Of a stretch of 33,353 nt of DNA, positions 1 through 33,353 are shown piece after piece. Both the position numbers and the translations under genes were made by a program. Source of the DNA: a virus; IMG/VR virus record IMGVR_UViG_3300037840_000392, positions 1 through 33,353 of that record. One strand, written 5' to 3'. The notes beneath the pieces are model-generated. The model had not been told where the DNA came from. It searched no databases and saw only the letters and a list, made by a program, of their open reading frames with translations. Numbering within the stretch: the first letter of the stretch is position 1; each line of letters opens with the position of its first letter.

Positions 1-136
1 AATGATAAAGGTATTTTTTGATGGCTCGTGCATTCCAAATCCAGGTGGTGTGATTAGTTATGGAGCAGTTATTAAACAACATGAAAAAATTATATACGAA
101 ATATCCAAAAAAATTAACATTCCTTCTATAAATTCT
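1..136. repeat. Terminal redundancy, left copy (matches 33218-33353)
   Basis: The first 136 bases recur at the right end with 135/136 identity. The only difference is T at 127 versus A at 33344, a silent third-position change (TCT/TCA, Ser) in the RNase H gene. This fits a circular contig with untrimmed overlap or a terminally redundant genome. The mismatch suggests population variation or a base-call error. Confidence 0.93.
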
Positions 137-412
137 ACCAATAATGTTGCTGAGTACTGTGCTTGTATAGCGGCTTTAAAATATCTTATTTTTAAATCAC
201 TCAATACCTATGAAATTTATGTTTTTGGAGATTCAAAATTAGTTATTAACCAAATGGCAGGCATATGGGAAATAGGAGAAGGAAAGTACACAAAATATGC
301 TGATATAGCCAAAGATTTACTATTTCAATTTTCAAATATCCATTTTGAATGGATTTCTCGAGAACGCAACCACCATGCTGATTCTCTAGCAAGGAAAGCA
401 TATGGAATTTGA
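2..412 (+). CDS. rnhA: Ribonuclease HI-like protein
   Basis: The 136-aa protein has the RNase HI fold signature. The DGSCIPNPGG strand carries catalytic D7, NVAEYCA carries E51, FGDSKLVINQ carries D77, and HADSLAR near the end carries D127. The length is close to bacterial RNase HI (about 150 aa). The family cleaves the RNA strand of RNA-DNA hybrids, so removal of replication primers is the likely role. The real upstream context is at the right end of the window, where AAAGGA precedes the ATG by about 8 nt. Its 3' end overlaps the Toprim primase start by 11 nt, so the two are translationally coupled and head the replication operon. Family assignment is firm; the role is inferred from its neighbours. 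Confidence 0.93.
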   Translation: MIKVFFDGSCIPNPGGVISYGAVIKQHEKIIYEISKKINIPSINSTNNVAEYCACIAALKYLIFKSLNTYEIYVFGDSKLVINQMAGIWEIGEGKYTKYADIAKDLLFQFSNIHFEWISRERNHHADSLARKAYGI

Positions 413-1331
413 AGATAAACTTTTAGCAGAAATGGAAAAATCCGATATTTTTATTGAAGGAACTATCAATTGGGCGACAGATGAATTTCAGCGATTTTCA
501 TCAAAAAACCATTGGAATAGAAAGAGACATTTATTTGTAGTGTTATTTCACGGAGGAGCATCTTTCGGAGATTGGAGAGATCCTGTTAATTGGAAAACTG
601 TTTGGGAAAAATCCTGGAAAGAACTATCTTTTAATGAAAAAAGAGCTCGCGAAGAACATGTTTTGCGTCTTAAAAGAGAAAAAGAATTATTGCGAGCGCA
701 CGCCATTTGGCGTGCTGAGTTATTTCTTTCTCATCAAACATTCCTAGGTCCAACCTGTAAAGAGGCCTCTCAGGAACACTTCTATATTATTTCTAAGAGG
801 ATCATTCCTTATGGCGCATATCAGTGCAGATCTTATCTTATTTTACCAATACATGACATTAATGGCGCTTTGCAATCTCTTCAATATATTAAAAAAGATG
901 GTTTCAAAAGATTCAAAAAACATGCTTCTCCAAAAAATGGATTTATCCTTTTAGGAGATAAAATTATAACCAAAGATGATACTTTATGGATATGCGAAGG
1001 ATGGGCAACAGGATGCTCTATTTATGAAACCATTAACCAGCCAGTAGTGTGCTCCTTAGGCGCTTCCAATATGGAATCAGTCGCCTATCAATTACGTTTA
1101 AAATATCCGGAAAATCGCATGGTTATTTGTGCTGATAATGATGCCCATTTACCAGAAAATATTGGTGTAGTTATTGCAACAAAAGCCGCTAAAAATAGCG
1201 GATCTCTTTTGAGAATTCCCAATTTTGATAATTTTTCTTCTTTAAATAAAAAATTAACTGATTGGAATGATTTATTTTGTATCGCAGGAATCGAAGAAAC
1301 TGAAAAACAACTTTTAAACTTAAGGATATAA
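402..1331 (+). CDS. Toprim-domain DNA primase
   Basis: The 309-aa protein has a C-terminal Toprim domain: the ICEGWATG motif (E199), the acidic CADND motif (D245, D247) and a TDWNDL motif at 287-291. These are the metal-binding residues of phage and plasmid primases. Residues 1-110 are charged and show no evident CHC2 zinc finger, so template recognition must differ from full DnaG-type enzymes. The family lays down short RNA primers at the fork. It starts within the RNase H gene and is followed after 2 nt by the RepA-type helicase, forming a compact RNase H-primase-helicase operon immediately upstream of the candidate origin. The domain is clear; primase activity is inferred. Confidence 0.85.
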   Translation: MEFEDKLLAEMEKSDIFIEGTINWATDEFQRFSSKNHWNRKRHLFVVLFHGGASFGDWRDPVNWKTVWEKSWKELSFNEKRAREEHVLRLKREKELLRAHAIWRAELFLSHQTFLGPTCKEASQEHFYIISKRIIPYGAYQCRSYLILPIHDINGALQSLQYIKKDGFKRFKKHASPKNGFILLGDKIITKDDTLWICEGWATGCSIYETINQPVVCSLGASNMESVAYQLRLKYPENRMVICADNDAHLPENIGVVIATKAAKNSGSLLRIPNFDNFSSLNKKLTDWNDLFCIAGIEETEKQLLNLRI

Positions 1332-1333
1332 AT

Positions 1334-2326
1334 ATGGATATCAAAGATAAGTTGAAAAATGGAAATATTATTAATTCAAATCAAAATGTTAAATCACTTA
1401 GAGAAAATATTGAATTAGAAAAAATTAAATCAATATCTTATGAAGAATTAATTTCATCAACACTTAATCCAATGGAATATATTCTTTATCCATGGTTACC
1501 AACCCAAGGAATTGCTTTTATTTATGCATCGACCGGTGTTGGTAAAACTTTATTTACTTTAAATGTAGCTTATGCCATTGCGGGGGGGGGTACTTTTTTA
1601 AAATACAAATGTCCGAAACCACGTAAAGTTTTATATATTGACGGCGAAATGGCTTTTAACCAAGTACATTCTAGATTTATGGATGTTGTTAAACAACAGG
1701 GCCCGTTATATGTCCCAAATATGTTCCATCTTTTAACCCCTGATAAAATACTGCCCTATAAACTTCCCAAAATATGTGATCATAATGGACAAGAATTTTA
1801 CAACAATTTCATAAAAAATAATGGAATAGAAGTTTTAGTAATAGATAATTTATCCATGCTTTCTGCTATTGATGAAAATAATTCCGAGCAATGGAAAATT
1901 ATCCAGGATTGGTTAATCCATCTTAGATCGATAGGTATAACAACATTAATCGTTCACCATTCAGGTAAAGACATCAAAGGATATCGTGGGACATCCAGAA
2001 TGATGGATTGTGCTGATACAGCCATTTCTTTACAACCATTAGCTGAAGACAATCTTGAAAATGAAAACATTAATATCCGTAAATTCAAAATTATTTATTC
2101 TAAAGCTCGTTCATTTGGTGGTACCGATTCATTGCCACTTGAAGTTTCTCTCTCATCCGATGGATGGGGATTCCAATCCATAGAAAAGACCAATTTAGAC
2201 TTTGTTGTTGAAAGAATGAACATAAAAGTTGCCCAAAAGGATATTGCTAGTGAATTGGGAAAGAGTCGTCCATACATCAATAAGCTTGTTCAAAAAGCCC
2301 GCAAATTGGGATTGATAATAGATTAA
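1334..2326 (+). CDS. RepA-type hexameric replicative helicase (AAA_25)
   Basis: This 330-aa RecA-fold ATPase resembles plasmid RSF1010 RepA. Walker A ASTGVGKT spans residues 65-72, a YIDGEM strand lies at 101-106, Walker B VLVIDNLS has D171, the sensor-like IVHHSGKD follows at about 206-213, and RGTSR at 218-222 carries a candidate arginine finger. The last 45 residues (AQKDIASELGKSRPYINKL) look like a winged helix-turn-helix, which could bind DNA. The family unwinds the fork 5'-3' as a ring. It follows the primase by 2 nt and abuts the iteron-like array, so recognition of the downstream origin by its C-terminal domain is an attractive inference. A run of eight G at 1582-1589 lies in the codons just after Walker A; the frame is intact. 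Confidence 0.88.
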   Translation: MDIKDKLKNGNIINSNQNVKSLRENIELEKIKSISYEELISSTLNPMEYILYPWLPTQGIAFIYASTGVGKTLFTLNVAYAIAGGGTFLKYKCPKPRKVLYIDGEMAFNQVHSRFMDVVKQQGPLYVPNMFHLLTPDKILPYKLPKICDHNGQEFYNNFIKNNGIEVLVIDNLSMLSAIDENNSEQWKIIQDWLIHLRSIGITTLIVHHSGKDIKGYRGTSRMMDCADTAISLQPLAEDNLENENINIRKFKIIYSKARSFGGTDSLPLEVSLSSDGWGFQSIEKTNLDFVVERMNIKVAQKDIASELGKSRPYINKLVQKARKLGLIID

Positions 2327-2342
2327 CTATTATTTTCGATGG

Positions 2343-2382
2343 GGCATTATGAGCTCTTGGTTAACTTAGTTCTCATAATGCC
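2343..2382. repeat. 11-bp inverted repeat downstream of helicase gene
   Basis: GGCATTATGAG (2343-2353) and CTCATAATGCC (2372-2382) are perfect complements around an 18-base loop that itself contains GGTTAAC. No T-run follows, so a simple intrinsic terminator is unlikely. It may be a transcript-end hairpin or part of the adjoining origin. Confidence 0.75.
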
Positions 2383-2415
2383 TCGAAACCCTTGGTACGC
2401 CTGCATTGTAAGGAA

Positions 2416-2574
2416 TTAACCTCTTGGTTAATTTTAGGTTAATTTGTGGTTAATCTCATGGTTAATTTGATTCACCGATTAACCTCTAATTAACCATTAA
2501 TTAACCACCATGGTTAACTCTCTATCTTATTGATATATATATATATATTATATAATTATATACGCGAGTTAACC
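2416..2574. other. Candidate replication origin: TTAACC/GGTTAA array with dyad symmetry and AT-rich flank
   Basis: This 300-bp gap without genes holds repeated hexamers. GGTTAA begins at 2426, 2437, 2448 and 2460; TTAACC begins at 2479, 2490 and 2501, with 11-bp steps in both triplets. The 2426/2501, 2437/2490 and 2448/2479 pairs share one centre at 2466, and an outer pair (TTAACC 2416, GGTTAA 2512) fits within half a base, giving about 100 bp of dyad symmetry. Further copies lie at 2359, 2569 and 2605. An alternating AT tract (about 2530-2560) follows, as in DNA-unwinding elements. Phased sites next to primase and helicase genes are typical of initiator-dependent origins. Origin function is inference; operator function is the main alternative. 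Confidence 0.72.
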
Positions 2575-2605
2575 TGTATTAGAGAACGAGCCATAAAGCA
2601 TTTAG

Positions 2606-2624
2606 GTTAACTAGAAGGATTAAC
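2606..2624 (+). promoter_or_regulatory. Hairpin with Shine-Dalgarno in loop
   Basis: GTTAA (2606-2610) pairs with TTAAC (2620-2624); the loop CTAGAAGGA holds the Shine-Dalgarno. The ATG of the next gene is 4 nt downstream. The 5' arm reuses an outlying GGTTAA site of the origin array. Confidence 0.5.
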
Positions 2625-2628
2625 TAAT

Positions 2629-2808
2629 ATGAAAAGATCATGGATTGATAAAAAAAGCCGGATTTGTACATTAATAAAACTCATTTCAGAAAGAGACGGA
2701 GGCGATGATAAAAAGTTCTTGGATGAATATACAGATGATGTTATAAAAAAGTACAAGAATAACCTGGATGAAGCATTAGCTTGCTTCGAAAATCTCTATA
2801 AAAATTAA
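2629..2808 (+). CDS. Small hypothetical protein (59 aa)
   Basis: The short ORF starts at ATG 2629 behind AGAAGGA. It encodes a charged, helical 59-aa protein (MKRSWIDKKSR near the start, LDEYTDDVIKKYKNNL in the middle) without cysteines, signal peptide or membrane segment. I do not recognise the family. It is the first gene after the candidate origin and precedes two nuclease-region ORFs. The hairpin-borne Shine-Dalgarno seen at many other starts in this genome supports translation. Confidence 0.6.
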   Translation: MKRSWIDKKSRICTLIKLISERDGGDDKKFLDEYTDDVIKKYKNNLDEALACFENLYKN

Positions 2809-2817
2809 TGTTCTACG

Positions 2818-2835
2818 TGGAACAAGGAAGTTCTA
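2818..2835 (+). promoter_or_regulatory. Hairpin with Shine-Dalgarno in loop
   Basis: TGGAAC (2818-2823) pairs with GTTCTA (2830-2835), one G-T wobble, around loop AAGGAA; the ATG follows directly. GAAC can alternatively pair with GTTC at 2811-2814, so two exclusive foldings are possible. Confidence 0.6.
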
Positions 2836-3021
2836 ATGGAAATAGAAAAGCAATACCAATTCACTCATAAGGGGAGAAAGTTCAAAACAAAATACTTTGC
2901 AGCGCTTGGAGCGCTATATGGAGAGGAGGCCAAGGATGGCTATTGCAAAACCCAAGAAGGTGACATTTCCGAAAGAAGAGCAAGAACAGATCAACTTCGT
3001 GACATGGTTAGAAAAAAATAA
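2836..3021 (+). CDS. Small hypothetical protein (61 aa) overlapping the nuclease gene
   Basis: The 61-aa basic protein (KQYQFTHKGRKFKTKYFAAL near the N-terminus) starts directly after a hairpin with AAGGAA in its loop, the arrangement seen before many genes here. Its last 86 nt overlap the start of the VRR-NUC gene in another frame. The overlap is unusually long, so either this protein or the nuclease start may be misassigned. No family is recognised. The initiation signal is the main evidence that it is real. Confidence 0.45.
   Translation: MEIEKQYQFTHKGRKFKTKYFAALGALYGEEAKDGYCKTQEGDISERRARTDQLRDMVRKK
2929..2940 (+). promoter_or_regulatory. Start-codon hairpin of the VRR-NUC gene
   Basis: GCC (2929-2931) pairs with GGC (2938-2940), with loop AAGGAT. 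The loop holds the AAGG and the AT of the start codon; the stem includes the Ala codon. Similar AGCC...GGCT arrangements occur at 12087-12099 and 21638-21651. Alone this stem is short. Confidence 0.35.
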
Positions 3022-3334
3022 CATTGTGCATTTCGCAATTCCCAACGGGGGAAAGCGAAACCTACTGGAAGCCTTCAAATTTAAGCGCTGTGGCGTTAAA
3101 AGTGGAATCCCTGACGTTTGCATTCCTATTGCTTCGCAACCTTATCACGGTCTTTATATTGAGCTTAAACGTGTTCGTGGAGGTGTTATTTCAGAAAGCC
3201 AAAAGGAATGGCAGGAAAAATTGCGAAAAAATGGATATTGTTGCGAGATAGCGAAAGGGTCTGAAGAAGCAAAATCTATTGTCAGAAATTACTTGAAACT
3301 ATACAATGACATTGCACTTGCAGCTAACTCGTAG
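2936..3334 (+). CDS. VRR-NUC domain nuclease
   Basis: From ATG 2936 the protein is 132 aa and forms one VRR-NUC (PD-(D/E)xK superfamily) domain. E15 lies in the first helix, SGIPD at 56-60 gives the metal-binding D60, YIELKRV at 74-80 gives the E-x-K pair, and SESQKEWQ at 87-94 carries the conserved Gln. IPNGGKRN at 35-42 is the typical loop before the core. The family cleaves branched or structured DNA, so Holliday-junction resolution or debranching before packaging is plausible. ATG 2936 is chosen over an in-frame ATG at 2897 because GGAGAGGAGG lies just upstream. It sits between the origin and the lysis genes. Confidence 0.85.
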   Translation: MAIAKPKKVTFPKEEQEQINFVTWLEKNNIVHFAIPNGGKRNLLEAFKFKRCGVKSGIPDVCIPIASQPYHGLYIELKRVRGGVISESQKEWQEKLRKNGYCCEIAKGSEEAKSIVRNYLKLYNDIALAANS

Positions 3335-3382
3335 GTGCAACTCCTCGTTTTGTATCTACACCTTAGGTCAGTATTTGATCAT

Positions 3383-3411
3383 AGCCTTCCTGTTCTGGAG
3401 GGCTTTATTTT
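3383..3411 (+). terminator. Rho-independent terminator overlapping a Shine-Dalgarno
   Basis: AGCCTTCC (3383-3390) pairs with GGAGGGCT (3397-3404), one T-G wobble, around loop TGTTCT, and TTTATTTT follows. It fits an intrinsic terminator after the nuclease gene. GGAGGG in its 3' arm is also the best ribosome-binding site for ATG 3414, so folding would both end transcripts and hide that site. Confidence 0.65.
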
Positions 3412-3413
3412 CA

Positions 3414-3578
3414 ATGGATTGGAATTTAAAAATGATTGTGTCAAGATGTTGTAAAGAGCTAGTGTATGTAGTTCATGATTATTATGTGTGTGAAAAGTGT
3501 CACGTTCCTTGCATGACGACATTTTCACTGAATATGGATGATGAATATGAGCATGATGCCACCGGAGATGTTTGTTAA
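3414..3578 (+). CDS. Small zinc-ribbon-like protein (54 aa)
   Basis: From ATG 3414 the 54-aa product has a paired-cysteine pattern: SRCCKELV around residues 10-17, then YYVCEKCHVPC around 23-33, then an acidic tail (DDEYEHDA). The pattern resembles small phage zinc ribbons that read CC-x-x-V...YYVC-x-x-C. Zinc binding is inferred; no function is known. An upstream in-frame ATG at 3306 lies inside the nuclease gene and has no ribosome site, so it is rejected. GGAGGG at 3397-3402 serves ATG 3414. The 3' end overlaps the lysozyme gene by about 40 nt in another frame. Confidence 0.6.
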   Translation: MDWNLKMIVSRCCKELVYVVHDYYVCEKCHVPCMTTFSLNMDDEYEHDATGDVC

Positions 3579-3984
3579 ATTAAGAAGGTCTTTGATAAAA
3601 CATGAAGGATATTCTAATAAGATTTATGCTGATAGTGTTGGCAAGATTACTTGCGGTATTGGCTATAATCTATCCGACCGTGGGGTTAATGATCAATTTA
3701 TCGAATCCAATTTTTTGGCCGATGTTACTTATTTCGATACTCAGTTGTTGTCTGACTTTTTATTTTACTCAAAATTAAATTATGACCGGCAGATAGTTTT
3801 GATTGATATGGCCTTTATGGGCTATAAGAAATTGCTTTCATTTAAGAAAATGTTTAATGCACTTGAAAGACAAGATTTTGAAGAAGCTGCAAAAGAAATG
3901 CTAGATAGTAAGTGGGCTCAACAAGTAAAAGATCGTGCTATTGAGTTGGCGGATGCGATGAAAACAGGAGTTTATGATGTTTAA
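3538..3984 (+). CDS. T4-type lysozyme / endolysin (GH24)
   Basis: The 148-aa protein matches phage T4 lysozyme. E23 lies in LIKHEGYSNKIY, D32 in ADSVGK and T38 in ITCGIGY. The E-x8-D-x5-T spacing equals E11-D20-T26 of T4 lysozyme. The family hydrolyses the glycan of peptidoglycan for lysis. It lacks a signal peptide, so it needs a holin; the next gene is a candidate. The start is uncertain: ATGs occur at 3538, 3541, 3547, 3553, 3556 and 3568, and only 3547 has a GGA at normal distance. Starting at 3568 would place the Glu close to its position in T4. The gene lies early in the plus-strand series rather than after the tail genes. Confidence 0.88.
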   Translation: MMNMSMMPPEMFVKLRRSLIKHEGYSNKIYADSVGKITCGIGYNLSDRGVNDQFIESNFLADVTYFDTQLLSDFLFYSKLNYDRQIVLIDMAFMGYKKLLSFKKMFNALERQDFEEAAKEMLDSKWAQQVKDRAIELADAMKTGVYDV

Positions 3985-4297
3985 GGAGTTACTTGCAGAC
4001 GTTTTTCCTGTGATAGAAAAAGCTGCTCCAATTATAGCTCAAGCGCTTGGAGGACCTTTTGTTGGAACTGCAATCACTGCATTTAATTTATTATCAAAAG
4101 TGTTTGGTTCGTCAACATATGATATTCCATTATTGGTTAAAAACATTATGGAAGATCCAGAATCTCATCAAAAGTTATTACAAATTCAGTCTGATTTTCC
4201 TGCGGCCATGAAAGAAATGTTTATTAAATCTTTGAAATTGCCTATTGAAGCTGAGATAAATATTAGGCTAGTATGGGAAGCACCCTCTAGAAATTAA
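3977..4297 (+). CDS. Holin-like small hydrophobic protein
   Basis: The 106-aa protein has a hydrophobic segment at about residues 8-44 (VFPVIEKAAPIIAQALGG continuing to LLSKVFG) and then a polar helical tail. The APIIAQALGGPF pattern resembles the N-terminus of 3TM holins of gene-transfer-agent type. It overlaps the lysozyme stop by 8 nt, as holin-endolysin pairs often do. AGGAG at 3966-3970 favours ATG 3977 over ATG 3974. It is shorter than the named family and has one clear hydrophobic region, so a structural protein remains possible. Holin function is inferred from position and hydrophobicity. Confidence 0.5.
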   Translation: MFKELLADVFPVIEKAAPIIAQALGGPFVGTAITAFNLLSKVFGSSTYDIPLLVKNIMEDPESHQKLLQIQSDFPAAMKEMFIKSLKLPIEAEINIRLVWEAPSRN

Positions 4298-4330
4298 CGC
4301 CAAGGATAGGCCCGAACTATCTAAGGCGTT
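4296..4330 (+). promoter_or_regulatory. Two-helix hairpin abutting a start codon
   Basis: AACGCC (4296-4301) pairs with GGCGTT (4325-4330), and GATAG (4305-4309) with CTATC (4317-4321). AAG and TAA form a symmetric internal loop and GCCCGAA the terminal loop. The ATG at 4331 follows directly. The likely AAGG ribosome site (4323-4326) is half in the internal loop, so folding could gate translation. Confidence 0.6.
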
Positions 4331-4549
4331 ATGCTTAAATTTGAAAATCCCATTAATGGGAGATATTATTATTTAGATGTTCAAAAGGATTTAATTAATG
4401 AGCATATCCTTGTTGTTATGCGCGGCAGTAAGCTCAATAATCATCATCGCATTATCCGTATTTCTGTTGGTCATTGCAGAGCGTCTTTACGCAAAGAGAT
4501 TGACAGATTATCTAAAAAAAGACTTAAACGTGGATATCTTTTAATTTAA
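4331..4549 (+). CDS. WGR-domain-like protein (72 aa)
   Basis: This 72-aa protein has the outline of a WGR domain: NGRYYYLDVQKDL, then ILVVMRGSKLN where the Trp-Gly-Arg would lie (here MRG), a short basic strand RIIRISVG, then a charged helix ending SKKRLKRGYLL. WGR domains occur in PARP-type proteins and alone in phages and plasmids, where they are thought to bind nucleic-acid ends. The Trp of the name-giving motif is absent, so the assignment is tentative. The gene lies alone between the holin candidate and TerS and is directly preceded by a two-helix hairpin. Confidence 0.6.
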   Translation: MLKFENPINGRYYYLDVQKDLINEHILVVMRGSKLNNHHRIIRISVGHCRASLRKEIDRLSKKRLKRGYLLI

Positions 4550-4567
4550 AATTTTGTGTATATCTAT

Positions 4568-4595
4568 TTGCAAATTAATTGTAACGGTGCATAAT
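4568..4595 (+). promoter_or_regulatory. Candidate sigma70 promoter for the packaging genes
   Basis: TTGCAA (4568-4573) and CATAAT (4590-4595) are separated by 16 bases: four of six matches to the -35 consensus and five of six to the -10. It lies just upstream of the TerS hairpin. This is by-eye evidence in AT-rich DNA. Confidence 0.4.
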
Positions 4596-4606
4596 AAATC
4601 CATGTT

Positions 4607-4621
4607 TGCAAAGGAATTGCA
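4607..4621 (+). promoter_or_regulatory. Hairpin with Shine-Dalgarno in loop (TerS)
   Basis: TGCAA (4607-4611) pairs perfectly with TTGCA (4617-4621); the loop AGGAA is the Shine-Dalgarno. ATG 4625 is 3 nt downstream. An ATG at 4621 overlaps the stem but opens a four-codon frame only. Confidence 0.6.
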
Positions 4622-4624
4622 TGA

Positions 4625-5053
4625 ATGGAAATTAAACCTAATAAAATTCCCTGTCTTGATAAAAAACTCAGTAAAGAGTTAATCGATCAGCTTGTCCTTG
4701 ATATTAAAAATGGTTCTACAAATAAAAGAGCTGCTAGAGCAAATGGCATCACAGAAGCAATTTTTTATGCTTGGCAACAGCAAGGCGTTGTGGATATTCA
4801 TTACGGCGTACAGAGTTTAAAAGCATTTTTGGTAGAGTCTCTTGCGCGTGTAGAGCAAGAAGAAATCCAGCAATGCCGCAATGTTATTCGTCCCGCAGCC
4901 GAAGGCCACAAAGGCGCTCAATGGACATTAGAACAAGTTTATTGGCGTGATTTTAGTGGAAATGCACCTGCAATTGAACTCTCAGAAAGAATCGATCGAT
5001 TGGAAATTCAAGATAAGGAAACTCAAGATGCCCTTGCTAAAATCAAAGAGTAA
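4625..5053 (+). CDS. Terminase small subunit candidate
   Basis: The 142-aa protein starts with a helix-turn-helix-like stretch (SKELIDQLVLDIKNGSTNKR then AARANGITEAIFYAWQQQG), the pattern of phage terminase small subunits that recognise the packaging site. A helical middle (VQSLKAFLVESLARVEQEE) and a short coiled tail (ELSERIDRLEIQDKETQ) would allow oligomerisation. It lies about 700 bp upstream of TerL, separated by small basic proteins. The family is divergent and cannot be fixed by motif alone; position and the HTH are the evidence. Confidence 0.7.
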   Translation: MEIKPNKIPCLDKKLSKELIDQLVLDIKNGSTNKRAARANGITEAIFYAWQQQGVVDIHYGVQSLKAFLVESLARVEQEEIQQCRNVIRPAAEGHKGAQWTLEQVYWRDFSGNAPAIELSERIDRLEIQDKETQDALAKIKE

Positions 5054-5165
5054 GAAAGCAGTTAGTCAAAATATTAAAACAGAAATGGCAGCGGGCAAAC
5101 CTCAGAAGCAAGCTGTTGCGATTGCTTTATCTGTAAAGCGTAAAGCTAAAAAAAAAGGAAAATAG
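5028..5165 (+). CDS. Small basic phage protein (45 aa)
   Basis: From ATG 5028 the 45-aa product reads as a known small phage family: MPLLKSKSKKAVSQNIKTEM, then AAGKPQKQAVAIALSVKRKA and a Lys-rich tail. It is strongly basic and probably binds nucleic acid, but no activity is established. The start has AAGGAA 8-9 nt upstream; an in-frame ATG at 4947 inside TerS gives an unlike N-terminus and is rejected. It overlaps the end of TerS by 26 nt. Confidence 0.72.
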   Translation: MPLLKSKSKKAVSQNIKTEMAAGKPQKQAVAIALSVKRKAKKKGK

Positions 5166-5168
5166 CTT

Positions 5169-5411
5169 ATGAGTATCCTTACAACTGCCAAGCGAAAGTC
5201 TTTAAAGAAATCAGAATTTGCTTTGCCTGCTGAGAAAAAATATCCCGTTAATGATAAAGCTCATGCCGCGAATGCCAAAGCACGCGCCACTCAAATGGTA
5301 AAGAAAGGCAAGTTATCAGAAAGCTCAAAAGCAAAGATAGATGCGAAAGCAAATAAAATATTAGGCGAGAAGCGAACTGCAAGTAAAACGTTACGAGGGA
5401 TTAGACGATGA
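5169..5411 (+). CDS. Small basic phage protein (80 aa)
   Basis: This 80-aa, Lys/Ala-rich protein resembles small phage proteins with the pattern SEFALP-x-x-KKYPVND-x-AHAANAKARATQM, a Lys-rich linker and AKANKILG. The family (DUF6582-like) has no known activity. It is positively charged, lacks cysteines and membrane segments, and may be DNA-associated. It starts 3 nt after the preceding basic gene and overlaps the next by ATGA, so the three are one translation unit between TerS and TerL. Confidence 0.72.
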   Translation: MSILTTAKRKSLKKSEFALPAEKKYPVNDKAHAANAKARATQMVKKGKLSESSKAKIDAKANKILGEKRTASKTLRGIRR

Positions 5412-5593
5412 AAGATAACGCCATGGATATGGGAATTATTCCCGGGTTAGAATTAGAAAACAACATGAAACCTGTAAGCTACAAACAAGAATTTGTTCAG
5501 GTAACTAATCCTGATTATCCACGACCTACACATTACGAACGTAAATCAGCAGGCTTCGAGCATCGTTCTCATAGGATGAGTCGAGGTAAGTAA
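5408..5593 (+). CDS. Hypothetical protein (61 aa)
   Basis: The 61-aa polar protein ([13 protein letters not shown], then [19 protein letters not shown]) has no recognisable domain. Its ATGA overlap with the preceding gene and a GAGGG upstream support translation. It belongs to the cluster between TerS and TerL. I do not recognise it. Confidence 0.6.
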
Positions 5594-5594
5594 T

Positions 5595-5780
5595 TTGTTG
5601 TGTACTGTATGTCTTCATCCTGAAACACATGTAATTGAAACACGTCAAGATGACGATGAAAGTGTGCGGCGCAGAAGAGAATGTTTAAAATGTGGGATGC
5701 GTTTTACCACGCGTGAGACATTGAAATTGCCACGGAAGAAAAAGGTCATGTCTCATGATGAGAATAAATCAGCGCTTTGA
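5595..5780 (+). CDS. Orphan NrdR-type zinc ribbon (61 aa)
   Basis: The 61-aa protein is a close look-alike of the N-terminal zinc ribbon of the repressor NrdR. C3 and C6 ([16 protein letters not shown]), then [20 protein letters not shown] with C30 and C33, reproduce the Cys spacing, the Arg-rich knuckle and the FTT-x-E ending. The ATP-cone that senses nucleotides in NrdR is absent; the frame stops after a Lys-rich tail. NrdR binds operators of ribonucleotide reductase genes, so this could be a DNA-binding decoy, but that is inference. The start is TTG at 5595, with GAGG 8 nt upstream and no in-frame ATG in the domain. It overlaps TerL by 26 nt. Confidence 0.7.
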
Positions 5781-7302
5781 TAGACTTATCAATCAACGCA
5801 ATCAAGCAAATATACAGCATGTAATATTCAACAATCAGGAAACAATAATATATGACGTGGATCGTCCGAAAATTTATATCCCTACTAAAACTGGTGCCGT
5901 GGCTCATAGCTCTGATGAGTTTGTGCGTCTCATTATTGGCCCTTACGGAAGTGGTAAGTCTACGTGGTGCTGTCACGAAATTGTTAGACGTACCTGTGCA
6001 ATGCCAATATGGCATAGTGGAAGAAGACGAGCAAGATGGGCTATAGTTCGTAACACTTCAGGGGAGTTACAGAGTACAACATTGCAGACATGGCTTACGT
6101 GGTTTGGAGATTTAGGTGATATAAGAAAGCGACAAAAGCCATTGCTAACTTATGAGCATACATTTAATGACGGGCATGGGGTTGTTGAATTAGAGTTAAT
6201 ATTTATAGCGCTTGATCGAGAGCAGGATTTACGTAAAATCAAATCTCTTGAAGTTACTGGAGCGTATATAAATGAATTGTCGGAAGTTCCCCAAGGTGCA
6301 TTGGCTCATTTCAAAGGTCGAGTCAATCATCGTTATCCCTCTCGTGCTTTTTGCGCTGATCCTTACTGGTCTGGTATTATTGCTGACACAAATCCTCCTG
6401 ACGTTGATCATTGGATTTATAAGGATTTTGAGCTTAAGTCTCTTGAAAGCTACCGCATATTTAAACAGCCGCCGGGCTTAATAAAAGATGAAGATGGTAA
6501 ATGGCATCAAAATATTAATTGTGATAATGCTAATAATTTATCTCACGATTATTATACGAAACTCGCCGAAGGACAATCAGAAGACTTCATCAAAGTTTAT
6601 TGTTTGGGTGAGTACGGATCGGTAGGCTTTGGTAAAAAGGTTTATCCTGAATATAATGATGACATACATTCTGCTGCTAAAATCCATTCTATACAAGGCG
6701 ATCCCATCCATCTTGGTTGGGATTTTGGATTAACACCAGCATGTGTTGTCTGTCAGGTATCTACGCGTGGCCAGTTACGCATATTAAAGGAATACACCTG
6801 TGAAGATATGGGTATCAGAACGTTTGCGAAAAATATTGTTTTACCTCAAATCCAGATCGACTTTCCATATAATAAGATTGGAATATCTCGTGCTGATCCT
6901 TCTGGCATTGCTGGCGATGATATTATGGAAGAGTTGTCCTGTATTGGGGAATTATGCTCAATTGGTATTGATACTGCTCCTGCTCGTAGTAATGAACTTG
7001 AACCAAGAATAGGATCGATAAGATATTATCTTAATACAATGATTGACGGACAGGCTGCATTACTGATATCTAAAGAAGGATGTCCTCAGTTGCGTCGTGG
7101 GTTTACTAAGGACTATTGCTTTAAGAGAATTAATGTAGGTGGTGAAGAGAGATATCGTGAGGTTCCGCATAAGAATTTTTCATCACATATTCACGATGCT
7201 TTACAATATATTGCAATGGAATTTGCGGCTGATAGAATATTGAGTGAGAAGGTACCGAGAGAGAAAGTGGATATGTGGAATCCTGTTTTGAGGATATTTT
7301 GA
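5755..7302 (+). CDS. Terminase large subunit
   Basis: This 515-aa packaging motor has an N-terminal ATPase and a C-terminal nuclease. Walker A GPYGSGKS lies at 62-69, the Walker B region ends GAYINEL with catalytic E174, and the coupling motif IIADTNPP is at about 208-215. The RNase H-fold nuclease gives D323 (GWDFG), D381 (ADPSG) and D481 ([10 protein letters not shown]). The family cuts concatemeric DNA and pumps it through the portal. It ends in a TGATG overlap with the next gene. P22-type phages package headful from a pac site, but this protein alone does not show the packaging mode. Confidence 0.95.
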
Positions 7303-7559
7303 TGGCTTGTTTATGTAAAAATCCAGATGGATCATTGGCTCAATGTTGTATAGGCACATGTGAGCAGAAATCATTTTATGAAGGAAATGCTGTTGAACTT
7401 ATGAAAACCAAGTCGATACAAGATAACATAGAGTATGTACTTGGTAAATTCTTAGATAAAACAGATATGCGTATTGAACGTTTAGAAAGATGTACAGAAC
7501 AAAAATATAATGAAGGATTTAAAGATGGATTTGAGTTAGCTAGAGAAATATACGACTAA
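7302..7559 (+). CDS. Small cysteine-rich protein (85 aa)
   Basis: From ATG 7302 (TGATG overlap with TerL, GAGG upstream) the 85-aa protein begins [20 protein letters not shown], with five cysteines in its first 20 residues and then a helical half (YVLGKFLDKTDMRIERLE). The Cys cluster suggests metal binding or disulfides. No family is recognised. An upstream in-frame ATG at 7275 lies inside TerL and lacks a ribosome site. Confidence 0.65.
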   Translation: MACLCKNPDGSLAQCCIGTCEQKSFYEGNAVELMKTKSIQDNIEYVLGKFLDKTDMRIERLERCTEQKYNEGFKDGFELAREIYD

Positions 7560-7590
7560 GGAATAATTTTTAATTTAAAGGAGCAACACA

Positions 7591-7833
7591 ATGGCAATCA
7601 CAGAATTTAGAATAGACTTCACTGGCCAACAACTTAATCCTCGTTTTGGTCACCTTAATACTACTGATACATTAGCAACCGTTTCAGCTTCTGGTTATCT
7701 AAATCCATATATGCTAAGCCAAGGATTTACCATCCTGCCAAGCGATTTTATCTTTGTAAACGCTGCTGATGGCCATCAAATCTATAAGCCAGTATTTACT
7801 GGAACAACTGTTCAGTTAACTGTATTGCCGTAG
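7591..7833 (+). CDS. Small structural-type protein (80 aa)
   Basis: The 80-aa beta-rich protein (LNPRFGHLNTTDTLATVSAS then LNPYMLSQGFTILPSDFIFV) has no charged tail or signal and resembles small head-decoration or fibre proteins of phages in style. A strong AAAGGAG lies 10 nt upstream. It follows TerL and precedes an accessory cluster. I cannot name the family. A minor virion protein is the best guess. Confidence 0.6.
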   Translation: MAITEFRIDFTGQQLNPRFGHLNTTDTLATVSASGYLNPYMLSQGFTILPSDFIFVNAADGHQIYKPVFTGTTVQLTVLP

Positions 7834-7841
7834 AGGTTATT

Positions 7842-7997
7842 ATGGATAACATTCATGAATATTACGAAGATACGTGTATCAAGAGATTGGTTCCTGGAAT
7901 TATTAATGAGCGTGAGCGGCAGGAAATGTCTTCTCTTGATAAAAATAAATCTGAATTAAAGAATGAAGAATTATATTATCGAGTTCAGCAAAAATGA
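7842..7997 (+). CDS. Hypothetical protein (51 aa)
   Basis: The short ORF encodes 51 charged residues (IHEYYEDTCIKRLVPGI, then NEREREQ-like helix). GAGG sits 7 nt upstream, and its TGA overlaps the next start as ATGA. No domain is recognised. It was identified from the coupling signals rather than similarity. Confidence 0.6.
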   Translation: MDNIHEYYEDTCIKRLVPGIINERERQEMSSLDKNKSELKNEELYYRVQQK

Positions 7998-8329
7998 ATG
8001 AGTGTTATTGGTTTAGGATTAATTCACACCAAGGTTTGGTTATGAGCGTTTGCACTATGACAAACATTAATTGTAAACATGGTGTACCTCACAATGTTAA
8101 TTGTGATTGGTGCGCTACTGAGTTAGATGCGTCGCCTATTATTAGGCAGATACAAATGTTAGAAAAGAGACTAAAAGAAATAGAAGAAATATTAAATAAT
8201 GTTACTAAAAAAGTAGGGTATAGACCACATAAATGTCCTATTTGTGATGGCAATGGCGGAACTGTTATTTGTGGTGTTGTGGATGAATATTGTAAGACAT
8301 GCAAAGGAAAAGGCATTGTATGGGGTTAG
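7994..8329 (+). CDS. DnaJ-type zinc-finger protein (111 aa)
   Basis: The 111-aa protein has two zinc-binding regions joined by a coiled coil. Near the N-terminus C27, C37 and C40 (NCKHGV...NCDWC) form one cluster; residues 48-70 are a Leu/Glu-rich helix; and CPICDGNG (81-88) with CKTCKGKG (100-107) form a CXXCXGXG pair as in DnaJ cysteine-rich domains. Standalone proteins of this type are common in phages, with unknown role. It starts with ATGA coupling to the previous gene and is followed by the DUF2384-like gene. Confidence 0.75.
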   Translation: MNECYWFRINSHQGLVMSVCTMTNINCKHGVPHNVNCDWCATELDASPIIRQIQMLEKRLKEIEEILNNVTKKVGYRPHKCPICDGNGGTVICGVVDEYCKTCKGKGIVWG

Positions 8330-8330
8330 T

Positions 8331-8519
8331 ATGACATTGAAGAAAGCCTTTAAAGTTATCCTAGATTACTTCGAAGGCGATTACGAGGAAACATTGATAT
8401 GGTTTTCTTCTAAAAATATTCTTCTGGGTGATCAAGCGCCATTGATTATGATTTTGAATGGTAAGTCAGATAAATTATGTAAATTTATTAAATCAAAAAT
8501 AGAAGGAAATAAATCGTGA
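8331..8519 (+). CDS. DUF2384-like protein (62 aa)
   Basis: From ATG 8331 the 62-aa product has the order KVILDYFEGDYEETLIWFSS, KNILLGDQAP and LIMILNGKSDKLCKFI. This matches the toxin-binding domain of MbcA/ParS/Xre antitoxins (W...N..L.G..P...L..G....L..F). The usual HTH half is missing and no partner toxin gene is beside it, so an antitoxin role is only a possibility; a solo decoy antitoxin against a host system is another. It overlaps the Tad2-like gene by GTGA. Family assignment is tentative. Confidence 0.5.
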   Translation: MTLKKAFKVILDYFEGDYEETLIWFSSKNILLGDQAPLIMILNGKSDKLCKFIKSKIEGNKS

Positions 8520-8707
8520 ATTTTTTAGAAGCAGTTGCGGAATTAAAGAATGGAAAGAGAATCATTAGACCTGAATGGAAAGATATGTACATTGTTTTGT
8601 TGCCTGGTCTTAATCATCTTTGGATTATTAAGCCGATTGAATCAGGCGCGGCTAATTGGGTTACGACAGTAGAAGAGATTATGGCGGTTGATTATCAAGT
8701 GATATAA
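8516..8707 (+). CDS. Tad2/DUF2829-like protein, candidate anti-Thoeris factor
   Basis: This 63-aa protein has the outline of the DUF2829 family: MNFLEAVAELKNGKRIIRPE, a W followed by MYIVLLPG, and a C-terminal WVTTVEEIMAVDYQVI that matches the family's W..S..DMLA.DW.VV ending. The phage protein Tad2 of this family sequesters the signalling molecule of the Thoeris defence system. It is shorter than typical Tad2 because the central loop is reduced, so ligand binding is uncertain. GTG 8516 starts in a GTGA overlap with AAGGAA upstream. It ends a run of accessory genes before the portal. Confidence 0.6.
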   Translation: MNFLEAVAELKNGKRIIRPEWKDMYIVLLPGLNHLWIIKPIESGAANWVTTVEEIMAVDYQVI

Positions 8708-8708
8708 T
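8700..8708 (+). promoter_or_regulatory. Extended -10 promoter for the candidate RNA
   Basis: TGATATAAT matches the extended -10 element TGnTATAAT perfectly and lies across the end of the Tad2-like gene. A start about 7 nt downstream would fall at 8715, the first base of the closing helix of the candidate RNA. I see no good -35, which extended -10 promoters can lack. Confidence 0.5.
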
Positions 8709-8714
8709 ATTTAT

Positions 8715-8843
8715 GGCAATAGCGGCGTGGACAGTGACACGTACAAACCCTAGGGCTATAGGCCGAGGCGATGGGTTGAAATAGTCGCACTGCCTGAAAA
8801 AGTGGAAACTATAGCATATCCAGTGCAATTCTGGACTATTGCC
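8715..8843 (+). ncRNA. Candidate structured RNA (129 nt), unknown family
   Basis: The ends pair: GGCAATAG (8715-8722) with CTATTGCC (8836-8843), 8 bp. Inside are CGTG/CACG (8726-8729/8738-8741), AACCC/GGGTT (8746-8750/8773-8777), CACT/AGTG (8788-8791/8801-8804) and TCCAG/CTGGA (8819-8823/8831-8835), the last stacked on the closing helix. GCTATAG (8755-8761), in the loop of the AACCC helix, can pair with CTATAGC (8809-8815), forming a pseudoknot. GCACTG (8787-8792) with CAGTGC (8821-8826) is an alternative helix. No ORF fits, and GC content exceeds the flanks. An extended -10 promoter points at 8715. It could be a free RNA or a leader for the portal. Confidence 0.6.
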
Positions 8844-8942
8844 TTATTTAATTGTTGTTAAATTAAAAAAGATATATATTTTTGATAAATAATATAATTA
8901 TTTAAAATTTGTTAATTATCTCTGATAAGCTCTGTTAAATTA

Positions 8943-8962
8943 ATTTCACAAGGATGTGAAAT
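8943..8962 (+). promoter_or_regulatory. Hairpin with Shine-Dalgarno in loop (portal)
   Basis: ATTTCACA (8943-8950) and TGTGAAAT (8955-8962) pair perfectly over 8 bp with tetraloop AGGA, the Shine-Dalgarno. The portal ATG follows without a gap. It equals the hairpin at 24086-24105 except for one base pair (C-G here, T-A there). Confidence 0.75.
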
Positions 8963-11134
8963 ATGGAACGCGAAACTCGCGATGTAAATACCGATAATCT
9001 TTCATCCAAAGAAATTAATGAGATGGAAGAAAGGCGAATCGCAATGCTGAATGATGCCGGAATTGATGAAGGTGACGTTCTTACTAAGGCTGCGGAAGGC
9101 TTAAATATATGGAATAGTTACTTCAATGAAAATATCGTTAGAGGCAAAGACGATGTCAACTTTGTAATACGAGATCAATGGACAGCGGTTGAAAGATCGG
9201 AATTTACTCGGTTGTTTAAACCAGCGATGACATTTAATAAGTTGTATGACGCAACCAAAAAAGTTGTAGGTGAACAAAGAAAAAATAAGCCGGATCTAAT
9301 TGTAAGGTCTCTAACTGGTAAGGCCACTCAAGAACAAATAAACCTGCGGGCAGATCTAGTACGAACGATATCTTATCAAAGCCAAAACGATTTAGTTTAC
9401 CAAACTGCATTTAAAAATGCCCTCATGATGGGTTTCGGATCTTTCCAAATTCTACTGGATTATGAATCACCACGCAGCTTTAATCGTGTTATTCGATATG
9501 GATTGATTAATGACCCAACTACTTGTTCGTGGGATGCTACAGCCACCAAGCCGCATAAAGGTGATGGTAATTATTGTTCTCGTCGATTTGTTTTCACGCG
9601 TGATGAATTCTTTGCAACATTTCCTTATGTAACTAATCCTATTTCATTCATAGATCCTTACATGATGTTGGATTTTCAGTGGACTACTCGCGATACAATT
9701 ATTGTGTGTGATGAATTTAGAAAAGAATGGTATCCATTGATAATCTTTAAGTTATCTGATGGAACTACGGCTACCGAAGATGAATGGAAAGAGCGCGAAA
9801 AGAAATTTGAAGATAATAAAGAAATAACAGAAGGATCTGTTGTTGGAGAAATTGTTAAGCGCGATATTCCTAAAATTGTTGGAAAACGTCAAACCCAAGA
9901 TTATTCAATCATGCATTACCGCATGTTAAAAGATCAAATCATTGATTTTTCTGAATGGCCTTCTCGTCAACTGCCAATACCTTTTGTTGATGGTGATAGC
10001 AATTACATTGAAGGTCGACAATACACTAAATCATTTATTCATGAGGCACGCGATGCGCAAAAGTGTGTTAACTATTTTAATTCAGAAATTGCGTCTGAGA
10101 TTAAGAATCGTCGTCGTGAGCAGTGGTTGGGCACACCTGACAATATTATTGGCTATGAACAAGATTGGAGAAATCCTGAGTTACAGATGGGTATTCTCCG
10201 AGCTAAACCTGACCCAAAAACAGGCCGAATGCCTGAAAAACAGCAACCCTGGGATTTGTCTCCTGCATTGATGGCTAATGCTCAACGTGCGACACAAGAT
10301 ATTAATGAGATTTTAGGATTTTCTGAGGCAGAGTCTTTGCAAGGCAGAGATATATCAGGGAAAGCACGGCGCGAACGAAAACTTGAAGGATCGATGTCAG
10401 CTTATGTTTTCTTTGATAACCTCAATCAAGCCATTGAACAAGGTGGTCGAGTTGTAAATGATTTGTTGCCTTATATCATAGGCGACGACGAACGTCACAT
10501 GGTTATCTCAAAGCAAGACGGTAAAACTAAATCAGTCATCATGAATCAGAAAGATAAAGATGGCATGATGATGAACCAGCTTGATAAAGGGGACTTTGAT
10601 GTTGAGATTGATACTGGTCCCTCTTTCTCAGTTCAAAAAGATATTGCATTAGAATTTTTACAACAAACATTACAAGCATTCCCACAATCATTCCCACTTA
10701 TTGCCGATCTTTGGGCTAAAAATTTAGATGTTCAGTTCATGCCGCAAATTGCAGAACGCTTTCAATCTATGGTTCCACCTGAAATTTTAGCTAAAGAAAA
10801 TGGTCAGCCGCCACCTCCACCAAAACCCGATCCACAAGCAATGATGATGCAACAAGAAATGCAAATGAAGCAGCATCAAATGCAAATTGAAGAACAAAAA
10901 ATGCAAATTGAGATGCAACAGGTTAGAGATCGTGCTGCTGAATTGCAGATAAGGCAAGAGAAACACGAGCTTGAAAAGGCTGAGCTTTTTATGAAAGCAC
11001 ATGAATTGCAAGACAAAATGGGGATGAACTCTAAAAAAGATCAATTGGAATCTCAAAAAGCAGAAATGGGATTTACGACGCATATTGCTAAACTTTATGC
11101 TGATATGCACAAGAATAGCCAAAAATCAACATAA
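8963..11134 (+). CDS. Portal protein, P22 type
   Basis: The 723-aa protein closely matches P22 portal in size (725 aa) and layout. The N-terminal region carries WNSYFNENIVRGKDDVNFV and RLFKPAMTFNKLYDATKKVV, the core carries NALMMGFGSFQILLDYES, and INEILGFSEAESLQGRDISG lies further on. The last 110 residues are a Pro stretch (QPPPPPKPDP) and then a long Met/Gln-rich coiled coil (repeats of MQMKQHQMQIEEQ type), as in the P22 barrel. Twelve copies form the vertex through which DNA is packaged and ejected. It begins right after a Shine-Dalgarno hairpin, and its stop codon touches a strong terminator. The scaffold and coat genes follow, as in P22. Confidence 0.93.
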   Translation: MERETRDVNTDNLSSKEINEMEERRIAMLNDAGIDEGDVLTKAAEGLNIWNSYFNENIVRGKDDVNFVIRDQWTAVERSEFTRLFKPAMTFNKLYDATKKVVGEQRKNKPDLIVRSLTGKATQEQINLRADLVRTISYQSQNDLVYQTAFKNALMMGFGSFQILLDYESPRSFNRVIRYGLINDPTTCSWDATATKPHKGDGNYCSRRFVFTRDEFFATFPYVTNPISFIDPYMMLDFQWTTRDTIIVCDEFRKEWYPLIIFKLSDGTTATEDEWKEREKKFEDNKEITEGSVVGEIVKRDIPKIVGKRQTQDYSIMHYRMLKDQIIDFSEWPSRQLPIPFVDGDSNYIEGRQYTKSFIHEARDAQKCVNYFNSEIASEIKNRRREQWLGTPDNIIGYEQDWRNPELQMGILRAKPDPKTGRMPEKQQPWDLSPALMANAQRATQDINEILGFSEAESLQGRDISGKARRERKLEGSMSAYVFFDNLNQAIEQGGRVVNDLLPYIIGDDERHMVISKQDGKTKSVIMNQKDKDGMMMNQLDKGDFDVEIDTGPSFSVQKDIALEFLQQTLQAFPQSFPLIADLWAKNLDVQFMPQIAERFQSMVPPEILAKENGQPPPPPKPDPQAMMMQQEMQMKQHQMQIEEQKMQIEMQQVRDRAAELQIRQEKHELEKAELFMKAHELQDKMGMNSKKDQLESQKAEMGFTTHIAKLYADMHKNSQKST

Positions 11135-11158
11135 ACACTATCCGTAGTGTTATTTTTT
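11134..11158 (+). terminator. Rho-independent terminator after portal
   Basis: AACACTA (11134-11140) and TAGTGTT (11145-11151) form a perfect 7-bp stem with loop TCCG, followed by ATTTTTT. It begins at the last base of the portal stop codon. It may reduce rather than block transcription into scaffold and coat genes. Confidence 0.85.
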
Positions 11159-11203
11159 GAATGTACAAAGCATAAGATAAATTATACGTGACAGGATCGT
11201 CGC

Positions 11204-11251
11204 GGGGCTAACGAAGGGCCTAACTTCGGGGCAATGAATATGCCGGTGGAG
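11204..11251 (+). promoter_or_regulatory. GC-rich structured leader of the scaffold gene
   Basis: Between the portal terminator and the scaffold ATG lies a locally GC-rich stretch. CGAAG (11212-11216) pairs with CTTCG (11224-11228), and GGCA (11230-11233) with TGCC (11241-11244). GGTGGAG (11245-11251) is the ribosome site. It may set scaffold output. The helices are short. Confidence 0.4.
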
Positions 11252-11256
11252 ACAAT

Positions 11257-12036
11257 ATGGAAGCTCAGGATAGTGGTCAGGATGACCAAGCTAGTGATGT
11301 ATTAGAAAATGTTGGTGCGCAAGGGGAAGAACAGCCTCAAGAATCAGAGGCAGAACCAAGCGGTCAGACTCAAGATCCTCTTTATGTTCAGAAGCGTCTG
11401 AAACAACAAAAGAGGGCTCACGAAAGGGAAATTCGTGAATTGCATGCAAGGATGAATGAAATGCAATCTAGAGGAAACGCCCAACCTGATCATTCACAAG
11501 CTAGTAATCCCTATAATAGACAGCAATTGCCGTCTGATATAGATGAGCAAATTCACAAGGCAGTGAGCTATACGCTGGCCCAAAAGGATATGGAAGAGCG
11601 TAAAGCAAAAGAAGCAGAAAGTAAGGCGCATCTTCATAAGCAATACTCTGATCTCGACAGGCATTTAGATCGAACTTCAGATAAGTATGATGACTTTGAA
11701 GATATAGTTCGAGGAGAGGATATGTATTTTACTCCTCACATGCGCGACGCTGCTTTAATGTTGCCGAAAAATGGTGCTGGAAGCGCCGGTGAAGTGCTCT
11801 ACAAACTTGGTAAAAATCCTGAAGAACTTAAACGTATTGCAAAACTCCACCCACTAGATCAAGCGGCTGAGATGGTAAAACTGTCACATGCTTTGGTTAA
11901 TGGGGGAGAGTCAAAAAACTCTTCTAATAGACCATTAGGTAATATCAAAAGCAATCCAGTAACCAATTCCACAGCCGTGACCGAGAAAACATCTGTAGGC
12001 GATTTGCGTCGAAGGATGAGAGCTGGTTGGAAATGA
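11257..12036 (+). CDS. Scaffolding protein
   Basis: The 259-aa protein is highly charged and largely helical, as scaffolds are. It has an acidic, Gln/Glu-rich N-terminus (SGQDDQASDVLENVGAQGEE), a basic coiled segment (KRLKQQKRAHEREIRELHAR), a charged middle, and a C-terminus ending VGDLRRRMRAGWK. A basic C-terminal helix is the coat-binding element of P22 scaffold (303 aa). It directs coat assembly into procapsids and leaves before DNA entry. Assignment rests on composition and on its place between portal and coat; sequence identity with P22 is not obvious. Confidence 0.82.
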   Translation: MEAQDSGQDDQASDVLENVGAQGEEQPQESEAEPSGQTQDPLYVQKRLKQQKRAHEREIRELHARMNEMQSRGNAQPDHSQASNPYNRQQLPSDIDEQIHKAVSYTLAQKDMEERKAKEAESKAHLHKQYSDLDRHLDRTSDKYDDFEDIVRGEDMYFTPHMRDAALMLPKNGAGSAGEVLYKLGKNPEELKRIAKLHPLDQAAEMVKLSHALVNGGESKNSSNRPLGNIKSNPVTNSTAVTEKTSVGDLRRRMRAGWK

Positions 12037-12086
12037 TGTTGTTACAAATCAAATCCAATCCATAGTCACTAACCATGGATGGAGAA

Positions 12087-12099
12087 AGCCAGGATGGCT
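12087..12099 (+). promoter_or_regulatory. Start-codon hairpin of the coat gene
   Basis: AGCC (12087-12090) pairs with GGCT (12096-12099) around loop AGGAT. The start ATG spans loop and stem, and the stem includes the Ala codon. GGAG at 12081-12084 lies upstream. The layout matches 21638-21651. Confidence 0.4.
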
Positions 12100-13314
12100 A
12101 ACCAATTTATTACGACCCAACTCGTTAGTAATACCGCTTTGGCGATGTTTGCTAACAATGCCCCGTTTGTTATGACAGGTTCGCGTATATATCAGGACGA
12201 TTTTAATAGTTCAGGTTATAAGATTGGCGATACCTTGCAAGTAAGACGTCAAAATAACTTTATCATTGGCGATGGTTCAACGGCTGTTCCTCAAGACATT
12301 ATTGAGACGGTTGAGAACATTACTGTAGCGCATCAATATCACGCGTTAATTGCTTATACCGTGCAAGACTTATCTTTGCGTATTGAAGATTTCTCTCGTA
12401 TGTTCATTCAGCCTGCAATTCAAAACATTATTACTCAAATGGAACGTGATATTTGTTCTGCTGCTGAATTGCAATTAAATTTCTTTTCAGGTAGTGCAGG
12501 TACGCCCATTAATAGTTTTGGCACTGTCGATTTAGCCGGTGCAAAATTATTGGAACAAGGCGTTAACATTTCAAATGATGCTTATCTTGCTATGACGGTT
12601 CGAGATGGATCTTCATTAAAACAAGGTCTGCAAAATAACTTTACACCAGTATTTAACGAAGAAATTGTACGTCAATCTGCTATCGGTCATTTATCTTATT
12701 TTGATGTGTTCCAATCTCAAAATATCATTAAGCACGTTGCTGGTGCTGGTCCGTTATTGCATTCTGGCGATACGCTGACTGTTAACGGCGCTGTTTCATC
12801 TGGTAATACGCTTGTATTAGCCGGTGCAAATGGTGGTGGTGCAGCTGTTACAAATTATTTCCTCCCAGGTGATGTAATTTCTATTTCTGGCGTAACAAGT
12901 GTTAACCCATTAAGTCGCGCATCGACTGGCCAAAATATGCAGTTTGTTATTACGGCTCCTGCAAGTTCTGCAATAGGTGGTGCTATAACCATTACGGTAT
13001 CTCCAACTATTATTAGCAGCACTTCAAGTCCGTTGCAAAACGTAAGTAATGCTGTTCCATCTGGTGGTGTTGTTACGATGGTTCCAAGTTACAACGTTAA
13101 CATCGCATATCCTGCTCGTGCATTAGATATTGTTTGTCCGCCTCTTTATAAATTACAAGTTCCATATTCCAGTGTTGCAATTGATCCTGAAACTGGCTTA
13201 TCACTTGCTGTAACGCAAACGGGCGACATTTTAGGTTACCAAAACTTAATGCGTTTAGACATTCTGTGCGGTTTTCAATGGCATCCGCAATATGCAGTGA
13301 AATTATTGTCCTAA
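12094..13314 (+). CDS. Major capsid protein, P22 coat type
   Basis: The 406-aa protein fits the P22 coat family (430 aa). The N-terminal arm (NQFITTQLVSNTALAMF) leads into the HK97-like core with IIETVENITVAHQYHALIAY and FSRMFIQPAIQNIITQMERD. An inserted beta domain follows (SGDTLTVNGAVSSGNTLVLA, PGDVISISGV, then FVITAPASSAIGGAITITVS), corresponding to the telokin-like insertion of P22 coat. The C-terminus returns to the core (GDILGYQNLMRLDILCGFQW). Several hundred copies build the shell. ATG 12094 has GGAG at normal distance; the in-frame ATG at 12079 has no ribosome site. It follows the scaffold gene by about 60 nt. Confidence 0.92.
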   Translation: MANQFITTQLVSNTALAMFANNAPFVMTGSRIYQDDFNSSGYKIGDTLQVRRQNNFIIGDGSTAVPQDIIETVENITVAHQYHALIAYTVQDLSLRIEDFSRMFIQPAIQNIITQMERDICSAAELQLNFFSGSAGTPINSFGTVDLAGAKLLEQGVNISNDAYLAMTVRDGSSLKQGLQNNFTPVFNEEIVRQSAIGHLSYFDVFQSQNIIKHVAGAGPLLHSGDTLTVNGAVSSGNTLVLAGANGGGAAVTNYFLPGDVISISGVTSVNPLSRASTGQNMQFVITAPASSAIGGAITITVSPTIISSTSSPLQNVSNAVPSGGVVTMVPSYNVNIAYPARALDIVCPPLYKLQVPYSSVAIDPETGLSLAVTQTGDILGYQNLMRLDILCGFQWHPQYAVKLLS

Positions 13315-13326
13315 AGAGGTGACCTG

Positions 13327-13521
13327 ATGTCTTTGTGTTGTATTTATCACGCTACTTTGCCAATGCAAGTTATGGAAGAGGAAGCAGCAGAACAATATGT
13401 GACATCAGGTGAATGGTTTAAACATCCTAATTTAGTAAAAGGAATTACTTATGAAGAGCCGATACGACAACGCTCCAGGAAAAGAAGCAAGCATGGCAAA
13501 AACCCGACAAATGAGATTTGA
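13327..13521 (+). CDS. Hypothetical protein (64 aa)
   Basis: The 64-aa protein starts behind AGAGGTGACC 12 nt after the coat gene. It begins MSLCCIYHATLPMQVMEEEA, with an acidic helix, and ends in a basic tail (RQRSRKRSKHGK). No family is recognised. Its 3' third overlaps the next gene by 71 nt in another frame, so the basic tail may be a by-product of that overlap. Confidence 0.6.
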   Translation: MSLCCIYHATLPMQVMEEEAAEQYVTSGEWFKHPNLVKGITYEEPIRQRSRKRSKHGKNPTNEI

Positions 13522-13717
13522 GTCGGAGCATTCTTCTAAAAATGCATTTGTTAAAAAGCAACAAGCTGAACTTGCAAGAATGGCAGGGAAAGTGCCTAAC
13601 TTGAAAGGTGAGGCAATGGAACTTGATGCTTACATGTGTAACAACGGCGAACATGCGCAAGAATTAGCGCGCGATGTAACCAAAGGGTTAGATAAAGTTG
13701 CGTTCCCGTTGAAGTAA
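13451..13717 (+). CDS. Hypothetical protein (88 aa)
   Basis: The 88-aa, helical, charged protein (SEHSSKNAFVKKQQAELARM, then NNGEHAQELARDVTKGLDKV) starts at ATG 13451 with AAAAGGA upstream; a second ATG at 13493 lacks a site. Small helical proteins between coat and gp4 occur in P22-like genomes, but I cannot match a family. A minor head or completion protein is possible. Confidence 0.65.
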   Translation: MKSRYDNAPGKEASMAKTRQMRFESEHSSKNAFVKKQQAELARMAGKVPNLKGEAMELDAYMCNNGEHAQELARDVTKGLDKVAFPLK

Positions 13718-13726
13718 GCAACATAG

Positions 13727-13742
13727 GAGGCATGGATGCCTC
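13727..13742 (+). promoter_or_regulatory. Palindrome covering Shine-Dalgarno and start codon
   Basis: GAGGCA (13727-13732) pairs with TGCCTC (13737-13742) with a TGGA loop. The stem takes up most of AGGAGG and the last two bases of the start ATG. Unlike the other hairpins it would hide the ribosome site, suggesting repression. Confidence 0.5.
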
Positions 13743-14476
13743 AAGTTACCAGGACTGTAAATGATTGCATTGTCAATTCATTATACCTGTTGGGTGAGCT
13801 TGGCGTTGGCGAACCAGCCGACTCCTTTATGCTTTCAACAGGTCTTGAATTGTTTAACGAGCTATTGGATAAATTTTCGTCTGATAGTATTTACATTCCA
13901 TTCTTAACTACTATTAATTCTACATTTGTAGTAGGTCAAGCTACTTATTCTATTTCAGATATTATATTGGGAACCGACATCACTGCAGATCGTGTAGTTG
14001 ATTTATCGTTGGCAACATACACAGTTCCAACAACTGGTTCTACCAATTTAATTTATCCGATGAGAATTATCAATAAAGCACAATATTTTGGCGTTGTCCG
14101 TCAAAATAATTTGTTAGCGCGTCCCGGATTTATATTCTTGGACAAGCAAGCCACAGAAAGTTTTGTTACGGTTTATCCAGCACCTGATCAACCTTATCCA
14201 TTTTCATTGCTAGTTAAAAGCATGATTAATGAGCTCAAATCTCAAGACACCATGCAAGAATTACCTCCCAATTATTATGGGTTCATGAAATATGCGTTAG
14301 CTCGTAAATTTCTTGCCTATTATCCATCTGGTAATTGGCCAAAGCAAAATGAAGACGAATATGAAGATTATTACATGACTTTGAAGAATTCCAACGAAAC
14401 GGATTTGACCATAAGACCATCCGTCACTTTAACTGCGCCAGAGCCTTTCTACTGGCCCAATATATTGAGTTATTGA
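13736..14476 (+). CDS. Tail accessory / head completion protein, P22 gp4-like
   Basis: The 246-aa protein has the gp4 outline. A helical N-terminus (VNDCIVNSLYLLGELGVGEP, then GLELFNELLDKFSSDSIYIP) precedes a beta region typical of gp4-like proteins and a C-terminal helical part (ELPPNYYGFMKYALARKFLA). In P22, gp4 (166 aa) plugs the portal and joins it to gp10. This one is about 80 residues longer, mainly in the middle. It starts in a palindrome that overlaps its ribosome site and is followed after 1 nt by the gp10-like gene, matching P22 order. Confidence 0.8.
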   Translation: MPQVTRTVNDCIVNSLYLLGELGVGEPADSFMLSTGLELFNELLDKFSSDSIYIPFLTTINSTFVVGQATYSISDIILGTDITADRVVDLSLATYTVPTTGSTNLIYPMRIINKAQYFGVVRQNNLLARPGFIFLDKQATESFVTVYPAPDQPYPFSLLVKSMINELKSQDTMQELPPNYYGFMKYALARKFLAYYPSGNWPKQNEDEYEDYYMTLKNSNETDLTIRPSVTLTAPEPFYWPNILSY

Positions 14477-14477
14477 T

Positions 14478-16343
14478 GTGGCAACTGAGAATTATGAAAT
14501 TGTTGGAAGTTTTAATAATCAACGTGTCCTTAGCTTGGATGGCGAACGTTCTGTTAATCTTTTCGAATATATTGATCCTTTAACTAAAAAAAATAAGTCT
14601 TTATTAAGTACTTCTGGTCTTGAAAATACTGATTCTAATTTTTTAGGAGCTACAGGCGGATTTCGTGGGCAATTTGTATTTCAAACTAATCAATATGTAG
14701 TCATCGGATCATCTGTCATTAGGATAACGCCAAGCGGGTCTATATCGATACTTGGAACGCTAATTGCGACGTCTACAGGATATGTAGGAATTGATGCTAA
14801 CACATTTCAGGTTATATTTGTTGATGGGGCTAATGGTTATATATGGGATACAACGGCATCTGTATTTGAAAAAATTGTTGATGCTTCATTCCCAACTGCA
14901 CCTATTGATGTATGTTATTTAGACGGATTTTTTGTTGTTGCCAATGGAAATACAAATACTTTTCAATTATCCATGTTCAATCAAGGGATGATTTGGGGAC
15001 CTGCGACTAATTCATTTTCAGCAAGTTCTGTTACTAATTTATTGACTATTGGTGCAAGTACTATTGGCGGTGTGTCAGGAACGCAAAATTATCCTACTGG
15101 CACAGCGGTTGTGGTTTTAAATGGAACGGGTAGCGTTCCGACACCATTAGTTTCTGGAAATACCTATTATTCTATATTGATTGATGCAACTACTATTAAA
15201 TTAGCACTTTCAGCTGCGAGTGCTTTTTTAGGAGTGCCCCTCATTCTTACTGGAAATAGCGCTCCGACTCCTACGATAACTAATTCAGGACAGTTACAAC
15301 AGGGAGCAATCACTTCCCATCCAGGAACAATAGTTGCATGCCGAACCTTGCATAGACGTCTTTTTCTATTTAGTCAATTTTTTACTGAGATATGGGAAAA
15401 TTCAGGATTAGGAACCAATTTACCATTTAGAAGAAATAATTCTATTTTAATGGAATATGGAACTCCTGCAATTGGCAGTATATCTGTTAGTTTCGATAAA
15501 ATGATTTTTTTATCCCAAGATCGTGATGGATTAGGTTCCGTCATGGAAGTTGAAGGAACTCAATCAATTCCAATAAGCAATAGAGCATTGGATTTTAAAT
15601 TGGCAGGATATGCTGCGCTTTCTCAAATTTCAGATTGTCGTGGATTTTTACTAAAAGAAAATGGATTGATATTTTATCGAATGAATTTTACGGCAGCCAA
15701 TCATACTTATGTTTATAACGTAACATTAAGCGATCCTTCTTTGGAAGAAGGAAAGCTCTGGCATGAAGAGGAAACTCTTGCAGGTAACCGACATCCTGCG
15801 CAAACTCATGCTTATTTTAACGGCGTAAATTATGTTGGCCATTATTCAAGTCCAATATTATACATATTAGATAGCACTGTTTTTACTAATGATGGCGAAG
15901 CAATACCGCGTAGACGAATTGGCCGACCTATTGTTCCGGCGGCCTATCAAAGAACAAGAGTCGATCGTTTTCAAATTGATTTGCTTCAAGGAAATATTGC
16001 ATTATTAAATTTCCAAGAACAACAATTAAGTTTGTTAACAGAGAATTCATTTGAGATAGATTCTGAATCTGGATCAGTTTTGCAATTAGAACAAGAAATT
16101 TTTATAACAGCGCAACAACATCCGGAAGTATTTTTATCCATTTCAAAAGATGGCGGTCAGACTTATGGATTTATGATGTCTGCTCCTATGGGTAAAGTAG
16201 GAGACAGAACATTTCGTACGGTATGGCGTAAACTAGGCGTCATACCTCGTGGACAGGCTTTTGTTCCAAAACTTGAATATTTTATTAATGCGCCATTTAT
16301 TTTAATGGGTGCGGCATGGGCATATGAGATCTTGCCGGAGTAA
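14478..16343 (+). CDS. Packaged DNA stabilisation protein, P22 gp10-like
   Basis: The 621-aa beta-rich protein resembles gp10, the tail-hub protein that holds DNA in the head. Characteristic stretches are QRVLSLDGERSVNLFEYIDP near the N-terminus, LHRRLFLFSQFFTEIWENSG in the middle, then MIFLSQDRDGLGSVMEVEGT and WHEEETLAGNRHPAQTHAYF. P22 gp10 is 472 aa; about 100 extra residues at about 180-270 (TIGASTIGGVSGTQNYPTGT) look like an inserted beta domain. The start is GTG 14478, one base after the gp4-like stop codon. Assignment rests on motifs and position. Confidence 0.82.
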   Translation: MATENYEIVGSFNNQRVLSLDGERSVNLFEYIDPLTKKNKSLLSTSGLENTDSNFLGATGGFRGQFVFQTNQYVVIGSSVIRITPSGSISILGTLIATSTGYVGIDANTFQVIFVDGANGYIWDTTASVFEKIVDASFPTAPIDVCYLDGFFVVANGNTNTFQLSMFNQGMIWGPATNSFSASSVTNLLTIGASTIGGVSGTQNYPTGTAVVVLNGTGSVPTPLVSGNTYYSILIDATTIKLALSAASAFLGVPLILTGNSAPTPTITNSGQLQQGAITSHPGTIVACRTLHRRLFLFSQFFTEIWENSGLGTNLPFRRNNSILMEYGTPAIGSISVSFDKMIFLSQDRDGLGSVMEVEGTQSIPISNRALDFKLAGYAALSQISDCRGFLLKENGLIFYRMNFTAANHTYVYNVTLSDPSLEEGKLWHEEETLAGNRHPAQTHAYFNGVNYVGHYSSPILYILDSTVFTNDGEAIPRRRIGRPIVPAAYQRTRVDRFQIDLLQGNIALLNFQEQQLSLLTENSFEIDSESGSVLQLEQEIFITAQQHPEVFLSISKDGGQTYGFMMSAPMGKVGDRTFRTVWRKLGVIPRGQAFVPKLEYFINAPFILMGAAWAYEILPE

Positions 16344-16345
16344 TT

Positions 16346-16609
16346 ATGGCTAATGATTTAGATCAATTTCCTATTTACGATTCTTTAATAAAGAAAGATA
16401 CTGATAAAATGAGTGATGTATGGATAACAAATTTATCGACATTTCATCAGAATTTAACAGGGTATTTAAGTTCATATGGAATGTTTTTACCACAACTTAC
16501 AACGGCACAAAGAGATGCAATTCAAAGTCCACAAAACGGACAAATGATATATAATACCACTTTGAATAGCGCACAATATTTTAAGAATGGTGCATGGTCA
16601 TCATTCTAA
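16346..16609 (+). CDS. Small tail protein (87 aa)
   Basis: The 87-aa protein has a polar helical N-terminal half (DQFPIYDSLIKKDTDKMSDV) and a C-terminal LTTAQRDAIQSPQNGQMIYN ... FKNGAWSSF segment. That segment is common in phage tail fibre and needle-associated proteins. It could be a small adaptor after gp10, in the position of the P22 needle gene, but is far shorter than gp26. GGAG precedes the ATG by 7 nt. Confidence 0.6.
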   Translation: MANDLDQFPIYDSLIKKDTDKMSDVWITNLSTFHQNLTGYLSSYGMFLPQLTTAQRDAIQSPQNGQMIYNTTLNSAQYFKNGAWSSF

Positions 16610-16610
16610 T

Positions 16611-16633
16611 AATTATCACAAGGATGTGAAATT
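16611..16633 (+). promoter_or_regulatory. Hairpin with Shine-Dalgarno in loop
   Basis: TCACA (16616-16620) pairs with TGTGA (16625-16629) around loop AGGA. AATT (16611-16614) continues with AATT (16630-16633) past a single bulged A. The ATG at 16634 follows directly. Confidence 0.65.
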
Positions 16634-17275
16634 ATGGATCTACAAAGTTTATTACAGATGTTTGGACAAGGTCAACAAGGCCAAGGAATGTCAGGGCTTA
16701 AGAGCCTTTTGTCTTCTCGTTTTAGCCATTCTGGACGTCCTTTTCAACGAGCTGGTGGCTCGCTTACTAATTTTATGAATCAGGGATTAGGATATCAGCA
16801 ACCATTCTATAATGCGGGCGTTGGCGCAACTGGCGATTATCAGAATTGGTTAAAAGGAATGTCTGATCCTTCAAAATTCATTAATGAACAAATGGGTAAA
16901 TATCAAGAATCTCCTTATAATAAATTTCTGCAAGATCAGTCTATGAGATCTGGAATTAATGCGGCATCAGCTGGCGGCACCATTGGAAGCACACCTTTTG
17001 CTCAACAAATGCAACAAAATTCAGCTAATATTGCTCAAGGTGGAATGAATGATTGGTTGCAGAATGTTTTGGGTGTTAATACTCAGTACGGTGGTGGATT
17101 AGAACATTTGATGGCTGGAGGGCAGCATTCTGCTGATGAAATGGATGAATTAATTTCTAAATTTGGTCCTGAACTTGCGCAAATGTTAGCAGGACAAAGT
17201 GAAGGTGAAAATTTCGATAAAATGTCTGGTATTGGCGGATTAGTCGATTTCTTAACAGGTGGATGGGGAGGATAA
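16634..17275 (+). CDS. Candidate DNA-ejection protein, P22 gp7 position
   Basis: The 213-aa, Gly/Gln/Met-rich protein begins MDLQSLLQMFGQGQQGQGMS and includes helical parts such as DYQNWLKGMSDPSKFINEQM and GINAASAGGTIGSTPFAQQM. Its low-complexity, Ala/Gly-rich style fits internal virion proteins ejected ahead of the DNA. It is the first of three genes of this style after the tail-hub genes, matching P22 genes 7, 20 and 16. Function is inferred from order and composition. The next gene starts 2 nt after its stop codon. Confidence 0.6.
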   Translation: MDLQSLLQMFGQGQQGQGMSGLKSLLSSRFSHSGRPFQRAGGSLTNFMNQGLGYQQPFYNAGVGATGDYQNWLKGMSDPSKFINEQMGKYQESPYNKFLQDQSMRSGINAASAGGTIGSTPFAQQMQQNSANIAQGGMNDWLQNVLGVNTQYGGGLEHLMAGGQHSADEMDELISKFGPELAQMLAGQSEGENFDKMSGIGGLVDFLTGGWGG

Positions 17276-17276
17276 T

Positions 17277-18500
17277 ATGGCTATTGATGTCCCACGTCCA
17301 CGTAATTTGATGGACGTATTTCAAGGAATTAATGCGCTTAGCAAAAGTTCTATCGATAATCGTAAAAGCGAATTAGAAAATGCTATGCAGAAAATAAAAA
17401 ATCAATATGCTCCAGTTACAGTTCCTGCCGAAGCTGCATCTAAACTTGCTTATGCTAATTTAATGGGTCCGCAATTTTTGGCAAAAATGATGGGCAATGA
17501 AGGTATTGTTGCAAATATGCCAGAATCACAAAAGAAATCAGCATTAGAATTATTAAATCGTGCAGCAACAGGACAGGGAACAGGAAATTCTGTATTTAAT
17601 CAATTATCTCAACCTAAAGATCAGCCTGATAATTCTCTTCTATCTATAGTAGGTAATAAATTAAAAAATATATTTAGTGGACAGACGCCTGAACAAGCGC
17701 AATCTCCGAAAAATGCGCTTTTAAATAATGAACAACCTAATTTATCACAACAAGACCAACAAAATATTGAAAATATGCAACCAGGAGAGGCTTATACTAT
17801 CCAAGGTAATGAGCCTAATGCTCAACCGAAAATGCAACAAGAACAAAATCCTTCTTATGCAGAAAATACTGGAACATATAAAGGAATTGTTCAAGAAGGT
17901 AAAGAATCAGGTAAAATTAGAGCTAATGATATTAAAGAATTAAACGACGCTGTTTTTAATGGACAAACTAAACAAACAACATTTGATAGCATTTCTAATC
18001 TTTTATCATCTCCTGAATTTGAACAAATAAGACAAGTTCCATTGGCTGGTCATCATGAATTATCTTATTATTCAAAATTTGGAACACCAGAACAGCAAAA
18101 TATGGTTGGTCAATATTATACTTTGACTGGAAATATTATTAAAGATTCTGCAAGAGATTTTGCAGGGCAATTTAGAAAAGGTGAGCAACAATTACTTCAA
18201 GGCATGAAACCAAATCCATCTGATACTGTAGATGTGGCAAGAGGAAAAACTGAATCTTTAGCTGTTATGAATAAATTATTAACTGAAAGATCCAGATTAA
18301 CATCTGAAATTATGAGTAAATATCATGTAAATAAATTACAAGCTCAAGAAGAAGCAGATAAACAAGTTAATGGTGATTTAATAAGACAAAATATTCATGA
18401 AAAATTAAATCCAACTATTACTATTAGGAATAAAAAAACAGGCGAAGTTGTAACAGTTCCCATTAAAGAAGCTAGAAAACGTGGGGTGCTTAATGTCTGA
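17277..18500 (+). CDS. Candidate DNA-ejection protein, P22 gp20 position
   Basis: From ATG 17277 (GGAGG 6 nt upstream) the 407-aa protein is hydrophilic and Gln/Asn-rich, with long helices (SSIDNRKSELENAMQKIKNQ, then TERSRLTSEIMSKYHVNKLQ) and a disordered centre (EQPNLSQQDQQNIENMQPGE). The composition fits the second ejection protein of P22-like phages. No enzymatic motif is seen. The stop overlaps the next start by 8 nt. An in-frame ATG at 17259 inside the previous gene is not used here. Confidence 0.58.
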   Translation: MAIDVPRPRNLMDVFQGINALSKSSIDNRKSELENAMQKIKNQYAPVTVPAEAASKLAYANLMGPQFLAKMMGNEGIVANMPESQKKSALELLNRAATGQGTGNSVFNQLSQPKDQPDNSLLSIVGNKLKNIFSGQTPEQAQSPKNALLNNEQPNLSQQDQQNIENMQPGEAYTIQGNEPNAQPKMQQEQNPSYAENTGTYKGIVQEGKESGKIRANDIKELNDAVFNGQTKQTTFDSISNLLSSPEFEQIRQVPLAGHHELSYYSKFGTPEQQNMVGQYYTLTGNIIKDSARDFAGQFRKGEQQLLQGMKPNPSDTVDVARGKTESLAVMNKLLTERSRLTSEIMSKYHVNKLQAQEEADKQVNGDLIRQNIHEKLNPTITIRNKKTGEVVTVPIKEARKRGVLNV

Positions 18501-19707
18501 TTGGGAATTAGTGCCTGATAATAAATCAGCACAAACTAATCAAATAAATCAACCTGAATCTGATTGGGAAGTTAGTCCTACTGCTCCTAATTCTAGACAA
18601 CGTCAATCTCAAGAAGGATTGGGAATGGCTGCTGCCAAAGTGATACCTCGAATTGGAGAGGATATATTGCGTGGAGGAATGAATTTTTTAAAAAATATTC
18701 CTCAATATGCTGAATCTGCTAAAACAGAAATTCCTGGAGTTTTTAGCGCATTAAAACAACACCCAGGACATGCTTTAGCGCAAGGTGCTGCTGGTCTTGC
18801 AGAGCTTGGTCATAATGTATTAAATACTCCTCGTTCAATAGCAGAGTATGGTGCTAATAGATTAAATTTATTACCACAATCTTTTCCTGAAAAAATTCCA
18901 GCGCAAAAAGATATTTCTGGAGATATTAATCAATTATTTGGTCAGCCTAAATATCCAGGAGAAGAATTGATACGTGGGTCTGCAAGAAATGCTTTAAATC
19001 TTACTGGAGCAGGAAAATTAGCATCTGTCTTCAATCCAGCAAACTTAACAGCTAAAAGTATTGCAAAAGATATTATTAACACCGCTAATAAAAATAAAGA
19101 AATATATTCAAATCGCTATAATAATTTATGGAAACAAGCTGAAAATAAAGGACATAATGATGTTTCTCATATAGTTGATAAAATTGATTACAAAACATTG
19201 AAAAAGTATTCTCCAAAAGAATCAATAGAAGGTGTGACAGATTTTGTAAATAATCCAAGTATTCAAAGTGCTCACAATGCAAAAAGTGATTTATTAAAAA
19301 TTCAACGAGATTTGAGAAAAACAGTTACTAAAAATACAGCACAAAGAAAACATAGTGACGCTGTTAATAAAGCAGTTGATGCTATAAAAAATAATATGTT
19401 TAAAAATGAACAGGGTGTGATTGATAAAGATTTAAAAAATAAATACAACAATGTTCAAACTGGATATAGAAAAGAAGTTGTTCCTTATTATAACAAAAAT
19501 ATTAGTGAATATAAGGCAGATAAAATGTCTGAAAAAGAGTTAGTAAATGCTTTGTCTAAAGGTGAATTTATGAGGAAAAGAGGAAAATTTCATCCGGCTA
19601 TGGGCATAAGAAAAATGATTTTGCCAGGACTTTCTGTAATTGGTGGATTAGGTGCTGCAGGATTAATTTATAATAATATGATGGGCAATCCACCTATTAT
19701 AAAATAG
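18493..19707 (+). CDS. Candidate DNA-ejection protein, P22 gp16 position
   Basis: The 404-aa protein begins MSDWELVPDNKS and repeats the motif as SDWEVSP, a signature seen in some phage ejection proteins. An amphipathic Ala/Gly/Leu-rich region (HPGHALAQGAAGLAELGHNV) and a C-terminal hydrophobic segment (LPGLSVIGGLGAAGLIYNNM) could insert in membrane; the centre is Lys/Asn-rich helix. In P22 gp16 helps DNA cross the inner membrane. No lytic transglycosylase motif is visible. ATG 18493 is used; the upstream ATG at 18481 lies deeper in the previous gene. It is the last virion gene before the fibres. Confidence 0.58.
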   Translation: MSDWELVPDNKSAQTNQINQPESDWEVSPTAPNSRQRQSQEGLGMAAAKVIPRIGEDILRGGMNFLKNIPQYAESAKTEIPGVFSALKQHPGHALAQGAAGLAELGHNVLNTPRSIAEYGANRLNLLPQSFPEKIPAQKDISGDINQLFGQPKYPGEELIRGSARNALNLTGAGKLASVFNPANLTAKSIAKDIINTANKNKEIYSNRYNNLWKQAENKGHNDVSHIVDKIDYKTLKKYSPKESIEGVTDFVNNPSIQSAHNAKSDLLKIQRDLRKTVTKNTAQRKHSDAVNKAVDAIKNNMFKNEQGVIDKDLKNKYNNVQTGYRKEVVPYYNKNISEYKADKMSEKELVNALSKGEFMRKRGKFHPAMGIRKMILPGLSVIGGLGAAGLIYNNMMGNPPIIK

Positions 19708-19746
19708 ATGGGAAATATATTAACACAATAGTAAACTAGATAAAAT

Positions 19747-19764
19747 TATCACAAGGAAGTGATA
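19747..19764 (+). promoter_or_regulatory. Hairpin with Shine-Dalgarno in loop (tail fibre)
   Basis: TATCAC (19747-19752) pairs perfectly with GTGATA (19759-19764); the loop AAGGAA is the Shine-Dalgarno. ATG 19768 is 3 nt downstream. Confidence 0.65.
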
Positions 19765-19767
19765 TAA

Positions 19768-21621
19768 ATGACAACCACGCTTGCGCTAGGTTTCGATCCG
19801 ATATGGTCGAATTTCAATATTTTTGGTGTATCCGCTGGCGGAGCTCAATTATTTTCTACCGATAGTTTAAATCCAAGTGTTCAAAAATTCATATTTTCTG
19901 ATCCTGGCGGTCTTTTTCCATACACTGATCCTATTTTATTTGATGCTAATGGTAATGCGCCGGGACCATTTTATTTTCTATTGGATTCATTAAATCCGAC
20001 TAGTCTTTATAATTTGCTTTTAAAAGATGCTCAAGGCAATACAATTTGGGAAGTATTAAATTATTATCCCTCTCTTGGTTCTGGCGGAAGTGTTACAACT
20101 GCTATTAATCTTGATAATTTAATACTTAATAATGTGATGTGGAGAAATATTGGGGTTCCAACTACTGGAAGCGCCACACCTATTTCTATAACAAGTGCAA
20201 TCACTGCAATGGCGCCAGGCGTTCATGATGGATTATCGGCAGAAGTGGCGATTGCGCAGCCTTATGGACCTGATATTTATCTTATAAAGACAAATGCAAC
20301 AGCAACGGAAACTGTGACATTTACTCCATTTACTCTTGGATCATCTGCTTTAACGCCTGATGTAACGCCACTTGAATATGTGAATAGTAAGGTCACAGGA
20401 GCAGGCACTGAGACATATCGTTATTTTCTATATCCCATTAATGCAAAAGCGCAAAGTTTAAGTGGGCAACCTGTTACATTCACAATTTGGGCACAAGGCG
20501 TTAGTGGAACGCAAACTATATTACTTGAATTTGCGCAATTTTTTGGAAGCGGAGCCGGCGCTAGTCCAACTGTTGTAGCGCCTATTCAAACATTTGCATT
20601 AAGTAATAGCTGGGCAAAATATACAGTTTCTGTGACATTGCCAAGTGCTGCAACTAATAATTTAGGACCATGCAGAAATGATGGGATATTTTTACGAGTT
20701 AGTTTGCCAACAACTACCACCTATGAAATTAATTTTACAAAACCATCTTTGTATTTAGGTAATGTTGCGCCTGCTACTGATTTTATTAATTATGACACTA
20801 TTGATGCTGCGATAAATACACCAAGAACAGGTGATATAAGAACATCGTTAAATAATTTTATATCTGGATATGTCAATATGAATGATGGGACTATTGGGAG
20901 TCCATCATCATTAGCAACAACCAGAGCAAGCAGTGATACATTTCCGTTATATAATCTTTTATGGAATTCTGTAGTCAATGCTTGGGCGCCAGTTACAGGA
21001 GGTCGTGGAGCAACGGCTGTTCTTGATTTCGTGGCTAATAAGCCAATTGCATTAACAAAAGCATTAGGTCGTGTTTTTGCTGGAACTCTTAATACTGAAA
21101 TCTTGCAAAATATTACCGTTACAGCTCCTGCTCCTCCAACAACAAGCATTGGTGTTATAAGCTCGATCGGATTTGGATTAAGCGTTCCTGTTATATTTGT
21201 AACAAATGGAACATTAGCTGCCGGTCTTACATTAGCGCAAGGATCAACAACAAATTCTATTACATATTATGCCAATATAGTTGATTCGACGCATATTAGT
21301 GTTTCTTTAACACCAGGCGGATCTTTAATAACGATTACAGCAGCGCCAACTGGAGCAACTAATACGGTTCAAGTGACACCATATCAATTAGGTCAATATC
21401 TTGGTGAAGAATTACATACATTATCTACTGCAGAATTGCCTGCTCATACACACCCTGCGCCAAGTGGTGCTAATAATTTTATGACAGACAAGGGAACTGG
21501 ATTTGCTTTATCTGCAGGAAATAGAGCTGATTTCCAACCAGCAACTGGAAGTACAGGAAGTGGTGTAGCGCATAATATTTTACAACCAACAACTTATATG
21601 AACGTATTTATTAAGCTATAA
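19768..21621 (+). CDS. Tail fibre / tailspike with collar-type C-terminus (617 aa)
   Basis: The 617-aa protein is a modular fibre. Residues 1-110 (ALGFDPIWSNFNIFGVSAGG, then DPILFDANGNAPGPFYFLLD) form a beta-rich attachment domain of the kind found at the N-terminus of podovirus fibres. The centre is a Thr/Ser-rich beta region like carbohydrate-binding modules. The last 70 residues, LHTLSTAELPAHTHP ... GSGVAHNILQPTTYMNVFIK, are a tail-collar-type domain of the kind that ends many adhesins. The product probably binds host surface polysaccharide. It heads a run of four fibre genes plus small partners. Confidence 0.78.
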   Translation: MTTTLALGFDPIWSNFNIFGVSAGGAQLFSTDSLNPSVQKFIFSDPGGLFPYTDPILFDANGNAPGPFYFLLDSLNPTSLYNLLLKDAQGNTIWEVLNYYPSLGSGGSVTTAINLDNLILNNVMWRNIGVPTTGSATPISITSAITAMAPGVHDGLSAEVAIAQPYGPDIYLIKTNATATETVTFTPFTLGSSALTPDVTPLEYVNSKVTGAGTETYRYFLYPINAKAQSLSGQPVTFTIWAQGVSGTQTILLEFAQFFGSGAGASPTVVAPIQTFALSNSWAKYTVSVTLPSAATNNLGPCRNDGIFLRVSLPTTTTYEINFTKPSLYLGNVAPATDFINYDTIDAAINTPRTGDIRTSLNNFISGYVNMNDGTIGSPSSLATTRASSDTFPLYNLLWNSVVNAWAPVTGGRGATAVLDFVANKPIALTKALGRVFAGTLNTEILQNITVTAPAPPTTSIGVISSIGFGLSVPVIFVTNGTLAAGLTLAQGSTTNSITYYANIVDSTHISVSLTPGGSLITITAAPTGATNTVQVTPYQLGQYLGEELHTLSTAELPAHTHPAPSGANNFMTDKGTGFALSAGNRADFQPATGSTGSGVAHNILQPTTYMNVFIKL

Positions 21622-21637
21622 AATTTTAATTAAAAGG

Positions 21638-21651
21638 AGCCAAGGATGGCT
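21638..21651 (+). promoter_or_regulatory. Start-codon hairpin
   Basis: AGCC (21638-21641) pairs with GGCT (21648-21651) around loop AAGGAT. As at 12087 and 2929, the start ATG bridges loop and stem and the Ala codon closes the stem. AAAAGGAG just upstream is a second ribosome site. Confidence 0.4.
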
Positions 21652-21936
21652 ATTTTAAATTTACAAACAATACCGCCATTGGATGGAAATACTTACACTG
21701 GGCCGACGCGTACCATGGCCGGTGTTGCAAGAACATTGCAACCTTCATTGGACACACAATATGGGGAATTAATGCGATGGATTTATGTAGGGGTCACTGG
21801 AAATTTATCATATGTAAAATGGGATGGAACGACTGAAACTTTAGTCGGATTAGCAGCAGGTGTATTTCATCCAATATATTCTGTTATGATAAATTCAGTT
21901 GGAACAACAGCAACAAGCATAGTGGTTGGGAGCTAA
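21646..21936 (+). CDS. Small fibre-associated protein (96 aa)
   Basis: The 96-aa protein is beta-rich (LMRWIYVGVTGNLSYVKWDG, then IYSVMINSVGTTATSIVVG) and follows the first tail fibre. Small proteins with this RWIYVG...W ending occur near phage fibre or decoration genes, but the role is unknown. It lacks a signal or membrane segment. The next gene starts 4 nt after its stop. Confidence 0.6.
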   Translation: MAILNLQTIPPLDGNTYTGPTRTMAGVARTLQPSLDTQYGELMRWIYVGVTGNLSYVKWDGTTETLVGLAAGVFHPIYSVMINSVGTTATSIVVGS

Positions 21937-21940
21937 TAAA

Positions 21941-22366
21941 ATGACTCAAATGTTTGCGATACATACAAATTCTATGCTTCCTCCATGTCGAGTAGTTTCT
22001 ACGTCAAATCAAACGGGGACATATAATAATGGACCTTTGAATAGTTTTTTAGGAGCGACATTTACTTACACATCAACTGGCGCTGTTACTATTGACAGTG
22101 TTGTTCTTTCGGTTGGAAATCGTGTTTTGTTACAGAACCAAACGAGTGGTTTTCAAAATGGTATATATGTGGTTACAGTAGCAGGTGATTCCATTACTCA
22201 AGCAGTTTTGCAACGCGCACCTGATTTTCAATCAATAGAACAAATGAAAGCTGGTTCTTTTGTTCCAATCGGTGCAGGAACAGTTAATGCAGGATTTCAT
22301 TTTACATTGGTTGAACCTATTCCATTAATTTTAGGGACAAACAATATTACTTTCATTCAGGCTTAA
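21941..22366 (+). CDS. Single-domain tail-fibre module protein (141 aa)
   Basis: From ATG 21941 the 141-aa protein is a single copy of a beta-rich module: RVVSTSNQTGTYNNGPLN, TIDSVVLSVGNRVLLQNQTS, FQNGIYVVTVAG, a QRAPDFQSIEQMKAGSFVPI strand, and a C-terminal FHFTLVEP segment. The same order occurs in the next gene (residues about 16-138) and, diverged, in the gene at 25016. It may be a stand-alone fibre tip or trimerising unit. No catalytic motif is seen. Confidence 0.7.
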   Translation: MTQMFAIHTNSMLPPCRVVSTSNQTGTYNNGPLNSFLGATFTYTSTGAVTIDSVVLSVGNRVLLQNQTSGFQNGIYVVTVAGDSITQAVLQRAPDFQSIEQMKAGSFVPIGAGTVNAGFHFTLVEPIPLILGTNNITFIQA

Positions 22367-22387
22367 TTTTTTAAAAGGAGTTTCAAA

Positions 22388-23881
22388 ATGGCTAGTTTTC
22401 AACAATACAATATTTCACCCTGGTTAACTCCAGTTCGTCTATGTTCAAATGTTAACGTTTCCGGTACGTATAATAATGGTGCTCAAAATAATGGTGTTGG
22501 AGCAACGCTTACTGTTGCTGCAAGTTCATTAACTGTTGACAGCGTTGTTGCCGCAGTTGGTGACCGAATTTTATTGCAAGGACAGACATCAGCCAATCAA
22601 AATGGTGTTTATGTCGTTTTAAGTATTGGTACAACTGTTGTGTTGCAACGTGCTGCTGATCAACAAAGTATTGAACAATTTAAAACAGGACAATATGTAA
22701 CAGTTGGCGCTGGTACTGCATTGGGAGGCACAGCTTTCGTATTGGTTGAATCTTTGCCCGCAATATTAGGTATTAATAATCAAAGCTGGATAGATGCATC
22801 TTCTGCAGGAAATATAACATTACCAACCATTGCAAATCATCTTGCTGTATTTACCGGTACTGCTGGTCAAATGGGCGAAGATGTTGCAACGGCAATTAAT
22901 GGCGGCAATATTCAAGCGGGTCTTTCTGGAACAGCTGGAACGTTGGGATCATTTCCAGCGGCTGCAACTAGTGGTGAACTACTTTTAGCTGCAGTTACTA
23001 ATAGTGCTGGTAATTTTAATACTACAATTAGTAATGCTTCATCGGTTGGCCAATCGCAAGTAGTTTCTATTCCAGATAGCGGATCTGCAACTGCTAATTT
23101 CATTTTAAGTAAAAGTTCGTCAGCGACTCAGCATATCACGTCAGGAAATTTACAAGTTGATGCTGGAAATCTTATTGCTGGACTTGCAACGGGCGGACAA
23201 ATTGGTACATTGCAGTTATTTCCAACGACAACAACGACAGGTAGTTTACGTTTAATTTCCGCAGCTAACGGCGGCAATTTTAACGTTGACATTACTAATG
23301 CATCATTTGGCCAAGCAACTGTAATTACAATTGCTGATCCAGGTGCAGCTACTGCTAAGCCTTTAATTAGTGGTGCTGCTGTTGTTTCTGGTAATTTCCC
23401 GCAATTTAGCGGAACAGCCGGATTAGTTGTTGATAGCGCGCTTGCTGTTAATAAAGTTTTATTTAGCGGTATTGCATCGCCTGACCAATCACCTGATCTC
23501 GTATCATTTGATGTTACGGTTGGCCAAGCTGCGCTTGCTGCTGGTGGTTCTGTTACTCTTGTCACATCAAGTGGTTCCAAACAATACAAGATACGTCAGT
23601 TATTTTTAAATTCTGGTGGTACAAACTTCTCTGGTGGCGGTGGCGATAGATTAGGGCAAGTAACAGATGGAACAACTGTCTATTCAGTAGTACCTGCTGC
23701 CAATATGCAGGCACTCACGAATACAGTTTGGGGTGGCACTGCAATTCCATTCCCAGCATCTGCTGCTATCTTTACTTCAACTGTTGCTGGTGCCAACTTA
23801 AGCTTCAAATATTCTGGCGGTGCTACAGATTATACTGCTGGATCATTGCGTATCAGTGGCATTGTTGAACGTGTTGCTTAA
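22388..23881 (+). CDS. Tail fibre protein (497 aa)
   Basis: The 497-aa fibre starts with a module (RLCSNVNVSGTYNNG, then VDSVVAAVGDRILLQGQTSA, DQQSIEQFKTGQYVTVGAGT) clearly related to the preceding 141-aa gene. After it come tandem shaft repeats such as GELLLAAVTNSAGNFNTTIS and GSLRLISAANGGNFNVDITN, two copies of about 100 residues, and a beta C-terminus (FSGGGGDRLGQVTDGTTVYS ... YTAGSLRISGIVERV). Such repeats are typical of trimeric shafts. A strong AAAAGGAG precedes the ATG; a hairpin lies just after the stop. Confidence 0.75.
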   Translation: MASFQQYNISPWLTPVRLCSNVNVSGTYNNGAQNNGVGATLTVAASSLTVDSVVAAVGDRILLQGQTSANQNGVYVVLSIGTTVVLQRAADQQSIEQFKTGQYVTVGAGTALGGTAFVLVESLPAILGINNQSWIDASSAGNITLPTIANHLAVFTGTAGQMGEDVATAINGGNIQAGLSGTAGTLGSFPAAATSGELLLAAVTNSAGNFNTTISNASSVGQSQVVSIPDSGSATANFILSKSSSATQHITSGNLQVDAGNLIAGLATGGQIGTLQLFPTTTTTGSLRLISAANGGNFNVDITNASFGQATVITIADPGAATAKPLISGAAVVSGNFPQFSGTAGLVVDSALAVNKVLFSGIASPDQSPDLVSFDVTVGQAALAAGGSVTLVTSSGSKQYKIRQLFLNSGGTNFSGGGGDRLGQVTDGTTVYSVVPAANMQALTNTVWGGTAIPFPASAAIFTSTVAGANLSFKYSGGATDYTAGSLRISGIVERVA

Positions 23882-23890
23882 TGATTAATA

Positions 23891-23928
23891 TTTTGAAATA
23901 GGGGAAGATTTATCTTCCCCTATCAAAA
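23891..23928. terminator. Strong intergenic hairpin after fibre gene
   Basis: A 12-bp perfect inverted repeat, 23898-23909 with 23912-23923, carries GGGG/CCCC and a 2-base loop. TTTTGA (23891-23896) continues with TCAAAA (23923-23928), offset by a 2-base bulge. No clear T-run follows, so it may be a weak terminator or an RNA-stabilising end. Its outer arm competes with the next hairpin. Confidence 0.65.
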
Positions 23929-23944
23929 TAAATGGAATTATTTT
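23925..23944 (+). promoter_or_regulatory. Hairpin with Shine-Dalgarno-like loop
   Basis: AAAATAA (23925-23931) pairs perfectly with TTATTTT (23938-23944) around loop ATGGAA; ATG 23945 follows directly. It shares bases 23925-23928 with the outer arm of the preceding hairpin, so both cannot be fully formed. Confidence 0.5.
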
Positions 23945-24085
23945 ATGAATTGGGCATCAGGATTTATTACTCAAATAATTTACGCAACATTGGCAAATTC
24001 TGTTGATGATTCATTTGCTCTTTTAACAGAAAACAGCCTCAATATATTAACTGAAACTGGATTTGATATAGATATCGAACATTAA
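23945..24085 (+). CDS. Small hypothetical protein (46 aa)
   Basis: The short ORF between two fibre genes encodes 46 residues (MNWASGFITQIIYATLANSV, then FALLTENSLNILTETGFDID). It could be a small fibre-associated peptide. It is acidic, with no cysteine or clear membrane segment. A hairpin with a GGA loop abuts the ATG and the next fibre gene follows 21 nt after the stop. No family is recognised. Confidence 0.55.
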   Translation: MNWASGFITQIIYATLANSVDDSFALLTENSLNILTETGFDIDIEH

Positions 24086-24105
24086 ATTTCATAAGGATAT
24101 GAAAT
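24086..24105 (+). promoter_or_regulatory. Hairpin with Shine-Dalgarno in loop (fibre)
   Basis: ATTTCATA (24086-24093) and TATGAAAT (24098-24105) pair perfectly with tetraloop AGGA; ATG 24107 is 1 nt downstream. Compared with the portal hairpin the only change is a C-G pair replaced by T-A, a compensatory double change. Confidence 0.75.
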
Positions 24106-24106
24106 C

Positions 24107-24991
24107 ATGGCAGGAATTAAAATTTCGGCACTTCCAGCGGTACCATCAGCCGCAACGACTGATATTTTTCCTGTCGTTCAAGGTGGCGTTACATATAAAG
24201 AAACATTAGCACAAGTTCAAACAGCATTTGGATTTACTGGTGGTATATTACAAATGTCTGCTGGTGGCACTGCTGCAAATCTTGCAGCTGATAATGGTGC
24301 TATTGTTTATTCTACGGCTTCGGCATTAGCATTATTAGCTCATACCGCAACTGCAAATCAAGTAGTCTTATCTGGTGCTGCTAGTGCTCCATCATTTTCA
24401 ACAGCAACTTATCCTGTAACTACCACAATTAATCAATTGCTTTTTTCAACCAGTAATAATGTTATTGGAGCATTAACAGCAGCAAATAGTGCTTCTTTAG
24501 TATCAACAAGCGCTGGCGTTCCTATTTGGTCAAGCTCGATGACAAATGGACAAGTCATTTTAGGATCTACTGGAGCAACGCCTGTTGCTGCAACTATTGG
24601 CTCAAGTGGAAATATATCTCTTACAACAGGCGCGGGAACATTAAGTATCGGAACATCAGGATTTGCAAGCTTTGTTTGGAATGATTTACCAGGAACATCT
24701 GTTACAGCATCTGGCAATAATGGATATATTATTTCTAATGCTGGTCAATCAACAGTAACAATTGCAGCAACTGTTACTGAAGGTTCTATTATCGCTATTG
24801 CAGGAAAAGGCGCTGCAGGTTGGATATTGCAAGCAAATGCTGGACAAACTATCCATTTTGGAAGTTCTGCAACAAGTGTTGCTGGATCATTAACATCTAC
24901 TAATCAATGGGATTGTGTAGAAGTAATTTGTGTTACTGCTAATACGACTTTTACTGTTAAAAGTGCTGTTGGTAATTTAACAGTAGCTTAA
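24107..24991 (+). CDS. Tail fibre protein (294 aa)
   Basis: The 294-aa fibre begins with a short adaptor often seen in phage fibres (AGIKISALPAVPSAATTDIF, then PVVQGGVTYKETLAQVQTAF). It continues with GGTAANLAADNGAIVYSTAS ... ATANQVVLSGAASAPSFST. A similar block (GGTNASLTASNGGIFYSTAS) occurs in the fibre gene at 25016, so the two share a shaft module. The C-terminal 90 residues are a beta domain (GSIIAIAGKGAAGWILQANA). Ser/Thr/Ala/Gly richness fits an extended trimeric fibre. Confidence 0.75.
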   Translation: MAGIKISALPAVPSAATTDIFPVVQGGVTYKETLAQVQTAFGFTGGILQMSAGGTAANLAADNGAIVYSTASALALLAHTATANQVVLSGAASAPSFSTATYPVTTTINQLLFSTSNNVIGALTAANSASLVSTSAGVPIWSSSMTNGQVILGSTGATPVAATIGSSGNISLTTGAGTLSIGTSGFASFVWNDLPGTSVTASGNNGYIISNAGQSTVTIAATVTEGSIIAIAGKGAAGWILQANAGQTIHFGSSATSVAGSLTSTNQWDCVEVICVTANTTFTVKSAVGNLTVA

Positions 24992-24993
24992 TT

Positions 24994-25013
24994 TTAATAA
25001 AAGGAATTATTAA
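24994..25013 (+). promoter_or_regulatory. Hairpin with Shine-Dalgarno in loop
   Basis: TTAATAA (24994-25000) pairs perfectly with TTATTAA (25007-25013) around loop AAGGAA; ATG 25016 is 2 nt downstream. All pairs are A-T, so stability is low, but loop and spacing match the series. Confidence 0.5.
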
Positions 25014-25015
25014 TT

Positions 25016-26410
25016 ATGGCAACAAATAATAGTATTAATGATACTGAAGTGCCACCTTATCTAGCAAAAGCAGGCGGAACAATGGCTGGCGCTATTAATA
25101 TGGGAAGCCATCAAATTAATGCTGTGTCTGATCCAACACTTGCTCAAGATGCCGCTACTAAAAATTATGTCGATTTAAATGCACTTAATGGAACATCTGT
25201 TTACGCAGCAACAACCGGTAATTTAACAGTTACTCAATCAGGCGCAGGTGTTGGTGCTACATTAACAAATAATGGCGCTCAAGCAACATTTGCTCTAGAT
25301 GGTGTAAATCCTCCTCTTAATTCAAATGTATTAGTAAAAAATTTAGCCGCTCCTCAGAACGAAGGAATTTATACCGTAACCAATGTAGGATCTGGTGCTT
25401 CTAATTGGGTTTTAACGCGAGCAAATTTTTATGATACAACAACTGATATTAACAGTACGGGTTTAATTGTAATTCAGAATGGTTCAACGCTTGCTGGAAC
25501 CGCTTGGTATAATGCTGCAACAATTGTAACTGTCGATACAACTGCTTTTAGTTTTTCTCAATTTGGTAATATCGTATTTCCAATTACACTTGCAAATGGT
25601 GGAACTAATGCGAGTTTGACAGCTAGTAATGGCGGTATATTTTATTCAACAGCTTCAGCTGGCGCAATTCTTGGTGGAACTGCAACTGCAGGTCTTGCTT
25701 TATTGTCAGGTTCTAGTACTACTCCTTCTTGGTCGACAAAACCACCAATTACTCAAGTCAATCCTGTTATTTTAACTTCTACGCAAACATATACGCCGAC
25801 TGCTGGAACAAAATTTGCTCTTGTTAAAATTTGTGGTGGAGGTGGCGGATCTGGAGGATGCGCAGGCACTGCTGCGCAAGCAGCCGCAAGTAGTGGCGGC
25901 GCTGGCGCTGGATATTGCGAAAAATTATATACAATTGCTGGAATTGGAGCGAACGCTGCTCTTGTAATAGGTGCTGCTGGATCTGCTGGTTCATCCGGAA
26001 ACAATGCGGGTGGTAATGGCGGAAACAGTACATTTACTCCTGCCGGTGGCGGAGGAATTTTGACAGCTAATGGTGGAGCAGGAGGATCAGGAAGTGCTTC
26101 TACTGGAACAGTTCAACAACAGAATGGATCAACAGGCGGCACTGCTAGTGGAGGAGATATAAATATTCCTGGTGGTGGAGGGATGCCTGGATGGGTTTTT
26201 GTTGGTTCAACTGGAGCTGTGTTACCAGGAAATGGTGGTAATTCTTTTTTTGCAACTACTTCAGTCAATGCAGGATCTCAAGTAGGAGCAGTTGGAAATG
26301 GTTTTGGCGGTGGAGGTTCTGGTAGTCAAGTATCAAATGCAAATACCAATGTTACTGGAGCGGCTGGTACAATTGGGATATGTTATATAACTGAATATAT
26401 TTCTGTTTAA
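25016..26410 (+). CDS. Glycine-rich tail fibre / receptor-binding protein (464 aa)
   Basis: The 464-aa protein has three parts. An N-terminal module (GGTMAGAINMGSHQINAVSD, then DAATKNYVDLNALNG) is common in fibres. A middle module (PPLNSNVLVKNLAAPQNEG and IYTVTNVGSG) is a diverged copy of the one at 21941 and 22388, followed by the NGGTNASLTASNGG block shared with 24107. A C-terminal glycine-rich domain follows (ICGGGGGSGGCAGTAAQAAA, GGGMPGWVF, GFGGGGSGSQVS). Poly-Gly domains of this kind occur in phage adhesins, where loops determine receptor choice. It is the best candidate for host-range determinant. Confidence 0.78.
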   Translation: MATNNSINDTEVPPYLAKAGGTMAGAINMGSHQINAVSDPTLAQDAATKNYVDLNALNGTSVYAATTGNLTVTQSGAGVGATLTNNGAQATFALDGVNPPLNSNVLVKNLAAPQNEGIYTVTNVGSGASNWVLTRANFYDTTTDINSTGLIVIQNGSTLAGTAWYNAATIVTVDTTAFSFSQFGNIVFPITLANGGTNASLTASNGGIFYSTASAGAILGGTATAGLALLSGSSTTPSWSTKPPITQVNPVILTSTQTYTPTAGTKFALVKICGGGGGSGGCAGTAAQAAASSGGAGAGYCEKLYTIAGIGANAALVIGAAGSAGSSGNNAGGNGGNSTFTPAGGGGILTANGGAGGSGSASTGTVQQQNGSTGGTASGGDINIPGGGGMPGWVFVGSTGAVLPGNGGNSFFATTSVNAGSQVGAVGNGFGGGGSGSQVSNANTNVTGAAGTIGICYITEYISV

Positions 26411-26431
26411 GATATATAATGATTTTTTAAA

Positions 26432-26449
26432 TTAATTTAAGGAAATTAA
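26432..26449 (+). promoter_or_regulatory. Hairpin with Shine-Dalgarno in loop
   Basis: TTAATTT (26432-26438) pairs perfectly with AAATTAA (26443-26449); the loop AAGG is the core of the Shine-Dalgarno. ATG 26451 is 1 nt downstream. Confidence 0.55.
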
Positions 26450-26450
26450 A

Positions 26451-26606
26451 ATGGCTCGTCAACCAGATCATCATAAAAAAGCTTCTGCACATATGGAAAA
26501 AGCGGCGCATCATCATGCTAAAGCTAAAGAACATATGGAAAAAGTTCATGAGGCTAAGGAAGTAAAAGTTATTAAGAAATTGAGTAAGATGCATAAGAAA
26601 AAGTAA
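26451..26606 (+). CDS. His/Lys-rich small protein (51 aa)
   Basis: The 51-aa protein is extremely basic and His-rich, with an internal repeat: HHKKASAHMEKAAHHH, then AKAKEHMEKVHEAKE. It has no hydrophobic segment. Metal or nucleic-acid binding is possible, but no family is recognised. It is the last plus-strand gene, with a Shine-Dalgarno hairpin in front and the two-way terminator 10 nt after. Confidence 0.62.
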   Translation: MARQPDHHKKASAHMEKAAHHHAKAKEHMEKVHEAKEVKVIKKLSKMHKKK

Positions 26607-26615
26607 TAATGTTGA

Positions 26616-26639
26616 AAAGGAGGAATAAATTCCTCCTTT
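26616..26639. terminator. Bidirectional terminator between convergent gene blocks
   Basis: AAAGGAGGAA (26616-26625) and TTCCTCCTTT (26630-26639) form a perfect 10-bp stem with loop TAAA. The stem ends in T residues on either strand (CCTTT on plus, CCTTTTC on minus), so it can stop the plus-strand fibre transcripts and the minus-strand tRNA transcript. The only convergent gene boundary lies here. Confidence 0.85.
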
Positions 26640-26647
26640 AAAATTTA

Positions 26648-26720
26648 TGCCCAAGATTGGAATCGAACCAACGACCTATTCGTTACGAGTGAATTGCTCT
26701 ACCAACTGAGCTACTTGGGC
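26648..26720 (-). tRNA. tRNA-Thr(CGU)
   Basis: The minus strand folds as a 73-nt tRNA: acceptor GCCCAAG/CTTGGGC, D arm GCTC-AGTTGGTA-GAGC, anticodon loop CTCGTAA (anticodon CGT, reading ACG), 5-nt variable loop, and T arm GTTGG-TTCGATT-CCAAT. The anticodon stem keeps four pairs; the closing one is an A-C mismatch. No CCA is encoded, so the host must add it. The 5' ten bases overlap the end of the upstream minus-strand gene. Confidence 0.93.
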
Positions 26721-26971
26721 GAAGATTTTAATTTCTTATCCCTGTATCTCTTGTTTCGTTCCTTCTGCATTTCAGGTTTTTCTTTATAATGTTCTGTTTT
26801 TTTGTTTTTATAATATTCTTTATTTTTATCTCTATAATTTTTTGAATATTTTTTATCTTTTTCTTTTTGACAAAGTTTACAACGAATATATTCACGCTTT
26901 TTTATTGTAATTATTCTAATTGATTCACCAGATAAAAATCCATGGATATCGCAATTAAATTTATCCAACAT
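26711..26971 (-). CDS. Zinc-ribbon, lysine-rich protein (86 aa), possible truncated HNH-type nuclease
   Basis: The 86-aa protein has C7 and H10 near the start and CKLC at 31-34, then a long Lys/Tyr/Asn-rich helix (KDKKYSKNYRDKNKEYYKNK). That opening (C..C followed by Y..Y..N.E) is typical of phage HNH/endonuclease VII proteins, but the nuclease core is missing. Its last codons CCC AAG TAG lie within the tRNA-Thr; the stop codon is tRNA positions 8-10. This suggests a gene truncated by, or adapted to, the tRNA. It overlaps the upstream gene by 11 nt. Activity is not claimed. Confidence 0.65.
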   Translation of the reverse strand: MLDKFNCDIHGFLSGESIRIITIKKREYIRCKLCQKEKDKKYSKNYRDKNKEYYKNKKTEHYKEKPEMQKERNKRYRDKKLKSSPK

Positions 26972-27146
26972 ATCTATTCAATGCTTTCATAAATTCTTTT
27001 CCGTCTTTTGTAAGGGAAGATAATGTAAGTGGAGTATGCCAATTTTTTGTTTCTTTCATAAAAATTCTAATATCCTTACTAACTTTATCTACAAATGCTA
27101 TTTGCTCCATATCTATATAAAAAGTATCTGTTATTTTTTGTAGCAT
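26961..27146 (-). CDS. Hypothetical protein (61 aa)
   Basis: The 61-aa protein (ITDTFYIDMEQIAFVDKVSK, then IFMKETKNWHTPLTLSSLTK) starts behind TTTTGGAGAATG. It lies in a series of short minus-strand genes with overlapping or close ends. No family is recognised. It has a mixed alpha/beta pattern and no membrane segment. Confidence 0.58.
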   Translation of the reverse strand: MLQKITDTFYIDMEQIAFVDKVSKDIRIFMKETKNWHTPLTLSSLTKDGKEFMKALNRYVG

Positions 27147-27167
27147 TATTCATTCTCCAAAAATAAA

Positions 27168-27404
27168 TTATTTTAAGGCATCTTCTTCTAAATATTTTCT
27201 ATAATTACCAATTGCTTCATAAATTTGATCTACTGAAGCTTCTTCAATTAAATAGGCTATTTGCCGTAAATGTCTTTGTAGTAAATTCTCAGTTATAGTT
27301 TCTGGAACAAACCAAACTTCTTTATCTGTTGCTTGAATAGCAATATATTTTTCTAAAGCTTCAAGTTTTTTTATATTAATTATTTGCTGTATAGTGGCTT
27401 GCAT
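27168..27404 (-). CDS. Hypothetical protein (78 aa)
   Basis: From ATG 27404 (GGAAGGAAT upstream) the helical 78-aa product begins MQATIQQIINIKKLEALEKY and continues with VPETITENLLQRHLRQIAYL. No cysteines or membrane segment are seen, and I do not recognise it. A longer frame from 27440 lies inside the upstream gene and has no ribosome site. It starts 4 nt after that gene. Confidence 0.6.
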   Translation of the reverse strand: MQATIQQIINIKKLEALEKYIAIQATDKEVWFVPETITENLLQRHLRQIAYLIEEASVDQIYEAIGNYRKYLEEDALK

Positions 27405-27408
27405 TATT

Positions 27409-27915
27409 TTATTCCTTCCCTTTAAAATCCTTAACACCAATTAAATTATTTTCTATTAAATAAATTAATGTTTGTGCTAGGCAATCCGATAAATTTTCAC
27501 CATAAATATTTGGCTTAATTACTTTTAGATTAAAAAATATACTTTCCGGATTGAATTCCATTGTATCGCAATGATAATTTACAATATATCTTATATTTGA
27601 AGATGATCTTTTAATAAGATTAAACCAAAAACCATTGAATGGTTCATCTTTTTTAATGTCTACAAAAGCAGGCAATAATTCGAAAAGTTCACCGGCTGTG
27701 AATGCTGAGTATAATGATTCTATTTTTTCTGGATGATCGCAACATCCAAGACAAATATCTGTGAAATATTCTTTATTTTTATAAAGACAATTAAGTTCAT
27801 TATATTTTGTTATTAATTTTTCATTTCCATAATAAAAATAACTTTCTTGTTTTACCTCTAATTCTTTTAATTTTTTAGAAAGGTCTAATGAACATACCAA
27901 CTCTTCAATTTCCAC
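27409..27915 (-). CDS. Hypothetical phage protein (168 aa)
   Basis: The 168-aa protein begins MEIEELVCSLDLSKKLKELE, then VKQESYFYYGN. The LSKKLKELGV-x-QES-x-FYY opening is frequent in small phage proteins of unknown function; the C-terminus (LSDCLAQTLIYLIENNLI) is a helical element also common there. Two adjacent cysteines (LGCCDHPEK) occur mid-protein. The start is GTG 27915 with GGAG upstream. It is in the small-gene operon downstream of rtcB. No activity is assigned. Confidence 0.65.
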   Translation of the reverse strand: MEIEELVCSLDLSKKLKELEVKQESYFYYGNEKLITKYNELNCLYKNKEYFTDICLGCCDHPEKIESLYSAFTAGELFELLPAFVDIKKDEPFNGFWFNLIKRSSSNIRYIVNYHCDTMEFNPESIFFNLKVIKPNIYGENLSDCLAQTLIYLIENNLIGVKDFKGKE

Positions 27916-27984
27916 TATTAATCTCCAAAACTATTCTTTTATGCTTTCTTCCATTTATTCTTTCTTTATGTTTTTTTAGCGTTA

Positions 27985-28131
27985 TTAATTCATTTTTAAC
28001 GTAATCTTTTTCATAGTTTCTTTATATTCAATTACAATTTCGATAATCAAATCAAAAGCTGTATCAAAGCCATCTATTTGACCTTTCTTATAAGATTTAG
28101 ATATTAATTCTGATAATTCTTCTTCCGTCAT
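27985..28131 (-). CDS. Small hypothetical protein (48 aa)
   Basis: The short ORF encodes 48 acidic, helical residues (TEEELSELISKSYKKGQIDG, then FDTAFDLIIEIVIEYKE). ATGA coupling to the upstream gene and GAGG 6 nt before the ATG support translation. About 70 bases between its end and the next minus-strand gene hold nothing I recognise. No family is recognised. Confidence 0.6.
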   Translation of the reverse strand: MTEEELSELISKSYKKGQIDGFDTAFDLIIEIVIEYKETMKKITLKMN

Positions 28132-28322
28132 AAATACCTCAAATTCAATGGCATTATTTCGCACATATTTTGTATTAATTCTCTATCAAGAATTGCAAGG
28201 CTATTTTCTAGTTCATGAATTATTATTTCTTTTCCAGTTGGATTATTTTTAAGTTGCGCAAGTAGGATTTCTAATATTTTGCAGTTATAATTTTTTGTGT
28301 CTAATTTTATTTTATTATTCAT
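28128..28322 (-). CDS. Small hypothetical protein (64 aa)
   Basis: From ATG 28322 the 64-aa helical protein (IKLDTKNYNCKILEILLAQL, then GKEIIIHELENSLAILDREL) begins in an ATGA overlap with the upstream gene and ends in an ATGA overlap with the downstream one. A GTG four codons upstream is possible, but the overlap favours the ATG. Three genes are therefore coupled head to tail. No family is recognised. Confidence 0.62.
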   Translation of the reverse strand: MNNKIKLDTKNYNCKILEILLAQLKNNPTGKEIIIHELENSLAILDRELIQNMCEIMPLNLRYL

Positions 28323-28486
28323 AATATTACGCACATACTATTTATTATTTTAATTTCTTCAGGATTATTTCTATCTAATCGAGTTAATGATTTTTTACGG
28401 AAAAATCTTGATTCATTGGGTTTTGTCTTTACTTCTTGGATTGTTATTGGGTCATAGTGTTTTAGTTTTTTTGTTCTTGCTTTCAT
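28319..28486 (-). CDS. Small basic protein (55 aa)
   Basis: The short ORF starts at ATG 28486, just downstream of the rtcB stop, with AAAGGA overlapping that stop. It encodes 55 basic residues (MKARTKKLKHYDPITIQEVK, then RFFRKKSLTRLDRNNPEE). Its TGA overlaps the next ATG. The basic N-terminus suggests nucleic-acid contact; no family is recognised. Its position makes it a candidate partner of RtcB, which is inference only. Confidence 0.6.
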   Translation of the reverse strand: MKARTKKLKHYDPITIQEVKTKPNESRFFRKKSLTRLDRNNPEEIKIINSMCVIL

Positions 28487-28489
28487 TGT

Positions 28490-29638
28490 TTATCCTTTAA
28501 TACATAATATTTGTTTCAATGTATGAACAATTTCAACTAAATCTTCTTGATTTTTCATTACTGTATCAATTGATTTGTATGATTCTGGTATTTCATCAAC
28601 AATTCCAATATCTTTTCTACATTCAACACCAGAAGTTTGTTTCAATATATCTTCTAAAGTAAATTTTTTTCTAGCAGCAGTGCGACTCATACTGCGACCA
28701 GCGCCATGGGAGCAAGAACAAAATGAATCTAAGTTACCTTTACCTTTTACGATATATGATTTTGTTCCCATGGAACCAGGAATTATGCCATATTGTCCTT
28801 CGCGAGCTGAAACAGCCCCTTTTCGAGTAATCCATATATTTTTATCGAAATGATTTTCTCTTTGAGTAAAATTATGATGACAATCAACGCGGAACATTAC
28901 CATCGATTCTGTTCCTTTATCTTCGCCATAAATATGGAAAGATATATTTTTTAAAATTCTAATCATCATTTCATTTCTATTTTCTTTTGCATAATCTTGC
29001 GCGTGCAATAAATCTATTAGATATTCCTCAAATTGAAGTGTTCCTTGAGCTAAATAAGATAAATCTGGATCTGGAAGATTTATAAAATATGTTTTCATTA
29101 TTGATTTTGCTTTATCAATGTGAGATTCAGCTAATGTTTTCCCTAGGTTTCTACTTCCACTATGCAACATCACCCAGGCATTATTATCTTCGTCACCACA
29201 AATTTCTATAAAATGATTTCCGCCGCCAAGAGTTCCAATTTGTAACGCTGCTTTTTTGCTTAAATTCATTTTACTGGCAATCATCTCTATTCTTTTATTT
29301 AAATCATTATTAGAATTAAAACCAACAGGAATAGATCTTTCAATTGATGAACGTAATTCATTTAATGAATCACCAAAAATATCAATCTTAAAAGGAAGTT
29401 TTACGGCACACATTCCGCAACCAATGTCCACTCCTACAGCAGCAGGAATAATAGCACCTTGCGTTGCAATTACTGTACCAACAGTAGAGCCTTTTCCGGC
29501 ATGGGCATCTGGCATAACTGCGACATGATGAAAAATAAATGGAAGATTAGCTATATTTTTTAATTGAATAATTGCTTCTTCTTCAATATCATCAGTCCAT
29601 ACTTTTATAGGTCTTAATGTATCAGAAATTATTTGCAT
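28490..29638 (-). CDS. rtcB: RtcB-family RNA ligase
   Basis: The 382-aa protein is a full-length RtcB (E. coli 408 aa). Metal and GTP-site motifs are MPDAHAGKGSTVG, VGVDIGCGM (D71, C74), GTLGGGNHFIEI (H142), MLHSGSRNLG (H159), VDCHHNFTQRE (H254) and SCSHGAGRSMS, whose H311 is the residue guanylated in the family. RtcB joins RNA 2',3'-cyclic or 3'-phosphate ends to 5'-OH ends, the ends left by tRNA-cutting nucleases and self-cleaving ribozymes. Repair of tRNAs cut by host defence is the likely use. All catalytic residues seem present. It follows a roughly 227-nt noncoding leader on the minus strand and starts a run of coupled small genes. Confidence 0.95.
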   Translation of the reverse strand: MQIISDTLRPIKVWTDDIEEEAIIQLKNIANLPFIFHHVAVMPDAHAGKGSTVGTVIATQGAIIPAAVGVDIGCGMCAVKLPFKIDIFGDSLNELRSSIERSIPVGFNSNNDLNKRIEMIASKMNLSKKAALQIGTLGGGNHFIEICGDEDNNAWVMLHSGSRNLGKTLAESHIDKAKSIMKTYFINLPDPDLSYLAQGTLQFEEYLIDLLHAQDYAKENRNEMMIRILKNISFHIYGEDKGTESMVMFRVDCHHNFTQRENHFDKNIWITRKGAVSAREGQYGIIPGSMGTKSYIVKGKGNLDSFCSCSHGAGRSMSRTAARKKFTLEDILKQTSGVECRKDIGIVDEIPESYKSIDTVMKNQEDLVEIVHTLKQILCIKG

Positions 29639-29654
29639 TAATATATTTCCTTAA

Positions 29655-29773
29655 AAGGTGATACCGTAAAGGGATTTCACCTTCAACCTCTCTTGTTACT
29701 CTATGACAAGATTTATTCATTAATAGTCATTGGCTTGGCATTAACTATTTACTTTACATCCACATCCGCCAAG
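29655..29773 (-). ncRNA. Candidate structured leader RNA of rtcB, with pseudoknot
   Basis: The 227 bases between the 58-aa gene and rtcB (29639-29865) hold no ORF. On the minus strand CTTGGC (29773-29768) can pair with GCCAAG (29739-29734) and AATAGT (29749-29744) with ACTATT (29727-29722). These pairs interleave as in an H-type pseudoknot. Two hairpins follow: TCTTGT/ACAAGA (29711-29706 with 29696-29691) and AAGGTGA/TCACCTT (29683-29677 with 29661-29655), the latter 17 nt before the rtcB start. It could be a riboswitch-like leader, a processed RNA or a relic intron; I recognise no known family. Confidence 0.5.
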
Positions 29774-29865
29774 TCATGTCAGTGTTGTCTCATAGATTTC
29801 GCCTAATGGCACAATAAGAGGCTCTTCGATCAATATTTATATATTGTCTTTTTGAGCTTCCGGTA

Positions 29866-30042
29866 TCATAAATTTTTAATATCTATTAATTCATCGGATT
29901 GCTGATTGACTATATCAATAACTAACTTTTCAATAGTTTCCCTAGAATATATTGGTCCAAAATCTCGCCAATTCATCTGTAGTTGTGAAAACCATTTAGC
30001 CAAGTCAACCAATACAAGTAATTGTTTTTCAGTTATTTTCAT
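29866..30042 (-). CDS. Small hypothetical protein (58 aa)
   Basis: The short ORF on the minus strand encodes 58 residues (MKITEKQLLVLVDLAKWFSQ, then MNWRDFGPIYSRETIEKLV). It lies between the SSB-like gene and the rtcB leader. No clear ribosome site is seen, so confidence is moderate. The helical sequence shows no known motif. Confidence 0.55.
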   Translation of the reverse strand: MKITEKQLLVLVDLAKWFSQLQMNWRDFGPIYSRETIEKLVIDIVNQQSDELIDIKNL

Positions 30043-30068
30043 AATTCATTTATCGTATATAGTAGGAA

Positions 30069-30551
30069 TTAAAATGGTATATCATGATCAAATAAATCAT
30101 TTTCATGTGTAAAGCTTTCTTTTGTTTTTGAAACAGGAGCATGATTAACAGATTTATTTACAATATAATCTTGAACAGCATTCTTATCAGGATAATTTCC
30201 ACCGCCCTCTTTTGGCTGGCCTTTTTGTAAAATAATATAAGCCATCCCCATTTTACCTATACAATCTTCTGCTTCAAATGATCCCGATAAATATTCTTTA
30301 TCTAATCCTACGCTATCGCAAAAATGTTTTATTTTATACAACATATTTTTTGTACTGACAAGATAATCAAATATAATTCTTACTCCACCATTTGTTCTTT
30401 CCCATATCTTTAATTGCAGCTCAATCATTGGATTGCCGGATTTGGAAGTTTTTTGTGTGGCTTTTGTTACTTCAAAAGAATACTCACCTTCTTCCATGAA
30501 GTTTAAAGCTTTTATTTGTTCTTCACTCATTGGTTCAAATGCAAAACTCAT
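30069..30551 (-). CDS. SSB-like protein, DUF669 family
   Basis: The 160-aa protein matches the DUF669 pattern: EGEYSFEVTKATQKTSKSGN, PMIELQLKIWER, then RIIFDYLVST. It ends in LFDHDIPF, almost identical to the acidic tip DDDIPF by which bacterial SSB recruits replication and repair partners. Single-strand DNA binding with partner docking is likely. It overlaps the Sak4-type ATPase stop by ATGA, an arrangement typical of phage Sak4-SSB pairs, where SSB stimulates annealing. The tail and context are strong; activity is inferred. Confidence 0.82.
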   Translation of the reverse strand: MSFAFEPMSEEQIKALNFMEEGEYSFEVTKATQKTSKSGNPMIELQLKIWERTNGGVRIIFDYLVSTKNMLYKIKHFCDSVGLDKEYLSGSFEAEDCIGKMGMAYIILQKGQPKEGGGNYPDKNAVQDYIVNKSVNHAPVSKTKESFTHENDLFDHDIPF

Positions 30552-31423
30552 GCTGCCTCTCCCTGTATTTTATTTTGTAACTGTACAATTACTTTATTAA
30601 TATATTCTCTGTTCATTTCTTCCAAAGTAACGCATTTAGCATTAGTCAATACTTTATTGACTCGCTCTTCAGAAATATTTAGTAATGCGGTTAAACGATT
30701 AAATTCCACTATTTGTTCTTTAGTTGCAAGTTCTTCTGTTTTTGCTTCACGTTTAAATATTCCTTCACCAAATAAATTTTTAATCACTTCATAGCTTTCT
30801 TCAAAGTCTAATGAATCACCAGTTTTCATTTCAGTATATCTAGACTTTTTAATGAATAACTTTCTCTTATTGCCAAACATCTTTAGATTCCACACACTTC
30901 CCAATGAATAAGCCATTTTGTCTGTTATATCATAAGTTTTTTCAACTTCAACATTTTTCTCATATTTTGTCTTTTCATGTGCGGTAACTAAAACATTCAT
31001 ATCAAGGCGAGATAATAATATTCCTAATTGAAATGTCATGCGTTTAGCCTTTGCAAGGTTAGCGCCAAATTCTGTACCTTCATTATCCTTTTTTTTACCT
31101 AATCGATCAGCTTCTATTTGAGATAACCAACCATATGGAAATGATATTGAATCAATCACAAGAGTTTTATAAGTATGTTTCGTGGATATAAGACTTTTAA
31201 CTTCTTCTATGATTTCACTTAATTCGGTTAAATAAACCAAATCTCCGCCATTATCTCTAATCATTTTTACAAATTGCGGATGGTCTTCTAAACCTTCAGT
31301 ATCAATGTAATAAGTATCAGGAAAGCTACAACACATATGCGTCTTTCCAGACCCCTCACTCGCAAACACTAAAGCTTTTAATCTGGGCTCTCTAACTTCT
31401 GGTTTCTTTGCACGTAACGCCAT
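30548..31423 (-). CDS. Sak4-type single-strand annealing ATPase
   Basis: The 291-aa protein has a RecA-like core: Walker A ASEGSGKT at 21-28, YYIDTEGLE after it (E44), Walker B TLVIDSIS with D91, and a sensor-like VLVTAHEKTKYE at about 143-154. This is the AAA_24/Sak4 pattern: a minimal RecA-core annealase that works with SSB. Residues after 215 are a charged helical extension. It is directly upstream of the SSB-like gene. Recombination between genome ends or repair of packaging intermediates is the expected role. GAGGTGA precedes the ATG, within the end of the upstream microprotein gene. Confidence 0.85.
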   Translation of the reverse strand: MALRAKKPEVREPRLKALVFASEGSGKTHMCCSFPDTYYIDTEGLEDHPQFVKMIRDNGGDLVYLTELSEIIEEVKSLISTKHTYKTLVIDSISFPYGWLSQIEADRLGKKKDNEGTEFGANLAKAKRMTFQLGILLSRLDMNVLVTAHEKTKYEKNVEVEKTYDITDKMAYSLGSVWNLKMFGNKRKLFIKKSRYTEMKTGDSLDFEESYEVIKNLFGEGIFKREAKTEELATKEQIVEFNRLTALLNISEERVNKVLTNAKCVTLEEMNREYINKVIVQLQNKIQGEAA

Positions 31424-31431
31424 ATATCACC

Positions 31432-31560
31432 TCAAATATTAGTAATCTCAATCCAACAAACATAACTTGTTATAAAAAAAACAATCAGTAATGCAAAACA
31501 AACAAAAACATCCACAACATGAAATGATTTATTTACTTCCTTTGCGCATAATCTTTCCAT
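31432..31560 (-). CDS. Single-pass membrane microprotein (42 aa)
   Basis: The short ORF encodes 42 residues: a short polar N-terminus (MERLCAKEVNKSF) and then one hydrophobic helix (VDVFVCFALLIVFFITSYVC). It starts 1 nt after the preceding stop and its end overlaps the ribosome site of the Sak4 gene. An inner-membrane location is inferred; function is unknown. Confidence 0.6.
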   Translation of the reverse strand: MERLCAKEVNKSFHVVDVFVCFALLIVFFITSYVCWIEITNI

Positions 31561-31893
31561 TTAATCATCCTCCAATATATCCAATGTATAATTAAAAATT
31601 TCTTCCATCGTTGAATCGTAATAATCCATTGCATTAGTTTTTATTGTATCGAAAAGTGTATTTACGTCGGCTTCGCCTCGTAATGTTTTCTTCAATAAAT
31701 TAATTGTTTGATCAGAATGTTTAGCATCGGTTATGCAACAGAACTCATCATGTTTGAATGTATCTATCAGATAGGAAACTAATTCTTGCTTGTCACCAAT
31801 AGATAAATCTTTGTAATCTCTATAGCCGTAACTGCATATGAGGGATTTGGTGAACTTTAAAACATCAGATGTCTTATAAGAAGTATGTATCAT
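31561..31893 (-). CDS. Hypothetical protein (110 aa)
   Basis: The start at 31893 is chosen because AAAGGA lies about 10 nt upstream and the zinc microprotein stops just before it; a longer frame to 31968 would overlap that gene. The 110-aa product is helical and charged (MIHTSYKTSDVLKFTKSLIC, then IGDKQELVSYLIDTFKHDEF, ending TMEEIFNYTLDILEDD). No motif is recognised. It lies at the head of the recombination genes. Confidence 0.65.
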   Translation of the reverse strand: MIHTSYKTSDVLKFTKSLICSYGYRDYKDLSIGDKQELVSYLIDTFKHDEFCCITDAKHSDQTINLLKKTLRGEADVNTLFDTIKTNAMDYYDSTMEEIFNYTLDILEDD

Positions 31894-31894
31894 T

Positions 31895-32023
31895 TTAGTC
31901 ATTCCTTTGACAATTTGAATTGTTCTCATGAACAACTTCACACATTGGGCAATATATTTCGTCTTCAACTAATAAAGAATATTGCTTATTTATAAATAAT
32001 TGATGTAACATATTTATGTTCAT
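31895..32023 (-). CDS. Zinc-binding microprotein (42 aa)
   Basis: The short ORF encodes 42 residues with one possible zinc site: EIYCPMCEVVHENNSNC, a C-x2-C...H...C pattern. AAGGAG lies 8 nt before the ATG, within a hairpin (AAACT/AGTTT). The stop is 1 nt before the next start. Function unknown. Confidence 0.62.
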   Translation of the reverse strand: MNINMLHQLFINKQYSLLVEDEIYCPMCEVVHENNSNCQRND

Positions 32024-32025
32024 AT

Positions 32026-32041
32026 AAACTCCTTGAAGTTT
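32026..32041 (-). promoter_or_regulatory. Hairpin around Shine-Dalgarno, minus strand
   Basis: On the minus strand AAACT (32041-32037) pairs with AGTTT (32030-32026), with loop TCAAGG; the site AAGGAG straddles loop and stem. It resembles the plus-strand hairpins, but part of the site is paired. Confidence 0.35.
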
Positions 32042-32051
32042 TTTTATGACA

Positions 32052-32080
32052 GCCCCAACGATGCTTGAACATCTTGGGGC
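32052..32080. repeat. Intergenic stem-loop, terminator-like
   Basis: GCCCCAA (32052-32058) pairs with TTGGGGC (32074-32080) and GATG (32060-32063) with CATC (32070-32073), with one bulged C and a 6-base loop. It sits between two minus-strand genes. No T-run follows on the minus strand, so attenuation or RNA processing is as likely as termination. Confidence 0.65.
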
Positions 32081-32092
32081 AATCTGTTTAAG

Positions 32093-32326
32093 TTAATGTT
32101 TCATTATAAATCCCAATACCGACATAATTAATCCAGAACAAACAACCATCATTGTTCCCATTTTTATTAGTAATCTTAATTCTAAATCCTTTAAATCATT
32201 TTTTGTTGCCAATGTATTATCTATTAACTTTGCCATTTCCTCAGCTTGAAACTCTGCGTGCTTTCTTGGAATTCCTACGGCTTCAGCACTTTTTGTGTAT
32301 TTTAGTGTATCGAACAGTGCTGCCAT
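32093..32326 (-). CDS. Coiled-coil membrane protein, DUF1640-like (77 aa)
   Basis: The 77-aa protein has the order FDTLKYTKSAEAVGIPRKHA, a helical EFQAEEMAKLIDNTLATKND with LKDLELRLLIKMG, then a C-terminal membrane helix (TMMVVCSGLIMSVLGFIM). This matches small bacterial and phage DUF1640-like (CCDC90-type) proteins. It would be anchored in the inner membrane with its coiled coil in the cytoplasm. Role in the phage is unknown. GGAGGG upstream lies within the end of the next gene. Confidence 0.72.
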   Translation of the reverse strand: MAALFDTLKYTKSAEAVGIPRKHAEFQAEEMAKLIDNTLATKNDLKDLELRLLIKMGTMMVVCSGLIMSVLGFIMKH

Positions 32327-32331
32327 ATTTT

Positions 32332-32454
32332 TTATCCCTCCAATGTGTTGAAATAAATAAAAATAAATCCAAATAAAAATATAGCTAGCAAAGGTGAAAA
32401 ACTAAAAATACCCAATCCTACTAAGAAAACTGTTGTATATGCTATAAATAGCAT
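32332..32454 (-). CDS. Hydrophobic microprotein (40 aa)
   Basis: The short ORF encodes 40 almost wholly hydrophobic residues (MLFIAYTTVFLVGLGIFSFS, then PLLAIFLFGFIFIYF), enough for two short or one long membrane helix. GAGGAG precedes the ATG by 8 nt. The downstream gene's ribosome site overlaps its stop. Function unknown; a small inner-membrane effector is possible. Confidence 0.55.
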   Translation of the reverse strand: MLFIAYTTVFLVGLGIFSFSPLLAIFLFGFIFIYFNTLEG

Positions 32455-32475
32455 TTATTTACTCCTCATTTTCTG

Positions 32476-32643
32476 TTATACATTTATCTCATCAAAAGTT
32501 TTTTTAGTTATACTTTTTTCTAAAATATCTTTTACATATTCTTGTAAACTTATTTCTTTTTGTATGGAAAGTATTTTTAATTTTTTCCAACAATCATTAG
32601 TTACACGTAATGAAATATTTTTTAAATCTTTTTCTCTTGTCAT
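32476..32643 (-). CDS. Ribbon-helix-helix protein 1 (55 aa)
   Basis: The short ORF encodes 55 residues with the ribbon-helix-helix order: a beta strand NISLRVTND, helix CWKKLKILSIQKE, turn, helix SLQEYVKDILEKS. Such dimers bind operator DNA through the strand and often repress their own gene. A perfect TTGACA/TATAAT promoter lies upstream, and an operator-like palindrome overlaps its -10. A second RHH gene lies just before. Likely an early regulator. Confidence 0.72.
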   Translation of the reverse strand: MTREKDLKNISLRVTNDCWKKLKILSIQKEISLQEYVKDILEKSITKKTFDEINV

Positions 32644-32684
32644 TTAATTGTTTCCTATAAAAACGTGTAAAGTTGACAACAACA

Positions 32685-32712
32685 ATTATACCAAGGTATC
32701 AATCATTGTCAA
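32685..32712 (-). promoter_or_regulatory. Consensus sigma70 promoter with embedded operator
   Basis: On the minus strand TTGACA (32712-32707) and TATAAT (32690-32685) are both perfect, with a 16-bp spacer. The palindrome ATACC-AA-GGTAT (32688-32699) overlaps the -10 and part of the spacer, a classic repressor position. The -35 lies in the last codons of the second RHH gene, so this promoter serves the downstream RHH gene and the rest of the minus-strand block. Confidence 0.75.
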
Positions 32713-32869
32713 CAGTGCTATTCATTTTTTTTTCATATTTTTTTCTGTGTGTTTCTAAACAATCTTTAATAATCTGCATCATGGACATTTCCTGCTCCGC
32801 TGCTAATTTCTTTAAAAAAATCCATGTGTCTTTTGGAATCCGTATGCTGAAAGCCTTTACTTGTTGCAT
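32699..32869 (-). CDS. Ribbon-helix-helix protein 2 (56 aa)
   Basis: The short ORF encodes 56 residues with an Arc-like RHH pattern: beta strand VKAFSIRIPKDTW, helix IFLKKLAAEQEM, turn SM, helix MQIIKDCLETHRKKYEKK. AAAGGA precedes the ATG. It is the first gene of the minus-strand block, next to the divergent control region. Its sequence differs from the RHH gene after it, so they are separate paralogues or unrelated members, perhaps binding the same sites. Confidence 0.75.
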   Translation of the reverse strand: MQQVKAFSIRIPKDTWIFLKKLAAEQEMSMMQIIKDCLETHRKKYEKKMNSTVDND

Positions 32870-32887
32870 GTTTATCGTCCTTTTTTA

Positions 32888-32916
32888 ATTATATATTGAT
32901 ATATACCAATGTATCA
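32888..32916 (-). promoter_or_regulatory. Second operator-like site and candidate minus-strand promoter
   Basis: TATACCAATGTATCA (32902-32916) matches the site at 32687-32701 in 14 of 15 bases, including the palindrome ATACCA-x-GTAT. A perfect TATAAT lies at 32893-32888 on the minus strand, with GTGATA (32917-32912) as a weak -35 at 18 bp. It would drive the first RHH gene under the same repressor. Confidence 0.6.
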
Positions 32917-32926
32917 CGTACGATGG

Positions 32927-32935
32927 TTTTCCACA
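32927..32935 (+). promoter_or_regulatory. DnaA-box-like nonamer
   Basis: TTTTCCACA fits the DnaA box pattern TTWTNCACA. It is a single copy in the divergent control region and may be chance in AT-rich sequence. Confidence 0.3.
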
Positions 32936-32963
32936 ACGTTATTAACTTATTTTGTGAATAAAA

Positions 32964-32981
32964 TATAGAAAGGATTCTATA
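32964..32981 (+). promoter_or_regulatory. Hairpin with Shine-Dalgarno in loop
   Basis: TATAGAA (32964-32970) pairs perfectly with TTCTATA (32975-32981) with tetraloop AGGA. ATG 32984 is 2 nt downstream. It precedes the first plus-strand gene. Confidence 0.65.
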
Positions 32982-32983
32982 AA

Positions 32984-33106
32984 ATGGATAAATTCAATCA
33001 ATACAGAGCGATAAAAAATCTCTTATTAAAATACGGGTTTAATTTCAAAATGCATAAAGATTATGAGAAGTTTATTAATGAATTAATAGAGATATTGGAT
33101 CTTTAA
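32984..33106 (+). CDS. Small hypothetical protein (40 aa)
   Basis: The short ORF encodes 40 helical residues (MDKFNQYRAIKNLLLKYGFN, then MHKDYEKFINELIEILDL). It is the first gene reading rightward from the divergent control region and leads into the RNase H-primase-helicase operon across the circular join. The hairpin-borne AGGA just before the ATG supports translation. No family is recognised. Confidence 0.62.
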   Translation: MDKFNQYRAIKNLLLKYGFNFKMHKDYEKFINELIEILDL

Positions 33107-33110
33107 AGGA

Positions 33111-33133
33111 TAGGGGGGATGCGACTCCCCCTA
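33111..33133. repeat. GC-rich hairpin between the 40-aa gene and RNase H
   Basis: TAGGGGG (33111-33117) pairs perfectly with CCCCCTA (33127-33133) with a 9-base loop; AAAGGAT flanks both sides. No T-run follows, so it may slow or protect transcripts rather than end them. From here to the RNase H start (about 85 nt) no gene is seen. Confidence 0.6.
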
Positions 33134-33217
33134 AAGGATTATTAACAATCAATCTGACTGAGCTATTATAGTAATCCAGCAAGGATTTGCAAGGGTTATG
33201 GGCTCAAAGGAATTATA

Positions 33218-33353
33218 AATGATAAAGGTATTTTTTGATGGCTCGTGCATTCCAAATCCAGGTGGTGTGATTAGTTATGGAGCAGTTATTAAACAACATG
33301 AAAAAATTATATACGAAATATCCAAAAAAATTAACATTCCTTCAATAAATTCT
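33218..33353. repeat. Terminal redundancy, right copy (matches 1-136)
   Basis: The last 136 bases repeat the first 136 with one mismatch (A at 33344 versus T at 127). The upstream sequence here (AAAGGA, then the ATG at 33219) supplies the true start context for the RNase H gene. Confidence 0.93.
33219..33353 (+). CDS. rnhA: RNase HI gene, 5' part (partial; same gene as 2-412)
   Basis: The first 45 codons of the RNase H gene recur here and run off the window end. This is the same gene seen across the circular join, not a second copy. It shows the ribosome site AAAGGA 8 nt before the ATG. The silent TCT/TCA difference is the only change from the left copy. Confidence 0.9.
   Translation, partial: MIKVFFDGSCIPNPGGVISYGAVIKQHEKIIYEISKKINIPSINS

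Follow-up and report, generated by a model that had tools for sequence, protein, structure and literature searches.

A phage RNA family combining a tRNA-like scaffold with exchangeable structured inserts

Described tRNA-like RNAs and the window locus

Several described RNAs share part of their organization with the element reported here. The bacteriophage T4 RNAs C and D (species 1 and 2) are also phage-encoded, measure 139 and 119 nt and are located in a tRNA cluster; in RNA C (NC_000866, 70908-71046, minus strand), a terminal canonical T-arm, CCGGGTTCGAATCCCGG, is followed by an acceptor-like strand. We know of no explanation for what T4 RNA C and other stable tRNA-like RNAs of phages do, nor of any swapped core in RNAs C and D. 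In tmRNA, tRNA-like ends close a long pseudoknotted interior, bacterial tRNA-Sec has an 8 + 5 bp acceptor/T stack, and the phi29 packaging RNA is a small phage RNA with paired ends. The bacterial Y RNA YrlA is likewise a non-coding tRNA mimic, with a tRNA-like part which is not built from the two ends of the RNA. For its tRNA-like domain, a possible role as competitor of an anticodon nuclease has been put forward (PMC7790460).

The window analysed here is the whole 33,353-nt stretch of the IMG/VR virus record IMGVR_UViG_3300037840_000392. The RNA element occupies positions 8715-8843, between the end (8707) of a 63-codon gene encoding the small Tad2-like protein P0002 (8516-8707; PF11195, Thoeris anti-defence 2) and the start of a P22-type portal gene (8963-11134; PF16510, 4.8e-99), both on the plus strand, as is the RNA, and both given for context only. 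A TTAT leader (8711-8714) lies directly 5' of the RNA start and could serve as an RNase P leader. The acceptor-like end helix of 8 bp pairs GGCAATAG (8715-8722) with CTATTGCC (8836-8843), the latter without an encoded CCA in the window. From 5' to 3', its two strands enclose a conserved 2-nt linker, CG (8723-8724), as at tRNA positions 8-9, a D-arm-like hairpin, GCGTG-GACAGTGA-CACGT (8725-8742), a variable insert, or payload, of 75 nt (8743-8817), an A abutting the 5' side of the T-stem (8818, conservation 98%) and a covarying T-arm, TCCAG-TGCAATT-CTGGA, with G replacing U55 (8819-8835; stem 8819-8823/8831-8835). The end helix stacks flush on this T-arm (5 bp, 7-nt loop) to form a 13-bp stack. 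The best interleaved stem pair of the insert associates AACCC/GGGTT (8746-8750/8773-8777) with GCTATAG/CTATAGC (8755-8761/8809-8815).

A preliminary description of this region had proposed a new structured RNA with paired ends, a coaxial hairpin, a pseudoknot and its own promoter, and the elements it named (TGATATAAT, GGCAATAG/CTATTGCC, TCCAG/CTGGA and GCTATAG/CTATAGC) are all present where it placed them. The folding energy of the region is weak when considered alone (z = -1.64), but just 1 of 4000 shuffles of the region yields a Watson-Crick end helix of 8 bp that abuts a 5-bp T-loop hairpin without a gap. ARAGORN called only a tRNA-Thr in the window, leaving the RNA element uncalled. An antisense action on the phage's own genome was rejected, the longest complement being 11 nt against a mean of 10.8 nt in shuffled sequences.

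A covarying scaffold in phages

A portal search led to the close relative L003. Scans of IMG/VR with a 14-base 5' pattern, a T-arm pattern and a degenerate D-arm pattern, followed by a structural filter (cut-off 9, the best score in shuffled sequence being 8), defined a family of at least 156 distinct sequences in at least 138 loci, on IMG/VR contigs of mostly uncultured phages; the L280 and L305 sequences are ordinary tRNAs passed by the filter, leaving at least about 154 members. The copies share a layout of an 8-bp end helix, a 2-nt linker, a 5-bp D-like arm with the loop GACAGTGA, the insert and the T-arm. The window element conforms to this layout in the covariance model R1, of which it is one of the 50 source sequences.

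In the 50-sequence alignment, 99.1% of the cells are paired and double-sided changes affect 17 of the 18 pairs, including all 8 pairs of the end helix and 5/5 pairs of the D-stem; the covariation score reaches 0.697, against 0.175 in shuffled alignments and at most 0.107 with slid partners. Because the structural filter itself demanded pairing, the fairest test is provided by the search with the T-arm only, in which the matches were found by sequence alone and the end helix was not used: a perfect 8-nt upstream partner is present at the right distance for 62 of the 117 distinct T-arm matches listed, as compared to 1 of 117 shuffled tails. The D-stem forms 5/5 pairs in a fixed geometry in 46 of 63 cases, with many stem sequences and no D-arm filter. 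Among 55 loci outside model building, the covariance model gave 52 matches at E <= 0.001, and covariation in these independent loci is 0.661 versus 0.151 when shuffled, in an alignment fitted to the model. The conservation of the D-like and T loops is partly a product of searching with them. The structure of the scaffold is thus well supported. Covariation across relatives is decisive for the pairing of the two ends announced in the preliminary description, and the TCCAG/CTGGA hairpin that it called coaxial is stacked directly on the end helix; the check that it had suggested, a covariance model of homologues, gives the matches in independent loci cited above, and the helices covary. Neither the window RNA nor any member in the further loci scanned matches Rfam 15 at gathering score, which, together with the strong covariation, agrees with its claim of a new structured RNA outside Rfam. 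A literature search, with thin coverage of preprints and subscription papers, returned no published description. In L186 and L225, a hairpin is added within the D-like loop, GGGTTTAAGACCC in one and GGAATTATGTTCC in the other, with compensatory changes.

Model R1 scores in 47 of 49 full virus records, and eight records carry 2-5 copies, five being the highest number in one phage. A P22-type portal passes the cut-off in 21 of these 49 records and in none of the 28 others, so the RNA is spread over several phage lineages and mostly lies elsewhere than beside the portal. In the window, L003, L102, L119 and probably L006, the portal gene comes directly after the RNA. The L006 element (2329-2468, plus strand), which precedes a related portal, shows an end helix of 8 bp and the T-loop TGAAAAT; it scores weakly with the model (15 bits, E 0.028) and is a probable divergent member of the family. 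With three queries, the window RNA and two further members, BLAST retrieved no member from 50,697 phage records; with one member as query it retrieved none from 72,556 plasmids. An exact 19-base pattern matched 6 contigs among 84,980 bacterial and archaeal genomes, 4 of them being members according to the model. Two of 143 Legionellales genomes have a copy, one of them L264, whose RNA has the same length and score as those of L157 and L201 and is located on a large contig, suggesting that this copy belongs to a prophage.

The acceptor-like helix, D-arm and T-arm are joined by the linkers expected in a tRNA, and the overall layout is that of a tRNA without its anticodon region, with no gap between the T-arm and the acceptor-like strand. 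The T-loop agrees with the tRNA consensus at positions 53, 54, 56-58, 60 and 61; T-loop hairpins are also found in non-tRNA RNAs. In contrast with normal tRNAs, the family has G55 instead of U55 and lacks the usual GG of the D-loop. The discriminator is an A in 46% of the sequences and position 74 a C in 50 of 118 members. CCA stands exactly at positions 74-76 in 9 of 118 members, whereas most other offsets give about one, and NCCA is encoded in a minority. The commonest leader is exactly TTAT (30 of 118) and the base at -1 is T in 66%. A tRNA lies within 500 nt of 12 of 119 copies (random mean 5.0, maximum 10 in 500 trials), all 12 on the same strand as the tRNA; restricted to independent loci, 9 copies are near a tRNA and on its strand, against a random mean of 2.6 and a maximum of 8. 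Runs of RNA, tRNA and RNA separated by gaps of 7-20 nt occur in L099 and L319. Taken together, the tRNA layout, the 3' end, the leader and the linkage to tRNA genes make a maturation by the tRNA machinery likely. As for the promoter, the extended -10-like box TGATATAAT (8700-8708, plus strand), which shares bases with the stop codon of the preceding Tad2-like ORF, is present as previously described; its promoter role is unproven and it is not a family trait, such boxes preceding 16 of 118 members (13.6%) as compared to 11.9% expected from shuffling. A CRISPR-repeat-like sequence, GTGAGGATTGAAAC, lies two bases 5' of the RNA in L027.

Inserts exchanged as modules

The window and L003 are 93% identical upstream and 91% identical downstream of the RNA over 1.2 kb of flanks, and their scaffolds differ at 3 of 54 bases, whereas their inserts of 73-75 nt are unrelated. 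The L003 insert is instead 88% like that of L138, another phage. Inserts are also shared by the otherwise different phages L041/L066/L154/L213 and L157/L174. The inserts are therefore exchanged as modules between phages on a scaffold that is kept. Over the family, their length varies from 28 to 270 nt (median about 85), and they form 132 groups among the 156 sequences listed, 115 of which are single.

Shared inserts display compensatory changes in interleaved helices (GGGC/GCCC to GAGC/GCTC, GGTAG/CTACC to GGTGC/GCACC), and the L003/L138 pair a further one (AGGGA/TCCCT to TAGGA/TCCTA), all read off the alignments. Inserts fold better than their shuffles (mean z -0.64, p 4e-8, n=103), and in 20 of 103 the pseudoknot ranks within the top 5% (p 2e-7). 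For the last 14 nt 5' of the T-arm, a pairing of 6 bp or more is present in 62 of 101 cases, where 38 were expected. The pseudoknot of the window itself, already noticed in the preliminary description, has a true pseudoknot topology, its two helices being interleaved, but is not significant alone, as it is equalled in 12.5% of shuffles. The alternative GCACTG/CAGTGC pairing, from which a switch had been suggested, is a private feature: GCACTG is confined to 5 of 156 inserts and the switch is consequently unsupported. The preliminary reading thus holds in part; it had recognized neither the resemblance to tRNA, nor the existence of a family, nor the swapping of the core.

Pairing between the two ends of the insert is at chance level (10 cases, 9.8 expected), which argues against a tRNA with an interrupted anticodon stem; an intron within this stem was accordingly rejected, for want of a closing stem. 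A search for motifs common to the inserts gave only a weak enrichment of GAAAG/CCCTA. Among the inserts of L096, L083 and L080, some contain an extra T-arm-like hairpin of the GGTTCGATTCC type.

Candidate functions and comparison with known RNAs

With a probability of about 0.6, we interpret this family as stand-alone tRNA-mimic RNAs, matured by host tRNA enzymes, which act in trans and display an exchangeable effector insert. The gene would produce a stand-alone RNA imitating a tRNA, with the insert in place of the anticodon and variable region. RNase P would cut it at its 5' end from a longer phage transcript, and the host 3' tRNA-trimming enzymes would form its 3' end. The scaffold, with its 13-bp stack, would bring stability and tRNA-likeness rather than decoding, and the insert would be the working part, acting in trans. 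The rapid replacement of the inserts suggests an RNA effector or decoy engaged in conflict, possibly with competing phages, with the defences of the host or with host toxins that act on tRNA. This conflict role is tentative and is deduced from the diversity and the speed of exchange of the inserts, since no shared partner or conserved target was identified. It may also be conjectured, with reserve, that phages possess a general system in which a host-processed tRNA-mimic scaffold receives exchangeable structured inserts and, just as speculatively, that each insert of such a system is an inhibitor, a decoy or an antitoxin-like RNA directed against a different defence or rival, the whole being for RNA what islands of anti-defence genes are for proteins.

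No partner protein common to the phages carrying the RNA was found. The Tad2-like gene sits just upstream of the portal in the P22-portal relatives even where the RNA is elsewhere; being linked to the portal in this phage lineage and not to the RNA, it was discarded as evidence for an anti-defence island. An RtcB-type RNA ligase is encoded by the same phage (28490-29638, minus strand; PF01139, 8.5e-120) and was rejected as a partner, as it was found in just 2 of 49 other records with the RNA. An abiF RNA (RF03085, 46 bits) occurs in L025 (7662-7698, minus strand), a phage of the same group, and a weak partial abiF RNA match lies at the contig end in L018 (1-22, minus strand).

The high conservation of the scaffold but not of the inserts, the 115 of 156 listed inserts without a relative and the wide span of insert lengths would also fit an RNA whose important part is the scaffold, the insert being little more than filler. 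With its tRNA shape, such an RNA could act as a decoy or sponge, binding a host factor that recognizes tRNA (a nuclease, RNase P or the CCA enzyme), or it could be stable and inert, its loop drifting freely. Such an RNA is unlikely, given that the inserts out-fold their shuffles, keep pseudoknots through compensatory changes and recur in unrelated phages, and that the replacement of a whole insert between phages 91-93% identical is not drift. The diversity of structured inserts and the presence of several copies per phage are left unexplained if the RNA is a by-product of tRNA-like punctuation, at which RNase P would cut the mRNA before the next gene. This processing role is improbable despite the TTAT leader, the tRNA-like ends and the frequent location of the RNA right after an upstream stop codon and about 15-30 nt before a gene; the window RNA is separated from the following gene by 119 nt.

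Conserved ends flanking exchanged cores could alternatively mean that the element is not an RNA but a site of DNA recombination or a mobile cassette, whose cores could be swapped by homologous recombination between the arms. The compensatory changes in all three helices, the co-orientation with tRNA genes and the tRNA-like 3' end make this very improbable. Hardly any credit can be given to a cis-acting leader, riboswitch or packaging RNA of the portal gene: the location directly upstream of the portal in the five loci cited above (probable in L006) is its argument, whereas most of the 49 records have the RNA at a distance from any portal, 28 having no P22-type portal above cut-off, and its core is not conserved as a ligand pocket or a pRNA would be.

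Should the interpretation as tRNA-mimic RNAs with effector inserts be correct, this widespread family would show that uncultured phages mount rapidly evolving RNA payloads on a scaffold that mimics tRNA. Its natural structured inserts, more than 100 in number, constitute a ready library for tests of anti-defence activity.

According to the tests run, the RNA is neither a packaging RNA, a portal leader nor a tmRNA; for every known class considered, at least one defining test speaks against membership. The analogy with the phi29 packaging RNA offered in the preliminary description is not upheld: most copies are not next to the portal, the core shows no sequence conservation and the architecture differs. 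Unlike tmRNA, the family has a D-stem, inserts without a conserved core motif and as short as 28 nt, and no member is matched by Rfam (RF00023 and relatives) or ARAGORN as a tmRNA. The tRNA-like part is made of the RNA's own two ends, unlike that of YrlA, and a Ro-associated Y RNA was rejected, a Ro60 (TROVE) gene being present in 0 of 51 records. The 8-bp acceptor-like helix and 5-bp T-stem, the 2-nt linker, the D-like arm and the T-loop bring the family close to tRNAs and to tRNA-Sec in particular; a tRNA, however, has an anticodon arm, which the family RNA lacks, and it is called by neither ARAGORN nor Rfam. While tRNA mimicry is known, we are aware of no other RNA family that combines a tRNA scaffold with a core open to exchange. 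The T4 RNAs C and D lack the GACAGTGA arm and were rejected as members, the family model giving at most 4.5 bits in their region. By analogy, T4 RNA C is nonetheless a possible functional counterpart, and the family could provide a concrete model for stable tRNA-like phage RNAs of this kind.
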